This document shows positions 1 through 64,000 of a DNA stretch of 64,000 bases, piece by piece. Every line of letters starts with the position of its first letter. The first letter of the stretch is position 1. The translations under genes and the position numbers were made by a program. The notes beneath the pieces are model-generated. The model saw only the letters and a list, made by a program, of their open reading frames with translations, was not told the origin of the DNA and ran no database searches. This DNA is from Nibricoccus aquaticus (GTDB lineage Bacteria > Verrucomicrobiota > Verrucomicrobiia > Opitutales > Opitutaceae). The stretch is taken from NCBI RefSeq assembly GCF_002310495.1, contig NZ_CP023344.1:4295501-4359500 (forward strand). The letters run 5' to 3'.

Positions 1-473
1 CCGTGCTCGCGATAATAGAGGATCAACGGCTCGCGGTATATTTCCGGGACGCGCTCCAGTTCACTCCACAGGATCGCCTGCTCCTCCTTCCGCATGGCAA
101 GATTCGTGGCGGGTTCTTCTTGCCCGGCCACTTCAGCGGCGGCGTCGATGGTCTCGGCCTGAAATACGGGTTCCTTGATATCCCGGCGGCGCAGACGGCC
201 GGTTTTGTGACGGAGAATACCGCACAGCCAGGGACGCAGTTTTTCCGGCTCGCGCAACGAGTGCAGCTTGCGCCACGCCTCGACGAACGTTTCCTGCGCG
301 ATGTCTTCCCCCGTGCTCATGCTGCCGGTGGCGGAGTAGGCAAGCGAGCAGAGCAGCCGTTGATAGCGTTCGACGATCCGGGCGAACGCATCGCGGTCGC
401 CGTCGAGGCACGCAGCGACCAGTTCTGCATCGTTGTTGGTGTCGATCTCTGGCGTGGATTCCGGGTTGCTCAT
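1..473 (-). CDS. ECF RNA polymerase sigma factor (3' end beyond window)
   Basis: The reading frame opens at an ATG at 473-471 and runs off the left edge with no stop, giving about 157 visible codons. Residues about 25-95 look like sigma-70 region 2, with the motif EDIAQETFVEAW and the WLCGILRHK segment. From about residue 140 (SELERVPEIYREPL) region 4 begins. Its ATG overlaps the TGA of the upstream acyltransferase gene (ATGA), so the two are probably translationally coupled. It should direct RNA polymerase to a small regulon. The cognate anti-sigma factor may lie to the left of the window. The ECF assignment is firm; the subgroup is not known. Confidence 0.88.
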   Translation of the reverse strand, partial: MSNPESTPEIDTNNDAELVAACLDGDRDAFARIVERYQRLLCSLAYSATGSMSTGEDIAQETFVEAWRKLHSLREPEKLRPWLCGILRHKTGRLRRRDIKEPVFQAETIDAAAEVAGQEEPATNLAMRKEEQAILWSELERVPEIYREPLILYYREH

Positions 474-1831
474 GTTGGCTTGATGATAGGTGCCCGCGCA
501 GCCGGAACCGGTGACAAACTTTTTTCGTTTTGTTCGCGAGAGTTTTGGGGGGCCGGGCGGGATGTCCTGCGGAATAAACCGGGAATCACCCTTGGGGATC
601 GGCGCCCACTGAGCAACTGGCCGAGCGCGGTCGACCGCACGAAGAGGTCGTAGGTCAGCAAGCCTGTTGCGAGGGTGATCAGTGAGATGCCGGCGAGTTT
701 CATCAAACCATGCAGGGGAAGCTCGGCCGCCATCACTTGAAGCCAGACGACGACCGGCAGGTGGACTAGATAGATCCAGTAGGCCGAGTCGGCGAGGTAG
801 CGCGTTAGCCGGATGGGCCCGGCGTTTAGTTTTTTGAAGACGCCCAGAGTGAGGCTTACAAGCAGCCACATCATCGCAGCGTAGCTCACGCAGAAAGTTG
901 CTCGGGCCAGCTCATAGCGCGGAGTGGCCGGATTCATTTGGACGTTGCTCAACAGAAGCGTCGTGGCGATCGCTATCACCGTGATGACCCCGCGCGACCA
1001 CGTGAGCCGGGCGAATCGATCCAAGAGTCCTTCTCGGCGGGCAGCCAGCCAGCCGGCCAAAAAGAAACCGCTGTAGATAAGCAGCGCTGGGAGATGAGGG
1101 CTAAGCGTTCGATCAGGTGTGTCCATTCCCCAGCCGTTCATGAACCATAGTGCCGCTGCGGTCGGTACGACGAGACCCGGCAAGCACGCGCGTGTAGAGA
1201 TCAGCGAGCTGAACGCATGATCGATGAAGCGCAGGAAGCGGCGGAACGTTTGCCGGAAGATCTGCCCGAGGACTCGGATCATCAGCGCGAGCGCGGTAAT
1301 CAAATTCAGATAGTAAAGGAACCAAAGATGCGTTCCGGTGAAGAGTCCTTCTGGGAGCCGCGCGATATCCTGAAAGCCACTGTGGAGAGCGGCCCCGAAG
1401 TCGTAGTCGCCACTCATGCTGGCGCGGCCCATCACCCAGCCGGAAACGATCAGGGGCCGGAGAATGAACCAGCCGGCGACGAACGGCACACCGATGCGCA
1501 GAAAACGCGAACCGATGAAGTGCGCCAGTTTCTGGCGACTCAGGGCGAGCTGACTGAAAAAACCTGCGAGCAGGAAAAATGTTTCCATCCGGAACGCGTG
1601 GCTCATGAGAACGAAAGCAGGCACCAACGCGCTCGTCGAAACGTCCATCACCGCCCAGCCGATGAAGGCGGGCATGAACGAGAGGCTTGCGTGAAAAACG
1701 ACTCCGAGCAACAGCGCGAAGGCGCGCGCGGCATCCAGGTAATGGAGACGAGGCGACGACGCGGGGGCGGGGGCAGAGGCTGCCCCGTTGGAGTAGTCAG
1801 CCGCGGACGAAACAATGGGATACGCAGACAT
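470..1831 (-). CDS. Acyltransferase family 3 (OpgC/MdoC-like) membrane protein
   Basis: This is a polytopic membrane protein of 453 residues. It has the acyltransferase-3 pattern: LDAARAFALLLGVVFHASL near residue 35 (the conserved His in the first helix) and THLWFLYYL near residue 165, followed by about ten hydrophobic segments. Members move acyl or succinyl groups onto periplasmic glucans, O-antigen or other exported carbohydrates. The C-terminal 40 residues are polar, with RRSPR and NSREQNEKS, and look cytoplasmic. Its stop codon overlaps the start of the ECF sigma gene, so expression of the two is likely linked. The substrate cannot be read from sequence. Confidence 0.85.
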   Translation of the reverse strand: MSAYPIVSSAADYSNGAASAPAPASSPRLHYLDAARAFALLLGVVFHASLSFMPAFIGWAVMDVSTSALVPAFVLMSHAFRMETFFLLAGFFSQLALSRQKLAHFIGSRFLRIGVPFVAGWFILRPLIVSGWVMGRASMSGDYDFGAALHSGFQDIARLPEGLFTGTHLWFLYYLNLITALALMIRVLGQIFRQTFRRFLRFIDHAFSSLISTRACLPGLVVPTAAALWFMNGWGMDTPDRTLSPHLPALLIYSGFFLAGWLAARREGLLDRFARLTWSRGVITVIAIATTLLLSNVQMNPATPRYELARATFCVSYAAMMWLLVSLTLGVFKKLNAGPIRLTRYLADSAYWIYLVHLPVVVWLQVMAAELPLHGLMKLAGISLITLATGLLTYDLFVRSTALGQLLSGRRSPRVIPGLFRRTSRPAPQNSREQNEKSLSPVPAARAPIIKPT

Positions 1832-1852
1832 GGACGCGATTTTCGGAGGGCT

Positions 1853-2437
1853 TCAGTAGAAGCCGACTTCATCGACCTCATAGGCGAACGGGCCTTTGCT
1901 CAGACCCACGGCGAGCAAGTTGACGCTGATGATGTTCTTCAGGTTGAGCGGAGTTTGCTCAGACCATGCGCGCTTAAGTTTTGTGAAGGGCAAGCGAATC
2001 TCCTGAGTTTCTCCCGAACGCACCGCGACGAGAGTGTTGTGATAGTCGTAGTTGGTGACCTCGGGGGTACACACCTGAAGCGAGAGCGCGCCGGTGACTA
2101 TTTTCAGACGCAGCCGCACGCCGCTGTACTCCGATAAATCGCGCGACTCGCCGTCGGGACTCAGCGGCAAGACCAGGTTTACCCAGCCAGGAGAGCCGCG
2201 CGGAGGCGTCAGCTCACCTTCGACGATCAGGATGCCGTTGACGGATTTCTGAGTCACGCGCGATTGTCCACCGGCCACGGTGTCGGAGATCCAAACGCGG
2301 TCGGTGGACATGCTGGTGTGCTGAGCGTCGTCGAAGTTATCGAGCAATGCCGGCACGGATGCGGCATGAGCGAGCTGCGGATACAGTGCGGCGATCAGCA
2401 GGGTGAAGACCGCTGCGGGATGGGAGAGGATTTTCAT
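1853..2437 (-). CDS. Secreted CIA30-like carbohydrate-binding-fold protein
   Basis: The protein has 194 residues with an N-terminal signal peptide (MKILSHPAAVFTLLIAA, cleavage near AHAAS). The rest resembles the CIA30 / galactose-binding-like jelly-roll family: DNFDD near the mature start, a strand with GWVNLVLPL, and a C-terminal EVDEVGFY. I chose the ATG at 2437 because a GTG-rich AGGTG lies just upstream; an upstream TTG is also in frame. It is 21 bases upstream of the acyltransferase gene on the same strand and may belong to that operon. The function is unknown; in bacteria such domains are found in exported or periplasmic proteins. Confidence 0.65.
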   Translation of the reverse strand: MKILSHPAAVFTLLIAALYPQLAHAASVPALLDNFDDAQHTSMSTDRVWISDTVAGGQSRVTQKSVNGILIVEGELTPPRGSPGWVNLVLPLSPDGESRDLSEYSGVRLRLKIVTGALSLQVCTPEVTNYDYHNTLVAVRSGETQEIRLPFTKLKRAWSEQTPLNLKNIISVNLLAVGLSKGPFAYEVDEVGFY

Positions 2438-2481
2438 AGGCACCTGCAAGTGCCCGAAATCCGGAGACCGGTGACAAAAAA

Positions 2482-2871
2482 CTATCCGCGACGATCCGTG
2501 CCGGTGATGGCGCGGAGGCGCTGGCCGAGGGCTTCGGCGATGGCGATCATGTCGGCGGCTTCAGTGGGTTTGAGATGCGCCTGGCAGTGGCGATGCCAGA
2601 GGCCGAGCCAGGCCTGGAAGTGACGTTCTTCGAGCTGGAGCGGCATGTGACGGCCGGCGAAACCGCCGCCGTAGAGCGCGGGGCCGCCGGTGAGGCCGGA
2701 CCAGAAGTCGGCTATCTTTTCCATGTGCGAAGGCCAGTCGTCGATGTGTGCGGCGAAGACGGGGCCGATTTCGTTGTGCTGCTTTACGTCGGCGTAGAAG
2801 CGGCGCAGCAGGAGCTGAAGGCCGGGGCGGCCGCCGATGCGGTCGAAGAGAGTAGGCGGCGCCTCGGGCAT
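2482..2871 (-). CDS. Group III truncated haemoglobin
   Basis: A 129-residue globin. The N-terminal LFDRIGGRPGLQLLLRRFYADV and the core HMEKIADFWSGLTGG are characteristic of group III truncated haemoglobins. GRHMPLQLEERHFQAWL carries the probable proximal haem-binding His, followed by the Trp typical of the family. These proteins bind O2, NO or other small ligands at haem in the cytoplasm, and some act in NO or sulfide handling. The start at MPEAPP was chosen because only there does the frame agree with the family; the longer frame upstream is arginine/proline-rich noise. It lies about 50 bases downstream of the small gene at 2919-3167 and may be cotranscribed with it. Confidence 0.88.
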   Translation of the reverse strand: MPEAPPTLFDRIGGRPGLQLLLRRFYADVKQHNEIGPVFAAHIDDWPSHMEKIADFWSGLTGGPALYGGGFAGRHMPLQLEERHFQAWLGLWHRHCQAHLKPTEAADMIAIAEALGQRLRAITGTDRRG

Positions 2872-2918
2872 GGCGTGAAAGGGTGCGGCGCGGGAGCTGG
2901 CGCCGTGGAGGGCGGGCG

Positions 2919-3167
2919 TTAGCTGACGCCTTTGGCTTTGAGGAGTGCGGCGAGTTCGACGGGGTCGGCTTCGCCTTTGACGGTGTTGAGCTGGCTGAGG
3001 ATGGACATGCGGTCGTCGGGGCCGCTGCTGGAGATTTCGAGCATCCAGTCTTCGGTCTTCGGGGCGACGGCGACGATCTCGTCGCACCACGCGATGACTT
3101 CGGTGGCTTCAACGAAGCCCATCGTGATGCCTTTGATGTAGTACTCGGCCTTGGTGCGGTAGTTCAT
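2919..3167 (-). CDS. Small conserved hypothetical protein (82 aa)
   Basis: An 82-residue acidic protein beginning MNYRTKAEYYIKG and ending LLKAKGVS, with no membrane segment. It contains an EVIAWCDEIV stretch and a predicted helical architecture. The codon usage and clean start support a real gene. I do not recognise a named family. It is the first gene of a two-gene minus-strand unit with the truncated haemoglobin and is divergent from the SRPBCC gene at 3376. Confidence 0.65.
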   Translation of the reverse strand: MNYRTKAEYYIKGITMGFVEATEVIAWCDEIVAVAPKTEDWMLEISSSGPDDRMSILSQLNTVKGEADPVELAALLKAKGVS

Positions 3168-3241
3168 GGGCTGTGAACTGTTCAGCCGGTGAGGAAGATG
3201 CCAAGTGCGAAGACGCGTGGCGCGCTGCGACCGCGGGGCGG

Positions 3242-3268
3242 TCCGGAATGCGCGACGGGGGCGTCGCA
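3242..3268. repeat. GC-rich hairpin GCGACG-GGGG-CGTCGC
   Basis: A perfect 6-bp inverted repeat with a GGGG loop (3252-3267) between the divergent genes at 3167 and 3376. A near-identical hairpin recurs at 34173-34188. Both copies carry an adjacent GGTGCGAC-type flank, so this is an interspersed repeat and not a terminator; no T-run follows. It lacks the GTAG head of the other hairpins in the window. Confidence 0.5.
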
Positions 3269-3375
3269 CCTCGATCGGAAGAAAAATGGGCGAAGGTGTC
3301 CGCTCGACTTGGTGTCGTTCGTTGAGAACTTGAAAGCACGCACCCTCGTCCTGTTTTCCCAACGAAGAAAAACTC

Positions 3376-3828
3376 ATGTCCTCTACTCACACGATCCGTC
3401 TGCACCGCGTTCTGCGTTCCACTCCTGAAAAAGTTTATCGTGCCTTCACCGAGGCCGATGCCATGAGCCGGTGGCTTCCGCCGTATGGCTTTACCTGTAA
3501 GGTTCATCACCTGGACGCGAAGGTGGGCGGCACGTTTAAGATGTCGTTCACGAATTTCGGCACGGGAGGCAGTCACTCGTTTGGCGGCGATTTTCTGGAG
3601 CTGGTGCCGAATGAGCGCATCCGGTACACGGACAAATTCGATGATCCGAATCTGCCCGGCGTGATGACCGTGACGGTGACGTTGAAGAAGGTTTTGTGCG
3701 GGACTGAGCTCAACGTGGAGCAGGCGGGCGTGCCCGCGATGATTCCGGCGGAGATGTGCTACCTCGGCTGGCAGGAGTCGCTCGATATGCTGGCGAAACT
3801 GGTGGAGCCGGAGATTCCGAATGGGTGA
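3376..3828 (+). CDS. SRPBCC (AHSA1/START-like) domain protein
   Basis: A 150-residue single-domain protein of the Aha1-type SRPBCC fold. The helix-grip start (RVLRSTPEKVYRAFTEADAMSRWL) is followed by the typical G-G-F strand pairs (GGTFKMSFTNF, GGDFLELVPNERIRYTDKF) and ends with the long C-terminal helix starting GWQESLDMLAKLVEP. The family binds hydrophobic ligands or acts in stress responses, and specific functions are rarely known. It is divergent from the small gene at 2919 and convergent with the DUF5069 gene. Confidence 0.88.
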   Translation: MSSTHTIRLHRVLRSTPEKVYRAFTEADAMSRWLPPYGFTCKVHHLDAKVGGTFKMSFTNFGTGGSHSFGGDFLELVPNERIRYTDKFDDPNLPGVMTVTVTLKKVLCGTELNVEQAGVPAMIPAEMCYLGWQESLDMLAKLVEPEIPNG

Positions 3829-3865
3829 GTGCTGATGGCTCCGGCGGCGGCGCGACTAGTGATAA

Positions 3866-3890
3866 CCCGGCCCCTTGCGGCCGGGGCTAG
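3866..3890 (-). repeat. REP-like hairpin that supplies a stop codon (CTAG head)
   Basis: CCCGGCC (3866-3872), loop CCTTGC, GGCCGGG (3879-3885), then GCTAG. On the minus strand the element reads CTAG followed by the hairpin, resembling the GTAG-headed elements elsewhere but with C for G. The TAG (3889-3887) is the stop codon of the DUF5069 gene. It may double as a transcript-end hairpin between the converging genes. Confidence 0.45.
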
Positions 3891-4351
3891 ATGTTTTCCC
3901 ACGCGCGGTCGATGACGGGGTCGCGGCCTTCGTCGTATTCGATGTGGTCGATGATGGTTTCGATGGGTTTGCCTTCGAGACCGCTGTTGCGGATGCGCTC
4001 GGGAAGGACGGCGGAGCGTTCGTCGCGCCAGCCGAGTTTCAGGATGAAGCGATTCCACATGTGGCATTCTTCGTCGGTTCGCGGCGTGCCTCGGGTGTGA
4101 ACCCAAGCGAGGATTTGCTCGTCGGACTCGCCGGTCGTGAGGGCGCGTTCGCGGATGTCGGCATAGGGCACGCCGAGGAAGCGGCAGCAGCGGCCGTCGA
4201 GGACGTAGAATTGGGAGTCGCCGAGATTGGCGACGTAGTCGGCGGGTAGTTTGCCCGTGGCGTGGAGGCGGAGCTTGTCGAGCATGCGGCCGAAATAAAT
4301 GAGCCGGCCGACCTTGGCGTAGACACTGCGGAGTCCGGGAACGTGGGGCAT
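3887..4351 (-). CDS. DUF5069 domain protein
   Basis: A 154-residue protein. The pattern VYAKVGRLIYFGRMLDK, then LPADYVANLG and RCCRFLGVPY, is the DUF5069 signature found mostly in Verrucomicrobiota and Planctomycetota. The C-terminus holds HMWNRFILKLGWRD. The start at MPHVPG is the only one that fits the family; the longer upstream frame is low-complexity. Its TAG stop codon lies inside a hairpin repeat (3866-3890). The biochemical function is unknown. Confidence 0.85.
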   Translation of the reverse strand: MPHVPGLRSVYAKVGRLIYFGRMLDKLRLHATGKLPADYVANLGDSQFYVLDGRCCRFLGVPYADIRERALTTGESDEQILAWVHTRGTPRTDEECHMWNRFILKLGWRDERSAVLPERIRNSGLEGKPIETIIDHIEYDEGRDPVIDRAWENI

Positions 4352-4585
4352 GGAGGGAAGCGGGTTTCGCCCCGAGGAAAATCGTCGCCGGAATTTGAAC
4401 AAGCGCGGGCCTGCGAGGCAGCGGAGCAGTCGGTGGAATTTTATTCCATCACAGCGGCTTGGTGCGTGCGTAAAGGGGAATACGCGAACGTCGCGGGCGG
4501 AGCGACTCGTGGCTCTTGGGGGATTTGTGGAGGGCGCGCACGCGGGCTTTGACTCGGGGCGGCGGGTAACTACGCATCGGCGGCG

Positions 4586-5149
4586 ATGGTTCCAGACGAC
4601 CTCCAGAACAAGGCAGTCCAGTATGTGTCCGGCGACATGAGCGCGCCGGAGCGGGAGAACTTTGAGGTGTTGCTGGCGTGGAATACGGAACTGCGGGCGG
4701 ACGTGGGGAGGCTCAGCGATGCGGTGGGCGCGCTTGCGCTGGCTGAGGTGCCGGCAGGGGTGACTCCTTCGGCGGGCTTGAAGGCGCGCATTTTGAATTC
4801 GGTGGCGGCGCTGGCGGGTCAGGCCGGGGCTGAGGCGTTGGTGAAGACGGATGCGGAGGGGCGGATCGAGTGGGTGAACGACGCGTTCACGGCGATGTGC
4901 GGCTACTCGTTGGATGAGCTGAAGGGGCGGAGGCCGGGCGCGGTGTTGCAAGGGGCGGAGACGGATAGTGCGGCGGTGGGGCGTATCCGGGATTCCATGC
5001 TCGCGGGGCGGGCGTGCCGCGAGACGCTGATCAACTATCACAAGGACGGCTCGGCGTACCGGGTGGATGTGCGCATCGATCCGATCCTCGATGAGGATGG
5101 GCGGAGGCTTTGTTTTGTGGCGCGTGAGCGGAAGCTGGAGATGGTTTGA
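4586..5149 (+). CDS. PAS domain protein with anti-sigma-like N-terminus
   Basis: The protein has 187 residues. The first 75 or so (DMSAPERENFEVLLAWNTELRADV, then VPAGVTPSAGLKARIL) resemble the N-terminal sigma-binding region of RskA/ChrR-type anti-sigma factors, without a zinc HxxxCxxC motif. Residues about 80-187 are a PAS domain (WVNDAFTAMCGYSLDELKG). The segment GRRPGAVLQGAETD aligns with the LOV flavin loop GRNCRFLQG, but Pro or Gly replaces the photoactive Cys, so it should not form a LOV adduct. There is no membrane segment, so the protein is cytoplasmic. No Shine-Dalgarno is obvious at the ATG. The anti-sigma reading is an inference. Confidence 0.7.
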   Translation: MVPDDLQNKAVQYVSGDMSAPERENFEVLLAWNTELRADVGRLSDAVGALALAEVPAGVTPSAGLKARILNSVAALAGQAGAEALVKTDAEGRIEWVNDAFTAMCGYSLDELKGRRPGAVLQGAETDSAAVGRIRDSMLAGRACRETLINYHKDGSAYRVDVRIDPILDEDGRRLCFVARERKLEMV

Positions 5150-5175
5150 GCGGAGAGAGGCGGCGCGGGAACTCG

Positions 5176-6084
5176 TTAGTGGCGGCTGGAGGGAAGCGGG
5201 TGCGGAACGCGGCTGGCTTCGCGGGTGCCCCAGGTCGAGAGGCCGAGTGCGCCGAGGCCGATGGCGGAGTAGAGACTGAGGCAGACCCAGAAGAAGAGCG
5301 GTTCTTGCGCGCGGGAAACGGCGCGGCTTTGAGTGGCGCGTTTGGTGGGGGAGACGGTTTCGCCGGTGGCGAGGCCGCGATGCACGAGCCAGCCCATGCC
5401 AGCGGCGAGGAGAGCGAAGCAGCAGATCGCGGTGACGAGCGCACGGCGTTGCGAGCGATGTTTTTGAGCGAGCGTAGCGGGCGGGATGTCGCGGGTGTCG
5501 GGCGTGGCGGCGCGTGCGTGAAGGAGCGGTGACGCGACCGGTAGATGAGGAGTGACGGCGGGTTTGCTAGGAGAGGATTGCGGGAGGCCGAGGCGGAATT
5601 CGCGGCGGATGGAGCGGTTGGTCAGCGTGAGCAACACGCCGGCGGAAATGGCGATGCAGGTGAGGTGGAAAGAATAGTTCACCGACGAAGCGAGCACGGT
5701 GGTGGGAACGCCGGAGGGCGACGTGTAGGTGCGTTCTGGTGACGGACCTCGGGCAATGGCGGCGGCGCTCCACAGGGCGAAGCTCACGGTAAGCGTGAGG
5801 ACGTAGGTATGAGCCCAGCGCCAGCGGCAGAGGAGGCCGATCCCGGCGAGCAAGGTGGCGGGCGGGCGTGCGATGACGACGAGCGCGTCGAGCAGGCTGG
5901 CGTGGGCGGTGCCGTAGCTTCCGGCGATAAACATCAGCAGTGTGATCAAGCTGATCGGCAGCAGGAGCGCGGAGACGACGATGAGGCTCCAGGCGAGCGC
6001 GGTGATCAGCCGGGAGCGCGCGGGCTGAGCGGATTTGGCCGGCAGTGGCGGAGGTGTAGCGGTGGTGGATGTGAATGCGGACAT
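5176..6084 (-). CDS. Multi-pass membrane protein of unknown function
   Basis: A 302-residue protein. A polar, Pro/Thr-rich N-terminus is followed by about six hydrophobic segments (for example LITALAWSLIVVSALLLPISLITLLMF and a C-terminal LFFWVCLSLYSAIGLGALGL). A polar linker in the middle (about 150-215) is probably cytoplasmic or periplasmic. I do not recognise the family. MSAFTS at 6084 is the likely start; the frame upstream of it has the composition of noise. It faces the PAS gene tail to tail. Confidence 0.6.
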   Translation of the reverse strand: MSAFTSTTATPPPLPAKSAQPARSRLITALAWSLIVVSALLLPISLITLLMFIAGSYGTAHASLLDALVVIARPPATLLAGIGLLCRWRWAHTYVLTLTVSFALWSAAAIARGPSPERTYTSPSGVPTTVLASSVNYSFHLTCIAISAGVLLTLTNRSIRREFRLGLPQSSPSKPAVTPHLPVASPLLHARAATPDTRDIPPATLAQKHRSQRRALVTAICCFALLAAGMGWLVHRGLATGETVSPTKRATQSRAVSRAQEPLFFWVCLSLYSAIGLGALGLSTWGTREASRVPHPLPSSRH

Positions 6085-6247
6085 GGCGCTGCGCGGACTG
6101 CGGATCGGGAGCGATGCAGTGCGGCAGGTTCGCAGTCTAGGGGAATGCTGCGCGGACGGACATGGGCCGTTTGGGCAAGGCGGCCGTCGGCGCTTGGTCC
6201 GTGCTGCGGAGGCTTTCATCGGCAGACGTCGCTATGTTTCCGGCCAA

Positions 6248-7111
6248 TCAACGCGATGGAGTCAGGTGGCGGAGTTTGTCGGGATTGCAAATGATGTAGA
6301 TCGCGTGAATTCGGTCGGCGATTACCTCGAACGAGAAGGCGTAGTGAATGCGGCCGCCTTCAGAAAGCACGATGCCGGGGCTGCCGTTTATGTCTACCGT
6401 GCGTTGCAGCATGGTCGCGCCGAAGCGCGGCCAGATGCCGAGGAGGAAGCGGCTCACATGGTCAGCTCCTATGATGGGGCGTCCGGCGGCTTTCACCCGG
6501 CCACCGCCGTCGCTGTACACGGTGCTGTTTTCGGAAAGCAGCGAGAGCACGCCTTGCACGTCGCCGCCGGCGGTGGCGGCGAGAAACGCTTCGACGAGTT
6601 GTTGTGCGCGGTCGGTCGGCGGTGTGGATGGCTTGGGAGCGGCGTCGAGCTGGAGCCGGGCGCGGCGCACGATCTGGCGGCAGTTGGCTTCGCTCTTGCC
6701 GACGATGAGTGCGATCTCGGGATAGTCGTAACTGAAGACTTCGCGCAGGAGAAACACGGCGCGCTCCACCGGGCCGAGCGATTCGAGCATGAGCATGAAG
6801 GCCATGCGCAAGGAGTCGGCTAGCTCGGTGGTGGTGCCTCCGTCGGTCTCGGTCGCGGGCATGAGCGGCTCGGGCAGCCAGATGCCGTAGTACTCTTCGC
6901 GGGCGCGACGGGCGGAGCGGAGCTGGTCGATGCAGAGCCGGGTGGTCGCGGCGACGAGCCATGCTTTGGCGGACAGGACGGTGGCGATGTCCTGCCGCTG
7001 CCAGCGCAGCCAGACCTCTTGCATGATGTCGTCGGCCTCGGCGACCTGGCCGAGCATCCGATAGGCGATGCCGAAGAGGAGCGGGCGGTGGGTGTTGAAT
7101 GTATCGATCAC
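6248..7111 (-). CDS. ECF41-type sigma factor with SnoaL-like C-terminus (SigJ-like)
   Basis: A 287-residue sigma factor. Region 2 carries GIAYRMLGQVAEADDIMQEVW; region 4 (residues about 110-160) ends with the HTH KSEANCRQIVRRAR. A SnoaL/NTF2-like domain of about 110 residues follows and ends with CNPDKLRHL, matching the NPDKL motif of the ECF41 group. In ECF41 proteins the C-terminal extension replaces a separate anti-sigma factor and tunes activity. Translation starts at a GTG (7111) that overlaps the TGA of the SDR gene (GTGA). The pairing with an oxidoreductase and the upstream TGTCACA/CGTC promoter fit ECF41 closely. Confidence 0.95.
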   Translation of the reverse strand: MIDTFNTHRPLLFGIAYRMLGQVAEADDIMQEVWLRWQRQDIATVLSAKAWLVAATTRLCIDQLRSARRAREEYYGIWLPEPLMPATETDGGTTTELADSLRMAFMLMLESLGPVERAVFLLREVFSYDYPEIALIVGKSEANCRQIVRRARLQLDAAPKPSTPPTDRAQQLVEAFLAATAGGDVQGVLSLLSENSTVYSDGGGRVKAAGRPIIGADHVSRFLLGIWPRFGATMLQRTVDINGSPGIVLSEGGRIHYAFSFEVIADRIHAIYIICNPDKLRHLTPSR

Positions 7112-7908
7112 GAGGCGACGGCGGCTGGTTTTGGCGCAACGTTATGAGCCAGCCAGTCTTTGAAAAGGATGGAGCCGCGGCGCGCGGGTGATGCCGGGGT
7201 GAGGCTGCGGTCATCGACGGCGGCGCCGAAGTAGCGAGCGGCAGGATCGGTTTTCACCTGACGCGGATCGCCCGAGGCCAGCAGGTAATCGCGAGCGAAG
7301 CCGGGCATGCGAATGGGTTCGGGACCGGCGATTTTCACGATGCCGTTGATGGGCGCTGCAGTGGAGATTGCGGCAAGCAAGCGGGCGACGTCATCGGCGG
7401 CGATCGGTTGCATGAGCGCGGGAGGAACGCGGACGAAATCGCCCTCGGTGGCGCCGTAGATGATCGACGGAGCGAACTCGAAGAACTGGGTGGCGCGGAC
7501 GATGGTGTGCGGAACAGGGCCGGCGGAAAGCAGGTTTTCCATCGCGAGCTTGGCGAGGAAGTAGTCGCTGTCGGGCACGCGGTCAGTGCCGACGACCGAG
7601 AGGGCGACGTGATGCCGGACGCCGGCAGCGGCTTCGGCGGCGAGCAGGTTGCGGGTGGAGTTTACGAAGAAGTCCATGGCGGCCTGTTTCTCGAAAGAGG
7701 GCGAATTGGATACATCGACGACGACATCGGCGCCTGCGAGGGCGTTGGCGAGTCCTTCGCCGGTGACCGCGTTGACTCCAGTGGATGGCGAGGCAGGGAC
7801 CGCGGTGTGGCCGAGCGTGCGGAGGATCGGGATCAGCTTACGGCCGATGAGGCCGGTGCCGCCGATGACGACGATTTTGAGGGATTTGGAAGAGGATGGT
7901 GTGTTCAT
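7108..7908 (-). CDS. NAD(P)-binding SDR/NmrA-like oxidoreductase, ECF41 partner
   Basis: A 266-residue atypical extended SDR. The Rossmann motif KIVVIGGTGLIG is at residues about 10-21, with DVVVDVSN and a VALSVVGTDRV strand, and a substrate region RATQFFEF. It is first in a two-gene operon with the ECF41 sigma factor and is probably the main target of that factor. The ATG at 7908 (or the GTG one codon upstream) lies only about 4-14 bases after the ECF41 -10 element, so the mRNA is probably leaderless or nearly so. The substrate is unknown. Confidence 0.9.
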   Translation of the reverse strand: MNTPSSSKSLKIVVIGGTGLIGRKLIPILRTLGHTAVPASPSTGVNAVTGEGLANALAGADVVVDVSNSPSFEKQAAMDFFVNSTRNLLAAEAAAGVRHHVALSVVGTDRVPDSDYFLAKLAMENLLSAGPVPHTIVRATQFFEFAPSIIYGATEGDFVRVPPALMQPIAADDVARLLAAISTAAPINGIVKIAGPEPIRMPGFARDYLLASGDPRQVKTDPAARYFGAAVDDRSLTPASPARRGSILFKDWLAHNVAPKPAAVAS

Positions 7909-7918
7909 CACCAATCCA

Positions 7919-7945
7919 GACGGGGCAGCCCTTCGCTTTGTGACA
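7919..7945 (-). promoter_or_regulatory. ECF41 promoter (TGTCACA-N16-CGTC)
   Basis: On the minus strand the sequence reads TGTCACA (7945-7939), a 16-base spacer, then CGTC (7922-7919). These are the -35 and -10 elements known for ECF41 sigma factors, and they lie immediately upstream of the SDR gene that precedes the ECF41 sigma gene. This implies positive autoregulation of the two-gene operon. The distance to the ATG (7908) leaves almost no 5' leader. Confidence 0.85.
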
Positions 7946-7976
7946 GCGGCGGAAAATCAGTGGGGATTTTCGAACC

Positions 7977-8001
7977 GGCCTGACGCGAGGTCAGGTCCTA
8001 C
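7977..8001 (-). repeat. GTAG-headed REP-like hairpin, CCTGAC subfamily
   Basis: GGCCTGAC (7977-7984), a 5-base loop, GTCAGGTC (7990-7997, one G-U pair), then CTAC (7998-8001). Read on the minus strand this is GTAG followed by the stem-loop, the layout of RAYT-type REP elements. It lies 25 bases past the stop of the GH39 gene. Copies at 17626 and 46340 share the stem, and the 17626 copy also shares the TTTCGAACC flank. Confidence 0.7.
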
Positions 8002-8025
8002 GGCTCGGAGGGGACGTGATCCTTT

Positions 8026-9636
8026 TTAGAGCGGGCGGAGTTCGACGAGCCAGACGTCGTTTTCGCGTTGGTCGAAGGTGCGGGAGAAACGGGCGTCGGC
8101 GCCGATCTGGATTTTTTCGTCGATGACGGGTTCGCCGGAGCTGGCTTTGCGGAGGGTTTCGACGTGAGCGCGGGTGAGCTGGGCGGGGGAGCCGAGGTCG
8201 CGCCAGGCGGATTGAACGTCATTGGCGCGAAAACCGACTTTGTAGGCGAGGAGGCGGTAGGCGCCGGGCTTGACGGAGGACAGACGGAGTTCGGCGGGGG
8301 CGATGGGTTTCGCGGGATGCTCGGCTTTGTAGAACTCCTGGTTGATCACGGAGGGGCCGGGATGGGTGATGGTGAAATCCCAGAAGAGGGCCTGGACGGC
8401 GCCGTCGTTTGCGCGGCAGACGAAGGCGGCGGGATCGGCGCAGGCGAGTTCGTGGTCACCAAGGCGGTTGAGGAATTGGTAGGCGTAGAAGGCGGGTTTG
8501 CGGAGGTCTTGATAGTTGAGTAGGCCGAAACCGCCGTGGAAGGGCGTGGTGCGCGGGCCGGCTTCCTCGAAGATGTCGGTGAATGTCCAATACGACATGG
8601 AGTTGGCGGCAGACCCGATGTTGCGCATCTTATCCAGGATGAATGCGGTGCTGTGGTAGCTGTCGTGGATCGGGTCGGAGGGCGTGTAGGAGCTGCTCCA
8701 TTCGGTGTAATGGAGCTCGGCTTTGGAGAAGGGGGAGGCGTCGATTTTGGCGCGGACGCCTTTGACCTCGCCGGTTACGGCGTTGCGGTCGGGCGAGAGG
8801 ACGGTGCCGGCGCCGCCGGTTTCGTCGAGGTAGCCGCTCATCGTCGCGTAGGTGTGCGTGCTGACGAAATCGAGGGGGACTTTGTTGTCGGCGCAGTAGG
8901 CGAGGGTTTCGTCGATCCAGCCGGATCCGGCGGTGGCGGGGCCGCCGACGCGGTAGGTGGCGTCCACGGATTTCACGGCGCGCGCGGAGGACGCGTAGAG
9001 TTTATAGTATTCGGCCTGAGCGGTGGGGAGAAACTCCTCGTAGGTTTTGCCGCCGGTGGTGCCCATCCAGAAACCGGTGAGGTTGGGTTCATTCCAGACT
9101 TCGAAGTACCAGCTGCGAACTTCGTCGGACCCGTAGCGTTCGGTGACGTGGCGGGTGAAGGCGGCGATGAAGGCTTCCCACTTCGCGTAGTCCTTCGGCG
9201 GAGTTACGTTGGCTTTGTACCAGAAGATCGTGTGCGGGCCGCTGGCGAGCTGGCTCGGCATGAAGCCGAGCTCGATGAAGGGCTTCATGCCGATGCTGGT
9301 GATGAAGTCGAATAGCTCGTCGATGTACTGCCAGTTGTAGATCGCGTTTCCGTTTTTGTCTTCGTGATAGACGCCCATCTCGTCGCCAAAGAGTCCGTGG
9401 AAGCGGATGTAGCGGAAGCCGCATTCGGCGTGGACCTGGCGGAGCTGGCGCTGCCAGTCGGCGCGGAGACCTTCGTTCGCGCGGCCGGCACCGACGCAGA
9501 AGTTGTACATGCGGTTCATCGGGCCGCGGGTCGTGGCGAGATCGGCTTGAATGACGCGCGATGCCGGGGCGGTCTGGCTGGCGGAAAGATACATGGGGGA
9601 GAGAAGCAGCAGGGTGGCTAGGAAGCGGGGTAGCAT
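8026..9636 (-). CDS. Glycoside hydrolase family 39 (beta-xylosidase-like), secreted
   Basis: A 536-residue protein with a signal peptide (MLPRFLATLLLLSPMYLSAS). The (beta/alpha)8 core has the GH39 signatures: HGLFGDEMGVY, the acid/base Glu in EVWNEPNLTGFW (about E183), and the nucleophile in HYTEWSSSY (about E312). The C-terminal beta-sandwich region begins around residue 400. GH39 enzymes are retaining exo-glycosidases acting on beta-xylosides or related plant or mucopolysaccharide links; export suggests periplasmic or extracellular use on polysaccharide fragments. I chose the ATG at 9636 over an in-frame GTG at 9672 because the signal peptide starts there. Confidence 0.9.
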   Translation of the reverse strand: MLPRFLATLLLLSPMYLSASQTAPASRVIQADLATTRGPMNRMYNFCVGAGRANEGLRADWQRQLRQVHAECGFRYIRFHGLFGDEMGVYHEDKNGNAIYNWQYIDELFDFITSIGMKPFIELGFMPSQLASGPHTIFWYKANVTPPKDYAKWEAFIAAFTRHVTERYGSDEVRSWYFEVWNEPNLTGFWMGTTGGKTYEEFLPTAQAEYYKLYASSARAVKSVDATYRVGGPATAGSGWIDETLAYCADNKVPLDFVSTHTYATMSGYLDETGGAGTVLSPDRNAVTGEVKGVRAKIDASPFSKAELHYTEWSSSYTPSDPIHDSYHSTAFILDKMRNIGSAANSMSYWTFTDIFEEAGPRTTPFHGGFGLLNYQDLRKPAFYAYQFLNRLGDHELACADPAAFVCRANDGAVQALFWDFTITHPGPSVINQEFYKAEHPAKPIAPAELRLSSVKPGAYRLLAYKVGFRANDVQSAWRDLGSPAQLTRAHVETLRKASSGEPVIDEKIQIGADARFSRTFDQRENDVWLVELRPL

Positions 9637-9792
9637 GAGGTGAAGTGAAACGCGGGCGGCGGGGGACGTCACGAGGTGTTAATTGAGTTCGATCGTGCGA
9701 GTTATGGAGACGATTTTCCGTGGGAGAGATGGGGGTGTGTGGGCCGAGAGGTTGGTGTTGCGGCGCGCGGCGGGGTTTTCATTTTTGCGCGC

Positions 9793-11307
9793 ATGGCCTC
9801 CGCCCAGTTAGCCCTTCAATCCGTCGAGTTCGCGCATCCTGGGATGACCACGCCGCTGTTCAGCGAACTCACGGTGCAGTTTCCGTCGGCGTGGACGGGG
9901 ATCGTCGGGCCGAATGGCGCGGGGAAAACGACGTTGTTGAAAGTCGTCACCGGCGAACTGGAGGCGCAGGGCGGGAGTGTTCACCGGCAGGGGCTGGCGC
10001 TGTACGTGGCGCAGCGGACCGACGATGCGCCGGAGTTTTTCGAGGACTTTATCTGGGCGCCCGACGCGACCGTACTCAAAGCGCGGTTACGCGTGAGCGA
10101 GGACTGGCCGGAGCGGTGGTCCACGCTGAGCCACGGTGAACGCAAGCGGGCGCAGATCGCGGTGGCGCTCTGGCGGGAGCCGGCGGTGCTGGCGCTGGAC
10201 GAGCCGAGCAACCACATCGACGCGGATGCGCGGCGGTTGCTGGTGCAGGCGTTGAAGGATTTCACGGGCATCGGGCTGCTGGTGAGTCACGACCGGGCGT
10301 TGCTCGACGAGCTTTGCATGCATTGTCTGCTGATCGATCCGCCCGATGCGGTGCTGCGTCCGGGCGGGGTGACGGAGGCGATGGAGCAACAGGAGAACGA
10401 GGAGACGTCGGCGCGTAACGCGAACGATGCGTTGCGGCGCACCGAGAACCGGCTCCAGGCCGAGGCGCAGCGGCGGCGGGTGATCGCCGATCAGAAGGCG
10501 GCGGCTTCGCGCGGCTCGAAGCAGAAGAAGATCCCGGCGCACGATCACGATGGCCGCGCGATGCGGAATCTGGCGAAGGTTTCGGGCAAGGATGCCTATG
10601 CGGGGAAGATGGTGGCGCAGATGAACAAGCGTGCCGGAAAAGTGGCGACGGAGCGCGCAGAGATCGCGGTGAAGAAGCGTTACGAGACAGGCATCTGGGT
10701 GGATGGGGCGTCGTATATGCCACGAGATTTTCTGCTGCGGCTGCCAGCCGGAAGTCTTCCTCTGGGTGGCGGACGGCAGCTACATTTTCCCGATCTGGCG
10801 ATCGGCGGCACTGACCGCATCGCGCTCACGGGAGCGAACGGCCTCGGGAAGAGCACGCTGATCAATCACCTGCTGGGGCGTCTGCAATTAGCGGCGGAGA
10901 AACTCGTGACGGTGCCGCAGGAGATCTCGGCGGACGATTCGCGGGCGTTGCTGGAGCAGATCAAGCGTCTGCCCAACGATGAGCTGGGGCGGGTGATGAT
11001 TACGATCAGCCGGCTGGGATCGCGACCGTCGCGGTTGTTGGAAAGCGCGCTGCCGAGTCCGGGAGAAGTGCGCAAGCTGCTGCTCGCAATCGGCATCGTG
11101 CGCGGGCCGCATCTCATCGTGATGGATGAGCCGACGAACCACATGGATCTGCCGGGCATCGTGTGTCTGGAGGACGCGCTCGCGGAGTGTCCTTGCGCGA
11201 TGCTGCTGGTGAGCCACGACGAGGCGTTTCTGGAGGAGATCACTCACATCGACTGGCATCTGACGCGGGAAGTGTCGGGCGATACGCGGCTGGAAATCAT
11301 CGCGTGA
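9793..11307 (+). CDS. ABC-F family ATPase (duplicated ABC cassette, no TM)
   Basis: A 504-residue soluble protein with two ABC ATPase domains. The first has Walker A GPNGAGKTT, signature LSHGERKR and Walker B ALDEPSNHID. The second has GANGLGKST, a divergent signature SPGEVRKL and VMDEPTNHMD. Between them is a charged linker of about 100 residues (MEQQENEETSARNAND to RAEIAVKKRYE), matching the P-site interaction arm. ABC-F proteins bind the ribosome E-site and relieve stalled translation or confer antibiotic resistance. The start MASAQLALQS was chosen by alignment with the first beta-strand. The subfamily (Uup- or YheS-like) was not resolved. Confidence 0.92.
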   Translation: MASAQLALQSVEFAHPGMTTPLFSELTVQFPSAWTGIVGPNGAGKTTLLKVVTGELEAQGGSVHRQGLALYVAQRTDDAPEFFEDFIWAPDATVLKARLRVSEDWPERWSTLSHGERKRAQIAVALWREPAVLALDEPSNHIDADARRLLVQALKDFTGIGLLVSHDRALLDELCMHCLLIDPPDAVLRPGGVTEAMEQQENEETSARNANDALRRTENRLQAEAQRRRVIADQKAAASRGSKQKKIPAHDHDGRAMRNLAKVSGKDAYAGKMVAQMNKRAGKVATERAEIAVKKRYETGIWVDGASYMPRDFLLRLPAGSLPLGGGRQLHFPDLAIGGTDRIALTGANGLGKSTLINHLLGRLQLAAEKLVTVPQEISADDSRALLEQIKRLPNDELGRVMITISRLGSRPSRLLESALPSPGEVRKLLLAIGIVRGPHLIVMDEPTNHMDLPGIVCLEDALAECPCAMLLVSHDEAFLEEITHIDWHLTREVSGDTRLEIIA

Positions 11308-11400
11308 GCGAGGGTGCGGGTTGCGCGGATTGATGCGCGTGCCGTGTGGGCGTGCGCCGGGCTTGTGGGGCAAGAGGGAGCGGGCCAATGTCGCGCCACG

Positions 11401-11841
11401 ATGTTCTCGGAAAACTACAGTTCGCTACATGCGCTGGCTGGAGGGGTTTTGATTGGGTTGGGTACGTTGCTGGCGTGCGCGGCCACGGGAAACACGATCG
11501 GGATCTCCGGAGTGTTCAGCAAAGTGCTCAGGAGAAAACGCGGGGAGATGGTGCGCTGGGCTTTGTTTTTGGCGGGCCTTATGACCGGTGCGCTGGTGGT
11601 GATGCGGGTGTTTCCCGCGGCGACGGTTTTTGCATCGCGGCAGTCGCTGTACGTGGTGGCGTTGGCGGGGGTGCTGGTGGGGTTTGGCACGCGCTTCAGC
11701 GGAGGGTGCACGAGCGGGCATGGCGTGTCGGGCATCGGGATGGGCTCGAAGTCAGGCATCGTGGCGACGGTGGTCTTCATGGCCGCGGGCATGGCGACGG
11801 TCTACGTGATCAAGCATGTCGTGGGAGGGCTGAACTCATGA
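11401..11841 (+). CDS. YeeE/YedE family membrane protein (first half)
   Basis: A 146-residue protein with four hydrophobic segments and the family motif RFSGGCTSGHGVSG near residue 103. The Cys in GGCTSGHG is conserved in YeeE/YedE (TsuA-like) transporters, which import thiosulfate or other small sulfur species. Its TGA overlaps the ATG of the second half (ATGA), and the pair probably form one transporter, since many bacteria split this family into two about 140-residue proteins. It lies 90 bases after the ABC-F gene. Confidence 0.88.
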   Translation: MFSENYSSLHALAGGVLIGLGTLLACAATGNTIGISGVFSKVLRRKRGEMVRWALFLAGLMTGALVVMRVFPAATVFASRQSLYVVALAGVLVGFGTRFSGGCTSGHGVSGIGMGSKSGIVATVVFMAAGMATVYVIKHVVGGLNS

Positions 11842-12269
11842 GCCGCCAATTATTCTGTGTGCTCGGGGCGGGGATTTTATTTGGAGCGGGCCTGGCGATT
11901 TCCGGGATGGCCGATCCGGCGCGGGTGATCGGCTTTCTGGATGTGGCGGGGAGCTGGGATTACTCGCTGGCGTTCGTGATGGGCGGCGCGGTGGGCACGT
12001 TTGGGCTGGGGCTGCTGGTGTGGCGCAGGCTCAGCGGGGGGCGTGGGTGGTTTGGCACTACGCTGCCGGTGAACGATCCGTCGCCGGTTGACCGGCCGCT
12101 CGTGGTGGGCGCGGTGATCTTTGGGATTGGCTGGGGGCTCGGGGGATTTTGTCCGGGGCCGGCGATAGCGAATCTCGGGGCGCTGCGGATCGAGGCGCTG
12201 GTGTTTGTCCCGATGATGGCGCTAGGGATGTTGCTGGCGCGGCGGCTGGCGGGTGTGGACCGGGATTAG
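11838..12269 (+). CDS. YeeE/YedE family membrane protein (second half, DUF6691-like)
   Basis: A 143-residue partner of the preceding protein, translationally coupled through an ATGA overlap. Four predicted membrane segments. GLAISGMADPARVIGFLDVAGSWDYSLAF and GGFCPGPAIANLG (with the second conserved Cys) are the diagnostic motifs. It is expected to complete the sulfur-compound channel in the inner membrane. No sulfurtransferase or beta-lactamase-type dioxygenase gene is next to it, so the exact substrate is open. Confidence 0.88.
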   Translation: MSRQLFCVLGAGILFGAGLAISGMADPARVIGFLDVAGSWDYSLAFVMGGAVGTFGLGLLVWRRLSGGRGWFGTTLPVNDPSPVDRPLVVGAVIFGIGWGLGGFCPGPAIANLGALRIEALVFVPMMALGMLLARRLAGVDRD

Positions 12270-12316
12270 GACCGGCCCACGGCTGGCGGGTTTCCCGGAA
12301 GGGCCCGGACTGACGA

Positions 12317-13132
12317 TCACTTGGATGGTGGCGGCGGCGCTGACGCTTGCGTGGCGGGCTGATTCTTATCGTTTACCGCGTCTTCCATGAGCGTGGCGAC
12401 GCCACGAGGGTTTTCCTGCTGGGCGACGTGGCCGCCGGGGAAAGTGCGGATGGTCCAGCCTCGGGTCATCGCACGGTGCCAGTTTTTATCGGTGGTGGCG
12501 CGGGCCTCCGCTTTCTCGGCGGGGACAAATGCGACGTAGGTGACGGGCAGCGATTTCACGGCCGGATTTTTGTAGGAGACGGGTTCGCTGAAGGTTTTCA
12601 CCGGATGAGGGACACCGCGAGGGAAGGGGGCGTCTGGGTTGTACCAGGGGAAGTGAACCAGCCCATCGACGATTTTCGCTTTGGGCGGCGGGCCGCCGAC
12701 GAGATCGAAGGCGGACTGGCCGTCGTCGGGGACCATCGCGTCGAGGAAGATGACGTGGCGGATGCGCTCGGGAATTCGGTCCATCACGCCGGTGATCACC
12801 ATGCCGCCGTAGCTATGACCTGAGAGCACGACATCGTGGAGATCCTCGAAGAGGATCAGATTCACGACGTCGTTGATGTGCGTCTCTAAATTCACCCCGG
12901 CGGTGGCGAGATGCATGCGTTCACCCAGGCCGGTGAGGGTGACGCGGTGGACCTCGTGTCCGTCGTCGGCGAGAAATTTTCCGGTACGTTTCCATTCCCA
13001 ACCGCCGGCGGTGGCGCCGTGGACGATGACAAAGGTGTATTTGCGGGCTGGATCGTCAGCGCGAGCGGAGGAGAGTGCGAGCAAGACCAGGCCGAGGAGC
13101 AGGAACGCGCGAGCAATGGGGGCTTTTTTCAT
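12317..13132 (-). CDS. Secreted alpha/beta hydrolase (esterase-like)
   Basis: A 271-residue protein with a signal peptide (MKKAPIARAFLLLGLVLLALSSARA). The alpha/beta-hydrolase fold shows the oxyanion segment VIVHGATAGGWEW, nucleophile elbow SGHSYGG (about S107) and catalytic His in FPGGHVAQQENP (about H235). This arrangement resembles plant salicylate/methyl-ester esterases and bacterial pyrethroid-type carboxylesterases. The C-terminal tail QPATQASAPPPPSK is disordered. The natural ester is unknown. It is in the same orientation as, and downstream of, the glutaminase gene. Confidence 0.85.
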   Translation of the reverse strand: MKKAPIARAFLLLGLVLLALSSARADDPARKYTFVIVHGATAGGWEWKRTGKFLADDGHEVHRVTLTGLGERMHLATAGVNLETHINDVVNLILFEDLHDVVLSGHSYGGMVITGVMDRIPERIRHVIFLDAMVPDDGQSAFDLVGGPPPKAKIVDGLVHFPWYNPDAPFPRGVPHPVKTFSEPVSYKNPAVKSLPVTYVAFVPAEKAEARATTDKNWHRAMTRGWTIRTFPGGHVAQQENPRGVATLMEDAVNDKNQPATQASAPPPPSK

Positions 13133-13242
13133 AAGGGGATTTTTTGCGGACTGAGAGGTTTCGCGAGACGGAGGGAGGATCGCAATCACCGCGCGACAGA
13201 ATCAACGAGCGGGTTGATACGCGTCGGGAGCGCAGGTGGGCA

Positions 13243-13258
13243 AGGCGGTGGCCTTACG
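13243..13258 (-). repeat. Possible degenerate REP hairpin (GTAA head)
   Basis: AAGGC (13243-13247), loop GGTG, GCCTT (13252-13256), then AC, 18 bases past the glutaminase stop. On the minus strand it reads GTAAGGC, one base from the GTAG head seen elsewhere, in the same orientation and position as the better copies. The stem is only 5 bp. Confidence 0.3.
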
Positions 13259-13276
13259 GGGCGGTGCTGCGGCGCT

Positions 13277-14203
13277 TTAGCCGAAGACGGACCAGCCGGT
13301 GCGTTGCACGAGGAGTTCGAGGGCGGCGGTGCCGAGGAGGGAGTTGCCATTGGCATCGAGGCCCGGTGCCCAGACGGCCACTACAGCGCGGTTGGGGACA
13401 ATGGCGAGGATGCCGCCGCCGACACCGCTCTTGCCGGGGAGGCCGACGCGGAAGGCGAAGTCGCCGGCACCGTCGTAGTGGCCGCAGGTCATCATGAGGG
13501 CGTTGATGCGGCGGGCGCGGGGAGAGGAGACGACGTTGAAACCGGTGAGCGGATTGCGGCCGTTGGCGGCGAGGAAGAGACCGGCTTGCGCGAGCTGGCG
13601 GCAGTTCATCGCGATGGCGCATTGGTGGAAATAGACGCCGAGCACCTCGGCGGGCGGGTGCTGAATCACGCCGAAGGAGCGCATGAAGTGAGCGAGGGCC
13701 ATGTTGCGGTCGCCGTGGGCCTGCTCGGACTGGGCGACGAGGCGGTCGATGTTGATGGCGTCGTCGTTGGCGAGGAAGCGGACGAAGCGGAGGATTTCGC
13801 CGATGGCTTCCTTCGGGCGGTGTCCGCCTAGGATGATGTCGGTGACGGCGATGGCGCCGGCGTTGACGAAGGGATTGCGCGGACGGCCCTGCTCATGCTC
13901 GAGCTGGACGATGGAGTTAAAGGCGTTGCCGGAAGGTTCGCGGCCGACGCGGTCCCACACGCGGTCGCCGATCTGGCCGAGGGCGAGGGTGAGCGTGAAG
14001 AGTTTGGAAATGCTCTGGATGGAAAAGGGCTCGTCGGCGTCGCCGGCGGTGACGACTGGGCCGGAGAGCGGGGCGACGGCGATGGCGAATTTATCGGCGG
14101 AGACTTTGGCGAGTTGAGGAATGTAGTCGGCCACGCGGCCCTTGTCGGTGCGGGCGCGCAGGTCGGCGACGATCTCGTCGAGCAGCGGTTTGAGCGAATC
14201 CAT
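13277..14203 (-). CDS. glsA: Glutaminase
   Basis: A 308-residue serine-dependent glutaminase (beta-lactamase-like fold) hydrolysing L-glutamine to glutamate and ammonia in the cytoplasm. The catalytic Ser-x-x-Lys is in [12 protein letters not shown] (about S64 and K67). Other family motifs are [34 protein letters not shown] and the C-terminal [11 protein letters not shown]. Length matches the family (about 305-310). I chose the Met in MDSLKP; an ATG four codons upstream is possible. It may be cotranscribed with the downstream esterase 145 bases away. Confidence 0.95.
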
Positions 14204-14377
14204 GCGGCGGAGCATGGCGGTGCGCGCGCGAGTGGCCAGTCTGCGCGTGAGTGAGCGCGTGAGGAAGAATCGGCAGGGAGGGCGAGAAGCGTTATGCGGC
14301 GCGTGAGTCTATTGTTGCGGCGGGGCGGGCGTTGCATCGACTCGCGCGGACGGCGTTCACTTTTACCCCGCACGCGC

Positions 14378-16225
14378 ATGTCTTCCCGGTCGCGCCTTCA
14401 GTCCGCTCCACCCCGCACACCCTGGCCTGATCCGGTCATGTTTGGCCTCATGCTGCTCGTGGCGCTGGCTGTTTACTGGCCGGCGTTGCGAGGGGAATTT
14501 ATCTGGGACGATGACGCGCATGTGACACGGGTGGACCTGCGGTCGCTGGGCGGGTTGTGGCGCATCTGGTTCGAGCCGGGGGCGACGCAGCAATTTTATC
14601 CGCTGCTGCATTCGGCGTTTTGGATGGAGCACAAACTCTGGGGTGACGCGCCGATCGGATATCACCTCGTGAACGTGGGGCTGCACGCGGGGGCGGCGAC
14701 GTTGTTCGCCATGCTGCTGAGGCGGCTGGCGGTGCCGGGGGCGTGGCTGGCGGGGATTTTGTTTTTGGTGCATCCGGTGTGTGTGGAGTCGGTTGCATGG
14801 ATCTCGGAGCAAAAGAACACGCTGTCGCTCGTGCTCTATCTGGTGGCGGCGCATGCGTATCTGCGCTTCGAAGGGAAACGCAGCCCGGGGATCTATGCGC
14901 TGGCGACGGCTGTGTTCGTGCTGGCGCTGCTGACGAAAACGGTGACGGCGTCGCTGCCGGCGGCGTTGCTGGTAGTCGGTTGGTGGCGACACGGGCGGCT
15001 GGAGTGGCGGCGTGATGTGGCGCCGTTGCTGCCGTGGTTTGTCGCGGGGGCGGTGAGCGGGCTGTTCACGGCGCATTTCGAGCGGGTGCTGATCGGAGCG
15101 GAAGGGGCGGACTTCGCGCTCGAGTGGGCGGACAGGCTGGTGCTGGCGGGGCGCGTGTTTTGGTTTTATGCGGGCAAGCTGCTGTGGCCGGGGGAGCTGA
15201 TGTTTTTTTATCCGCGCTGGACGATCGATGCGGGCTTGTGGTGGCAGTGGCTGTTTTTGGCGGCGGGGATCGCGTTGCTTGGCGGGCTCGCCTGGTGGGC
15301 GAGGCGGGCACGGGGGCCGCTGGCGGTGGCGCTGCTTTTTGGCGGATCGCTTTTTCCCGTGCTGGGTTTTTTTAATGTTTATCCGTTCCTGTTTTCCTAT
15401 GTCGCGGATCACTTCCAGTACCTGGCGAGTCTCTCGGTGTTCGCGCTGGCAGGCGCGGGATTGAGCAGACTGGAGATGACGGCGCGATGGGCGGCGGTGG
15501 TGGCGCTGTCGCTCGTCCTGGGCGTGCTTTCGTGGCGGCAGGCGGGGATGTACCGCGATCCATTCACGCTCTACGAAACGACTCTGGAGAGGAATCCGGC
15601 GTGCTGGATGGCGCACACCAATCTCGGGATCGCGCTGGTCGAGTCGGGGCGCGCGGACCTGGCGCTGGCGCATCATGAAGAGGCGCTGCGGCTCCGGCCG
15701 GAATATGCGAAGGGGGAACACAACTACGGGAAGGCGCTGAACCATCTGGGGCGTTTCGCGGAGGCGGTTGCGCCGCTGAGGCGCGCGGTCGCGCTGAAGC
15801 CGGACTTCGCGTCGGCGCACAACGAACTGGGCGCGGCACTCATGAGCACGGGACGGACGGAGGAGGGCGTCCTCCATTTAGAGACGGCGGTGAGCCTGAG
15901 CCGGGACTTCGGGATGGCGCACTGGAATCTTGGGCTGGCGCTAGCGTTGAGTGAGCGGGTGAAGGAAGCGCTGCCGCATTTTGAGGCGGCGGTGCGGTTG
16001 ATGCCTGGCGATGTGGATGTGCGGCTGGAGCTGTCGCTCGCGCTGGCTTCAGAAAGTCGATACGCGGAGGCCATTGTCCAGCTGGAGAAGGCGCTGGAGT
16101 TGCGGCCGGATTCGGTGGCGGCGCACCAGCAACTCGCGCTGGTGCTGCGCGATCTCGGGCGCGCGGCGGAGGCGGAGGCTCACGAGCGGGAGGCGGTCCG
16201 GTTGGAGCGGAGCGGCGGGCGATAG
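14378..16225 (+). CDS. GT-C-fold membrane protein with C-terminal TPR repeats (TMTC-like)
   Basis: A 615-residue protein. The first 400 residues hold about ten membrane segments. The first periplasmic loop carries GEFIWDDDAHVTR, an Asp pair at the place expected for the metal-binding acid of GT-C glycosyltransferases, and later HPVCVESVAWISEQKNTL, typical of TMTC/DUF1736 proteins. From about residue 405 there are at least six TPR units, each with an LG-ALxxxGRxxEA-like core. Eukaryotic TMTC1-4 are O-mannosyltransferases; bacterial versions are mostly uncharacterised. A role in glycosylation at the membrane is likely but the donor and acceptor are unknown. It is divergent from glsA. Confidence 0.82.
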   Translation: MSSRSRLQSAPPRTPWPDPVMFGLMLLVALAVYWPALRGEFIWDDDAHVTRVDLRSLGGLWRIWFEPGATQQFYPLLHSAFWMEHKLWGDAPIGYHLVNVGLHAGAATLFAMLLRRLAVPGAWLAGILFLVHPVCVESVAWISEQKNTLSLVLYLVAAHAYLRFEGKRSPGIYALATAVFVLALLTKTVTASLPAALLVVGWWRHGRLEWRRDVAPLLPWFVAGAVSGLFTAHFERVLIGAEGADFALEWADRLVLAGRVFWFYAGKLLWPGELMFFYPRWTIDAGLWWQWLFLAAGIALLGGLAWWARRARGPLAVALLFGGSLFPVLGFFNVYPFLFSYVADHFQYLASLSVFALAGAGLSRLEMTARWAAVVALSLVLGVLSWRQAGMYRDPFTLYETTLERNPACWMAHTNLGIALVESGRADLALAHHEEALRLRPEYAKGEHNYGKALNHLGRFAEAVAPLRRAVALKPDFASAHNELGAALMSTGRTEEGVLHLETAVSLSRDFGMAHWNLGLALALSERVKEALPHFEAAVRLMPGDVDVRLELSLALASESRYAEAIVQLEKALELRPDSVAAHQQLALVLRDLGRAAEAEAHEREAVRLERSGGR

Positions 16226-16241
16226 CGCACTGCGGGGCACG

Positions 16242-16805
16242 TTACGCGGCGGTTGTTTCGCGGAGCGCGGGAGAGCTGCGGGCGGCGCGCTGGAAGAGTG
16301 CGGCGGAAGTGGCGAAGAGCGCGGCGAAGCAGGCGTTCAAGGCGAAGACCTGCCAGAGGCCGGGAGCGAAGTCGTGTTTGTGGAAGAGGAGCGCGATGAC
16401 GGGGACGAGGAGTTGCGCGATGGCGGTGGCGACGAGCGCGCGGGACATGCCGGGGGATTGAAAGCGGGCGATGACGGCGCCGATGAGGCCGGTGAAGAGG
16501 ACGGCGGCGTAGAGAAGATTGGCGGGGTTTTCCTCGCTGCCGATGATGCCGACGGCACTGTTGATCCAGACGAGCAGGAAGCATGTGACGAGTGCGAGGC
16601 CGGTGGCGAAGCGATAGGCGAGGGGGACGGTGTTGCGCGTGAGGAGCGCGTAAGCGAAGCCGGCCCCAGCGAGGAGCATCCACATGACGACGAAGTCGAG
16701 CGGGCCCCAGGCCCAGCCTTTGATTTTCAGCAGCATCGCTGTGAAGGGGATCGAGAGCGGGATCAGCGGCAGGAGCAGGATGCGGAGGAGGGTTTTGGGT
16801 TTCAT
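16242..16805 (-). CDS. Membrane protein of unknown function (five TM)
   Basis: A 187-residue hydrophobic protein with about five predicted membrane helices (for example MKPKTLLRILLLPLIPLSIPF and FALNACFAALFATSAALF). A conserved-looking GSEENPANLLYAAVLFTGLIGA loop is in the middle. The start has a clear Lys-rich N-terminus. It lies tail to tail with the TMTC-like gene and downstream of the lipoprotein gene. No family could be named. Confidence 0.6.
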   Translation of the reverse strand: MKPKTLLRILLLPLIPLSIPFTAMLLKIKGWAWGPLDFVVMWMLLAGAGFAYALLTRNTVPLAYRFATGLALVTCFLLVWINSAVGIIGSEENPANLLYAAVLFTGLIGAVIARFQSPGMSRALVATAIAQLLVPVIALLFHKHDFAPGLWQVFALNACFAALFATSAALFQRAARSSPALRETTAA

Positions 16806-16880
16806 GCTCAGGCAGAGTCTCCTGCGAATTCGAAGGGGCGATGAAGTGGCCGTGAAATCGAGGTGAAGTGTGGCGGAGGG

Positions 16881-17537
16881 TTACGGATGCGGTGCGGATG
16901 GAGTGGAGAATGTGGAGGCGCTCCATGCCTGGACGAGGGCGTCGCGGGCGGTGTCGTTATTCCAGTTGAGCGAAACGGTGAGGGAGCGGGTGCCGAACAA
17001 GGCGTCGTACATGCGCTGGTGCAGGATGACTTTTTCGCCATCGGGTGAGAGCAGGGTGGCATCCATGACGTTGAATTTAACGCCGCCGATCACTTCGGTG
17101 CGGAGTTCGTGGCGGACCTTCATGCCGGTGTCGGCGTAGGTTTTGAGAATCACCTGGACGAGGTCTTGCTGGTTGTCGGCGTACGAGCCGTCTTTGGCGG
17201 GATCGAACGCGTCGGCAGTGGAGGTGAACTGGTTGAACTGATCGCGCTGCATGTAGAGCAGTTCGATGGTGCTGGTCATATCGATCGGGCCGTCGACGTT
17301 CTTCTGCACAGCATCCAGGCCTTTCTGGCGGGTGGCGGACACCTCGTCTTTAGTTTTCACGCGCCAGCCGTCGGGGATCTTCATCGACCAGCCGAAGCCG
17401 GGATGGGTGTAGACGCCAGCGCGGACGACGCCCTCGGTGAGCGGTATGGATTCGTTGGGGACGGCGGGTTTTTTCGGGCAGCCGGTGAGCGTGAGCAGCG
17501 CGCTGGCGGCGAGGAGGACGAGGGCGGGGAGTCTCAT
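16881..17537 (-). CDS. Lipoprotein of unknown function
   Basis: A 218-residue exported protein. The signal peptide ends in the lipobox LTGCPKK, so the Cys is probably lipidated. The mature part starts with a Pro-rich linker and has a PsbP/DUF1795-like look: THPGFGWSMKIPDGWRV, then a C-terminal VKFNVMDATLLSPDGEKVILHQRMY, a pattern of proteins that assist outer-membrane or envelope functions. Start chosen at MRLPALVLL (17537); upstream codons give a poor signal peptide. The function is unknown. Confidence 0.75.
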   Translation of the reverse strand: MRLPALVLLAASALLTLTGCPKKPAVPNESIPLTEGVVRAGVYTHPGFGWSMKIPDGWRVKTKDEVSATRQKGLDAVQKNVDGPIDMTSTIELLYMQRDQFNQFTSTADAFDPAKDGSYADNQQDLVQVILKTYADTGMKVRHELRTEVIGGVKFNVMDATLLSPDGEKVILHQRMYDALFGTRSLTVSLNWNNDTARDALVQAWSASTFSTPSAPHP

Positions 17538-17625
17538 GGATGAGGAGGGTTTGCGCCGGAGGGGGCGCGTCAACTACTCCCGGAGACGCGGGCGTAGTGT
17601 CTAGCAGGCCAGGGAATTTCGAACC

Positions 17626-17650
17626 GGCCTGACGTGAAGTCAGGCCCTAC
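17626..17650 (-). repeat. GTAG-headed REP-like hairpin, CCTGAC subfamily
   Basis: A perfect 8-bp stem GGCCTGAC / GTCAGGCC around the loop GTGAA, then CTAC (17647-17650). It has the same stem, orientation and TTTCGAACC flank as the copy at 7977. It lies 29 bases past the stop of the phosphofructokinase gene. Confidence 0.75.
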
Positions 17651-17678
17651 ATTTCGGAGCGCCGGAACGATTTTGCGC

Positions 17679-19007
17679 TTATGAGCCGAAGTGCGCGGGC
17701 TGGCCGGTGGCTTCGAGCACCGACATCCAAAGATCGCCTTGCAGGCTGACTTTGCGGCGGCGCACGGTGACGACGCTGATGGGCAGGTTCACGTGATGAC
17801 CGTGCCAGCGGCCGACGACCATGTCGGTTTTTCCGGCCATGGCAGCGTGTACGGCGTGCTGGGCAAGGCGCAGGCAGAAGATCGCATCCTGGGGAGAGGC
17901 CGGCACGCTGCGAATGATGTAGCTCGGATCGATGTACTTTACCGTGGAGTCGAGCTTGAGGCTTTTGAAGTGCGCTTGAATCCGGTCTTTGATGAAAGGA
18001 CCGATGTCGCCGAACTTGGCATTTCCTGAAGCGTCTTTGGCGGACGCATCGGTGTGCATGAGTTCCTGGCCTGCGCCTTCCGCAACGACGACGACGGCGT
18101 GGCCGCGCGACCGGAGTCGTTTTTCCAAATGAGCGAGAAAGCCGTCGGGGCCATCGAGATGAAAGGGCGACTCGGGAATGAGGACGACGTTGACGCAGTT
18201 GTCAGCGAGGGCGGCGAACGCGGCAATGAAACCGGAGTCGCGGCCCATGACTTTGACGAGGCCCACGCCTCGGGCGTGGCACTGGGCTTCGTTGTGGGCG
18301 CAACGGATGACGCGGACTGCCTCGGCGAAAGCGGTCTCGAAGCCGAAGCTTTTGTCCATGTATTCGAGGTCGTTATCGATGGTCTTCGGGATGCCGATGA
18401 CGCCGATAGCGAGGCTGCGTTTGGAGACTTCCTGCGCGATGGCGGATGCGCCGCGCAGCGTGCCGTCACCGCCGATGACGAAGAGCATGTTCACGCCGAG
18501 AGAGACGAGTTTGTCCACGATCTGGCCGATGGGTTGCGGCCCGCGCGACGTGCCGAGCATGGAGCCGCCTTCGGTGTGAATCTCGCTCACCGACTCGGGT
18601 GTGAGGTCGATGATGCGATGGCCGTAGCTGTCGATGAAACCCTCGTAGCCGTAGGGAATGCCGTGGATGGTTTTGACCCCGTAGGAGTAGTTCAGCGTCA
18701 TGACGATGCCGCGGATGACGTCATTCAATCCCGGGCAAAGTCCGCCGCAGGTGACGATGGCTGCGCGGCTTTTTTGCGGGTCGAAAAAGATTTTCTGACG
18801 GGGGCCGGAGCGCTCGATGGTTATGGGCTCCGTCTCGCCCTCGATGGCGGCGGCGACGCGTTCGAACGCGTGATCGAAGAGGACGCGATGACGGTCGTCG
18901 CAGACGAAGTTGGCGCTGGCCTCGTCACGGCGTGGTTGAAGAGGGGATGGGTAGGTGGCGAGCCCGAGGTTTTTGATTTCGAAGTCTTCGCGCTTAAAAC
19001 GTCTCAT
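17679..19007 (-). CDS. pfkA: ATP-dependent 6-phosphofructokinase (group II type)
   Basis: A 442-residue enzyme phosphorylating fructose-6-phosphate to the 1,6-bisphosphate in glycolysis. Motifs: TCGGLCPGLNDVIRG (nucleotide loop), GGDGTLRGA, PKTIDNDL and GRDSGFIA. The Gly after GGD in GGDGT points to ATP rather than pyrophosphate, since PPi enzymes have Asp there, while the Lys in PKTIDND is typical of the longer plant/trypanosome-like ATP clade. The length also fits that clade, not the 320-residue E. coli form. A REP-like hairpin follows the stop codon. Transcribed alone, divergent from the ECF gene at 19169. Confidence 0.92.
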   Translation of the reverse strand: MRRFKREDFEIKNLGLATYPSPLQPRRDEASANFVCDDRHRVLFDHAFERVAAAIEGETEPITIERSGPRQKIFFDPQKSRAAIVTCGGLCPGLNDVIRGIVMTLNYSYGVKTIHGIPYGYEGFIDSYGHRIIDLTPESVSEIHTEGGSMLGTSRGPQPIGQIVDKLVSLGVNMLFVIGGDGTLRGASAIAQEVSKRSLAIGVIGIPKTIDNDLEYMDKSFGFETAFAEAVRVIRCAHNEAQCHARGVGLVKVMGRDSGFIAAFAALADNCVNVVLIPESPFHLDGPDGFLAHLEKRLRSRGHAVVVVAEGAGQELMHTDASAKDASGNAKFGDIGPFIKDRIQAHFKSLKLDSTVKYIDPSYIIRSVPASPQDAIFCLRLAQHAVHAAMAGKTDMVVGRWHGHHVNLPISVVTVRRRKVSLQGDLWMSVLEATGQPAHFGS

Positions 19008-19123
19008 GAATGCCAGGGGCTCATGAGATGACGGATTTAGCAGGTATCGTTCCCTTCACCTGTAGATCTAGGGAAGGTGGCTGGGGGAGATCCGGCACCG
19101 AGCACACCATTATTTTTGCCGCG

Positions 19124-19154
19124 TTGTAAGGATTTGCCGGAGGGGCGCTACTAA
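19124..19154 (+). promoter_or_regulatory. Candidate ECF autoregulatory promoter (TTGTAAGG-N16-CTACTAA)
   Basis: TTGTAAGG at 19124-19131, a 16-base GC-rich spacer, then CTACTAA at 19148-19154, ending 14 bases before the ATG of the ECF sigma gene. The shape (TGTAA-type -35, 16-base spacer, C-T-A-rich -10) is that of promoters read by ECF factors of the Gammaproteobacteria/Acidobacteria type. Recognition by its own product is an inference. Confidence 0.4.
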
Positions 19155-19168
19155 TTCGGCTGAAGAAC

Positions 19169-19690
19169 ATGTCATCGATGAACGACGATCAACAGAGGCA
19201 GATTTTTGACTGGTGGGTGAAGGAGCATCGCGGGCTGCTCTTTAAGATCGTGCATGCCTATGCTTTCTCTGCACACGACCGGGATGATCTCTTCCAGGAA
19301 ATTATCACGCAGGTCTGGAATTCGATTCCGCGGTTTCGCGGAGAGTCGCGCGTCACGACATGGCTCTATCGGGTGGCTTTGAATTCCTCGCTCTCATGGA
19401 CTCGCAAGGAGCGACGACATCGCGGTCGCACGGAGGTTCTCGATGAACACGCGCCCGTCCTGCGGGAGCCAGTGCCTCCGCAGAATCGGCGGCTCGAATG
19501 GCTCCACGAAGAAATCGCGAAGATGGATCACGTGGATCGTTCGCTCACCCTGCTGCTGCTCGAGGGGTGCAGCTACCGCGAGATGGCGGACATTCTCGGC
19601 GTTTCGGAAAACAATATCGGCGTGAAAATAAACCGGCTCAAAGCCCGGCTGATCGAAAAATCAAAGGAGACCACTGCTCATGAACTTTGA
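19169..19690 (+). CDS. ECF RNA polymerase sigma factor
   Basis: A 173-residue sigma factor. Region 2: AYAFSAHDRDDLFQEIITQVWNSIPRF and TWLYRVALN; region 4: LLEGCSYREMADILGVSENNIGVKINRLKARL, a clear HTH. Two in-frame ATGs three codons apart (19169 and 19178) could serve as start. Its end overlaps the next gene by 11 bases, so the two are translationally coupled. That gene encodes a membrane protein that is the probable anti-sigma partner. Confidence 0.92.
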   Translation: MSSMNDDQQRQIFDWWVKEHRGLLFKIVHAYAFSAHDRDDLFQEIITQVWNSIPRFRGESRVTTWLYRVALNSSLSWTRKERRHRGRTEVLDEHAPVLREPVPPQNRRLEWLHEEIAKMDHVDRSLTLLLLEGCSYREMADILGVSENNIGVKINRLKARLIEKSKETTAHEL

Positions 19691-20339
19691 AGAACTGAAA
19701 GTCGTCTGGGATTCTGAAACCAAGGAAGCGCAATTCACTCTGAACGAAGCGGCATTGCACGCCGTTGTCCGCCGTCGGAATGAAGAGATCCATCGCGGAG
19801 CTGCCTGCTGCCAGTTGGGTGATATTATCGGCGGAATTGGATTCGGAGTCGTGATGGTTGTCTTCGCGGTGATTCTCGCGATGGGCGATCCCGCTTGGTT
19901 CGCTTCGTGGAAGTGGATTCGCGTTCAGGTATCAGGCTGGCACGTGGCGGGACTGTTCCTTTCGGGACTCATCATGTGGGGCTATGCCGTCGCGATGTAT
20001 GGCGTCCGTCGCCGCCAGTTGCAGCGGGAAGAAAATTCTGCCGATTCATTGCGTGGTGATCTCGACCGCGCGATTGCACACACCGACTTTCAAATACGGG
20101 TGGCGCGTTCGAGTGTGTGGTGGGGACTTGTTCCGCAATGGGTGGCTACGTGTCTGTTGGGGTTGGTGGTCTTTAGCCTGTCTGAACTCTCGGCGGGCTA
20201 TTTTTCAGCGATCCTCGGAGTCCTGGGAGCTTTGCTGTCAGTGGTCATCACGTGCCAGCTGCGTGCGATCAATGGCCGGTATGCGCCGCGCAGGCGTGAG
20301 CTGGAGTTGCTCCGCACGAAACTTGCCGACATGCAGTGA
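19680..20339 (+). CDS. Membrane protein, probable partner of the adjacent ECF sigma factor
   Basis: A 219-residue protein. The N-terminal MNFEELKVVWDSETKE and about 40 cytoplasmic residues precede four membrane segments (two near residues 50-105, two near 155-195), with a cytoplasmic loop RRRQLQREENSADSLRGDLDRAIAHTDFQ between them. It overlaps the sigma gene by 11 bases. Such small membrane proteins following ECF genes are often anti-sigma factors, but no ZAS zinc motif is present, so this role is inferred from context only. Confidence 0.7.
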   Translation: MNFEELKVVWDSETKEAQFTLNEAALHAVVRRRNEEIHRGAACCQLGDIIGGIGFGVVMVVFAVILAMGDPAWFASWKWIRVQVSGWHVAGLFLSGLIMWGYAVAMYGVRRRQLQREENSADSLRGDLDRAIAHTDFQIRVARSSVWWGLVPQWVATCLLGLVVFSLSELSAGYFSAILGVLGALLSVVITCQLRAINGRYAPRRRELELLRTKLADMQ

Positions 20340-20595
20340 GAGAACTCGAACAAGGCCGTTCATTCAAATGGAGGAGCGTCCTTTGCTTCCTGAAACACGC
20401 CGTAGAAGCTTATCGGGACGTGTCTGAGGTATAGCGTCGTGTTCCCAAAGCATTGGAACGCGCTTACCAACCATATCGTCGCGTCTCTCACGAATTAAGC
20501 CTGCTCGAAATCAAAAGAAGACGTGTCTTTTGGGTTTTAGAACGAGCTTCTGATCTAAAAGAGAGCGATTGAGAAAAGGAACAAGCACTAGGACG
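20340..20595. other. AT-richer intergenic stretch next to a truncated gene
   Basis: The 256 bases between the ECF partner gene and the truncated peptidase hold no convincing gene. From about 20430 to 20590 the base composition is clearly more AT-rich than the surroundings (for example GAAATCAAAAGAAGACG and TTCTGATCTAAAAGAGAG). This is the scar side of the peptidase truncation and may be a remnant of foreign DNA. No inverted repeats or transposase fragment were found. Confidence 0.4.
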
Positions 20596-21105
20596 CTAAT
20601 CGAGCGAGGCGAGGTATTTGGCGGCGGCGAGGACGTCGTCGACTTTGCCGAAGAAGGTTTCGAGGTGGCCGGGGTTGGTGTTTCCGCCGCGGAGTGACGG
20701 GTACATCATCAGGATGCCTTGATCGCGGAAACCGGAGGCGGACTGGTCGTTGCTCGCGGGGCCGGGCGTCCAGGCGATGGCGCCGATGCTGTTGCTGAAG
20801 CCTCCGACAAGCCAGATGATCGCGGGGTGCTTCTTTCCATCGCTGGGGTCGGTGCTGACGTAGGCAGCGTTCAGGCCCAGCGGCGCGGTGCATTGGACGA
20901 GTTTGAGTTTGGAGGAAGCGGGCGGCTCTTCAGGCGCTTCGCCGATGCGCTCTTCGCGGAGGAGTTTTGTCGTGAAGCCCTGGCGGGCTTCGAGGATCAG
21001 CGGGGCCGCTTGAAGGCTGAGTGTGAGAGAAAGGAGAACGCCAAAGGCGAAGAAGGGCCGGAGAGCGAGCATGGGGTGAAGCAGGGATCGGAGATAGGTC
21101 TTCAT
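20596..21105 (-). pseudogene. 3'-truncated secreted alpha/beta-hydrolase peptidase
   Basis: The 169 residues begin with a signal region (ALRPFFAFGVLLSLTLSLQAAP) and the start of an alpha/beta-hydrolase domain: HPAIIWLVGGFSNSIG (oxyanion strand), DQGILMMYPSLRGGNTNPG and FFGKVDDVLAAAKYLASLD. Prolyl-oligopeptidase-like members then continue with the strand leading to the catalytic GHSTGG-type elbow, but here a TAG follows at once. The nucleophile Ser, Asp and His are all missing, so the product cannot be active. The downstream DNA is AT-rich and does not continue the gene in another frame as far as I can see. Confidence 0.65.
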
Positions 21106-21231
21106 GCGACCTATGGGACGGCTAGGACTGGTATCGGAGAATACCGGGATGGCGATATCGGAGGAGATCGTCGGCTACGGATGGAGCCGTTGAGCGAAAG
21201 GCCGGTCTGTCGCGGCGAACCCTCTTCACTT

Positions 21232-21666
21232 ATGATTACCTACAAAGAGATCGCATTCACGGCCTACGCGGTGACGAACATCAAAAAGGCGCGGACGTTT
21301 TATGAAGGTGTGCTTTGCTTGAAACCGGCGCGGGAGCTCGGCAAAAATTTCGTCGAGTACGATCTCGGCAATGGGACGCTCTCGGTTGGTTGTGCGCCGA
21401 AGATGTGGCCGCCGTCAAAGAAGGGCACGGTCGCAGCGCTCGAGGTGAAGGACTTCGATGGCGCGCTGGAGCATTTGAAGAAGAAGAAAATCAAATCGGC
21501 GCTCGGGCCGTTCGACAGTCCGATGTGCCGCATGGTCGGCGTGCGCGATCCGGATGGGAATATGATCGTGTTGCATCAGCGGAAGAGCGCGGCTGAGAAG
21601 AAAGCAGCACTGGAGCAGGCAAAGGAGAAAACAGCGGTGAAGAAGAAAGTGGGCGGAGTGAAATAG
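21232..21666 (+). CDS. VOC (glyoxalase/bleomycin-resistance) family protein
   Basis: A 144-residue protein with one vicinal-oxygen-chelate module pair. The start ITYKEIAFTAYAVTNIKKARTFYEGVL and the end VRDPDGNMIVLHQ are typical. The last 30 residues are a Lys/Ala-rich tail (KSAAEKKAALEQ), probably disordered. Metal ligands at the usual His/Glu positions are only partly evident, so enzymatic activity is uncertain. The start at 21232 is the only one consistent with the fold. It stands alone. Confidence 0.85.
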   Translation: MITYKEIAFTAYAVTNIKKARTFYEGVLCLKPARELGKNFVEYDLGNGTLSVGCAPKMWPPSKKGTVAALEVKDFDGALEHLKKKKIKSALGPFDSPMCRMVGVRDPDGNMIVLHQRKSAAEKKAALEQAKEKTAVKKKVGGVK

Positions 21667-21736
21667 GCGTGTGAACGCGGCTTAGTTGAAGGCTGAGGGA
21701 TCAAGCGGATCGTGACAGGTGCCCGATAGACCTCGA

Positions 21737-22162
21737 TCACGCTGTGACGTGACGGGAGGAGCGTTTGACTTGGGTGCGAGTCTTGGCGGCCCGTGTTCTC
21801 TGAGGACGGCTCGTCGTTTCCTGTACAAGAATGGATGCAGGGATTTTCAGGCCCTGATGCAGCGAGCGGATCATGGTCAGGCTGAGCGGGCGTTTTCGAT
21901 TCATCACTTCCGAGATCTTACTTTTGCTTTGGAGGTAGGGGAGCAGGTCGGCGGTCTGCAGGCCGGCCTGCTCCAGGCGGAAATGGATGGCCTGGATAGG
22001 ATCGGGCGCCTCGATGGGGAAGTGGGACTCCTCATAGTTTTCCACGAGCAGCGACCAGAGCTCCAATTCGGCCTCGTCGGGCGACGTCTGGTTCATGAGG
22101 CCTTCGACGTAGGCCAGCGCGGTTTTGTACTCGCGGTCGGTTTTGAGGACTTTGGGTTTCAT
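21737..22162 (-). CDS. higA: HigA-type antitoxin (HTH)
   Basis: A 141-residue protein. The N-terminus (DREYKTALAYVEGLM) and AIHFRLEQAGLQTADLLPYLQSKSKISEVMNRKRPLS hold the XRE-type HTH of HigA antitoxins; the C-terminus is basic (RPQRTRAAKTRTQVKRSSRH). It is encoded 9 bases after the HigB toxin gene, in the toxin-first order normal for higBA. It should neutralise HigB by binding and repress the operon at the palindrome 22481-22497. Confidence 0.88.
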   Translation of the reverse strand: MKPKVLKTDREYKTALAYVEGLMNQTSPDEAELELWSLLVENYEESHFPIEAPDPIQAIHFRLEQAGLQTADLLPYLQSKSKISEVMNRKRPLSLTMIRSLHQGLKIPASILVQETTSRPQRTRAAKTRTQVKRSSRHVTA

Positions 22163-22171
22163 GTGGATCGG

Positions 22172-22465
22172 TTAAATGGTGGTGGCGTCGATTTTGTCGC
22201 ATTCGGCGTGAGTGCCGACGAAGCGGATGAAGACGATACCGGTGTTGAAATGAATGTGGACGATGAGGCGGTAGGAGTTGCCCTTGATGTTAAAGACGAC
22301 GCTATTGCCGGGAAGGTGATCGGCGGAGCGGTAGCGGGCCTTAATGTCGGAGAAGGATTTCCACTCGGAGGCTTTGGTTTCGTGAAACCAGGCTTGGAGC
22401 GGTTGTGCGGCACTGGCGTGTTTCACCCAGAAGTCTTTGAGCGTTTTGCGGGAGATGATTCGCAT
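22172..22465 (-). CDS. higB: HigB-type mRNA interferase toxin
   Basis: A 97-residue basic RelE-superfamily toxin of the HigB_toxin type. Motifs: MRIISRKTLKDFWVKH, LQAWFHETKASEWKSF and NSYRLIVHIHFNTGIVFIRFVGTHAECDKID, the last being the family signature. It cleaves mRNA on the ribosome when free of HigA. The two genes are cotranscribed. A TTGACC-like -35 box lies at 22505-22500 with the palindromic operator just downstream of it. Confidence 0.9.
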   Translation of the reverse strand: MRIISRKTLKDFWVKHASAAQPLQAWFHETKASEWKSFSDIKARYRSADHLPGNSVVFNIKGNSYRLIVHIHFNTGIVFIRFVGTHAECDKIDATTI

Positions 22466-22480
22466 GCGTCGGAGAAGACG

Positions 22481-22497
22481 GTTCCCATTTTGGGAAC
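22481..22497 (-). promoter_or_regulatory. Candidate HigA operator (perfect palindrome)
   Basis: GTTCCCA (22481-22487), TTT, TGGGAAC (22491-22497): a perfect 7-bp inverted repeat 16 bases upstream of the higB ATG. On the minus strand a TTGACC box (22505-22500) sits directly before it, so a bound repressor would block the promoter. Autorepression by HigA is the rule in higBA loci; binding here is inferred. Confidence 0.65.
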
Positions 22498-22522
22498 AGG
22501 GTCAAGGATTTCGAGTGGGCGC

Positions 22523-22557
22523 AAAAAATCCCGCAGGCACGGAGGCTCGGCGGGATT
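22523..22557 (-). terminator. Rho-independent terminator after icd
   Basis: On the minus strand AATCCCGC (22557-22550), a loop of about 15 bases and GCGGGATT (22534-22527) form an 8-bp stem followed by TTTT. It lies about 28 bases after the icd stop codon at 22585, and therefore ends icd transcription before the higBA promoter. Confidence 0.75.
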
Positions 22558-22584
22558 GAGAAGTCTGTTCGCCAGCAAAGAGAC

Positions 22585-25084
<2,500 letters not shown>

Positions 25085-26965
25085 ATGGCCAAGGTGCGTC
25101 TTCTTTCCGATCGGGTCGCCAATCAAATCGCCGCGGGCGAGGTGATTGAGCGTCCGGCTGCGGTAGTGAAGGAGCTCGTGGAGAATGCGCTCGATGCGGG
25201 GGCGACGCGGGTGGAAGTGGAGTTTCGTCACGGCGGGCGCTCGCTGATGCGCATCGAGGACAACGGGCATGGGATGTCGAAGGACGATGCGCTGATGGCG
25301 CTGGAGCGTCATGCGACGAGCAAGATTGAGGAGGCGGATGATCTAAACCGGCTGGCGAGTTTTGGATTTCGCGGGGAGGCGCTGCCGTCGATCGCGAGTG
25401 TGTCGCGCTTCGAGCTGCAGACGCGCGAGGCGGGCTCGGATGTGGGGACGGAGATTTTGGTGAATGGCGGGAAGTTCGTGCATGTGCGCGAGTGCGGGCG
25501 TCCGGTGGGGACGCGGATCGAGGTGACACATCTGTTCAACTCGGTGCCGGCGCGGCGGAAGTTTTTGAAGACGGATGCGACGGAGGCGGCGCATATCATC
25601 CAGGGCGTGCGGCTGTACGCGCTGGCGTTTCCCGGGGTGGCGTTTTCGCTGATCGAGGACGGGCGGGTGATTTTCAAATCGCCGCAGTGCGCGACGCTGG
25701 CCGAGCGGGTGACGGAGATTTTTGGCAGGCAGGTCGGCGAGGGATTGGTGCCGCTCGATGCGAGCGAGCAGGGGATGAAGGTGTCGGGATTGATCGGGCG
25801 GCCGGGGCAGGGGCGGTCGACGCGGCATGAGATGATCGTATTCATCAATCAACGTCCGGTGGACAGCCGGACGCTGAACTATGCGTTGATCGAGAGTTAT
25901 CACGAGTCTCTGCCGAAAGGGCGTTATCCGTCGGCGTTCGTTTTCTTCGAGATCGATCCGGCGGCGGTGGACGTGAATGTGCATCCGGCGAAGCGCGAAG
26001 TGCGTTTTCGGAGTGAGTCGCAGGTGCGGTCGTTTGTGATTCGGAGCGTGCTGGCGCGGTTGCGGGAGCTGAGTGCGGAGGCATCGGCGCAGCAGGTGAA
26101 TGTGGTGAGCCTGGCGGGGAACGGGGAAGTGGTGAGGCCGGCGATGTCGACGGCTGTGGAGACGGTGAAGGCGTCAAGCGCGGAGCCGGGCGCGGGATTG
26201 AGCGTGAGTGGAGGTGAAAGCGGGAAGGCGTTGGTGGCACCAGTGCCGGCGTTTGCGCCGCAGGTGAGTGTGCGGGATTTGCGGCCGGTGGTGACTGCGG
26301 GCGTATTTGCGGCGCAACCGGTGGTGGCTGTGCCGCAGGTGGCGGCAGGGAATTCAGCGGCCGTGACGCCTACAGTGCCGGTTGGGAAAAGCCGGGCGTG
26401 GCGTTATCTGGGGCTGGCGCATGGGAGCTACGCGTTGTTCGAGACGGCGGCGGGGCTGGTGTTGCTGGACCGGCGGGCGGCGCATGAGCGGATCTGGTTC
26501 GAGCGGTTGCAGGCTCAGTTTCGGGCGGGGGAGACGCCGGTGCAGCGGTTGTTGTTCGCGGTGCCGCTGGAGCTGGACCCCGTGGCGACGGCGCTGATGA
26601 TCGACCGGCTGGCGTTTTTCAACGGGCATGGGTTCGAGATCGCGGAGTTTGGGCGCGGGTTTTTCCGCATCGAGAGCGTGCCGGCGTGGATGGAGCCGGC
26701 GGATGCGGAGCCGTTTGTGCGGGACTTGCTCGGGGCGCTGCGCGACGGGCGGATGCAGGATAAGAATGTGGATGTAGCGCGGGATGAACTGGCGCGGCTG
26801 GCGGTAACGAAGGCGATCCGCCTCCCGGATACGACCAGCGAAAGCGAAATGCAGTCACTGGTGGCGCAGCTGTTCGCGTGTGAGACGCCGCTGACGAGTC
26901 CGGCCGGCCGGCCGACGCAGATCGAACTTGGGCACGGCGAGCTGGCACGGCGGTTTCAGAAGTAG
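25085..26965 (+). CDS. mutL: DNA mismatch repair protein MutL
   Basis: A 626-residue MutL. The GHKL ATPase domain is intact: IAAGEVIERPAAVVKELVENALDAG, then RIEDNGHGM and TSKIEEADDL, FRGEALPSIASV. A Ser/Ala/Val-rich linker spans about residues 340-430. In the C-terminal domain the metal-binding endonuclease motif DQHAxxE appears as DRRAAHE (about residue 460), and the other metal motifs are also altered: AVTKAIR in place of ACK-A-IR, and SPAGRPT in place of CPHGRPT. The protein should therefore dimerise but probably not nick DNA. It coordinates MutS recognition with strand excision. Confidence 0.97.
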   Translation: MAKVRLLSDRVANQIAAGEVIERPAAVVKELVENALDAGATRVEVEFRHGGRSLMRIEDNGHGMSKDDALMALERHATSKIEEADDLNRLASFGFRGEALPSIASVSRFELQTREAGSDVGTEILVNGGKFVHVRECGRPVGTRIEVTHLFNSVPARRKFLKTDATEAAHIIQGVRLYALAFPGVAFSLIEDGRVIFKSPQCATLAERVTEIFGRQVGEGLVPLDASEQGMKVSGLIGRPGQGRSTRHEMIVFINQRPVDSRTLNYALIESYHESLPKGRYPSAFVFFEIDPAAVDVNVHPAKREVRFRSESQVRSFVIRSVLARLRELSAEASAQQVNVVSLAGNGEVVRPAMSTAVETVKASSAEPGAGLSVSGGESGKALVAPVPAFAPQVSVRDLRPVVTAGVFAAQPVVAVPQVAAGNSAAVTPTVPVGKSRAWRYLGLAHGSYALFETAAGLVLLDRRAAHERIWFERLQAQFRAGETPVQRLLFAVPLELDPVATALMIDRLAFFNGHGFEIAEFGRGFFRIESVPAWMEPADAEPFVRDLLGALRDGRMQDKNVDVARDELARLAVTKAIRLPDTTSESEMQSLVAQLFACETPLTSPAGRPTQIELGHGELARRFQK

Positions 26966-27128
26966 GGCGTGCGCGTGGCGGTTTTGAAGAGTCGGGGCGG
27001 TTACGATGAGGTTAATGTCCAGCGGCAAGTCTGCGGGGCGGTAAATTTTAGCGTGACCGGCTGATTGGGGGTGGCACGGTTTCTGGTTAGTTTTCTGTCA
27101 GTCCGTCGCGCCTTTAACCCACTTAAAC

Positions 27129-29660
27129 ATGCCTGTTTCCACCAAATCCAAGAAGTCCGCAGCACCGACCGATGTCGTTTCGGCCACGCCTTTCGTTTCC
27201 ACGACGGAGGCGGTCGTTCCAGGAAGCGCCAAGCTCAAGCAGGCGATCCTGCGTCATCTGACGTACACGCTGGCGCGCGATGTTCATACCGCGACTCCGC
27301 GCGACTGGTGGATCGCGACGGCGATGGCGGTGCGCGAGAGCATCCTAGCGCGGCTGATCGCGACGCAGGGCGTCCACAACGATCAGAACGTGCGGCGGCT
27401 TTATTATCTCTCGCTTGAGTATCTGATGGGGCGGCTGACGGAGAATAACGTCTATAACACCGATCACTTTGATGATGTGGTCACGGCGCTGAAGGAGCTC
27501 GGCATCGAGTTTAACGAGATCCGCGAGCAGGAGGTCGATATGGGCCTTGGCAACGGCGGCCTCGGGCGGCTGGCGGCGTGCTTCCTTGATTCGCTGGCGA
27601 CGCTGGACTATCCGGCGATCGGCTACGGGATTCATTACGAGTTTGGCTTGTTCAAGCAGGAGTTCGTGAACGGCCATCAAGTCGAGCATCCCGACAGCTG
27701 GATGATTTTCGGGACACCGTGGGAGGTGCTGCGTCCGGAGTATGCGGTGACGATCCAAATCTACGGGCAGGTGGAAAACGTGTTCGACGATCTCGGCAAT
27801 TACCGCCCGCGCTGGGTGAACACGAAGAGCGTGATGGGCGTGCCGTACGACATTCCCATCGCTGGCTACGGCACGAAGACGGTGAATTTGCTGCGGTTGT
27901 GGGCCTCGCGTTCGACAGAGGAGTTCGATCTGGCGGCGTTTAATTCGGGCGGGTACGTCGATGCCGTGCGCGAGAAGGTGGTCGGCGAGACGATCTCGAA
28001 AGTGCTTTATCCGAACGACAAGACCGAGAACGGCAAAGAGCTGCGGCTCGTGCAGCAGTACTTCTTCGTGGCGTGCTCGCTGCGCGACATCATCCGCCGG
28101 CATTTCCGCAACGACGACAAGGGCAACACCTGGGATAATTTCTCGGACAAGGTCGCGGTGCAGCTCAACGACACGCATCCGGCGGTCGCGGTGCCGGAGC
28201 TGATGCGCATCCTCCTGGATGAGGAAAATTTCCAATGGGACAAGGCCTGGGCGATCGTGACGCGGGTCTTCGGATACACGAACCACACACTGCTGCCGGA
28301 GGCTCTGGAGAAGTGGAGCGTGCCGCTCTTTGGGCGCGTGCTGCCGCGGCATCTTCAGATCATTTTCGAGATCAACAAGCAGCTGATGGTGGTCGTCGCG
28401 GCGAAGTGGCCGGGCGATGTGGACAAGATGCGCATCTGCTCGATCATTGACGAAGGCGGCGCGAAAGCGGTGCGCATGGCGAACCTGTCGGTCGTCGGAT
28501 CGCACGCGGTGAACGGCGTGGCTGCGCTGCACACAGAGTTGTTGAAAAAGGATCTGTTTCCGGAATTCGACGCGCTCTATCCCGGCAAATTCCAGAATAA
28601 GACGAATGGCATCACGCCGCGCCGCTGGCTGCTCGATTGCAATCCACGGCTGTCGGCGTTGATCACGAAGACGCTCGGGCACACGAAATGGGCCAAGGAT
28701 CTCGACGAGTTGCGCGGACTGGAGAAGGTCGCGGGCGATGCGGCGTTCCAGAAAGAATTCATGGCGATCAAGCGTGCGAACAAAGTGGATCTCGCGGCGG
28801 TGATCAAAGCGGAGTGCGGCATCGACGTGTCGCCGGACGCGCTCTTCGACGTGCAGATCAAGCGACTGCACGAGTACAAGCGGCAGCATTTGAATCTGCT
28901 GCACATCCTGGCGCTTTATCGGCGGTTGTTGCAAAACCCGGCGCTGGACATCGTGCCGCGCGTGTTCGTTTTCGCGGCGAAGGCGGCACCGGGCTACGAT
29001 CTGGCGAAGAACATCATCCGCGCGATCAACATGATCGGAGCGAAGATCAACAATGACGCGCGGATCGGCGGGAAGTTGAAGGTGGCGTTTCTGCCCAACT
29101 ACCGCGTGTCGCTCGCGGAGCGCATCATCCCGGCGGCGGATTTGTCGGAGCAGATTTCCACGGCGGGCAAGGAGGCCTCGGGCACGGGCAACATGAAGCT
29201 CGCGCTCAACGGTGCGCTGACGATCGGCACGCTCGATGGAGCGAACGTCGAGATCGGAGAGGAAGTCGGCGACGAGAACATCTTCATCTTCGGGATGACG
29301 GTGGAGCAGGTCGAAGCGTTGAACGCGAAAGGGTACAACCCGTGGGACTTCTACAACGCCGATGAGGAGCTCAAGGCGATCGTGGACTGGCTCGGCTCGA
29401 ACTTCTTTACGCCGGGCGAAAATCAGCCGTTCGGCCATGTGCATCACAGTCTGCTCGGTGGTGGCGATCCGTACATGGTGCTGGCGGATTTCCGCTCGTA
29501 CAGCGACGCGCACGCGAAGGTGGACGCGATGTATCGGCACACGGCGCAGTGGGCGAAGAGCGCGATCCTCAACACTGCGCGCGTGGGCAAGTTCTCCAGC
29601 GATCGCACGATTCGCGAGTATGCGGAGAAGATCTGGTCGCTGCCCTCGGTGAAGGTGTGA
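27129..29660 (+). CDS. glgP: Glycogen/starch phosphorylase
   Basis: An 843-residue GT35 phosphorylase releasing glucose-1-phosphate from alpha-1,4-glucans. Landmarks: [61 protein letters not shown] and the pyridoxal-phosphate Lys region [27 protein letters not shown] (Lys in GNMKLA). The N-terminus has a Ser/Lys/Pro-rich extension of about 30 residues. Codons are C-rich at third positions, suggesting high expression. A rho-independent terminator follows at 29694. Confidence 0.97.
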
Positions 29661-29693
29661 CGCGCGGCGTGGATTAGAGAAAGTTGATCGGCG

Positions 29694-29725
29694 AAAGCGC
29701 GGTGCTGTTGTCACCGCGCTTTTTT
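29694..29725 (+). terminator. Rho-independent terminator after glgP
   Basis: AAAGCGCGGTG, loop CTGTTGT, CACCGCGC, then TTTTTT (29720-29725). It is 34 bases past the glgP stop codon, on the same strand. Confidence 0.9.
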
Positions 29726-29820
29726 GTCGAGGAAGAGCCGGGCTTCGTGTCGACCGTGGACGACACAGAGGTCGTCCCTCCAGAATACGGCCATCCCTTT
29801 ATTTGAACTGCGCTGGGGCT

Positions 29821-30609
29821 TCAGCGGGCGCGGTCATAGGAGTCGTGCCAGCGGTGGAGGACGAGCCATTGGAGGGCGACAACGAGGGCGACGAAGAGGA
29901 AACCGAGGGCGCAACCGATGAAGGCGGTGGCGTAGAGCTGCGGCATTTGGAAGCGCGATGAGGTGAGGACGATCTGGAAACCGAGTCCGGCGGTGCCCCC
30001 CTGAGCGTTGCCGGCGGTGTAATCGCCGACGATGGCACCGATGGGCGCGAGCGTGGCGGCGATGCGCAGGCCGGTGAAGAAATACGGCTGCGCGGTGGGA
30101 ATGCGGAGGCGGCGGAATTCGTCGAGGCGGGAGGCTTTGGAGAGGCGGAAGAAATCGAGGAGCTGCGGATCGACGGAGAGCAGGCCCTGCGTGGTGTTCA
30201 CGACGAGGGGGAAGAAGCAGATGAGGAAAGTGATGATGGCGACGCGGGCGAGGCTGGCGTCGATCACGAGGACGAGGATGGGGGCGAAGACGATGATGGG
30301 CATCATCTGCAGGGCCATGAGATAGGGGAAGAGGGCGGCGCGGGTGAGCTTGGAAAAAGCGAGTGCGATGGAAAACGCGTAACCGAGGATGACTGCGCCG
30401 AGCAGGCCGAGGGCGGCGCCGGAGGCGGTGGTGAGAGCGCCGGAGAGGAGTTCGGCGCGGTTTTCGGCGAAGGCGGCGGCGACCTGGGCGGGAGCGGGGA
30501 CGAGGTATTGGCGTTCCGGTGACAGGGAAGTGTGCAGGAGTTGCCAGAGACCGAGCAGGAGAAGGCCGGTGGCGACGGGCGCGAGCAGTGTGAGCGGACG
30601 GAGGCGCAT
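29821..30609 (-). CDS. ABC transporter permease (SsuC/TauC-like)
   Basis: A 262-residue BPD-type permease with six membrane segments. The cytoplasmic EAA loop DFFRLSKASRLDEFRRLRIPTAQPYFFTGLRIA matches SsuC/TauC/ThiX-like permeases. The start at 30609 lies two bases after the stop of the ATPase gene, so both are cotranscribed. It probably imports a sulfonate, nitrate or thiamine-precursor type compound, but no solute-binding gene lies nearby. Confidence 0.9.
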   Translation of the reverse strand: MRLRPLTLLAPVATGLLLLGLWQLLHTSLSPERQYLVPAPAQVAAAFAENRAELLSGALTTASGAALGLLGAVILGYAFSIALAFSKLTRAALFPYLMALQMMPIIVFAPILVLVIDASLARVAIITFLICFFPLVVNTTQGLLSVDPQLLDFFRLSKASRLDEFRRLRIPTAQPYFFTGLRIAATLAPIGAIVGDYTAGNAQGGTAGLGFQIVLTSSRFQMPQLYATAFIGCALGFLFVALVVALQWLVLHRWHDSYDRAR

Positions 30610-30611
30610 GG

Positions 30612-31385
30612 TCAGGCGGCGGCGGTTTCGACGGAACGGAGGGCTCGGGTGACTTCGGCGACGAGGCGGAGGTAGTCGGGGGACTGGCGGGTTTCGGCGG
30701 TGCGCGGGAAAGGGAGGTCGATGCGGAGCTCGGCGTGGATGCGGCCGGGGTTGGCGGCGAGGATGAGGATGCGGTTGGAGAGGAAGACGGCCTCGGCGAC
30801 GGAGTGGGTGACGAAGAAGGCGGTCCAAGTTTCGCGGGCGCGGATCGCGAGGAGTTCTTCGTTGAGGTGCTGGCGGGTCATTTCGTCGAGAGCGCCGAAA
30901 GGTTCGTCGAGGAGGAGGAGCGACGGGGAAAGCGTGAGGGCGCGGGCGAGGGAGACGCGCATTTTCTGTCCGCCAGAAAGTTCGCGGGGATAGGCGGCGG
31001 CTTTGTCGGTGAGGCGGACGAGCGAGAGGGCGCGGTCGCGGAGTTCGGCGCGGCGGGCGGCGGGCAGGTGGCGGAGCGTGAGGGGGAGCTCGATGTTTTT
31101 GGATACGTCGAGCCAGGGGGGCAGGGCGGGTTCCTGGAAGACGAAGGCGAGTTCTTCGGCGGTTCGGGACGGGGGCTGGCCGGAGAGTTCGAGGGTGCCA
31201 GAGGTGGGTGGCGTGAGTCCGGCGAGGAGGCGGAGGAAGGTGGATTTTCCGCAGCCGCTGGGGCCGATGAGGCTGATGAAGTCGCCGCGCTCGGCAGTGA
31301 AGGAGAGGCTGTCGAGGACGAGCGGGCCGTCGCCGAAGCGTTTGCTGACGGCGCGGGCGGCGACGATGGGCGGAGGCGTGGACAT
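30612..31385 (-). CDS. ABC transporter ATPase (SsuB/TauB-like)
   Basis: A 257-residue ATPase with Walker A GPSGCGKST (about residue 42), Q-loop VFQEPALPPWL, signature LSGGQKMRVSLARALT, Walker B LLLLDEPFGALD and switch FVTHSVAEAVFLS. It belongs to the NitT/TauT family of importers and is the first gene of a two-gene operon with its permease. The substrate is unknown without the binding protein. Confidence 0.93.
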   Translation of the reverse strand: MSTPPPIVAARAVSKRFGDGPLVLDSLSFTAERGDFISLIGPSGCGKSTFLRLLAGLTPPTSGTLELSGQPPSRTAEELAFVFQEPALPPWLDVSKNIELPLTLRHLPAARRAELRDRALSLVRLTDKAAAYPRELSGGQKMRVSLARALTLSPSLLLLDEPFGALDEMTRQHLNEELLAIRARETWTAFFVTHSVAEAVFLSNRILILAANPGRIHAELRIDLPFPRTAETRQSPDYLRLVAEVTRALRSVETAAA

Positions 31386-31479
31386 TGGCAGCGGCTAGCT
31401 CTTACGAGCGGGGCTGCGGAGGCCAGCGTGGAGTTTGAGGGTCAATGGGGGCCGCGTTAAGGCTAACGGGCCTTACCTT

Positions 31480-32184
31480 TCAGAGCGGCGGGCTATCGTC
31501 TTGGGAGATGATTTTGAGGGTGAGGGTTTGCTCCTCGGTTTTTGCGAGGGAGCGGAGGCGGATTTTTAAGGGGAGGTCGCCCTGGGGGATGCCGAGGCGG
31601 GAGGTCATGGGATCGAAGGTCGCGGTGGTGCCGGGGGCGATGGAGGTTTTGGCGGGATGGACAGCGAAGTTGCCGAGGAGGGAGCTGAATTCGAGGACTT
31701 CGATGTCGAGCGGTTGCGCGCTGGTGTTGGTGAGCGTGAGGTGGAGTTGGACGGCGGGGTTTTGTTCGGTGCGGGCGCGGGTGCCGCGAGCGGGCTGAGC
31801 GTCGGGATCTTCGCGTGGGCCACCGCCGCCGGGGCCGCGTCCACCGCCGCCGCCTCCAGACATGTTCATCGGGCCCATTCCGGCGTTGGCGCTGAAGCCG
31901 CCTCTTCCACCGTCGCGTAGGCTGCGGGCATCGTTGCGGGGATCGTCGTCGGTGCCGGGGCGGTTGGGGAGTTGGGCGCGGCCGAAGTGGATGTTGGCGG
32001 TGAGTTGTCCGTCGAAAAAATTGCCCGCTGCTTCCATGACGGGGATGTGGATGGCTTCGCGTCCGCCGCCGGGACCGCGGGGCGGGCCGGAGTGGCAGGC
32101 AGCTCCGCCGAGGGCGAGGGCGGCGGCGAGGCTCAGCGAAGTGAGGCGGAGGGAGGTGCGGAAGGAGAGCGGACGGGGAGGCAT
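31480..32184 (-). CDS. Exported Gly-rich protein of unknown function
   Basis: A 234-residue protein. The N-terminal hydrophobic segment (TSLSLAAALALGGAACHSG) may be a weak lipoprotein signal. A Gly/Arg/Pro-rich disordered zone covers about residues 95-135 (GGGGGGRGPGGGGPRED). The C-terminal 90 residues look like a beta-sandwich: QLHLTLTNTSAQPLDIEVLEFSS and SIAPGTTATFDPMTSRLG, the typical pattern of DUF4352-like or immunoglobulin-like envelope domains. The function is unknown. Confidence 0.6.
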   Translation of the reverse strand: MPPRPLSFRTSLRLTSLSLAAALALGGAACHSGPPRGPGGGREAIHIPVMEAAGNFFDGQLTANIHFGRAQLPNRPGTDDDPRNDARSLRDGGRGGFSANAGMGPMNMSGGGGGGRGPGGGGPREDPDAQPARGTRARTEQNPAVQLHLTLTNTSAQPLDIEVLEFSSLLGNFAVHPAKTSIAPGTTATFDPMTSRLGIPQGDLPLKIRLRSLAKTEEQTLTLKIISQDDSPPL

Positions 32185-32277
32185 GGCTGGAAGAGAGACG
32201 CGCGGGAGTGGCGTGGAGGCTTTTTGTACACGAACGCGGCGCGGATTGTTCCGGCTGTGTGCGGCGATCGGCGGAGC

Positions 32278-32299
32278 GCGTGCAAGCACGCTGGCCTAC
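32278..32299 (-). repeat. GTAG-headed REP-like hairpin, GCGTGC subfamily
   Basis: GCGTGC-AA-GCACGC, then TGGC and CTAC (32296-32299). A near-identical copy is at 35998-36019. It lies in the divergent space between the exported protein at 31480 and cimA, the only GTAG copy not downstream of a minus-strand gene. Confidence 0.6.
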
Positions 32300-32361
32300 A
32301 GGCGGAGAGTGCAAAAGCCCCCTTGCCACGAGTGGTGGCGGTTGCAACGTTCTGCGCCTTC

Positions 32362-33930
32362 ATGAGCACCAGCAACGCCGTCAAAATCTACGACACGACC
32401 CTTCGCGATGGAACCCAGGGCGAAGGCATTAGTTTTTCGGTGACGGACAAGCTGCTGATTGCGGAGCGGCTGGATCAGTTTGGCGTGGACTATATCGAGG
32501 GCGGATTTCCTGGGTCCAACCCGCGCGACATCACGTTTTTTCAGGAAGCGAAGAGCCTGAAGATGAAGCACGCGAAGCTGGCGGCGTTTGGCTCAACGCG
32601 GCGCGCGGGCGGCAAGGCGAGCGAAGATCCACAGTTGAAGCTGCTCGTCGATAGTTTGATGCCGGTGACGACGATCGTGGGGAAGACCTCGCCGCTGCAT
32701 GTGACGGAAATCATCCGGACGACGCTCGAAGAGAATCTGGCGATGATCGAGGACTCGGCGGCGTATCTCGTGGCGCAGGGCCGCGAAGTGATTCATGACG
32801 CGGAGCATTTTTTCGACGGGTATAAACTGAATCCCGACTACGCGCTGCGCACTCTGGCGGCGGCGCTCAAGGGCGGAGCGAGCAATCTGACGCTGTGCGA
32901 CACGAACGGCGGAACGCTGGTCGATGAGTTCAAGGACATCATCGCGCGGGTGATCAAAGAATTCGGCGCGGATAAGATCGGCGTGCATTGCCACAACGAC
33001 GCAGGCCTCGCGGTGGCGCTGTCGCTCGCGGGTGTCGGCGCGGGCGCATCGCTCGTGCAGGGAACGATGAACGGTTATGGCGAGCGCACGGGCAATGCGG
33101 ATCTGATCACGATCATCCCGAGTTTGTTTTTGAAGATGGGGAAGACGGCACCGTGCTCGAAGAATCTCGGGCAACTGCGCGAGCTGTCGTTGTACTTCGA
33201 TGAGCTGGCGAATTTGCGGCCGAACACGAAGGCACCTTATGTGGGGCTGTCGGCGTTCGCGCACAAAGGCGGGCTGCACGCGAATGCGGCGCAGAAGGTG
33301 AAAAGCAGTTACGAGCACATCGATCCGGCGCTGGTCGGAAATCGCACGCGCGTGCTGGTCTCCGACATGGCGGGACGCAGCAGCATCGCGATGAAGGCGA
33401 AGGAACTGGGCTTCGAGATCGACGAGAAGGCTCCCGCGATGAAGGGGCTGATCGACGAGTTGAAGGATCTGGAGTTTCGCGGGTACGAGTTCGAAGCGGC
33501 GGATGCGTCGCTGAAGCTGTTGCTCGCGAAATGGACGGGCGCGAAGAAGACATTTTTCGAGGTGGAAGGCTATCGCGTGATCATCGAGCGCAAGGGAGCG
33601 GAGCTGCTCGCCGAGGCGACGGTGAAGGTGAAAGTGAACGGGCAGCCGGTCCACACGGTGGCTGAATGCACGGGGCCGGTCGGCGCGCTGGACAAGGCAC
33701 TGCGGCTGGCGTTGGAGCCGGTTTATCCGCAGCTGAAGACGACGGTGCTGAAGGATTTCAAAGTGCGCATCTTGGATTCGAAGGCGGGCAGCAATGCGCG
33801 CACGCGGGTGTTGATCGAGACGGGTGACGAGCACGCGCTCTGGGGCACAGTGGGCGTGAGCGACAATGTCGTCGATGCGAGCTGGGAGGCGATTCGTGAC
33901 TCGGTGGAGTATAAGCTGAACCAGGGGTGA
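32362..33930 (+). CDS. cimA: (R)-citramalate synthase
   Basis: A 522-residue enzyme of the LeuA/CimA family that condenses acetyl-CoA with pyruvate to citramalate, the first step of the threonine-independent isoleucine route. N-terminal VKIYDTTLRDGTQGEGI, GGFPGSNPRD, HCHNDAGLAVA and GYGERTGNADL mark the HMGL-like TIM barrel; AFAHKGGLHANA precedes the C-terminal LeuA dimer regulatory domain (about 390-522), where isoleucine binds for feedback. The start METSTSN-like ATG at 32362 was chosen because upstream codons have noise-like composition. The length and GGFPGSNP indicate CimA rather than LeuA. Confidence 0.93.
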   Translation: MSTSNAVKIYDTTLRDGTQGEGISFSVTDKLLIAERLDQFGVDYIEGGFPGSNPRDITFFQEAKSLKMKHAKLAAFGSTRRAGGKASEDPQLKLLVDSLMPVTTIVGKTSPLHVTEIIRTTLEENLAMIEDSAAYLVAQGREVIHDAEHFFDGYKLNPDYALRTLAAALKGGASNLTLCDTNGGTLVDEFKDIIARVIKEFGADKIGVHCHNDAGLAVALSLAGVGAGASLVQGTMNGYGERTGNADLITIIPSLFLKMGKTAPCSKNLGQLRELSLYFDELANLRPNTKAPYVGLSAFAHKGGLHANAAQKVKSSYEHIDPALVGNRTRVLVSDMAGRSSIAMKAKELGFEIDEKAPAMKGLIDELKDLEFRGYEFEAADASLKLLLAKWTGAKKTFFEVEGYRVIIERKGAELLAEATVKVKVNGQPVHTVAECTGPVGALDKALRLALEPVYPQLKTTVLKDFKVRILDSKAGSNARTRVLIETGDEHALWGTVGVSDNVVDASWEAIRDSVEYKLNQG

Positions 33931-34114
33931 GCGCGGGGCGGGAGGAGCGGGGCGTTGATGCGTCGAGCGACTGCGGTGGTTTTGTTGAATCGCGAAGACG
34001 CTAAGCTGCGAAGTCGGAGCTAAGGTTTCTGACTAGGAATCGGAGTTTTGGACAGGATTAAGAGGATGGGTTTTCCCGCAGAGACGAGTGGTGGAAAGCG
34101 GGCGACATCGCTGC

Positions 34115-34138
34115 GGCGCTGACGAAGCAGCGCCCTCC
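34115..34138 (-). repeat. GGAG-headed REP-like hairpin
   Basis: GGCGCTG (34115-34121), loop ACGAAG, CAGCGCC (34128-34134), then CTCC (34135-34138). On the minus strand the head reads GGAG, the second known REP tetranucleotide class. It has the same orientation as the GTAG copies. Confidence 0.6.
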
Positions 34139-34172
34139 AGCGGAATCGGAGAATGCCCAGACAATCGAAGGT

Positions 34173-34188
34173 GCGACGGGGGCGTCGC
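34173..34188. repeat. GC-rich hairpin GCGACG-GGGG-CGTCGC
   Basis: A perfect 6-bp inverted repeat with loop GGGG, matching the copy at 3252-3267. Both copies sit next to GGTGCGAC-type sequence. There is no poly-T, so it is not a terminator by sequence. Confidence 0.45.
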
Positions 34189-34232
34189 GTCGCCAGCGGA
34201 AAGGGAGGCGTGTCGCCAGCTCGCGCACTAAC

Positions 34233-35660
34233 TCAGAGCAGGGGGGCGAAGAGGCGGCTGAGGTCTTCGGCGAGGCCTGTGAGGAGTCGGCGTTTTTTTT
34301 CGGCCTTGGGCTCGCGGCAGTGGGTGAGGAGTTCCTCAGCCCAGGCGCGCATGGCGAGGACGTCGGTTTCTGAATACAGGAAGACGCCGATCTCGAAATT
34401 CACGAAGAGACTGCGTAGGTCGAAGTTGGCGGAGCCGACGAGGCCGATGCGGTGGTCCACCATGACGGCTTTGGCGTGAAGCATGCCGGGGCCGTAGAGG
34501 CGGATGTGGGCGCCGGCTTTGCGGAGCTCGCGGGTGTAATGGCGGCGGGCGAAGTCGGTGATCGGATGATTCGAGCGGGCGGGCAGGATGAGAGTGACCT
34601 CGGTACCGGAGCGGGCTTTGACCATGAGGGAGCGCCAGAGGACTTCGTCGGGGATGAAGTAGGGTGTGACGATGAGGATGCTGGTCCGCGCCTCTTGGAT
34701 CATGGAGATGATGCCCTCGTAGAGCGGGTCACCTTTCACGTCAGGGCCGCTGGCGACGATCTGCATGGCGCTCTCACCTTCGGAGCGGATGGCCTCGGGC
34801 AGGAGTTCTTCGTGGAGCTTGGTGCTGGATTGACCGCTGGCGTAGCACCAGTCGGCGAGGAAAACTTCGTTGAGGAGCGCGGCACCGGGGCCGCGGATAA
34901 TGACGCCGAAATCGCGGAAACGTTTTCGATAGGAGACCGGGCCCATGTAGTCGCGAGCGAGATTATGGCCGCCGATGATGGCGGTGTGCTGGTCGAATAG
35001 GGCGATTTTGCGGTGGTTGCGGAGGTTGGCGGTGTGGCGAGTCGAGAGAGGGACGACGGGCATGAAGCGCTGGACCTCGCCGCCGGCGTCGCGGAGTGGT
35101 TGCACGAACTTGCGGCTGGAGAACATGCAGCCGACGGCGTCGAGCAAGAGGCGGACTTTGATACCCTCGCGGGCGCGTTGGGCGAGGAGCTTGACGATGC
35201 GGCGGCCGGTTTCGTCGCGGCCGAGGATGAAGGTGGTGATGTGAATCGAGTGGCGGGCGGCGAGAATCTGAGCTTCGAGGGTTTTGAAGGCGTCTTCGCC
35301 GGTGGTGAGCAGCTGGACGGAGTTGCCGCCGACGGACGGGCTGGCGCCGGCGGCGTCGATGGCCTGGGCGGTGGGAAGGATCTGGCTGACGGCGTCGAGG
35401 GATTTGAGGCCTTCGAGCTGGGGGAGGAGGCTGGATTTGCGTTCGGCGAGGCGGCGGAATTTGCGGCCTCCGAACATCAAATACAGCGGCACTCCGACGT
35501 AGGGGACGAGGAGGATGATGAGCATCCAGGCGAGGGTGTTACCCGGCTGGCGTTTCTCGGCGAGGAGGCGGGCGACGAAGAAGACGGCGAGGAGAAAGCT
35601 GGCGACCGTCAGAAAGTGGGGGATGACGGGGTGGCTGAAAATGTGGCGGAAAAACTCCAT
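34233..35660 (-). CDS. Phospholipase D-family cardiolipin synthase-like protein
   Basis: A 475-residue enzyme with two N-terminal membrane segments and two HKD catalytic motifs: NHRKIALFD (about H216, K218, D223) and MLHAKAVMVD (about H394, K396, D401). Each is followed by the expected small-residue strand (IIGGHN and LVGSANFD). The layout matches bacterial cardiolipin synthases, which transfer phosphatidyl groups between phospholipids in the inner membrane. The start MEFFRHIF (35660) is the one with a proper N-terminal membrane segment. tRNA-Tyr lies just upstream on the other strand. Confidence 0.92.
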   Translation of the reverse strand: MEFFRHIFSHPVIPHFLTVASFLLAVFFVARLLAEKRQPGNTLAWMLIILLVPYVGVPLYLMFGGRKFRRLAERKSSLLPQLEGLKSLDAVSQILPTAQAIDAAGASPSVGGNSVQLLTTGEDAFKTLEAQILAARHSIHITTFILGRDETGRRIVKLLAQRAREGIKVRLLLDAVGCMFSSRKFVQPLRDAGGEVQRFMPVVPLSTRHTANLRNHRKIALFDQHTAIIGGHNLARDYMGPVSYRKRFRDFGVIIRGPGAALLNEVFLADWCYASGQSSTKLHEELLPEAIRSEGESAMQIVASGPDVKGDPLYEGIISMIQEARTSILIVTPYFIPDEVLWRSLMVKARSGTEVTLILPARSNHPITDFARRHYTRELRKAGAHIRLYGPGMLHAKAVMVDHRIGLVGSANFDLRSLFVNFEIGVFLYSETDVLAMRAWAEELLTHCREPKAEKKRRLLTGLAEDLSRLFAPLL

Positions 35661-35772
35661 GCGCGGGCCGTGGACAGTGGGTGGCGGGCATGGTTTGCGC
35701 AAGCGGCGCGAGAAGCAGAAAAAGTTCTTGAACTCGATGCGGTGACTCGCGAGTTTCCGCGTCCCTTTTCGT

Positions 35773-35858
35773 GGTAGGTTACTCAAGTGGCCAACGAGGG
35801 GAGACTGTAAATCTCCTGGCTTACGCCTTCTCTGGTTCGAATCCAGAACCTACCACCA
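35773..35858 (+). tRNA. tRNA-Tyr(GTA)
   Basis: An 86-base type II tRNA with the 3' CCA encoded. The acceptor stem GGTAGGT pairs with ACCTACC; anticodon loop ACTGTAAATC gives GUA; a long variable arm and the T-arm TGGTTCGAATCCA are present. It stands alone. Confidence 0.97.
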
Positions 35859-35997
35859 TTTTTATCCCGGCGCTGAAAGCGCGGGTGGAGGAGCGGCGGA
35901 GTTCGGAGGGATTGGCCTCAGGAGGCGCAGAAGACGCAAACGGTCGCTGGTGTTTTTGGGGCCGAGCGGTTGCGCAGCGGGTGATTAAGATAAGAGC

Positions 35998-36019
35998 GCG
36001 TGCGAGCACGCTGGCCTAC
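35998..36019 (-). repeat. GTAG-headed REP-like hairpin, GCGTGC subfamily
   Basis: GCGTGC-GA-GCACGC, then TGGC and CTAC (36016-36019). Same stem and flank as the copy at 32278. It lies 60 bases from a second, unrelated-stem copy (36057). Confidence 0.6.
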
Positions 36020-36056
36020 GGTGGACGTCAGGAGTGTGTGTGTGGGACGGGCGTTA

Positions 36057-36080
36057 GCGGGGTGAGGGCACCCCGCCTAC
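36057..36080 (-). repeat. GTAG-headed REP-like hairpin supplying a stop codon
   Basis: A perfect 8-bp stem GCGGGGTG / CACCCCGC around loop AGGG, then CTAC (36077-36080). On the minus strand GTAG contains the TAG (36079-36077) that ends the TPR gene. Any loss or gain of this element would therefore change that protein's C-terminus. Confidence 0.75.
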
Positions 36081-36955
36081 ATCGGAGGCGCGGGGAATTT
36101 TTCCAGGGCGGCGGTGGCTTCGCGGTGAGCGGGGTCTAGTTTGAGCGCGGATTCGTAGGCGGAGCGGGCGGCGGGGATGTCGTTTTGGAGGACGTGAAGC
36201 TGGCCGAGATAGAACCAAACATTCGCGTGGCCGGGGGGCTGGGTGGGCGCGGGGAGATCGAGGCAGCGCTTCAGCGATGCGAGGCCACGATCGAGGTGCT
36301 GACCGGATTCGGCGGAGGCGCGGCCGAGGGCCATGAGGAGGAGATAGTTGTCGGGGTGAGTCTGGAGCGCGTAGTCGAGCGCGGCGAAGAGCTCGGGGAA
36401 TTTTGCTTCGCGACCGTAAAGTGCGATGAGCAGCTGGGTGCCGCCAAGGAGGTCGATTTTCCGGAAGGCTTCGGCTTGGGCGCGGGCTTTGTCCATGCCG
36501 CCGCCGGCCATGCCGGGGGCGCGGCGATAGAACTCGATGAGGGCGGCGTTGGCGGGGAAACTGGCGGGCTCGAGTTCGACGGCGCGGGCGAGGGCGGCGT
36601 GGCATTTTTTGGCCCAGCCGAGTTTGGCGAAGAGGGAGGCGCTGGCGGCTTTGCGACCGTAGGCGTCGCCGAGGGCGATGAAGTAGGTGGCGTTACCGGG
36701 GGTGAGTGCGGTAGCGGCTTCGTGGTGACGGATGGCGTCGTCGTCGCGTTTTTCGCGGAGGGCGATCTTGCCAAGGAAGTGGAGGGCCTCGGCGTTTTGA
36801 GGATCGGCGGCGGAGAGTTGCTCGAAGGCGGCGCGGGCTTCGGGGTTTTTCTTTTCCTGATAGAGCGTGATCGCGGCGGTATTGCCCGGCGATGGCCCGG
36901 CGCTGAAGGCGGACGCGGTTAGCGTGAGCGTGGCGACGAGGCAGAGCAGGCGCAT
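36077..36955 (-). CDS. Secreted TPR-repeat protein
   Basis: A 292-residue protein with a signal peptide (MRLLCLVATLTLTASAFSAG). At least six TPR-like helical repeats cover the rest, for example AEALHFLGKIALREKRDDDAI and VWFYLGQLHVLQNDIPAARSAY. It is the fourth gene of the minus-strand exporter operon, 7 bases after the permease. It is probably a periplasmic adaptor or scaffold for the exporter, but the partner is unknown. The stop codon lies in a REP-like hairpin. Confidence 0.82.
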   Translation of the reverse strand: MRLLCLVATLTLTASAFSAGPSPGNTAAITLYQEKKNPEARAAFEQLSAADPQNAEALHFLGKIALREKRDDDAIRHHEAATALTPGNATYFIALGDAYGRKAASASLFAKLGWAKKCHAALARAVELEPASFPANAALIEFYRRAPGMAGGGMDKARAQAEAFRKIDLLGGTQLLIALYGREAKFPELFAALDYALQTHPDNYLLLMALGRASAESGQHLDRGLASLKRCLDLPAPTQPPGHANVWFYLGQLHVLQNDIPAARSAYESALKLDPAHREATAALEKFPAPPM

Positions 36956-36962
36956 GATGCGC

Positions 36963-38171
36963 TTACTCGTAGCGGAGGGCGTCGATCGGGTCGAGCGCGG
37001 CGGCTTTTTTCGCGGGATAAAATCCGAAGAAGATGCCGACGGCGGCGCTGAAGAAGAAGGCGATGACGATGGACGAGGTGGAGGTGGCAACGGGCCAGCC
37101 TTTCCAGAAGGCGAGGCCTTGCGCGGTGCCGATGCCGAGGAGGATGCCGAGGGCGCCGCCGAGGACGCTGAGGACGACGGCTTCGGTGAGGAACTGGAGG
37201 AGCACGTCTTTGCCGTGGGCACCGACGGCGAGGCGGATGCCAATCTCGCGGGTGCGCTCGGTGACGGAGACGAGCATGATATTCATGATGCCGATACCGC
37301 CGACGACGAGGGAGACGAAGGCGATGCCGGCGAGGAGTCCGGTCATGGTGCGTGAGGCGGCGGTGGCGGTCTCGGCGATTTCGAGCTGGTTGCGGACGGT
37401 GAAGTCGGGCTCGCGGCCCTGGCGGCGTTGCTGGAGGAGATCGGTGATGTCGCGCTGGACGCGCTCCATCGTCTCCTGACTCTCGGCCTGCACGATGATG
37501 TTGCTGACGCGGTCGCGGCGGGAGATGCGTTTCATTGAAGTCGTGTAGGGCACGATGATGATGTCGTCCTGGTCCTGACCATTGGTGTTGAAACCTTTGG
37601 CGGCCATCACGCCGACGATGCGGAGGGGGATGTTACGGGCTCGGATATTTTGCCCGATGGGATCGGTGCCGGCGAAGAGTTGATCGGCGACAGTTTTGCC
37701 GATGACGCAGACTTTGGCGGTGGTGCGGACGTCGTTCTCGGTGAAAAATTCGCCTTCGACGACGCGCCATTCGCGGATGCTGGTGAAGTCGGGGGATTCG
37801 CCAAGGACCTGGGTATTCCAGTTGAGGCCGTTGGCGAGGACTTGCTGGCGGTCGCGGATTTCGGGGCTCACGCCGATCGCGCCAGAGACTTCGTTCTTGA
37901 TGGCTTCGGCATCTTCGACGGTGAGCGTAGAGGCGGAACCCCAGCCGCCGCGCATACCGCCGGTGGTGAGGCTGCCGGGGAAAATGGTGATGAGGTTTTG
38001 ACCGAGGCCGGCGATCTGGGCTTCGACTTGGGACTTCGCGCCGTTGCCCATGCTGACCATGGCGATGACGGCGCCGACGCCGATGATCATGCCGAGGGCG
38101 GTGAGGACGGAGCGCAGTTTGTTACGGCGCAGGGCGCGGAAGGCGAGGATGAGCGTGGCGACGAAGCGCAT
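36963..38171 (-). CDS. MacB-type ABC transporter permease
   Basis: A 402-residue permease with one N-terminal membrane segment (FRALRRNKLRSVLTALGMIIGVGAVIAM), a large periplasmic domain (residues about 50-270) and three C-terminal segments (GLLAGIAFVSLVVGGIGIMNIMLVSV and later). The MacB_PCD and FtsX-like domains are evident. In E. coli ATPase and permease are one protein; here they are two genes. It should use ATP hydrolysis to expel a substrate from the periplasm through an outer-membrane TolC-type channel, none of which is encoded here. Confidence 0.93.
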   Translation of the reverse strand: MRFVATLILAFRALRRNKLRSVLTALGMIIGVGAVIAMVSMGNGAKSQVEAQIAGLGQNLITIFPGSLTTGGMRGGWGSASTLTVEDAEAIKNEVSGAIGVSPEIRDRQQVLANGLNWNTQVLGESPDFTSIREWRVVEGEFFTENDVRTTAKVCVIGKTVADQLFAGTDPIGQNIRARNIPLRIVGVMAAKGFNTNGQDQDDIIIVPYTTSMKRISRRDRVSNIIVQAESQETMERVQRDITDLLQQRRQGREPDFTVRNQLEIAETATAASRTMTGLLAGIAFVSLVVGGIGIMNIMLVSVTERTREIGIRLAVGAHGKDVLLQFLTEAVVLSVLGGALGILLGIGTAQGLAFWKGWPVATSTSSIVIAFFFSAAVGIFFGFYPAKKAAALDPIDALRYE

Positions 38172-38186
38172 GGGGAAAATTATGGA

Positions 38187-38963
38187 TCAATGCGCGGCGG
38201 ATGCGCCGGTGAGTTTGGCGGCGACTTCGGCGTCGGCGAGTTTCTTGAGTTCTTCGGCGGCCATGAGGCGCGGTTTGACCTGGACGTCGCTGACGATGAC
38301 GCCGTCGCGGAGGATGAGGTTGCGTTTGCAGTAGCTGGCGATGTCGAGCTCGTGGGTGACCATGAGGATGGTGATGCCCTGGTCGTTGAGGCGTTGGAAA
38401 ACGCCCATGACTTCGACAGAGGTTTTGCTGTCGAGGTTGCCGGTGGGCTCGTCGGCGAGGAGGACTTGCGGGCGGTTGACGAGGGCGCGGGCGATGGCGA
38501 CGCGTTGTTGTTGTCCGCCGGAAAGCTGGCTCGGGTAGTGATCGAAGCGTTTGCCGAGGCCGACGATTTCGAGGGCTTTCATGGCGCGGTCGCGCATCTC
38601 GGAGCCGGAGATGCGCTCCTTGGAGTAGAGCATGGGGAGCTCGACGTTTTCCAGCGCGGTGGTGCGGGCGAGGAGGTTGAAACCCTGGAAGACGAAGCCG
38701 AGTTTTTGGTTTCGGATGTCAGCGAGTTCGTTGCGGTCGAGACCAGAGGCGTCGATGCCGTCGAGGAGGTAGCTGCCACTCGTCGGCCGGTCGAGACAGC
38801 CGAGCAGATTCATGAGCGTGGATTTGCCGGAGCCGGAGGCGCCCATGAGGGCGACGAAATCGCCCTTGTGAATATCGATAGAGACGCCGCGCACGGCGCG
38901 AACCGCGATTTCGCCGCTGCTGTAGGTCTTGTGGATGTCGGTGAGTTTGACGACGGGCTGCAT
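38187..38963 (-). CDS. MacB/LolD-type ABC transporter ATPase
   Basis: A 258-residue ATPase. Walker A GASGSGKST, Q-loop FVFQGFNLL, signature LSGGQQQRVAIARAL, Walker B VLLADEPTGNLD and switch ILMVTHELD. The 35 C-terminal residues after the core (LMAAEELKKLADAEVAAKL) are an added acidic helix. It pairs with the permease 15 bases downstream and the adaptor just upstream. Confidence 0.95.
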   Translation of the reverse strand: MQPVVKLTDIHKTYSSGEIAVRAVRGVSIDIHKGDFVALMGASGSGKSTLMNLLGCLDRPTSGSYLLDGIDASGLDRNELADIRNQKLGFVFQGFNLLARTTALENVELPMLYSKERISGSEMRDRAMKALEIVGLGKRFDHYPSQLSGGQQQRVAIARALVNRPQVLLADEPTGNLDSKTSVEVMGVFQRLNDQGITILMVTHELDIASYCKRNLILRDGVIVSDVQVKPRLMAAEELKKLADAEVAAKLTGASAAH

Positions 38964-38987
38964 GGGTGGGTGTGCGTCGTTAAACGA

Positions 38988-40430
38988 TCAGCGACGGCCG
39001 CCGGGGCCTTGCTGGGCTCCGCCAAATGGGCTGCGAGCTGCGGCGGCGGGAGTGGAGGTGTCGCCGGGGATATAAATGCTGGTGACGAGTGTATCGTTTT
39101 CTTTGAGACCGTCGGGGGACTCGAGGACTTCGGTGGAGGAGCCGTCACTGATGCCGAAGCGGGCGTTGATGGCGGCGAGTTTTAGATCGGGCAGCGGAGT
39201 CTCGACTTTGTACACGGTGCGCGTGGTGACGGGAGAGTCGCCGCCGCCCTGACGACCGCCGCGGCCGCCGCCGGTCAACATGCGTTCGGGGAGCTCGATG
39301 CCGCGTTCGGAGGCGAGTTTCTTGAGTTTCTCGATGTCGGCTGCAGAGAGGGGCGTGCCTGGAGTGAAGGTGACGCCGGCGTCCTGAAGGAGTTTTTGGA
39401 ATTGTTCGCGATTGCTGCCGCCGCCCTGGCGTGCGCCGCCAGAGCCGGGGGAGGAGGGCGTGGAACCGGAGGCGGAGGACTCGGGCTTGGCAGGTTGGAA
39501 TTTTTCCGGGATGCGGGCGCGGAGGGCGGAGTTGGCGACCTTGAGGACGCCGGTGCGGCGTGCCGTGACGATGGATACGTTGGCGGTCATGCCGGGTTTG
39601 AGGCGGAGGTCGGAGTTGTCGACCTCGATGATGGTGGCGTAAACGACGACGGACTGAGCGGTCTTGGGGAGATTGCGGACTTGGATGACTTTGCCGCGGA
39701 ACTGGCGGTTGGGATACGCATCAACGGAGAAGGTGACTTCCTGGTTGAGGGCGACGCTGCCGATGTCGGCCTCGGCGACGTCGGCGCTGATTTCCATGGT
39801 CTTCAAGTCGGTGACTAGGGTGAAGAGGGTCGGGGCGTTGAGGGAGGCGGCGACCATTTTGCCGACCTCGGTCTGGCGGTCGAGGACGGTGCCGTCGATG
39901 GGAGCGAGGATGGTGCAGCGGTCGAGGTTGACCTGAGCGTCGGCGACGGAGGCTTTGGAGGTGAGGAGTTGGGCGTCGGACTGCTTGAGCTGGGCCTCGG
40001 CTTCGTCGAGCACCTGTTCGGAGACGAGGTTTTTGGCGCGCAGTTCGCGGGTGCGGACGGTGTTGAGCTTGGTGAGGGTGTTGCTGGCCTCGGTGGAGGC
40101 GAGGGAGGCCTTGGCTTGGTTGAGGCGGGAGACGTAAGTGGCGGGATCGATCTTGGCGAGGAGGTCTCCTTTTTTGACCTGCTGGTTGTAGTCGGCGCCG
40201 ACCTCGATGACCTGGCCGGAGATCTGGGAGGAGACATCGACGCTGGTGGGGGCCTGGAGGACGCCGGTGGCGGTGATGCTCTGGATGATGTCGCCGCGGG
40301 TGACGGTGGTGGAGGCGAGCTCGGGGGGCTTAGAGTCGGAGCGTTTCCAGAAATAGTAGCCCGCGCCGGCCGCAGCAGCGACGATGACGAGGAGGATGAG
40401 GGTACCGCCGAGTTTACCGGATTTGGCCAT
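38988..40430 (-). CDS. MacA-like periplasmic adaptor (HlyD/RND-type MFP)
   Basis: A 480-residue adaptor with an N-terminal membrane segment (TLILLVIVAAAAGAGYYFW). The half-motif lipoyl domains (ASTTVTRGDIIQSITATGVL and VNLDRCTILAPIDGTVLDRQTEVG) flank a coiled-coil hairpin at about residues 100-160, with a beta-barrel domain after it. A Gly/Ser-rich insertion near residues 330-420 (GSTPSSPGSGGARQGGGSN, GGGRGGRQGGGD) is unusual and frames a small helical segment. It is the first gene of the operon adaptor-ATPase-permease-TPR. Confidence 0.92.
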   Translation of the reverse strand: MAKSGKLGGTLILLVIVAAAAGAGYYFWKRSDSKPPELASTTVTRGDIIQSITATGVLQAPTSVDVSSQISGQVIEVGADYNQQVKKGDLLAKIDPATYVSRLNQAKASLASTEASNTLTKLNTVRTRELRAKNLVSEQVLDEAEAQLKQSDAQLLTSKASVADAQVNLDRCTILAPIDGTVLDRQTEVGKMVAASLNAPTLFTLVTDLKTMEISADVAEADIGSVALNQEVTFSVDAYPNRQFRGKVIQVRNLPKTAQSVVVYATIIEVDNSDLRLKPGMTANVSIVTARRTGVLKVANSALRARIPEKFQPAKPESSASGSTPSSPGSGGARQGGGSNREQFQKLLQDAGVTFTPGTPLSAADIEKLKKLASERGIELPERMLTGGGRGGRQGGGDSPVTTRTVYKVETPLPDLKLAAINARFGISDGSSTEVLESPDGLKENDTLVTSIYIPGDTSTPAAAARSPFGGAQQGPGGRR

Positions 40431-40668
40431 GGTGTGTAGGAAGAGAAAAGAGTGTGCCGCCCGGGTGAGTCGCCTGTGCATCGGGAAGAATGCGGCAGGA
40501 TGGCTCAGCGAAGCGGCGAGGGGAATGACGCCGGTTGATGCGAAAGGTGACAGGGGATTTGGGGCGAGCGTGAAAAAGGGGGCGGAGGGCGGCTGGGCTG
40601 GGAGGGCTGGGGGAATCGGGGCAGGGTGCGGCTAGACAAGGGGGGCAGGTGCGGGCAGAACCGGCGCG

Positions 40669-41076
40669 ATGACGACGATGACTCTTTATATGTGGATAGC
40701 GTTGGGCGGAGCACTGGGGAGCGTGGCGCGGTTTGGGGCGGCGGAGGCGGTGACGCGGGGCGTGGCCGGGGCGTTTCCGTGGGGGACGCTTGTCGTGAAT
40801 GTAGTCGGGAGTTTCGTGATCGGCTTCTTCGCGACGCTGACAGCTCCCGGCGGGCGGTGGCCGGTGGGGAGCGAGGGGCGTCATTTTTTCATGACGGGGG
40901 TGCTGGGCGGGTTCACGACGTTTTCGTCGTTTAGTTTGCAGACGCTCGGGCTGATGCAGAAGGGCGAGTGGCTGCGGGCGGGTGGGAATGTGGCGGGCTC
41001 GGTGGGGCTTTGCCTCGTGGCCGTGTGGCTGGGGCATGTGGTGGCGACGGCGATGGGGACGGCGCGGGGGGCGTGA
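40669..41076 (+). CDS. crcB: Fluoride channel CrcB/Fluc
   Basis: A 135-residue membrane protein with four helices. GGALGSVARFGA, NVVGSFVIGF and GGFTTFSSFSLQT are the Fluc family signatures; the Asn and the Phe-box line the pores of the dual-topology dimer. It exports fluoride to protect the cell. No crcB-type riboswitch is visible upstream. It stands alone, divergent from the exporter operon. Confidence 0.95.
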   Translation: MTTMTLYMWIALGGALGSVARFGAAEAVTRGVAGAFPWGTLVVNVVGSFVIGFFATLTAPGGRWPVGSEGRHFFMTGVLGGFTTFSSFSLQTLGLMQKGEWLRAGGNVAGSVGLCLVAVWLGHVVATAMGTARGA

Positions 41077-41110
41077 GGTTGTGGCTGATGTGAGCGACGC
41101 GGGAATCGGA

Positions 41111-41158
41111 GCCACGCGCGATGGCGCGTGGCGGCGCGCACGCGAGGTGCGGCCCTAC
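41111..41158 (-). repeat. Double hairpin with GTAG head
   Basis: A strong hairpin GCCACGCGC / GCGCGTGGC (41111-41132) is followed by a weaker one (CGCAC / GTGCG, 41137-41151) and CTAC (41155-41158). On the minus strand the GTAG head starts about 6 bases after the stop of the SIS-domain gene. It resembles a paired REP (BIME-like) unit. Confidence 0.55.
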
Positions 41159-41163
41159 AGGGA

Positions 41164-42225
41164 TCAGACGTCGGGGCAGAAGCCGTAGAGGAGGTCGTCG
41201 CGGCCTTTGCCGGGCCAGTTGACCTGGTCGATGCCGAAGTAGGTCATCAGCTCAAAGGTGAGTTTGTTGAGCGCGGCTTCGAAGGCGAAGATCGAGAGGA
41301 GCGCGGGTGCTTCGACGCGTAGGACGAAGGCGTCGAGGCCGACGTTGCGCAGCATGGTGAGGCTGCGACCGACGAGTTCGGCTTCGACGGGGGAATCGCC
41401 CTGGAGGATGAGCGTCGGATGCGGGTGCGCGGTCATCTGCTGGAAGGGACCGTGCGCGAATTGGAGGAAGTCGGAGATCGGCGGGCAGGGCCAGAAGACG
41501 CCTTCCATGAATTTGCACGCGAGGTTTTGCGCGAAGTCGGAGATGGGCGCGGCGGTGACGAGGTTGAAGCCTTGGGCGAAACGCGAAGTGGAGCGTTTCA
41601 TCGCGGAGACCAGGTCGGCGGGCGGTTGCGCGTCGAGGAGCGGGAGCAGTTCTGAGGCGGAGGGCTCGGTGAAGCGGCAGCTGGCGAGTTGAGCGGTGAA
41701 TTGGAGGCAGGCGAGGTAGCCGGCCATCGGGCCGACGAAGCGGATGAGCGTGGTGTATTCCTCGGCGAGGGGGAATTCGACGAGCTCGTTGCCTTCGTCG
41801 AGGAAGGTTTGGAGGAGAGCGGCGCGGTCTTTTTTGCCGGCGGCGAGGGCGGCGGCGGGCGTGGAAGCGGTGAAGAGGATCGTATGGGCGAAGTCGCGAC
41901 GGCGGCGGAGGGCGATCTGGGCGTTGGGGGAAACGCCTTGGCTGAAGACGACGAGGGTTTTGCCTTTGAAACCGGAGCGGTGTCCGTCGGTGAAGCCGGA
42001 GAGCGGGAGATAGGTCGCGGCGCGGTCGGTTTGGAAGTTGAGCAGCGTGGCTAGGTAGCGCGCGTGAGCCTCGGAGCTGCCGGTTCCGGTGACGATGAAA
42101 TGCGTGGAAGCGAGCGTGGCAGGTTTTAGCGGCGCGGGACCGCGCGACAACATGCCGCCGAGGATCGAGGGGATGCCGGCGAGGCGTTGGGCGAGTAGGC
42201 CGTGGCCGAGTGGGTCGGCGGTCAT
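41164..42225 (-). CDS. SIS-domain (phosphosugar isomerase-like) protein
   Basis: A 353-residue protein related to the isomerase half of GlmS/AgaS. The first SIS module contains FIVTGTGSSEAHARYLATLL, the phosphosugar loop, and FKGKTLVVFSQGVSPNAQIAL. The second module is more divergent (THPHPTLILQGDSPVEAELVG). It ends with FGIDQVNWPGKGRDDLLYGFC. The ATG overlaps the TGA of the tandem RibA gene (ATGA), so the two are translationally coupled. There is no glutaminase domain. The substrate is unknown; by fold it should be a phosphorylated sugar or ribosylamine. Confidence 0.82.
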   Translation of the reverse strand: MTADPLGHGLLAQRLAGIPSILGGMLSRGPAPLKPATLASTHFIVTGTGSSEAHARYLATLLNFQTDRAATYLPLSGFTDGHRSGFKGKTLVVFSQGVSPNAQIALRRRRDFAHTILFTASTPAAALAAGKKDRAALLQTFLDEGNELVEFPLAEEYTTLIRFVGPMAGYLACLQFTAQLASCRFTEPSASELLPLLDAQPPADLVSAMKRSTSRFAQGFNLVTAAPISDFAQNLACKFMEGVFWPCPPISDFLQFAHGPFQQMTAHPHPTLILQGDSPVEAELVGRSLTMLRNVGLDAFVLRVEAPALLSIFAFEAALNKLTFELMTYFGIDQVNWPGKGRDDLLYGFCPDV

Positions 42226-43838
42226 TCGCTGAGGGCGTGGTCGTCGAGGAAGATCCACTTATCGACGTCGATCTTGTGGGCATTGAGCGCGGCGGCGTAC
42301 TCGCTCTTCTTCACGAGACTCGCGGGGGAGTTCATGATCATCTGGATCTTCTCGTTGGGGATGTGGTGGCGGAGGAGAAGCATCGAGGCGTCGTAGTCGC
42401 GGCTGTCGTAGCCGACTCCGAGTTTCCGATACGCTTCGTCAGACGAGAGGACTTGGCCACTTTCGGACATCATGCGATCGGTCGCGTAAGCGCCGAAGCC
42501 GGCGCCGCGACCGTCATTGTATAGAAGAAGCATCGCGCCGACGCCGTAGGAGACGATGTGTTTGACGGACATCTTCATCTTGTCGCGATTCTCGACGGTG
42601 CGCAGCGGGAAGCGGTTGAAGAGGGATTCGCTGTGCACGCGGACGACGGGGATGTCGTAGATGCGCGGCGTGCCGTGGGTGAGGACGACGAACTCCTGGC
42701 TCGTGACGACGTCGTAATAAACGTGCACGCGGAACCAGTAGGGCGTGGTGAGGAGATCAACGATGGGGTCGGTGGGATTTTCTTTTTTGAAAGCGGTGAT
42801 GCTGTCGGTGTCGATTTTGACGAAGAAACGGTTTTCGCGGATGAGCTGGTAGCCGAGCACGAGCGGCTTCGGGCCGGCCATGTAGCGGTCGATGGATTTT
42901 TTCTGGAAGAGCTCTTTGAACTGCGCCTCGGTGAGGAGGATGTCGTTATCGACGGGCTTCATCGGGAGGAAATAACTCGCAGAGTAGATGAAGCGACGGG
43001 CCTCGGGAAGGACGTGCGGTTTGAAGGGAATGACGGGCTCGGGAGGAAGCGCACGTTTCACGGAGGTCTCGGACGGGCGTTTGAGGATGTGGCCGCCGGC
43101 GGCTTTGGACGTGAGATAAGCGAGGTTGAAGGGGGAAGGTTCGAACTCGAGGGCCTCGGTACCGGCGATGGGGACGCCTTGGGATTTCAGGGCGTCGACT
43201 TTGTCGGGGTTGTTGGTGAGGACGATGAAGGGCGCGGTGATGCCGAGGAGATAGCAGATCTGGGATATGTTGTCGTAATTGCGGTGGTCTTTTTTGAGAC
43301 CCATCGACGCGTAGGCTTGAAAGGTGGAGAGCTGGTCGAGCGAGGCTTGGACGAGCATGCGGTCGCGGGCTTTGCCGACGTAGCCGACGCCGCGGCCTTC
43401 CTGCATGAGGTAGAAGACGATGCCGTTGCCTTTTTTGGCGATGACCTCGAGCGCGCCTTCGAGCTGTTGCACGCAATCGCAGTCACAGCCGCGTAGGGTT
43501 TCGCTGGTGACGCAGGAAGAGTGGAGGCGGGTGTAGAGCGGGTTCTTCGGGTGGACGATGTCGCCGTGGGCGAGCGCGATGATGTAATGCTTGTCGATGA
43601 TGTCCTGGAAAATGTAGGCGCGGAAGGTGCCGAAGCGCATATCGAGCGCGCAGTTGGCGATGGACAGAGTCTGGCCGTAGAGCGGGCGGTCGTCGATGGA
43701 GGCGGGATTGAGGACGCTGCCGGAAGTGTGTTGGAGCGCGCGGATGAGGGCGTCGAAATCGGGAACGCCGTCGGAAGTCATGGCGATGGGTGCGGGCGCG
43801 GTGGCGGAAGCGGCGGGGAATTTGACGACCTTGGTCAT
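42222..43838 (-). CDS. Tandem GTP cyclohydrolase II-like protein
   Basis: A 538-residue protein made of two RibA-like domains. The first (about 55-235) is complete: zinc ligands C109, C120, C122 in HSSCVTSETLRGCDCDC, substrate loop QEGRGVGY (147-153), catalytic DHRNY (D184, R186) and LTNNPDKVDAL. The second (about 365-515) aligns through VRVHSESLFN, NDGRGAGF (441-448) and DSRDYDASMLLLR but has no zinc cysteines. RibA is normally about 200 residues or fused to RibB; neither is the case here. It is in an operon with a purine permease and a SIS protein, so a role in purine handling rather than riboflavin synthesis is likely. Confidence 0.85.
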   Translation of the reverse strand: MTKVVKFPAASATAPAPIAMTSDGVPDFDALIRALQHTSGSVLNPASIDDRPLYGQTLSIANCALDMRFGTFRAYIFQDIIDKHYIIALAHGDIVHPKNPLYTRLHSSCVTSETLRGCDCDCVQQLEGALEVIAKKGNGIVFYLMQEGRGVGYVGKARDRMLVQASLDQLSTFQAYASMGLKKDHRNYDNISQICYLLGITAPFIVLTNNPDKVDALKSQGVPIAGTEALEFEPSPFNLAYLTSKAAGGHILKRPSETSVKRALPPEPVIPFKPHVLPEARRFIYSASYFLPMKPVDNDILLTEAQFKELFQKKSIDRYMAGPKPLVLGYQLIRENRFFVKIDTDSITAFKKENPTDPIVDLLTTPYWFRVHVYYDVVTSQEFVVLTHGTPRIYDIPVVRVHSESLFNRFPLRTVENRDKMKMSVKHIVSYGVGAMLLLYNDGRGAGFGAYATDRMMSESGQVLSSDEAYRKLGVGYDSRDYDASMLLLRHHIPNEKIQMIMNSPASLVKKSEYAAALNAHKIDVDKWIFLDDHALSE

Positions 43839-43885
43839 GTAGGGAGAGAGGAGAGCGAAGGAGCGAGGAAGGTGTTTAAGTTGAT

Positions 43886-45229
43886 TCAGCTCCAGAGCGG
43901 TTTGAAGAGACCCCAGAAGATATGCAGGAAGAACAAGGCCGCCAGTCCATACGTGAAAGCGGAAAGGCTGCGGGCCCGGCCGGTGCAGAGGGCGATGAGC
44001 GTGAGGGCGATGACGCCCAGACCTAGACCTTCGGCGATGCTGAAGGTGAGCGGAATGCAGAGGAGGGTGACGACGGCGGGCATCGTCTCGGTGAAGTCAT
44101 CGAGTTTTATTTCGGCGACGGTTTGAAACATGAATACGCCGACTACGACGAGGGCGGGCGCAGTAGCGACGGCGGGGATGGCGAGGATCAGCGGCGTCAG
44201 GAAGAGGGCGAAGAGGAAGCAGACAGCGGTGGTCATCGCAGTGAGACCGGTGCGTCCGCCGGCTTCGACGCCGGAGGCGGATTCGATGTAGCTGACGACG
44301 GTGGATGTGCCAAAGAGCGAGCTGATGATGGCGGCGAAGGAATCGGCGACGAGGGCGCGTCCGGCTTTGGGGAGTGTGCCGTCGGGCTGGAGGAGGCCGG
44401 CGCGTTTGGTGACGCCGATCAGGGTGCCGATGTTATCGAACATATCGACGATCAGGAGGGTGATCAGGATCGGCAGGGCTTTGGCGAAATCGTTGAGAAG
44501 AAAGTCGAAGTTGAGTTTGAAGAAGACGGGCTCAGGCGAGGCGGGGAGTGAGAAGAGTCCAGTGAAAGAGGGGAGCGTGGTGACGTGGCCGCCTTTGCCG
44601 TCGGGGACGAAAACGCCGATGAGCGTGACGGCGAGAATCGAGAGGACGATGGAGCCGGGAACGCGGCGCGAGACGAGGACGGCGGTGAGGACGATGCCGA
44701 AGAAGGCGAGGGCGACGGGCGGGGAGCCGAAGTCGCCCTGGGCGACGAAGGTGGCGGGATTGGAGACGACAATGCCGGCGTTTTTGAGTCCGATGAACGC
44801 GATGAAAAGTCCGACGCCGCAGGTGATGGCGATTTTCAGTGAGTAGGGGATCGAATTGACGATCTTTTCCCGGATGCCGGTGAGCGAGAGGAGGAGGAAG
44901 AGGCAGCCGTTGACGAAGACGAGGCCGAGCGCGGATTGCCAGGGGACGCCGGCGCCGAGGCAGATCGTGTAGGTGAAGTAGGCGTTGATCCCCATGCCGG
45001 GCGCGAGGGCGAGCGGGAAGTTGGTCATGAGCGCCATGAGCGCGGTGCTGATGGCGGCAGTGAGCGCGGTGACGGTGATCAACGCGGCCTGCGGCATGCC
45101 GGTGTCCTTCAGGATGAGGGGATTCACGGCGAGGATGTAAGCCATCGCGGTGAAGGTGGTGAGACCGGCCTGAAGCTCGCGGGAGACGGTAGACTTATGC
45201 TCGGCGAGGCGGAAGAGGCGGGAAAGCAT
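43886..45229 (-). CDS. AzgA-type purine permease (NCS2/AdeP-GhxP family)
   Basis: A 447-residue permease with about 12-14 membrane segments. Family motifs: QAGLTTFTAMAYILAVNPLIL at the N-terminus, APGMGINAYFTYT, and the central FGTSTVVSYIESASGVEAGGRTGLTA. These match adenine/guanine/hypoxanthine permeases of the AzgA group. It is the first gene of the operon leading to the tandem RibA-like and SIS proteins, 47 bases upstream, and probably feeds the purine they act on. Confidence 0.93.
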   Translation of the reverse strand: MLSRLFRLAEHKSTVSRELQAGLTTFTAMAYILAVNPLILKDTGMPQAALITVTALTAAISTALMALMTNFPLALAPGMGINAYFTYTICLGAGVPWQSALGLVFVNGCLFLLLSLTGIREKIVNSIPYSLKIAITCGVGLFIAFIGLKNAGIVVSNPATFVAQGDFGSPPVALAFFGIVLTAVLVSRRVPGSIVLSILAVTLIGVFVPDGKGGHVTTLPSFTGLFSLPASPEPVFFKLNFDFLLNDFAKALPILITLLIVDMFDNIGTLIGVTKRAGLLQPDGTLPKAGRALVADSFAAIISSLFGTSTVVSYIESASGVEAGGRTGLTAMTTAVCFLFALFLTPLILAIPAVATAPALVVVGVFMFQTVAEIKLDDFTETMPAVVTLLCIPLTFSIAEGLGLGVIALTLIALCTGRARSLSAFTYGLAALFFLHIFWGLFKPLWS

Positions 45230-45424
45230 GGAGGAGGGTTTGGCTAATTTAGCATGGGCAGTGCCAGACGTGCCTGATGGGAAACCACGAAAGGCTCGAA
45301 AGAAACGAAAAGAGCGGCGGCGAGTTTAACAGCGGGAAGGACCAGCGGTACGGAGTATCGGTCGGATGACATTAAGCGTCTTCTGGCTGGTTTGCTGAAT
45401 GGGAAGCGGTCTGACTTACGGGCG

Positions 45425-46330
45425 ATGCCGAGTATCGATGCCCATGTTCACCTCTATCCGGAGGATTTGAATCGCGCGCCGGGTGTGTGGGCGACGGCGC
45501 ATGGAGAACGGCATTGGGCGATGCTTTGCACGCGGGTGCGGAAAAGCGGGCGGGCGGTGCAGGGGTTTCCGAGTGTGGATGAGTTGTTGCACGCGATGGA
45601 TGAGGCAGGCGTGGATCGTGCGGTGTTGCAGGGATGGTATTGGGAAAACCACGCCACGTGCGTCTGGCAGAATCGGTTTTATGCGGCGTGCGTGAAGGCG
45701 CATCCGGACAGGTTGAGTGCGTTCGCGACATTGCATGCGGGCGCGGGACGCGAGGCGGTGATCTCCGAGGTGCGGCGCGTGAAGGCGGAGGGGTTTTGCG
45801 GGATCGGGGAGTTGTCACCGCATTCGCAGGGATTTTCCGTCGAAGATGAAACGTGGCGGGCGGTGCTAGAACTAGCGGGTGAGTTGCGGCTGCCGGTGAA
45901 TCTGCACGTGACGGAGCCGGAGGGGAGGAATTATCCGGGGAAAATCGCGACGCCGCTGGGGGATTTTGTGCGGATGGCGAAGGCGCATCCGGCGACGGTG
46001 TTTATTTTAGCGCACTGGGGGGCGCGGTTGCCGCTGGACGCTGAGTTCGGAGCGGAAGCGCGAGCGCTGAAAAATCTTTATTATGACACGGCGGCATCAC
46101 CGTTGATTTATCCGCGGGCAGATGTGCGCGAGATGCTGGGGCAGTTTGGGGCGGAGCGGGTGTTGTTCGGGACGGATTATCCGCTGGAGCTTTTTCCGAA
46201 TGGGGAGGGCGAAGGAGGCGCGGGGACGATGCGCGGATTTGTGGATGCGTTTCGCGCGGCCGGTTTGGGCGAGGCGGAGTGCGCGGCGGTGCTCGGCGGC
46301 AATGCGGCGCGGGTGATTGGGCTACGGTGA
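45425..46330 (+). CDS. Metal-dependent amidohydrolase (TIM-barrel, amidohydrolase-2 type)
   Basis: A 301-residue hydrolase. The metal-binding motif IDAHVHLYP is at the N-terminus. NLHVTEPEG, ILAHWGARLP and LFGTDYPLE supply further His and Asp ligands. This layout fits ACMSD/gamma-resorcylate decarboxylase-like and related lactonases. It is divergent from the purine permease operon and could share its regulation, but no direct link is shown. The start at MPSIDAHVHL is certain, as the HxH motif must be near the N-terminus. Confidence 0.85.
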   Translation: MPSIDAHVHLYPEDLNRAPGVWATAHGERHWAMLCTRVRKSGRAVQGFPSVDELLHAMDEAGVDRAVLQGWYWENHATCVWQNRFYAACVKAHPDRLSAFATLHAGAGREAVISEVRRVKAEGFCGIGELSPHSQGFSVEDETWRAVLELAGELRLPVNLHVTEPEGRNYPGKIATPLGDFVRMAKAHPATVFILAHWGARLPLDAEFGAEARALKNLYYDTAASPLIYPRADVREMLGQFGAERVLFGTDYPLELFPNGEGEGGAGTMRGFVDAFRAAGLGEAECAAVLGGNAARVIGLR

Positions 46331-46339
46331 TTTATATCC

Positions 46340-46364
46340 GGCCTGACACGAGGTCAGGCCCTAC
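46340..46364 (-). repeat. GTAG-headed REP-like hairpin, CCTGAC subfamily
   Basis: A perfect stem GGCCTGAC / GTCAGGCC around ACGAG, then CTAC (46361-46364). Third copy of this stem. It lies 10 bases after the stop of the Gfo/Idh/MocA gene and 10 bases after the end of the amidohydrolase gene. Confidence 0.75.
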
Positions 46365-46373
46365 GAGGCGAGT

Positions 46374-47450
46374 TTACGCGATTTTCTTGGCGGCGGCTTG
46401 CGCGAGGAGGCAGAGCTCGGCGGCTTTGAAGGCGTGGGCTTGTGTCATGGCTTTCTCGGTACGGTTGAGGCAGTCGAGAATGAGTTCGCCGAAGAAACGG
46501 AAGCCGACCTGGCCTTCGACGTTGAGGTGGTGTTCGCCGCGGGCATCGACGAGGTAGACCTGGTCGCCGCGTTTGTCGCGGGCGACGTCGATGTACTTGC
46601 GGAGTTCGATGTAGCCTTGGGTGCCTAGAATGACGGTGCGGCCATCTCCCCAGGTGCCGAGGCCGTCGGGCGTGAACCAATCAACGCGGATATAATTGGA
46701 TGCGCCGTTGTTTCCGACGAGGGAGGCTTCGCCGAAGTCTTCGAACTCGGGTTTGTCGGGGTTGGCGTAGTTGGCGACGGCGGCCTGGGTGACAGTGGCG
46801 TCGGTCGCGCCGGAGAAGGTGAGAAACTGTTCGAATTGGTGGCTGCCGATGTCGCAGAGGATGCCGCCGTACTGGGCTTTCTTGAAGAACCAGTCGGGGC
46901 GGGATGCTTTGCCGAGACGATGCGGGCCGAGGCCGAGAACCTGGATGACGCGGCCGATGGCGCCGGCGTTCACGAGGTCAGTCGCGTACATGGCGGACTC
47001 CACGTGGAGGCGCTCGCTGTAATAGACCATGTACTTGCGGGCGGTTTTCGCGACGACGCTCTTCGCCTGCTGGAGTTGGTCGAGCGTGGTGAATGGGGTT
47101 TTGTCGGTGAAGTAATCTTTGCCCGCTTCCATGACGCGGCAGCCGATGGCGGCGCGCTCGTTGGGTATCGCGGCGGCGGTGACGAGTTTGATCGCGGGAT
47201 CGGAGAGGATTTCGTCGAAGGAGCGGGCGACTTTGACCGAAGGAAATTTGGCGCGGAAGGCTTCGACCTTTTTCGCGTCGGAGTCGTACACCCAGCGGAG
47301 GTCGGCGCCGGCTTCGATGAGGCCGTTGCACTGGCCGTAGATGTGGCCGTGTTCGAGGAAGGCGGCGGCGAAGGGGAACTCGCCAGATTTCACGACGGGA
47401 TTCGGTTTTCCCTGAGGCGCGTAGTTCATGCCATCGGCTTTAGCGCTCAT
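46374..47450 (-). CDS. Gfo/Idh/MocA family oxidoreductase
   Basis: A 358-residue NAD(P)-dependent sugar-type oxidoreductase. HGHIYGQCNGLIEAGADLRWVYD is the N-terminal Rossmann region; IPNERAAIGCRVMEAGKDYFTDKTPFT is the conserved EKP-like segment (here DKTP in place of EKP). ILCDIGSHQFEQFL carries the catalytic His. These enzymes oxidise sugars, inositols or their derivatives, or act as aldose reductases. It is downstream of peptide deformylase by 13 bases, perhaps cotranscribed. Confidence 0.88.
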   Translation of the reverse strand: MSAKADGMNYAPQGKPNPVVKSGEFPFAAAFLEHGHIYGQCNGLIEAGADLRWVYDSDAKKVEAFRAKFPSVKVARSFDEILSDPAIKLVTAAAIPNERAAIGCRVMEAGKDYFTDKTPFTTLDQLQQAKSVVAKTARKYMVYYSERLHVESAMYATDLVNAGAIGRVIQVLGLGPHRLGKASRPDWFFKKAQYGGILCDIGSHQFEQFLTFSGATDATVTQAAVANYANPDKPEFEDFGEASLVGNNGASNYIRVDWFTPDGLGTWGDGRTVILGTQGYIELRKYIDVARDKRGDQVYLVDARGEHHLNVEGQVGFRFFGELILDCLNRTEKAMTQAHAFKAAELCLLAQAAAKKIA

Positions 47451-47463
47451 CGGATCGAAAGGC

Positions 47464-48042
47464 TCAGAGTTTGGGAGCGGGCGTTGATTTCGCCTTGGTC
47501 GTGGTGGCGAGATCTTTGACGGCTTTGTCGATCTTGCCGCGGACTTTTTTTTCCATGCGGTCGATGAAAAGAACGCCCTGGAGGTGGTCGTTTTCGTGCT
47601 GGATGCAGCGGGAAAACATGCCGTCGCAGAGGAGGGTGTGCGGTGTGCCGTTGGCGTCCTGAAACTTTACGGAGATGGCGTCGGGGCGGATGACGTCGCC
47701 ACGGATTTTGGGGAAGGAGAGGCAGCCTTCTTCGTAGATGGTTTCGTCGGACGGGAGTTTTTTCACCTCGGGGTTGGCGAGGACGAGGGGCATGATGAGC
47801 TCGAGCGGAGGGCGGGCGCCATCGAGTTCCCAGTTAAAATCGCCGTCGAATTCGCGCAGGTCGACGACGCAGAGCTGGAGGGCAAGGCCGATTTGCTGGG
47901 CGGCGAGGCCGATGCCGTGAGCGTCGTGCATGGTTTCAATCATGTCGGCGGCGAGCTTGCCGAATGCGGCGTCGAAGGTGTCGACCTTCACGCCCTTTTT
48001 GCGAAGGACAGAGTCGTTGTAGTGAACAATTGGGAGCACCAT
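47464..48042 (-). CDS. def: Peptide deformylase
   Basis: A 192-residue enzyme removing the formyl group from nascent N-terminal Met. Motif I GIGLAAQQIG, motif II EEGCLSFP (Cys ligand, about C107) and motif III QHENDHLQG (H149, E150, H153) are all present. The N-terminus begins LPIVHYNDSVLRKKG. The C-terminal extension is Lys/Thr-rich. Probably in an operon with the oxidoreductase. Confidence 0.96.
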   Translation of the reverse strand: MVLPIVHYNDSVLRKKGVKVDTFDAAFGKLAADMIETMHDAHGIGLAAQQIGLALQLCVVDLREFDGDFNWELDGARPPLELIMPLVLANPEVKKLPSDETIYEEGCLSFPKIRGDVIRPDAISVKFQDANGTPHTLLCDGMFSRCIQHENDHLQGVLFIDRMEKKVRGKIDKAVKDLATTTKAKSTPAPKL

Positions 48043-48102
48043 GGGTCGATTGAGCGGAAAAACTTGGATTCGCCCGTGAGTCCCCGCAAATAAATATTAC
48101 CC

Positions 48103-49815
48103 ATGACGATGAGCGTTTCCGGCAACCGAAGCAGAAACATGCCCATGGCGGCCTTGTGGCTGACGATCGGCATGGTGGTGCTGGCGGGGGCGTGGCTGAT
48201 ACCGGTGAATTTAAAGTCGGTGACGCCTGCGTTGCTGCGTGAAGCGGGGAAATCAACGGCGTCGGTCGCGGCGTTTGGCGAGCAGTTGATCGAGTCGGAA
48301 AAGCTCGGTTCGGCGCAGCTGGTTTTGTCGGCGGCGCGGCTCGTCGAAGATAAAGGCGCGCCCGCGCTTGATCGGAGCATCCGGGATGTTTCGGCCCGGC
48401 GGCCGGAGTGGGTGGTGTGGGGCGGATGGGACCCGTTTCTCGATCCGCTGATCAAACAGAATGAGGAATCGGGGCGGAAAGAGAGCACGCCAGTCTTGAA
48501 TTTTTTCATCGCTGAAAAAGCGCGGCGTTCGCTGGAGACGTTCTTGAGCAATTCGCGTTCGCTCGGTGTTCAGTCGATCCTGCGGATGCGCGAGGTGCAG
48601 GGGACGACGCGCTTCGTCCCGGCGAATAAAGCAGGGGGGCAGACGCTTGACGCGGTCGTGCTGCTCACGGCGTTGCTTTACCAGTCGGAGAATCTTTCCG
48701 GGCCGTTGCAGCGGGAGCTGCGCGGCCTGGCCGAGATGGCTGACCGACAGAAACAGCTCGGGGAGCTTGAGACGTTTTTCACCGATCTGCTTTCGCTGGG
48801 AAAACGGCTCAACTGGAGTCAGCTGTGCGAACTGTTGCGCAAGACCGACAGCATCAAGACGGCGGGGGAGTTCGCGCATCTCTCGCGAGTCGCGCCGGAC
48901 AATCTCCCGATCATCTACACGGCCGCGCTGTTTTCCGATTCCGCCGACAAGGTGGCGTCGTACCTCATTAAATACGGCAAGATGGGTCTGGAGGACTTAC
49001 GGCTGGCGCTGGCGCAGGGGCAGGGCGCGGTGCGCCTGCTGCTCCAGCATCAGCTGCCGCTTAACCGCGGCGCGGCACCGAGCGTGGGTGGCGTGGCGCA
49101 ATTCGCCCTGTTCAACCCGAAGTTTGCCTTGGTGCTTAAATATCTCGGGTTCCTGCTGGGAGCTTTCGGCATGTTTCGCGGTCTGGAGTTTGCGCTCCGG
49201 TCCGATGCCTCCAACGAGGCGCCGCTCCGCCTGAAAAGCGGCGTGCTCTCGGTGTTGATCGCTTCGTTTTTGGTGCTGATCACCGAGCCGTTCATGATCA
49301 GCGCGACGCCGGCTTCCGAATTTAAGCTCAAACTCAATCTCCCCATTCTCGTCAGTGTCGCCGAGGCCCACAATCAACCAGCACCTGCTTCCTCTCCCAC
49401 CATGGATATCAAAACACTCCTCTCAATCGGCTTCTTCGCCGCGCTTCAGATAGGCACGTATATCTTCTGCTTGCTGAAAATCCGCGAGATCTCGCGTCAA
49501 CCCGTCTCCCCGATGGTGAAGCTCCGCTTAATGGAGAACGAAGAGAATCTTTTCGACGCGGGTCTCTACATCGGTATCGGGGGCACGGCGACGGCATTGG
49601 TTCTACAGGTGCTCGGGCTGATCCAGTCGAACCTGCTGGCCGCGTACTCTTCCAATCTCTTCGGCATCGTGTGCGTCGCCCTGATCAAGATCCGCAGTGT
49701 CCGTCCGTATAAGCGCATCCTCATCCTTGAAAGCCAGGCCGTATCTGTGGGTACCACACTGGCTCCTGCCCCGGTCGCTACTGCTGCCAAACCGGTTGCC
49801 TCCACGGTCGCCTAA
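48103..49815 (+). CDS. Multi-domain membrane protein of unknown function
   Basis: A 570-residue protein with an N-terminal membrane anchor (LWLTIGMVVLAGAWLIPV), a helical extracytoplasmic region of about 320 residues, a membrane pair near 330-350 and 385-400, and at least two more segments in the C-terminus (IGFFAALQIGTYIFCLL and IGGTATALVLQVLGLI). The helical part includes FTDLLSLGKRLNWSQLCELLRK. I recognise no family. Eight bases separate it from the coiled-coil protein gene, so the two almost surely work together. Either of two nearby ATGs could be the start. Confidence 0.7.
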   Translation: MTMSVSGNRSRNMPMAALWLTIGMVVLAGAWLIPVNLKSVTPALLREAGKSTASVAAFGEQLIESEKLGSAQLVLSAARLVEDKGAPALDRSIRDVSARRPEWVVWGGWDPFLDPLIKQNEESGRKESTPVLNFFIAEKARRSLETFLSNSRSLGVQSILRMREVQGTTRFVPANKAGGQTLDAVVLLTALLYQSENLSGPLQRELRGLAEMADRQKQLGELETFFTDLLSLGKRLNWSQLCELLRKTDSIKTAGEFAHLSRVAPDNLPIIYTAALFSDSADKVASYLIKYGKMGLEDLRLALAQGQGAVRLLLQHQLPLNRGAAPSVGGVAQFALFNPKFALVLKYLGFLLGAFGMFRGLEFALRSDASNEAPLRLKSGVLSVLIASFLVLITEPFMISATPASEFKLKLNLPILVSVAEAHNQPAPASSPTMDIKTLLSIGFFAALQIGTYIFCLLKIREISRQPVSPMVKLRLMENEENLFDAGLYIGIGGTATALVLQVLGLIQSNLLAAYSSNLFGIVCVALIKIRSVRPYKRILILESQAVSVGTTLAPAPVATAAKPVASTVA

Positions 49816-49823
49816 ACGAGGCC

Positions 49824-51212
49824 ATGAATAAAACGCTGCTCCTCGTCATCTGCGACTTCCTCCTGCTGAACATCCTCGCGCTCACGCGTTGGGAAAATGC
49901 GGAGCCGGTGCGCCCGCAGCAGACGCCGGCGGCCTCCTCCGGTGCCGACCCGGCGACCAAGGACCAGGACATCGTGGACGTGATGAAGATGTCGCTGGAA
50001 GACGAGCGGGCGCAGCGCGATCAGCTCGCGAAGCAGCTTCAGTCCACCACGGAAAGCCTCCAGTCACGCGAGCAGGCGTTGAGCCAGCTCCAGACAGAGA
50101 AAACCCAGCTTGCCACGAATCTCTCCGAGACGCAGCGCAGTGCACAGGCGCTCGCGCAGAAGGTCGATGTGGCGTCTCGAGACGCAGCGATTTCCAAGGA
50201 GAAACTCGCTCAGATGCAGCGCGAACTGGAGCAACGCCAGGCCGACGCCGAGCGCCAGAAGCAGCAAATGGCGCAGCTCGAAACGCAGCAGGCCGAGGCG
50301 CGCCAGCGGATCGAGTCGCTGAATGTCGCCGTGAAAGTCGCCGAGCAGGAAAAAATCCTTCTTCGCGAAACCGCGGACACTCTGAAAGTCCAGGTCGCGC
50401 AGGAGCGGCAGGATCGTCTCAAGGTGCAGGAGACGACCACACAACTCGCGCAGGGCGTCGGCACGCTCGCGGAAAAGTCCACGGAGCTCACGAAGGAGAT
50501 CCGCGAGAACCGGCCGATCAACGCGAACACGCTCTTCAACGACTTCCTGGCGAATCGCGTGCAGACCGTTTTTAACGTTTCCCGCCCGGCTTTGTTCGGC
50601 GAAGCGAAGCGCCAGAAAGACGCGCGCACGATTCTCGTGAGCGATGGCAAGCAGACCTATGCGTTGCTGCATATCGACGACACGCCGTTCAACTACCGCG
50701 AGGTCGGATCTGATTGGCAGAAAATCTCCATCAACTTTGCCAAAGGCGGCAATCGCGCGGCGGTGCCTGAGATGCAGTTTCTCTCGATCGATCCACGGCT
50801 GATCGCACTGCCGGTCGATGATGCGCAGGTCGCGGCCATCGGCGCGAAGGTTTATCAAACCGCGCTCGATCCGGTGAAGTTTCCTGACGCGTTATTGATC
50901 AGCAATGGCGGCGCGGGCTACGGCGAAGTCGCCTTCAAGCTGGATGCTGCGCAGCCCGGTTTCGTGCGGATGGACAACCGGGTGATGAAGCGGATTTTTG
51001 GGGACTTCTCGCCTTCACGCGGAGATCTCGTGCTCAGCAAGACGGGCGAACTGCTCGGCATCATGGTCAACAGCGACTACTGTGCGGTCATCAATAATTT
51101 TCTCCCGAGCAAAACGATCCGCACGGGCGAAGAGGTGACGGCGCAAAAGACGGGCGCGATCCTCGATGAGATGGCGATGCGCGTGCGCGCGCTGCCGTTC
51201 AGAATGCAGTAA
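49824..51212 (+). CDS. Membrane-anchored coiled-coil protein with degenerate trypsin-like domain
   Basis: A 462-residue protein. An N-terminal hydrophobic anchor (TLLLVICDFLLLNILAL) is followed by a long coiled coil (about 50-225) rich in Gln, Glu and Arg. The C-terminal 230 residues look like a trypsin/HtrA beta-barrel by pattern; DFSPSRGDLVLSKTGELLGI sits where proteases carry GNSGGPL, with no catalytic Ser. It is cotranscribed with the preceding membrane protein. A scaffold or sensing role is plausible, but unproven. Confidence 0.65.
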   Translation: MNKTLLLVICDFLLLNILALTRWENAEPVRPQQTPAASSGADPATKDQDIVDVMKMSLEDERAQRDQLAKQLQSTTESLQSREQALSQLQTEKTQLATNLSETQRSAQALAQKVDVASRDAAISKEKLAQMQRELEQRQADAERQKQQMAQLETQQAEARQRIESLNVAVKVAEQEKILLRETADTLKVQVAQERQDRLKVQETTTQLAQGVGTLAEKSTELTKEIRENRPINANTLFNDFLANRVQTVFNVSRPALFGEAKRQKDARTILVSDGKQTYALLHIDDTPFNYREVGSDWQKISINFAKGGNRAAVPEMQFLSIDPRLIALPVDDAQVAAIGAKVYQTALDPVKFPDALLISNGGAGYGEVAFKLDAAQPGFVRMDNRVMKRIFGDFSPSRGDLVLSKTGELLGIMVNSDYCAVINNFLPSKTIRTGEEVTAQKTGAILDEMAMRVRALPFRMQ

Positions 51213-51361
51213 GCGGCCGACGAGGCGGGCGATGGTCTACGGAACATGGCCTGCCCGGGGAAAATTAGCCGTTAATCGGAGCAGAGCGACTGGATGGAGG
51301 CTCAAGCGGGCGGTGTTTCGTGCCGATGAGGTGAAACATTCATCGCTTCCCGGTTCCTCCC

Positions 51362-51417
51362 GGAAGGAGCTGCGCATGGGCTCAGATTCCGACGGCAGGG
51401 CACGGATACTTCCGTGA
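51362..51417 (+). promoter_or_regulatory. Short leader ORF with strong Shine-Dalgarno before the kinase gene
   Basis: GGAAGGAG (51362-51369) lies 6 bases upstream of an ATG (51376) that opens a 13-codon frame ending in TGA at 51415-51417. That TGA overlaps the GTG start of the hybrid kinase (GTGA). The kinase GTG has no Shine-Dalgarno of its own, so ribosomes may reach it by terminating at the leader stop. Confidence 0.5.
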
Positions 51418-53726
51418 AATTAAGACAAAAGTCCTTTCTCCTCATCGTCACCGCATTCGTGGGGGCGACTTTGCTCATGCTCGTCGGCACGCGGTTCGCG
51501 GCGGTGCGCGGATTTGAGCAACTTGAAGAACAGGAGGCACTGCGCACGGCGGGCCGGTTGAAGAAACTCGTGCACGCATCGCTCGGTGATCTGGGGCGCT
51601 CCGCCCGCGACTTCGCGGTCTGGGATGAACTGGCGGCCGCAGTCGCGAGGGGAGACACGGGGTTAATCGAGAAATATTTCGCGTATGACATCAGCGCCAA
51701 CGCGCGCTGGAGCACCTTCGCTGTCGTGAAAAGCGGCGGGCAGGTGCTGTTCGCGCGTTCCTGTGAAACGGAGGAGCAGGCGCTGCTGCCGCTGAGATCG
51801 GCCATGACCGCCGCGTTGCTTGAGCTGCCGGATCTGCGGGAACCGGAGAAGATTGCCGGGACGCAGCAGCACACGGCACTGCTGGACGGAGAACTTCATC
51901 AGATCGCGTACACCGCGATCCGTCCGATGACCAAGGATCAAGCGCCCACCGGCACGCTGGTGGTGTGCCGGCGGATGGATGAGCGTTTTTGCGAGCGTGT
52001 GAGTATGATGCTCGATGCGCCTGTGCGGCTGGTGTTCGCAGCCGGCAGCATGGCCAAGGCGGAGAGGGAAAACGATTTTGTCGTCCAGGATGAGAACGGG
52101 GAGATGGCCGGCTGCACGGTGTTGAGCGACTGGCGCGACCGGCCTGTGGCGGTTTTGCGCATCACGCACCACGCGCGTTTCCGCGAGCAGAGCGATCGTT
52201 TCATCGCATTGCTGATGGCCGTGCTTGTGGGGGGCGCGGTGCTTTTGTGCGTGCTGATCGACCGGCTGTTGCTGAGCCGCCTGATCGGCCGTCTCGCCCG
52301 GATCGGCGGAGGCCTGCAGCGGATACAGCAGGGTGGAAGTTTGAGCGACCGGCTGGAGGTCGATGGCGGTGACGAGATCACGACGCTCTCGCAAGAGACC
52401 AACCGCTTGCTCGCCTCGGTGCAGGCATCGCACCAGGCGCTGGAGCGGGCCAATGCCGAGATGCAGCAACGCGTGGCCGAGCGCACGGCGGCGCTGGCTG
52501 ACGCCAACGCCGCGCTCGAGGCGGACATCGCCGAGCGGATCAAGGCGGAGCAGGAGCGCGAGCAGCTCCGCGAGCAGCTCATCCGTGCGCAGAAGATGGA
52601 GGCTGTCGGCACGCTAGCGGGAGGCATCGCGCATGATTTCAACAATATCCTCACGGGCATCCTCGGGCACGCGCAGCTGCTGAGCGGCGCGCTCAAGCCG
52701 GGAAGTGCGGAGGAGTCGAATTTGAAGCAAGTCGTCACGGCGGCGGAGCGGGCGGCGGCGTTGGTGAAGAAGATTCTCGCGTTCAGCCGGCAGACTCCGG
52801 GCGAGCGGCGCCTGGTCACAGTCAGTCAAGTGGCGGGCGAGGCGCTTTCACTGCTTCGCGCCGGACTTCCGGCGGGCATCGAGATCCGTTGCCAGGCAGA
52901 TACCGATGAAGATGTGGTGAATGCCGATCCGACGCAGCTTCATCAGGTGTTCATGAATCTCGGTACGAATGCCAGCCACGCGATAGGCGCGCAGGGCGGT
53001 GTGCTCGAGGTGCGCATCGAGCTAAGCAAAATCAAAAATCCCTATCTGGAACTGGTGCCGGGCGAGTATGTGCTCATCACGGTGCGCGACTCCGGTTGTG
53101 GGATGTCGGCTGAAGTGATCTCGCGCATTTTCGATCCATTTTTCTCCACCAAACCGGTCAATGAAGGAACCGGGCTGGGACTCGCGGTTGTCCACGGCAT
53201 CGTGCTCGATCACGGCGGGGCGATCGATGTGGATAGTCGTGTCGGTGGCGGCACGAGCTTCCGCATCTGGCTGCCTGCGGCGCGCTCGAAAGCGGACGCA
53301 CCCGAGCTGGCGCCGTCGGCTCCGCTCAAAGGCAACGAGCGCATCCTGCTCGTCGATGACGAGGAGATCGTGCGCAGTGTATTGGAGAAAGGCCTTCAGC
53401 GGCTGGGCTACCGCGTCACGGCGGAATCATCCGGGCAGGCGGCGCTGGCGCGTTTCCATGCAGCGCCCGATGATTTCGATCTGGTGATCACCGATCAGAC
53501 CATGCCGCTGATGTCCGGGCTCCAGCTGACGGCGGCGTTGCACAAGGTGCGGGCCGATCTGCCGGTGGTTCTGGCCACGGGTTATTCGCCGGAAGTTTCC
53601 GGCCGGGATGCGGCGGGGCTCGGGCTCGCGGGGATCGTGGGCAAGCCGATGCATTTCACGGAGCTGACGCAGATCATGCGGCGGGCGTTGAATAACAAGT
53701 CGCGGCCGGCGATGGCTGGGCAGTAA
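51414..53726 (+). CDS. Hybrid sensor histidine kinase with CHASE4-like sensor
   Basis: A 770-residue membrane kinase. A first membrane segment (FLLIVTAFVGATLLMLVG) and a second near residue 265 (ALLMAVLVGGAVLLCVLI) flank a periplasmic CHASE4-like domain (RTAGRLKKLVHASLGDLGRSARDFAVWDE). HAMP and a coiled coil follow. HisKA contains the phospho-acceptor in AGGIAHDFNN (about H407); the HATPase domain has the DSGCGM and TGLGLAVV boxes. A C-terminal receiver domain has the Asp in VITDQTMP (about D694). There is no output domain, so signalling must go to another regulator. Confidence 0.94.
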   Translation: MKLRQKSFLLIVTAFVGATLLMLVGTRFAAVRGFEQLEEQEALRTAGRLKKLVHASLGDLGRSARDFAVWDELAAAVARGDTGLIEKYFAYDISANARWSTFAVVKSGGQVLFARSCETEEQALLPLRSAMTAALLELPDLREPEKIAGTQQHTALLDGELHQIAYTAIRPMTKDQAPTGTLVVCRRMDERFCERVSMMLDAPVRLVFAAGSMAKAERENDFVVQDENGEMAGCTVLSDWRDRPVAVLRITHHARFREQSDRFIALLMAVLVGGAVLLCVLIDRLLLSRLIGRLARIGGGLQRIQQGGSLSDRLEVDGGDEITTLSQETNRLLASVQASHQALERANAEMQQRVAERTAALADANAALEADIAERIKAEQEREQLREQLIRAQKMEAVGTLAGGIAHDFNNILTGILGHAQLLSGALKPGSAEESNLKQVVTAAERAAALVKKILAFSRQTPGERRLVTVSQVAGEALSLLRAGLPAGIEIRCQADTDEDVVNADPTQLHQVFMNLGTNASHAIGAQGGVLEVRIELSKIKNPYLELVPGEYVLITVRDSGCGMSAEVISRIFDPFFSTKPVNEGTGLGLAVVHGIVLDHGGAIDVDSRVGGGTSFRIWLPAARSKADAPELAPSAPLKGNERILLVDDEEIVRSVLEKGLQRLGYRVTAESSGQAALARFHAAPDDFDLVITDQTMPLMSGLQLTAALHKVRADLPVVLATGYSPEVSGRDAAGLGLAGIVGKPMHFTELTQIMRRALNNKSRPAMAGQ

Positions 53727-53782
53727 GCGAGTCGTGGACGAGTGCGGAGCGGGTGGCGCGGTGGAAGGATCGCGCGGGCGGA

Positions 53783-54580
53783 TCAGCCTACGAGCAGCGT
53801 GATCGCGATGGTCTCGTAGGGAGTAGCGGCGAGTGTGGCGCGGTAGTCGTCGATGCTCGCAAAAGTGTGCTGCTTGAGGCGGCGGGCTTTGAACGGGAAG
53901 GTCAGTTCCTTTTCGCGAAAGGGAGACGGTGTGATTTTGAATACGCCAGGGCTTTCCGGGGTGCAGGAGAAACTGTGGAGTTGTCCGGCACGATCGGTGT
54001 GGCTGTGCCGAAGTGTGCGCGGTTGTTCGTAGCCGGCGCAGGCGATGAGCGAGAGGTTGTCGCAGGTCTGGAGAAAGCGGAACGCGCGGTCGAGGGCGCC
54101 CTGGCTGGCGTTGAGGCGGGCGGCCATTTCGAGCTGGAAAGCGCGTTGGGCGGCCACGAAGTCGGCGTGCAGCGGCCGGTGATCGGGGCGGATCGTCGAG
54201 AGATCGGCCTGCTCGGTGAGGAGGTTGACGGTGTGCATCGAGACGACGATGGCTGCGAAGGGATTGCGCTCGGCGACGGCGGCGGTCGCTTCGCCGCGCA
54301 CGCGCAGATAGGCGGGCAGGTCGATCTCTTCAAAGGCGGCGTAACTGCCGACGAGGTCTTTGGTGAAGGCTTCGGGGATGGCGGCTTTGGTGAGAAACGG
54401 CGCGGCATCGCGGGCGGCCCAGCCGTCGTCGTGCGCAGCGACGGCGAAGAGAATGTCGGCGCGCGGCTCGGGGGATGCGAACTGGGCGTTGCCCCAGGCT
54501 TCGGCGAAAAGACCGGCGAGGCGCGCGTGTTCGCCGTGCGTCACCAAGAGCCAGCCGTCGGGCAGTTCCTTGCGGATCAT
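53783..54580 (-). CDS. DUF3891 family protein
   Basis: A 265-residue soluble protein. LLVTHGEHARLAGLFAEAWG at the N-terminus and VAAHDDGWAARDAAP are the DUF3891 pattern; further His and Asp residues (IVVSMHTVNLL, CDNLSLIACAG) suggest an HD-domain-like helical metal site. The family's reaction is unknown. It lies 10 bases upstream of nothing on its own strand, following the amidase gene by 10 bases, so the two may be cotranscribed. Confidence 0.8.
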   Translation of the reverse strand: MIRKELPDGWLLVTHGEHARLAGLFAEAWGNAQFASPEPRADILFAVAAHDDGWAARDAAPFLTKAAIPEAFTKDLVGSYAAFEEIDLPAYLRVRGEATAAVAERNPFAAIVVSMHTVNLLTEQADLSTIRPDHRPLHADFVAAQRAFQLEMAARLNASQGALDRAFRFLQTCDNLSLIACAGYEQPRTLRHSHTDRAGQLHSFSCTPESPGVFKITPSPFREKELTFPFKARRLKQHTFASIDDYRATLAATPYETIAITLLVG

Positions 54581-54590
54581 GCCTGCTGGT

Positions 54591-55889
54591 TTAGCAGGAC
54601 GCGGACCGTTTTAGCGCCCAGCTGATGGCGGGGCTTTGCGGTGTGGGAGCGATGACCTGGAGGCCGCTGCTCATGCCATCGGGGAGCGTGATGGGGATGG
54701 TGAGCACCGCGAGGCCACCGAGGCTGGCGGGTGTGGTGAGGGCGAGCAGGCGGTTGCGATTTTCGAGTGTGCAGTCGGCTTTTTTGAGCGCGGGAAACGG
54801 GGTCGCGGGCATCACGAGAAAATCGTGCGTGGTGAAATACGTCTGCCAGGCGGCGCGGACGGCGTTCCATTTGACGTGTGCGGCGTCTAGCTGGGCGGGC
54901 GACCAGCGGCGGCCGCGATCGATCCGGGCCCAGACGTCTTTGCCATAGAGATCGCGATGCGTGTCGAGCCAGGCGGCGTGGACGCCGTAGGCCTCGGTGC
55001 TTTGGAGCGTGGAGTAGGCGTTGGCGGCGTCGTTGAACGCGTGCGCGAGGGCGTCGCGTGTGGCGGTGTCGGCGGGGGCGGCGAATTTCTCGGCGGCGAG
55101 TTTCAGCGAGGTGGAGACGCTGGCGTCGGCTGTCTGGCCGAGAGCTGCGAAATCGAGCCAGGCGCCGCGGGGTTCGCGTTCGAGCACGGGCGGTTTGCCG
55201 AGGAGGTAGCGGTTAACGAGGGTGAGATCGGCGGGATTGCGCGTGAACCAGCCGGCGGCATCGAAGCTAGGAGCGAGCGGAAAGGCGTCTTCGATGTAGG
55301 TATCCTTAGGCGTGAGACGCAGGCCGTAGAGTCCGCAGAAGGCGGCGGGGACGCGGATGGAACCGCCGGTGTCGGTGCCGACGGCCAGCGGCACGATGCC
55401 GGCAGCGACGGCAGCCGCCGAACCGCTGCTGGAGCCGCCGCTGGTGCGGCCGGGATAGCGCGGGTGTTCACAGTCGCCGTGATGCGGGTTTTCGCCGGTG
55501 AGGCCGTAGGCGAATTCGTGGAGGTGGGTTTTTGCGGCGAGAATGGTGCCGAGGCCGCGGAGAGAATGGGGGAGTTTGCTGTCGCTGCGGCGGATCGGAA
55601 GGATGCCAGGCGTGAAATTCGAGCCGGCATTCATCGGCTGGCCTGCGGTGAAGAAGATGTCTTTCAGGACGTAGGGGACACCGGCGAGCGGGGCAATGGT
55701 GCCGGCGACGCGGGCGAAGGTCGCGGCCATTTCGGCCTGCGAGCTGAGCGTGGCGAAGGCGGCGCGTTGCTGATCGTCGGGCAGAATAGAACGCAGGCGA
55801 CGAGCGATTTCGCGCGCCGCGCTGGCGGAATCGCCCGCTGCGAGTGCCTGCCACTCGGCCATGGTGATGGCGGAGAAAAGAGACGACAT
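54591..55889 (-). CDS. Amidase-signature hydrolase
   Basis: A 432-residue amidase of the GatA/AtzF superfamily. The Ser-cisSer-Lys triad is present: Lys in PYVLKDIFF, cis-Ser in TSGGSSSGSAAAVAAG and nucleophile Ser in GTDTGGSIRVPAAFCG. It hydrolyses an amide or carbamate bond in the cytoplasm. There is no GatB/C context and the C-terminus is short, so a catabolic amidase is more likely than tRNA amidation. The start at 55889 is the first with family-like sequence. It is divergent from ridA. Confidence 0.9.
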   Translation of the reverse strand: MSSLFSAITMAEWQALAAGDSASAAREIARRLRSILPDDQQRAAFATLSSQAEMAATFARVAGTIAPLAGVPYVLKDIFFTAGQPMNAGSNFTPGILPIRRSDSKLPHSLRGLGTILAAKTHLHEFAYGLTGENPHHGDCEHPRYPGRTSGGSSSGSAAAVAAGIVPLAVGTDTGGSIRVPAAFCGLYGLRLTPKDTYIEDAFPLAPSFDAAGWFTRNPADLTLVNRYLLGKPPVLEREPRGAWLDFAALGQTADASVSTSLKLAAEKFAAPADTATRDALAHAFNDAANAYSTLQSTEAYGVHAAWLDTHRDLYGKDVWARIDRGRRWSPAQLDAAHVKWNAVRAAWQTYFTTHDFLVMPATPFPALKKADCTLENRNRLLALTTPASLGGLAVLTIPITLPDGMSSGLQVIAPTPQSPAISWALKRSASC

Positions 55890-55992
55890 GGGCGCGAAAG
55901 TGCGGTTCAGGCGGGCGAGCGCAATCCTGAGTTTGCTCGGACAGGTAGACAAAATCTTGGCATCGCGCCGGTATTCGCCGAAGAGATTCAGC

Positions 55993-56454
55993 ATGAATCC
56001 CGAAGCGAAACTCGCCGAACTTGGTTTGAAACTGCCCGCCGCGCCCGCCGCCGGTGGCAACTATGTGCCGACGGTGCGCGTGGGCAATCTGCTCTACTGC
56101 GCGGGCACGATCAGCACGCTCGATGGGAAGATGACGCACGAGGGTCAGGTGGGCAAAGAGCAGACGGTGCAGACGGGCTACGAGTCGGCGAAGATCTGCG
56201 CTTTGAATACGCTCACGAACATCAAGGCGGCGGCGGGCTCGCTCGATCAGGTCGCGCGCTTCGTGTATGTCGGCGGTTACGTGAACGCGATCAGCGGCTT
56301 CCCAGATGCGCCTGCGGTGATCAACGGCGCGAGCGATCTGTTCGTCGCGGTGTTTGGCGAAGCCGGGAAACACGCGCGCGCCGCGGTGGCGGTGGCCGGG
56401 CTGCCGAAGAACTCGACGGCCGAAGTGCAGGTGATCGTGGAGTTGAAGGGCTGA
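55993..56454 (+). CDS. RidA family protein (YjgF/UK114)
   Basis: A 153-residue protein of the RidA superfamily in the longer subgroup that starts with a LAELGLKLP-type segment. VRVGNLLYCAGTIS, the GKEQTVQTGYESAKICALN helix and the C-terminal AVAVAGLPKNSTAEVQVIVEL are typical. The catalytic Arg of canonical RidA (in an IARP-type motif) is not present at its usual place, where the sequence reads ARAAVAVAGLP. Such subgroup members may have lost imine deaminase activity. Divergent from the amidase. Confidence 0.9.
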   Translation: MNPEAKLAELGLKLPAAPAAGGNYVPTVRVGNLLYCAGTISTLDGKMTHEGQVGKEQTVQTGYESAKICALNTLTNIKAAAGSLDQVARFVYVGGYVNAISGFPDAPAVINGASDLFVAVFGEAGKHARAAVAVAGLPKNSTAEVQVIVELKG

Positions 56455-56564
56455 TTTTCGCCGGGCGGATGATGCGACTGGAGCAGCGTTCGCCCGGGTT
56501 TAGTTGGAGCAAGAAAAGTCCTTGCGCTCAAAAGAGGCGGGAGTTTGCTTCGTGCCCCTGCTCC

Positions 56565-56656
<92 letters not shown>

Positions 56657-56678
56657 GGGCCCTAAAAAAGTCCGGAAG

Positions 56679-57035
56679 ATGAGAGTATTGTTGAACGTCG
56701 TCCTATACCTCTTTGCTGCGCTGCTGGTACTCGGTGGACCTCGCCTGCAAGACGGACCAATCGAATCAATCGAAGTAAGGAACCATGATATTCAGGTTAT
56801 ATGCGTCGTTAGAAAACCGGATGAGGTGGAGCGGATGATCCAGATCATTCGGGGTGCAAAGTTGATAAAGGAAGAATCATCACTTTTGGGGCGTTTCACG
56901 CATACGATAAACATCCCGGACCGGTGGTTATACGATGAGTTATCCGGAGAGATCGCTCGGCTGTCCAAGACGCATCAGCCCATTTATCGCATTAGCGACG
57001 CACAGAAACGAGAGTTTGAATCATTCCTACGATAA
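56679..57035 (+). CDS. Small secreted or membrane-anchored hypothetical protein
   Basis: A 118-residue protein with an N-terminal hydrophobic segment (LLNVVLYLFAALLVLGG). The rest is a small mixed alpha/beta domain, IESIEVRNHDIQVICVVRK then WLYDELSGEIARLSK. It begins only 22 bases after the CCA of tRNA-Ser. The base composition is noticeably more AT-rich than all neighbours, which suggests foreign origin. I do not recognise a family. Confidence 0.6.
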   Translation: MRVLLNVVLYLFAALLVLGGPRLQDGPIESIEVRNHDIQVICVVRKPDEVERMIQIIRGAKLIKEESSLLGRFTHTINIPDRWLYDELSGEIARLSKTHQPIYRISDAQKREFESFLR

Positions 57036-57109
57036 GAGCCGAAACAGTAAGGATGGATAGGATGGATGTTGGCTTCGAGCTTCTAGGCTCCCAGCGACGA
57101 TTCGGGCGG

Positions 57110-60037
57110 CTACTTCTGAGGAGTGCCGGACGTCATCTCATCGGCTTGAGTCGTGAGGGCTTTGATTTTCACGAGGAGATCGTCGGCGGTGAAGGGCTTG
57201 GGGATGAAGCCGACGAGGGGGGCGGCGATGATGTGTTTGCGGGCGTCGGTCTCGCTGTAGCCGCTCATGATGAGGACGGGGACGGTTTTGCTGAGGGCGC
57301 GCAATTCACGGAGGGTGGCGGGGCCGTCGAGGCCGGGCATCGTGAGGTCGAGGAGGACGGCTTTGAACCTCATGCCGTGGGCGAGCGCGAGGGCGAGGGC
57401 TTCGTAGCCGTCTGAGGCGAGGGCGGTGGTATAGCCTTGTTTCTCTAAAATAGAGGCGGAGATTTTCCGGACCTGCGGTTCGTCGTCGACGATGAGGATG
57501 GTGCCTTCGGCTTTTTCGGTGGAGCTGAAGGTGAGGGCGACGGGCTTCACTTGCGTGGCGGCGACTCCGGTGGCGGGCGGGAGCGCGAGGGTGAAGGTGG
57601 TGCCTTTGCCCAGAGTGCTGCGGACGAAGAAGGCTCCGCGGTGGGCGCGGACGATGCCGAGGACGGCGGCGAGGCCGAGGCCGCGGCCGGTGAATTTGGT
57701 GGTGAAGAAGGGATCGAAGATGCGGGTGATCGTCTCGGCGCTCATGCCGCAGCCGTCGTCTTCGACTTCGAGGATGATATAGTCGCCGGGCGGGCGTTCC
57801 TGGCCGATGCGCGCGTCGCGCATTTGATCGGCGGTGACGGCTTTGAGGAAGCTGCGGACGCGGATTTTCCCGGGGGCGGTGCCGATGGCGTCGGAGGCGT
57901 TGATCACGAGGTTCATGATCACCTGGCGGATTTGAGAGGCGTCGATCTCGACCTGGAGCGGGGCGGGCGAGAGGGTGTATTCCAGCACGGCGTTTTTCGC
58001 GATGGAGGTTTTGAAGAGGTGGGTGGTGTCCTGGATGAGCGCGTTGAGGTCGTGGCCTTCGAGGGAGAATCGGCTTTTGCCTGCGTAGGAGAGCATCTGG
58101 CGGCAGAGATCGGCGGCGCGGTTGGAGGCGGTCTCGATGTGTTCGAGGGCTTCGGCGGAGACGGTGCCGTTGGTGGCGCGGGCGAGCGAGGCGTTGCCCA
58201 TGATGACCGTGAGCAGGTTGTTGAAATCGTGGGCGATGCCGCCGGCGAGGACGCCGAGGCTTTCGAGTTTTTGGGCCTCGAGCATCTTGAGCTGGAGCTT
58301 CTGGCGGTCTTCGTCGGCCTTCTTGTTACGAGTGATGTCCTGGAGGGAGCCGAAGAGGCGGGCGACTTTTTCTCCGGCGAGTTCGACGCGGCCGATGCAG
58401 CGGACCCAAACGAGGCGGCTGTTGGCGGTGACGATTTCTAGTTCGAGGTCGAATGACTGGCCTTCGGTGACGGCGAGGCCGACGGCGGCGGTCAAAATCT
58501 CGCGACTGTGCGGTGCGCAGAAGTCGAATACGCGTTCTTCGGGGAGGGGATCGTCGGCGGGAGGGAGGTCGTGGATGCGCCAGGTTTCCTTGGTCCAGAA
58601 GATGGTGCGGGTGCGCAGGTCGTATTCCCAGCCGCCCATGCCGGCGGCTTGTTGCGTTTGTTCGAGGAGGGCCTGGCTGCGGACGAGGGCGGCTTCGATG
58701 CGTTTGCGCAGAGTGATGTCGGTGGCGGCGCCGGTGACGCGCGAGGGACGATTTTCGGAGTCGCGGGCGACAACTTTACCGCGGTCAAAGATCCAGCGCC
58801 AGGTGCCGTCGTGGGCGCGGAGTCGGTATTCTACGCGGCCGTAGCCGTCGCGCATGAGGTTGCGCTTGGATTGCTCGACGCGTTCGAGGTCGTCGGGGTG
58901 GGTGATGGCGGCGAGGGCGTCGATCTGCGGGGCGATTTCATCGGGGCGGCAGCCGAGGATCTGGGCCCAGCGTTCGCTGCGGTTGACGCGGCCGTTGAGA
59001 ATATCCCAATCCCAGACGGCGTCTTCGCTGCCTTCGAGGGCGAGGGTGAGGCGTTCTTCGCTGGTTTTGAGATCCTGGGTCTGGCGGCGGAGGCGTAGCA
59101 GGAGGCGGCGTTGGAGGAAAAAAACGAGGGCGAGGGCCGAGGTGACCAAAAGAAAAGTAAGCCAGTGAGCGCGGGCGATTTGCCAGGATTCTCGGATTGT
59201 CTCGATGGGGCCGAGCCAACGCGAGTAGAGCACGGCGTAGGTGCCGTCTTCGCGGAGATTGTGCAGGCCGAGATTGAGTTTGTAGAGGAGTTCGCTGCGT
59301 CCGTGCCGCACGGCGAGGTGCGAGGTGTAGGTGAGATCGGGGAAATTCAGGCCTGAATCGGAGACGTTGCGGTAGCCGCGATCACGAATGGTTTTCAGGC
59401 TGAGCGTGCGCGGAGTGAGCGCGGCATCGGCGGCACCTTTTTCGACAGCGGTGAGGGCGGCGGACATGTCCGTGACCAGGAGCAGGTTTTTATCGAGGCC
59501 GTGGTCGCGGAGGTATTGGTGTGCGAGGCTTTCGCTGGAGACGGCGATGCGGAGGGCGCGCAGGTCGTCGTGGGTGTGGACGCGCGGGGCGTTTTCACGG
59601 ATGAAAAGAGCTCCCGCCATGCGGACGTGAGGTGTCGAGAAATCGTTGAGACGGGTGCGTTCGGGAGTGCGGTTGAGGTTGGCCAGCAGATCGAGTTTCC
59701 CGTCGCCGAACTGGGCGAGGGCATCGCTCCAAGGGAGAGCGATATACTCGAATCGGAGGCCTTGGTCGCGCCCGATGGCTTCCAGCAGATCCACGCAGAA
59801 GCCGGCGGGGCGGCCATTTTCATCGACGTACGAGAATGGCTTGGCGGATACATCGAGGCCGACGCGGAGCACGGGGGCGTCGGGTGCGGCGGCGGGAAGG
59901 GCAGGGGCGGCCAGGTGGATGAGGAGGGCGAGCCATGCGAGCACGCCGATGAAGCGCAGGCCGGGTCGGCGCGCGGGGTACGGGCGGGGAAAGGGGGATC
60001 GGTGTGAGATCACTCGTGAGTGCTGGTCGACAGGCAC
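57110..60037 (-). CDS. Hybrid sensor histidine kinase with solute-binding sensor and two PAS domains
   Basis: A 975-residue kinase. The N-terminal signal/anchor (FIGVLAWLALLIHLAAPA) precedes a family-3 solute-binding domain (about 57-280; RVGLDVSAKPFSYVDENGRPAGFCVDLL), as in EvgS/BvgS-type sensors. A membrane segment (about 293-310) follows, then PAS at about 329-445 and 455-570, HisKA with GGIAHDFNN (H603), HATPase (DDGCGM, GLGLAAV) and a receiver (D897 in VLLDLTMPG). The only start is a GTG at 60037. The periplasmic ligand is probably an amino acid or similar polar molecule; no output domain is fused. Confidence 0.93.
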   Translation of the reverse strand: MPVDQHSRVISHRSPFPRPYPARRPGLRFIGVLAWLALLIHLAAPALPAAAPDAPVLRVGLDVSAKPFSYVDENGRPAGFCVDLLEAIGRDQGLRFEYIALPWSDALAQFGDGKLDLLANLNRTPERTRLNDFSTPHVRMAGALFIRENAPRVHTHDDLRALRIAVSSESLAHQYLRDHGLDKNLLLVTDMSAALTAVEKGAADAALTPRTLSLKTIRDRGYRNVSDSGLNFPDLTYTSHLAVRHGRSELLYKLNLGLHNLREDGTYAVLYSRWLGPIETIRESWQIARAHWLTFLLVTSALALVFFLQRRLLLRLRRQTQDLKTSEERLTLALEGSEDAVWDWDILNGRVNRSERWAQILGCRPDEIAPQIDALAAITHPDDLERVEQSKRNLMRDGYGRVEYRLRAHDGTWRWIFDRGKVVARDSENRPSRVTGAATDITLRKRIEAALVRSQALLEQTQQAAGMGGWEYDLRTRTIFWTKETWRIHDLPPADDPLPEERVFDFCAPHSREILTAAVGLAVTEGQSFDLELEIVTANSRLVWVRCIGRVELAGEKVARLFGSLQDITRNKKADEDRQKLQLKMLEAQKLESLGVLAGGIAHDFNNLLTVIMGNASLARATNGTVSAEALEHIETASNRAADLCRQMLSYAGKSRFSLEGHDLNALIQDTTHLFKTSIAKNAVLEYTLSPAPLQVEIDASQIRQVIMNLVINASDAIGTAPGKIRVRSFLKAVTADQMRDARIGQERPPGDYIILEVEDDGCGMSAETITRIFDPFFTTKFTGRGLGLAAVLGIVRAHRGAFFVRSTLGKGTTFTLALPPATGVAATQVKPVALTFSSTEKAEGTILIVDDEPQVRKISASILEKQGYTTALASDGYEALALALAHGMRFKAVLLDLTMPGLDGPATLRELRALSKTVPVLIMSGYSETDARKHIIAAPLVGFIPKPFTADDLLVKIKALTTQADEMTSGTPQK

Positions 60038-60173
60038 TCAATCGTCTCGATAGCAGGGCGGCTTGAGCCTTGCTATTGAAATCTTGGATATGTCCACCGT
60101 GCATCAACCTGAGTGTGTCTGGTGAGATGCCGGGCGGTTTGCAGGCGGGAGGCGTGGCGCGGGAGGGAATGAT

Positions 60174-60860
60174 TCAGGGCTTTTTCGCGGGCGGGGGCGT
60201 ATAGTCGGAGTAGGTCACGGTCATGTCTTCATCGAGGGATTTGAAGTACATGGCGCGCCCGCGCACGCGCACGGTGATTTCTTGAAGCAGGGTCGGACGG
60301 GTTTCGTCGGGGAGGGTGTAGGTGATCACGGTGCGGGCTTCTTCGATTTTCACGATGAACATCGGGGAGAAGGGCTGGATGCTGGCGAGTTCCACGCGTT
60401 CGATGGTGCCGGTGGCTTCGTGTAGCGAGAAAGTGACGACCATGTGTTCGGCGCTTTTGTCGTCGTCGCCGCCAGGCTTGAGTTGGAAGCGGTAGCGGGC
60501 GCGTCCGTTTTCGACGCCGAGCGGTTCGCAGGTATCGGGGCGGATCTGGTCTTTGACGTTGGGGGCGGTCTGGCCGCGGGTGCGGCGGGTGAGCATGTCC
60601 TTGTACTCTTTGACTTCGTCCTCGGTGGGCGCGCGGTCGTTTTTCTGGAGGAGGCTCCAGCGGGCGTACTCGGGCTTCGATGGGTCGAAGCGCTCGGCGA
60701 GGCTGCGTTCGGCGGAGCGGGTGCTCTGGGTGAAGCCCCAGCCTTTGGTCCCCTCGGCCTGGAAGGACGCGAGGGCTTTTTCCAGCTCAGATGGAACGGA
60801 GCCGGCGTGGAGGGGCGCAGCGATGAGTAAGCAGAGAGCGATCAGCAACGAGCGGAGCAT
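60174..60860 (-). CDS. Secreted hypothetical protein
   Basis: A 228-residue exported protein (signal MLRSLLIALCLLIAAPLHAG). The mature part begins with a helical region (SELEKALASFQAEGTKGWGFTQSTRS) followed by beta-rich sequence (RARYRFQLKPGG, ITVRVRGRAMYFKSLDEDMTVTYSDY). An ATG at 60860 was preferred to the GTG one codon upstream. No family is recognised. It is divergent from the TonB-like gene. Confidence 0.65.
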   Translation of the reverse strand: MLRSLLIALCLLIAAPLHAGSVPSELEKALASFQAEGTKGWGFTQSTRSAERSLAERFDPSKPEYARWSLLQKNDRAPTEDEVKEYKDMLTRRTRGQTAPNVKDQIRPDTCEPLGVENGRARYRFQLKPGGDDDKSAEHMVVTFSLHEATGTIERVELASIQPFSPMFIVKIEEARTVITYTLPDETRPTLLQEITVRVRGRAMYFKSLDEDMTVTYSDYTPPPAKKP

Positions 60861-60975
60861 CACGGGGTGAAACCGGAGGCGGAGATTTTTTTCAATCCCG
60901 CGCTGACCGCGTTAAGAAAAAGCGGGGCGGCGCGTTTGTATTTTGAATCTCAATCACCTCAACCCAAGGAACCCC

Positions 60976-61665
60976 ATGAGCCGTCCATTCACCCTGCCAG
61001 TTGTCATCGCCTGCTCCGCACACGCGTTGCTGATGTTTGGTTTTACGAAGCCGTCTGTGAACCCGCCGATAAAGCCTCCGGTTGACGAGCACGATGGCTG
61101 GGTGCCCGTAATCATACCGGCTGAGGAAATTGAAAAGCCCGAGCCTGTTGCTTCGCTCGAGAAACAAGCCGGAGGAAAATTAGCTGCGCCGATGCCGCTC
61201 ACGCCAGACAAGGCTGCCGATAAGATTTCGCCCGACGACCTGTTGATGGTCCTGACGGAGAGCGATCCGCTGCGCGTGAAGGTTGATACGAACATTATCT
61301 CACCCGGTCCGGGCTCACCAAACGGAGACCCGGACGCCAGGGAATACGGCCCGGGCACGCCTGACGGGAAGATCATTTTTGCCCCGACTGCTCTCGACAA
61401 CACGCCACGCACGCGGGTGCAAAATCCGCCGTCTTATCCGTTCAGCTTAAAGTCCAGTGGTGTCAGCGGCGAGGTGCTCGTGGAGTTCGTCGTCGATGAA
61501 CACGGGCGCGTTATCAATCCACGCGTGCTGCGCTCGACTCACGCCGACTTCGAGGCTCCGACGCTTTCAGCGGTGTCGAAGTGGAGATTCGAGCCGGGCA
61601 CACGCAACATGGCTCCGGTGCGCTTCAAGATGGTTGTGCCGGTGAAGTTCAGCCTGAACGAGTGA
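60976..61665 (+). CDS. TonB family energy-transducing protein
   Basis: A 229-residue protein with an N-terminal membrane anchor (TLPVVIACSAHALLMFGF), a Pro/Glu/Lys-rich periplasmic linker (KPSVNPPIKPPVDEHDG) and a C-terminal TonB domain of about 85 residues (YPFSLKSSGVSGEVLVEFVVDEHGRVINPRVLRSTHADFE and KWRFEPG). AAGGAA lies 5 bases before the ATG. It should couple the proton motive force to an outer-membrane transporter, but ExbB/ExbD genes are absent from the window. Confidence 0.88.
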   Translation: MSRPFTLPVVIACSAHALLMFGFTKPSVNPPIKPPVDEHDGWVPVIIPAEEIEKPEPVASLEKQAGGKLAAPMPLTPDKAADKISPDDLLMVLTESDPLRVKVDTNIISPGPGSPNGDPDAREYGPGTPDGKIIFAPTALDNTPRTRVQNPPSYPFSLKSSGVSGEVLVEFVVDEHGRVINPRVLRSTHADFEAPTLSAVSKWRFEPGTRNMAPVRFKMVVPVKFSLNE

Positions 61666-61710
61666 GCGAACGGGGCTTCCGGCGTACCCGAGTAGCGGTT
61701 ACGCGGGGTG

Positions 61711-62190
61711 CTATTCGATCGAGGCGATCTGGTGCGGAACCGGACCGCCTCGTCCCGGCAGCTCGACGGTGTCTCCGACATGCCGGCCGGGCAGCTGGCG
61801 GCCGAGCGGGGATTGCGGGGTGACGATGACGAGGGCGCGTCCATCGATTTCAAAATCGAGCCCGCCGCTGCGCGGGCCGAGAAAGTACGCCGATGATTTC
61901 CCCCGGGCTTTGAGTGTGACAATGGCGCCGACATCGATGGTTTCGCCCGGTGAAAACTCGCGTAAGGACAGGGCCTGATAAGTCGTGATGGTTTCCTGCA
62001 ATTCGAGCGCGAGCCGGGCCTGGCCTTCGGCGAGGTAGGCAGCCTCCTGGCCGCGAGTGTCGTATTTGCCCTCGGCTTTGCTTTCTTCGCTGGTCGCCTC
62101 TTCACGAGCCATGAGCGCGGCGCGGGTGAGCGTGTCGAGTTCGGCAGTGAGTTTGGCGACGATGGCCTGGCGGAGAAGCGACTTGTCCAT
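61711..62190 (-). CDS. GreA/GreB-type transcription elongation factor-like protein
   Basis: A 159-residue protein with an N-terminal helical coiled coil (SLLRQAIVAKLTAELDTL to ARLALELQE) and a C-terminal GreA/B FKBP-like domain (VGAIVTLKARGKSSAYFLGP and PQSPLGRQLPGRHVGDTVELP). Canonical Gre factors carry an acidic D-x-E/D-R tip for RNA cleavage; the tip here reads SEESKAEGKYD, so cleavage activity is uncertain. It lies 41 bases after the response regulator gene. Start chosen at MDKSLL (62190). Confidence 0.85.
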   Translation of the reverse strand: MDKSLLRQAIVAKLTAELDTLTRAALMAREEATSEESKAEGKYDTRGQEAAYLAEGQARLALELQETITTYQALSLREFSPGETIDVGAIVTLKARGKSSAYFLGPRSGGLDFEIDGRALVIVTPQSPLGRQLPGRHVGDTVELPGRGGPVPHQIASIE

Positions 62191-62231
62191 CGCGCCAGCG
62201 AAAAGTCTGCGGGGGAAATTATCCAGCAAAC

Positions 62232-62642
62232 TCAGGCGTTCTGGACCTTGCCCGCGTCCATGGCCGCATCGGGTCGCAGGTTGAGCAGACGGGCGACGCG
62301 TTGGACGAGTTCTTTCGGGCTGAAGGGCTTCGTCAGGTAATCGAGCGCGCCGAGTTCGAGGCCGAGGTGCCGGGCGTCGTGCGTGGCCCAGGCGGTGAGG
62401 ATCACGATGGGAATGGTGGCCGTGGCTGGCTGTCGGCGGAGGATTTCGCAGACGCCGAAGCCGTCGATGTCGGGCAGCATGAGATCGAGCACGATCAAGT
62501 CGGGTTTGCGATGTTGTACGGAGTCGAGCGCCTCGCGGCCGCTGGCTGCGGTGTTTACCTCATAGCCGGATTTGGTGAGATGGAAGGCGACGAGCTCGGT
62601 CACGTCCCGCTCGTCATCAACGCATAGAATGGTCAATGGCAC
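62232..62642 (-). CDS. Response regulator receiver protein
   Basis: A single-receiver protein of 136 residues. ILCVDDERD is the acidic pocket, LIVLDLMLPDIDGFG holds the phosphorylated Asp (about D55), and LTAW and DYLTKPFSPKEL carry the conserved Thr and Lys. The GTG at 62642 is the only start fitting the fold; upstream codons are noise. No DNA-binding domain is fused, so it may relay phosphate from one of the hybrid kinases in this window or act on the flanking GreA/B-like factor. That is inference. Confidence 0.9.
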   Translation of the reverse strand: MPLTILCVDDERDVTELVAFHLTKSGYEVNTAASGREALDSVQHRKPDLIVLDLMLPDIDGFGVCEILRRQPATATIPIVILTAWATHDARHLGLELGALDYLTKPFSPKELVQRVARLLNLRPDAAMDAGKVQNA

Positions 62643-62762
62643 GCCGCAGTCTGGCCCTTGCTCGCGGCGTTGTGGTGACGGGCGCGTGACGAGTGGGTGA
62701 AATCCCCGGAAAGAGCACCGCAAACTGCACAAAGTCCTCGCAAACAGAGTGCTGAAAAAACC

Positions 62763-62791
62763 GTGAAAAGAGTACACGCGTCTTTTATACT
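62763..62791 (+). promoter_or_regulatory. Candidate sigma-70 promoter of the ParA gene
   Basis: GTGAAA (62763-62768), a 17-base spacer and TATACT (62786-62791) lie in the 221-base divergent space before the ParA-type gene. The -10 matches the consensus at five of six positions, the -35 at four. The predicted leader is about 65 bases. Confidence 0.4.
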
Positions 62792-62863
62792 CGCGACGCC
62801 GCACCGATTGACCAATTCAACTCTCTAGCGCACTGCGCGTTAAAACTTCTCCCCGCACCTCGG

Positions 62864-63748
62864 ATGGCTCGAAAAATCAGTTTCATCAATTACAAGGGCG
62901 GCGTCGGCAAGACGTCGCTCATCGTCAACGTTGCCTCATGCCTCGCGAAGGCCGGGAAGCGCGTGCTGCTTTTCGATTTCGACACGCAGTCGAACGCGAG
63001 CATCTGGCTGCTGCGCCTGGAGCGTTGGAACAAGATTAACAACTCGAGCGAGGGCGCGGTGTATTCGATTTTCGAACCCGGGACGGTGCGCGTGAAGGAC
63101 TTGATCATAAAAGACGTGGTCGAGGATAAGAACGGCGACAAACTCCTCCCTGGCCTGGATCTGGTTCCGACGACGTTTAACCTCGTGGATCTCGAAGCGG
63201 AGTTCCAGGGCAAGCCCGGCTGCCCGCCGTACCTGATGTTCCAACAGCAGCTGGCCGAGGTCGAAGATAACTACGACTTCATCCTGTTCGACTGCCCGCC
63301 GAACATCCTGCGCGCGTCGCAATGCGGGGTGTTTTGCTCCAACGAAATCTACGTGCCGGCAAATCCTGACGCGCTCAGCCTTATCGGCTTCACGCTGCTC
63401 GTGGAAAAGCTCGTGAAGTTCCACCGCCTATCCGCCAGTTTCCGCACCGCCGAGATGGGCGCGCCCGCGCTGGTGAACGGCATCATCTTCAACTCGATCA
63501 AGGCCAACGTGGACATCGAGGTGCCCAAGATGCGGATGCAGCTTCGCATGAATCAATTTCGCACCGTCAAACGCGTCGCGCAGAACGCCAAGATTTTCAA
63601 CACGCAGATCCGCGACGCGATGGTCGTGCGTCGCGCCGTTACCCTCGGCCTGCCGGTGATTCTGGTGGGGCAGGAGGCTGAGCAAGAAGACAACGTCGCG
63701 CAGGACTACCGCGATGCTGTGACCGAGTTGATGAATCATTCCAGTTAA
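62864..63748 (+). CDS. ParA/Soj-type ATPase
   Basis: A 294-residue deviant-Walker ATPase. The A motif YKGGVGKTS (two Lys) is at residue about 10-18, LLFDFDTQSNAS is A', and FILFDCPPN is Walker B. The family segregates plasmids or chromosomes, or positions protein complexes. The closest reading is a chromosome-encoded orphan ParA, as no ParB gene or parS-like repeat was found. The C-terminal half (DIEVPKMRMQLRMNQFRTVKRVAQ) is longer than in Soj. It forms an operon with the next gene. Confidence 0.9.
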   Translation: MARKISFINYKGGVGKTSLIVNVASCLAKAGKRVLLFDFDTQSNASIWLLRLERWNKINNSSEGAVYSIFEPGTVRVKDLIIKDVVEDKNGDKLLPGLDLVPTTFNLVDLEAEFQGKPGCPPYLMFQQQLAEVEDNYDFILFDCPPNILRASQCGVFCSNEIYVPANPDALSLIGFTLLVEKLVKFHRLSASFRTAEMGAPALVNGIIFNSIKANVDIEVPKMRMQLRMNQFRTVKRVAQNAKIFNTQIRDAMVVRRAVTLGLPVILVGQEAEQEDNVAQDYRDAVTELMNHSS

Positions 63749-63776
63749 GCCAGATTTCCGCTTCATCGCTTTTCCC

Positions 63777-64000
63777 ATGCCGCCAAATTCAGACATCACG
63801 CCATCTTCCGGGGGCACACCGCCCGGCACTGGCAAGTTCAGTCCTCGCGAGTGGGACGTCGTGCGCACGGCGTTTCATACGTCGATCATGATCGACACCA
63901 CGCTCGCGGGCCTGGCTGAAAATCTCAACGTCGCCGCCTGGCCCATCAAGGGCGAGGACGAGACGCCGGCGAAGTACATCGACCTCACTTATCGCGAGCT
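63777..64000 (+). CDS. Protein of unknown function (cut by right edge)
   Basis: The first 74 codons of a gene that runs past the right edge, with no stop. A Pro/Ser/Gly-rich N-terminus (MPPNSDITPSSGGTPPG) leads into a predicted helical region (FSPREWDVVRTAFHTS). It starts 28 bases after the ParA gene, so it is probably its operon partner. By position it could be a cargo or adaptor of ParA. No family was recognised. Confidence 0.65.
   Translation, partial: MPPNSDITPSSGGTPPGTGKFSPREWDVVRTAFHTSIMIDTTLAGLAENLNVAAWPIKGEDETPAKYIDLTYRE

Follow-up and report, generated by a model that had tools for sequence, protein, structure and literature searches.

Organization of the locus

Three tightly packed genes lie on the minus strand of the window, the whole 64,000-nucleotide stretch of DNA that was analysed (Table 1). 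On that strand a permease gene comes first, followed after 47 bases by the gene for a tandem cyclohydrolase (TRIB) and then by the gene for a double-SIS protein (SIS). The ATG of SIS (42225-42223) overlaps the TGA stop codon of TRIB (42224-42222) as ATGA, and because of this overlap the start of SIS was set at 42225; a longer open reading frame starting at 42258 had been a mechanical ORF call. The preliminary description of this DNA had proposed a three-gene operon with the same gap and overlap, and every element was found where it had been placed. Its gene set stood for these three genes and omitted four others in the window, encoding DUF3891, the amidase, RidA and the hydrolase AMH, that recur with TRIB elsewhere.

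Table 1. Genes of the putative operon and recurrent partner genes in the window.
Feature	Coordinates	Strand	Remarks
AzgA-type (NCS2) purine base permease	43886-45229	-	First operon gene; PF00860, 159.3 bits
TRIB, tandem GTP-cyclohydrolase-II protein, 538 aa	42222-43838	-	PF00925 twice
SIS, double-SIS phosphosugar-isomerase-fold protein, 353 aa	41164-42225	-	ATGA-coupled to TRIB; candidate deglycase/isomerase
AMH, Amidohydro_2 family hydrolase	45392-46330	+	Divergent from operon; PF04909, 98.6 bits
DUF3891 protein	53783-54580	-	Behind amidase; PF13030, 159.4 bits
Amidase	54591-55889	-	PF01425, 192.2 bits; AtzE-like via its L112 homologue
RidA/YjgF-family protein	55993-56454	+	Divergent from amidase; PF14588, 92.1 bits

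The assignment of the permease to the AzgA type was upheld. The protein is 36% identical to the E. coli guanine/hypoxanthine transporter GhxP over 427 residues and is closer to GhxP than to UraA, scoring 245 bits against the former and 23 bits, no meaningful match, against the latter. It had also been noted that no rib genes are adjacent; indeed, tblastn with E. coli queries at E 1e-6 found no RibD, RibH or riboflavin synthase in the window. A search of the window with Rfam at gathering thresholds returned one tRNA only and no riboswitch, and in a search for an upstream motif common to four separate units of the source genome the best 14-mer did not surpass those of shuffled sequences.

The tandem cyclohydrolase and its SIS partner

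TRIB matched PF00925 with 174.7 bits over the whole protein, of which domain 1 (approximately residues 55-258) scored 130.8 bits and domain 2 (approximately 275-535) 49.5 bits. Domain 1 is of the catalytic type and contains the zinc cysteines C109, C120 and C122, the EGRG motif and residues D184 and R186. Domain 2 retains NDGRG and DSRDY and has no cysteines; all of these residues were present in the sequence as previously described. In an alignment of 86 rows, C109/C120/C122 corresponded to C54/C65/C67 of E. coli RibA and D184/R186 to D126/R128, each in 86/86 rows, and the TNN..K loop of domain 1 was also fixed. The model of domain 1 matched E. coli RibA (2bz0) with a Z of 18.3 and an rmsd of 1.9 over 169 aligned residues, so that TRIB combines the RibA fold with the PF00925 signature. 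The two domains share 28% identity across 119 residues (E 4e-12 for this one comparison), as would be expected of an internal duplication.

TRIB thus resembles RibA in its fold, zinc cysteines, EGR motif, D/R pair and LTNNPxK loop. It differs from RibA by a three-residue insertion, by its second, degenerate domain, by its purine-gene context and by two substitutions. Tyr105 of E. coli RibA, a residue with a role in catalysis, is replaced by Arg160, and Glu53 by Ser108; both replacements were found in 86/86 rows, none of which carries the RibA tyrosine. TRIB fell short of the curated equivalog_domain model TIGR00505 (138 bits; cut-off 205.85 bits) and passed the subfamily model NF001591 (174 bits; cut-off 148). 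Against NF005536 (PRK07198; cut-off 403 bits), presumably the model that covers URC1, it scored 22.1 bits.

These scores bear on whether the locus encodes the uracil (URC) pathway with a diverged URC1. In that pathway a RibA-family cyclohydrolase serves nucleobase breakdown, as is proposed here for TRIB. The URC cyclohydrolase acts after a phosphoribosyltransferase, and URC4/DUF1688 is a partner in the pathway. UTP cyclohydrolase (PDB 7eev, 7ej3) is a fold relative of TRIB (Z 14), and a profile alignment placed an arginine at the Tyr105 site there too (ARKR in 7ej3/7eev); the common fold and arginine are what would be expected if TRIB were a diverged URC1. The proximity of TRIB to NF001591 rather than NF005536, an AzgA-like rather than UraA-like permease and partners that are purine enzymes make this origin of the locus very improbable. 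The TRIB locus is further set apart from URC by a tandem GCHII whose catalytic half comes first, by the RibA-type LTNNP loop and by the SIS partner. A pure URC reading was rejected, TRIB being far closer to RibA (174 versus 22 bits).

Neither Pfam nor NCBIfam matched SIS at E 0.1, and a sequence search of the PDB with a SIS profile found nothing at E 1; a fold search was therefore used. The predicted model (pLDDT 91.8) showed a confident two-SIS fold and matched NagB-II (8fdb, Z 28.1), E. coli GlmS (7dnr, Z 28.0) and the FrlB deglycase (8glr, Z 21.3), all at a low identity of 10 to 14%. Further phosphosugar isomerases likewise gave a Z of about 28, and FraB was also among the Foldseek matches. 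Residues K238, E241 and H258 are invariant in 36 rows and fall on GlmS K485/E488/H504 in a profile alignment that is weak and non-significant (E 0.11). The SIS model thus has the whole double-SIS fold in common with the GlmS isomerase domain, NagB-II and FrlB (Z 21 to 28), and the protein differs from these and from FraB in its low sequence identity and in having a cyclohydrolase as genomic partner. Enzymes with the double-SIS fold isomerise or cleave aminosugar phosphates, and the predicted fold fits an action of SIS on a ribosyl phosphate.

Conservation of the neighbourhood and co-occurrence

The preliminary description had proposed a search of other genomes for the TRIB-SIS pair and for the frequency with which AzgA joins it. 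A collection of 84,980 species genomes contained 97 TRIB relatives, and loci were counted from the best 80 of these 97. Wherever their group was named, these 80 belonged to the Verrucomicrobiota or the wider PVC group. SIS lay directly behind TRIB in 34 of the 66 loci with enough sequence, and in 17 of 69 loci AzgA was the gene immediately preceding TRIB. The neighbourhood is thus conserved, whereas the preliminary description had named a lack of such conservation as a ground for refutation. In 15/69 loci AMH was encoded on the opposite strand and ended no more than 1.8 kb upstream of TRIB, and of the 58 TRIB loci of 12 kb or more, 50 contained one or more purine or hydrolase partners. Plasmids contained no TRIB at E 1e-40.

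Neighbour clustering and family scans of representative loci identified a wider set of genes near TRIB. Those with a likely part in uptake or purine conversion encode a TonB receptor, adenine deaminase, an adenosine deaminase with secretion signals (judged by eye), the nucleoside permease NUP, a PNP-superfamily protein and an HGPRT-like transferase (95 bits, below the cut-off of 150). The others encode an AtzE-like amidase, RidA, the formamidase FmdA, an FAH-type hydrolase, two creatininase-family proteins and DUF3891. Those inputs that could be identified among the partners are purine genes. Mapping by tblastn placed many partners around TRIB in L112, L106, L024, L042 and L060. By the same method the window amidase is 50% identical to an amidase directly before TRIB in L041, the window RidA 74% identical to its L041 homologue and the window DUF3891 protein 45% identical to its L106 homologue; the L112 homologue of the amidase matched TIGR02715 below its cut-off. 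In other TRIB genomes, partner genes occupy a second site away from TRIB (L144, L146, L147, L165-L167). Three of these clusters (L144, L146, L165) combine hydrolases with adenine deaminase and a TonB receptor, and two of the three also contain NUP and PNP. In the source genome, FmdA (L143) and the 406-residue amidohydrolase AHYD406 (L163) lie outside the window.

The composition of this set bears on two further explanations. In a form of overflow or damage control, SIS might destroy ribosylaminopyrimidine phosphates that TRIB produces in excess; the N-glycosidase COG3236/YbiA is said to remove such excess in riboflavin synthesis. The TRIB-SIS pairing and the SIS fold would suit such removal of a sugar phosphate. 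This explanation is nevertheless quite unlikely, as it leaves the permease, the adenine and adenosine deaminases, the nucleoside uptake proteins and the hydrolases unaccounted for. Alternatively, the genes could be a biosynthetic cluster whose product, derived from a pyrimidine or a pterin, is built from GTP. Several routes of that kind begin with a GCHII paralogue, and six loci belonging to one group (L090, L094-L097, L100) have a CTP synthase gene behind TRIB, on the same strand and no more than about 135 bases away, an arrangement that is not explained by a purine-catabolic function. Set against this, the partners in the subset of recurrent families that was scanned serve mainly uptake, deamination and amide hydrolysis, and a biosynthetic cluster is accordingly a distinctly improbable interpretation.

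A fixed set of 194 genomes from the phylum served to determine co-occurrence. TRIB was present at full length in 11/194 genomes, including 7 of the 18 of its own family, and the TRIB genomes fell in three family-level groups (f1, f2, f20). Five further genomes matched over a single RibA-like domain only, at 34-37% identity. SIS was found in 10/194 genomes, all among the 11 with TRIB, and AHYD406 in 10/194, exactly the SIS set and equal to the TRIB set minus the Ereboglobus genome G080. These two overlaps gave P values of 7e-16 and 6e-17, kinship being ignored. Two of the 10 genomes (G045, G157) encode AHYD406 near TRIB, and in the other 8 it is on a separate contig or at a distance above 400 kb; in the source genome it lies at C1:171738 and TRIB at C1:4337725. 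Such joint occurrence of genes that lie apart argues for one function. A search within the 11 TRIB genomes found FmdA in 10 and the amidase in 10. A chance neighbourhood was rejected in view of the recurrent loci (34/66 with SIS, 17/69 with AzgA) together with the co-occurrence of TRIB, SIS and AHYD406.

Several observations count against a catabolic role. G080 has kept TRIB and AzgA and lacks SIS, AHYD406, FmdA and the amidase. Among 25 checked genomes with a SIS-less TRIB locus, several of them MAGs, 10 had no SIS anywhere; genomes with TRIB and no SIS include Geminisphaera TAV2 and Ereboglobus. Three SIS-less genomes (L037, L039, L072) have no partner of any kind in the TRIB locus. The symbiont genome L061 has open frames for TRIB and SIS although its purine genes are broken, and a homologue of the HGPRT-like protein was found in 5/11 TRIB genomes and not in the source genome at E 1e-10. 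In L095 the TRIB locus itself contains no partner. In L034 the contig apparently breaks off within the beginning of a SIS gene.

None of the 11 TRIB genomes had a canonical xdhB above the cut-off, which leaves none of them classed as dependent on xanthine dehydrogenase (XDH), and none had a uricase. The xdhB result was not significant (P 0.70, or P 0.29 when the 20 genomes scoring ≥340 bits were counted) and is for this reason context and not proof. Weaker molybdenum-hydroxylase relatives (MoCoBD_1) were present in 3/11 TRIB genomes and count against a route free of XDH.

A candidate route of purine breakdown and its alternatives

The link of TRIB to purines is well supported by conserved gene context and gene co-occurrence. 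The preliminary description had suggested a new purine pathway; context and co-occurrence support that suggestion and extend it beyond the three genes, whereas the substrate, the reactions and their order are what we infer. On balance, the three genes probably form the ring-opening core of an XDH-independent purine-catabolic module, in which TRIB would open the imidazole ring and SIS would release the ribosyl phosphate.

According to this model, the AzgA permease would import free purine bases, and the outer-membrane receptors, apparently secreted adenosine deaminase, nucleoside phosphorylase-type proteins and adenine deaminase of relatives would feed the module. An HGPRT-type transferase would turn the base into a nucleotide. 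RibA converts a guanine nucleotide to formate and a pyrimidine that carries ribosylamine 5-phosphate. Domain 1 of TRIB would likewise hydrolyse a guanine-type nucleotide at its imidazole ring. Since almost all catalytic residues of RibA are preserved in this domain, GTP is the most likely substrate; domain 2 would have a structural or regulatory role. The predicted product, a pyrimidine carrying ribosylamine 5-phosphate, would then pass to SIS, which may open and isomerise the aminosugar phosphate in the manner of the FraB/FrlB deglycases, yielding a free aminopyrimidine and a pentose phosphate. The joint operon of TRIB and SIS points to release of the pyrimidine by SIS and to reuse of the pentose phosphate for PRPP. 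The remaining breakdown would fall to the amidohydrolases, creatininases, formamidase, RidA, amidase and FAH-type hydrolase, these later steps and their order being a guess.

The replacement of Tyr105 by arginine, common to TRIB and UTP cyclohydrolase, may alter the end product. A Streptomyces GCHII with methionine in place of this tyrosine reportedly gives a formylated product, and a formylated product of TRIB would provide a task for the creatininase and formamidase partners. About as likely as not is the fuller scheme, a purine route in which the tandem cyclohydrolase opens the ring on the nucleotide, a SIS deglycase recovers the sugar, the first intermediate is common with riboflavin synthesis and neither molybdenum nor oxygen is required.

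The strongest rival is that TRIB is simply the GCHII of riboflavin synthesis, a displaced RibA, with SIS and the permease as neighbours that belong to salvage and take no part in a joint pathway. The preliminary description had weighed against a purine pathway the absence of a separate RibA together with restoration of riboflavin synthesis by this gene, and the first half of this holds for the source genome, in which no other GCHII with zinc cysteines was found. Its three PF00925 matches are the two TRIB domains and a RibB fusion that lacks these cysteines in its GCHII half; Verrucomicrobiota of other families have a RibBA that retains them (L016-L019). The genomes with TRIB and no SIS, including the three whose loci hold no partner, and the TRIB that is open in L061 while purine genes decay would also fit a riboflavin function. 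Because of these three observations (no other zinc-cysteine GCHII, TRIB without SIS, and TRIB open in L061), TRIB may also supply riboflavin, perhaps having let RibBA decay. Such a role would leave the catabolic function standing, since the common product would be a branch point.

As the sole function of TRIB, riboflavin synthesis is unlikely. Full-length TRIB is confined to 11/194 genomes of the phylum and 7/18 of its family, though riboflavin is a general need. Neither the window nor any TRIB locus examined had a match to RibH or riboflavin synthase, and among these loci RibD was matched in L070 only, about 8 kb from TRIB. A function in riboflavin synthesis only is also at odds with the co-occurrence of TRIB, SIS and AHYD406, exact but for G080, and with arginine in every row at the Tyr105 position.

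The purine-catabolic model can be compared with the routes summarised in the introduction of PMC12507026: for bacterial purines, an oxidative route (XDH-uricase), a xanthinase route and a reductive uric acid (yanthine) route, and for pyrimidines URC, for which a study of UTP cyclohydrolase is cited; Amidohydro_1 proteins occur in the reductive purine route too. The TRIB module has the same presumed input as these purine routes and differs from them in that its genomes have no canonical xdhB above the cut-off and no uricase (0/11) and in that the ring would be opened on a nucleotide. A RibA-type purine route is absent from the introduction of PMC12507026, and a literature search, judged by titles and abstract openings and with thin coverage of subscription journals, found no description of such a pathway. 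If confirmed, the pathway would be new as far as this search reaches, and its logic would be URC-like.

Were the model correct, one more purine-degrading route would stand beside the three summarised in PMC12507026, and purine use by these Verrucomicrobiota without a canonical xanthine dehydrogenase would be explained. The logic of URC, phosphoribosylation followed by ring opening by a RibA relative, would be extended from pyrimidines to purines. A function would be provided for a SIS family that Pfam and NCBIfam miss, and DUF3891 would be placed in a pathway. TRIB and SIS together should then convert GTP to formate, a free aminopyrimidine and a pentose phosphate.

GCHII-type proteins in the N. 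aquaticus genome

Besides the tandem GTP-cyclohydrolase-II (GCHII) protein TRIB, the N. aquaticus genome encodes a RibB-GCHII fusion, the GCHII half of which contains neither the zinc cysteines nor the EGR motif. No PF00925 proteins other than TRIB and this fusion were found in the genome.

Features at and beyond the TRIB locus (L, fetched loci)
Feature	Position	Remarks
CrcB fluoride channel gene	window 40669-41076	convergent with the SIS gene
DUF3891 protein	window 53783-54580	recurrent module member
RibB-GCHII fusion	L002:754-1965 (N. aquaticus C1, about 1158037-1159248)	PF00925 match
NMT1/THI5-like binding protein	L163:7895-8935	PF09084
TRIB-CTP synthase arrangement	L094:11556-13166; likewise L090, L095, L096, L097, L100	same strand

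Genes accompanying TRIB

DUF3891 recurred in the putative purine-catabolic module at 9 of the 58 loci of at least 12 kb, and the term was not met in the literature searched. CrcB, adjacent to the gene for the phosphosugar-isomerase-fold protein SIS, had no homologues in the other loci compared. In six loci of one group, a CTP synthase gene lay 3′ of TRIB with a gap within about 135 bases.

The NMT1/THI5-like binding protein gene of N. aquaticus is located near that of the 406-residue amidohydrolase AHYD406, and ABC permease/ATPase genes from the same clusters occurred at window 30001-31385 and in several TRIB loci (L057, L058). Together these genes may constitute an additional uptake system.

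Fragmented genes and additional TRIB loci

In Candidatus Synoicihabitans palmerolidicus (L061:6441-17500), the permease, amidase, TonB receptor, adenine deaminase and adenosine deaminase genes each appear in two to three pieces; TRIB and SIS, unlike these fragmented purine genes nearby, retain single open frames. Genome G045 carries a second, fragmented TRIB copy (L025:6953-8309) adjoining homologues of RidA and the Amidohydro_2 hydrolase AMH. Among the best 80 of the 97 TRIB relatives, the MAGs Rariglobus sp. C_No_T20_C_bin.92 (L050/L060) and Opitutaceae UBA4094 (L049/L053) each contained two TRIB loci.
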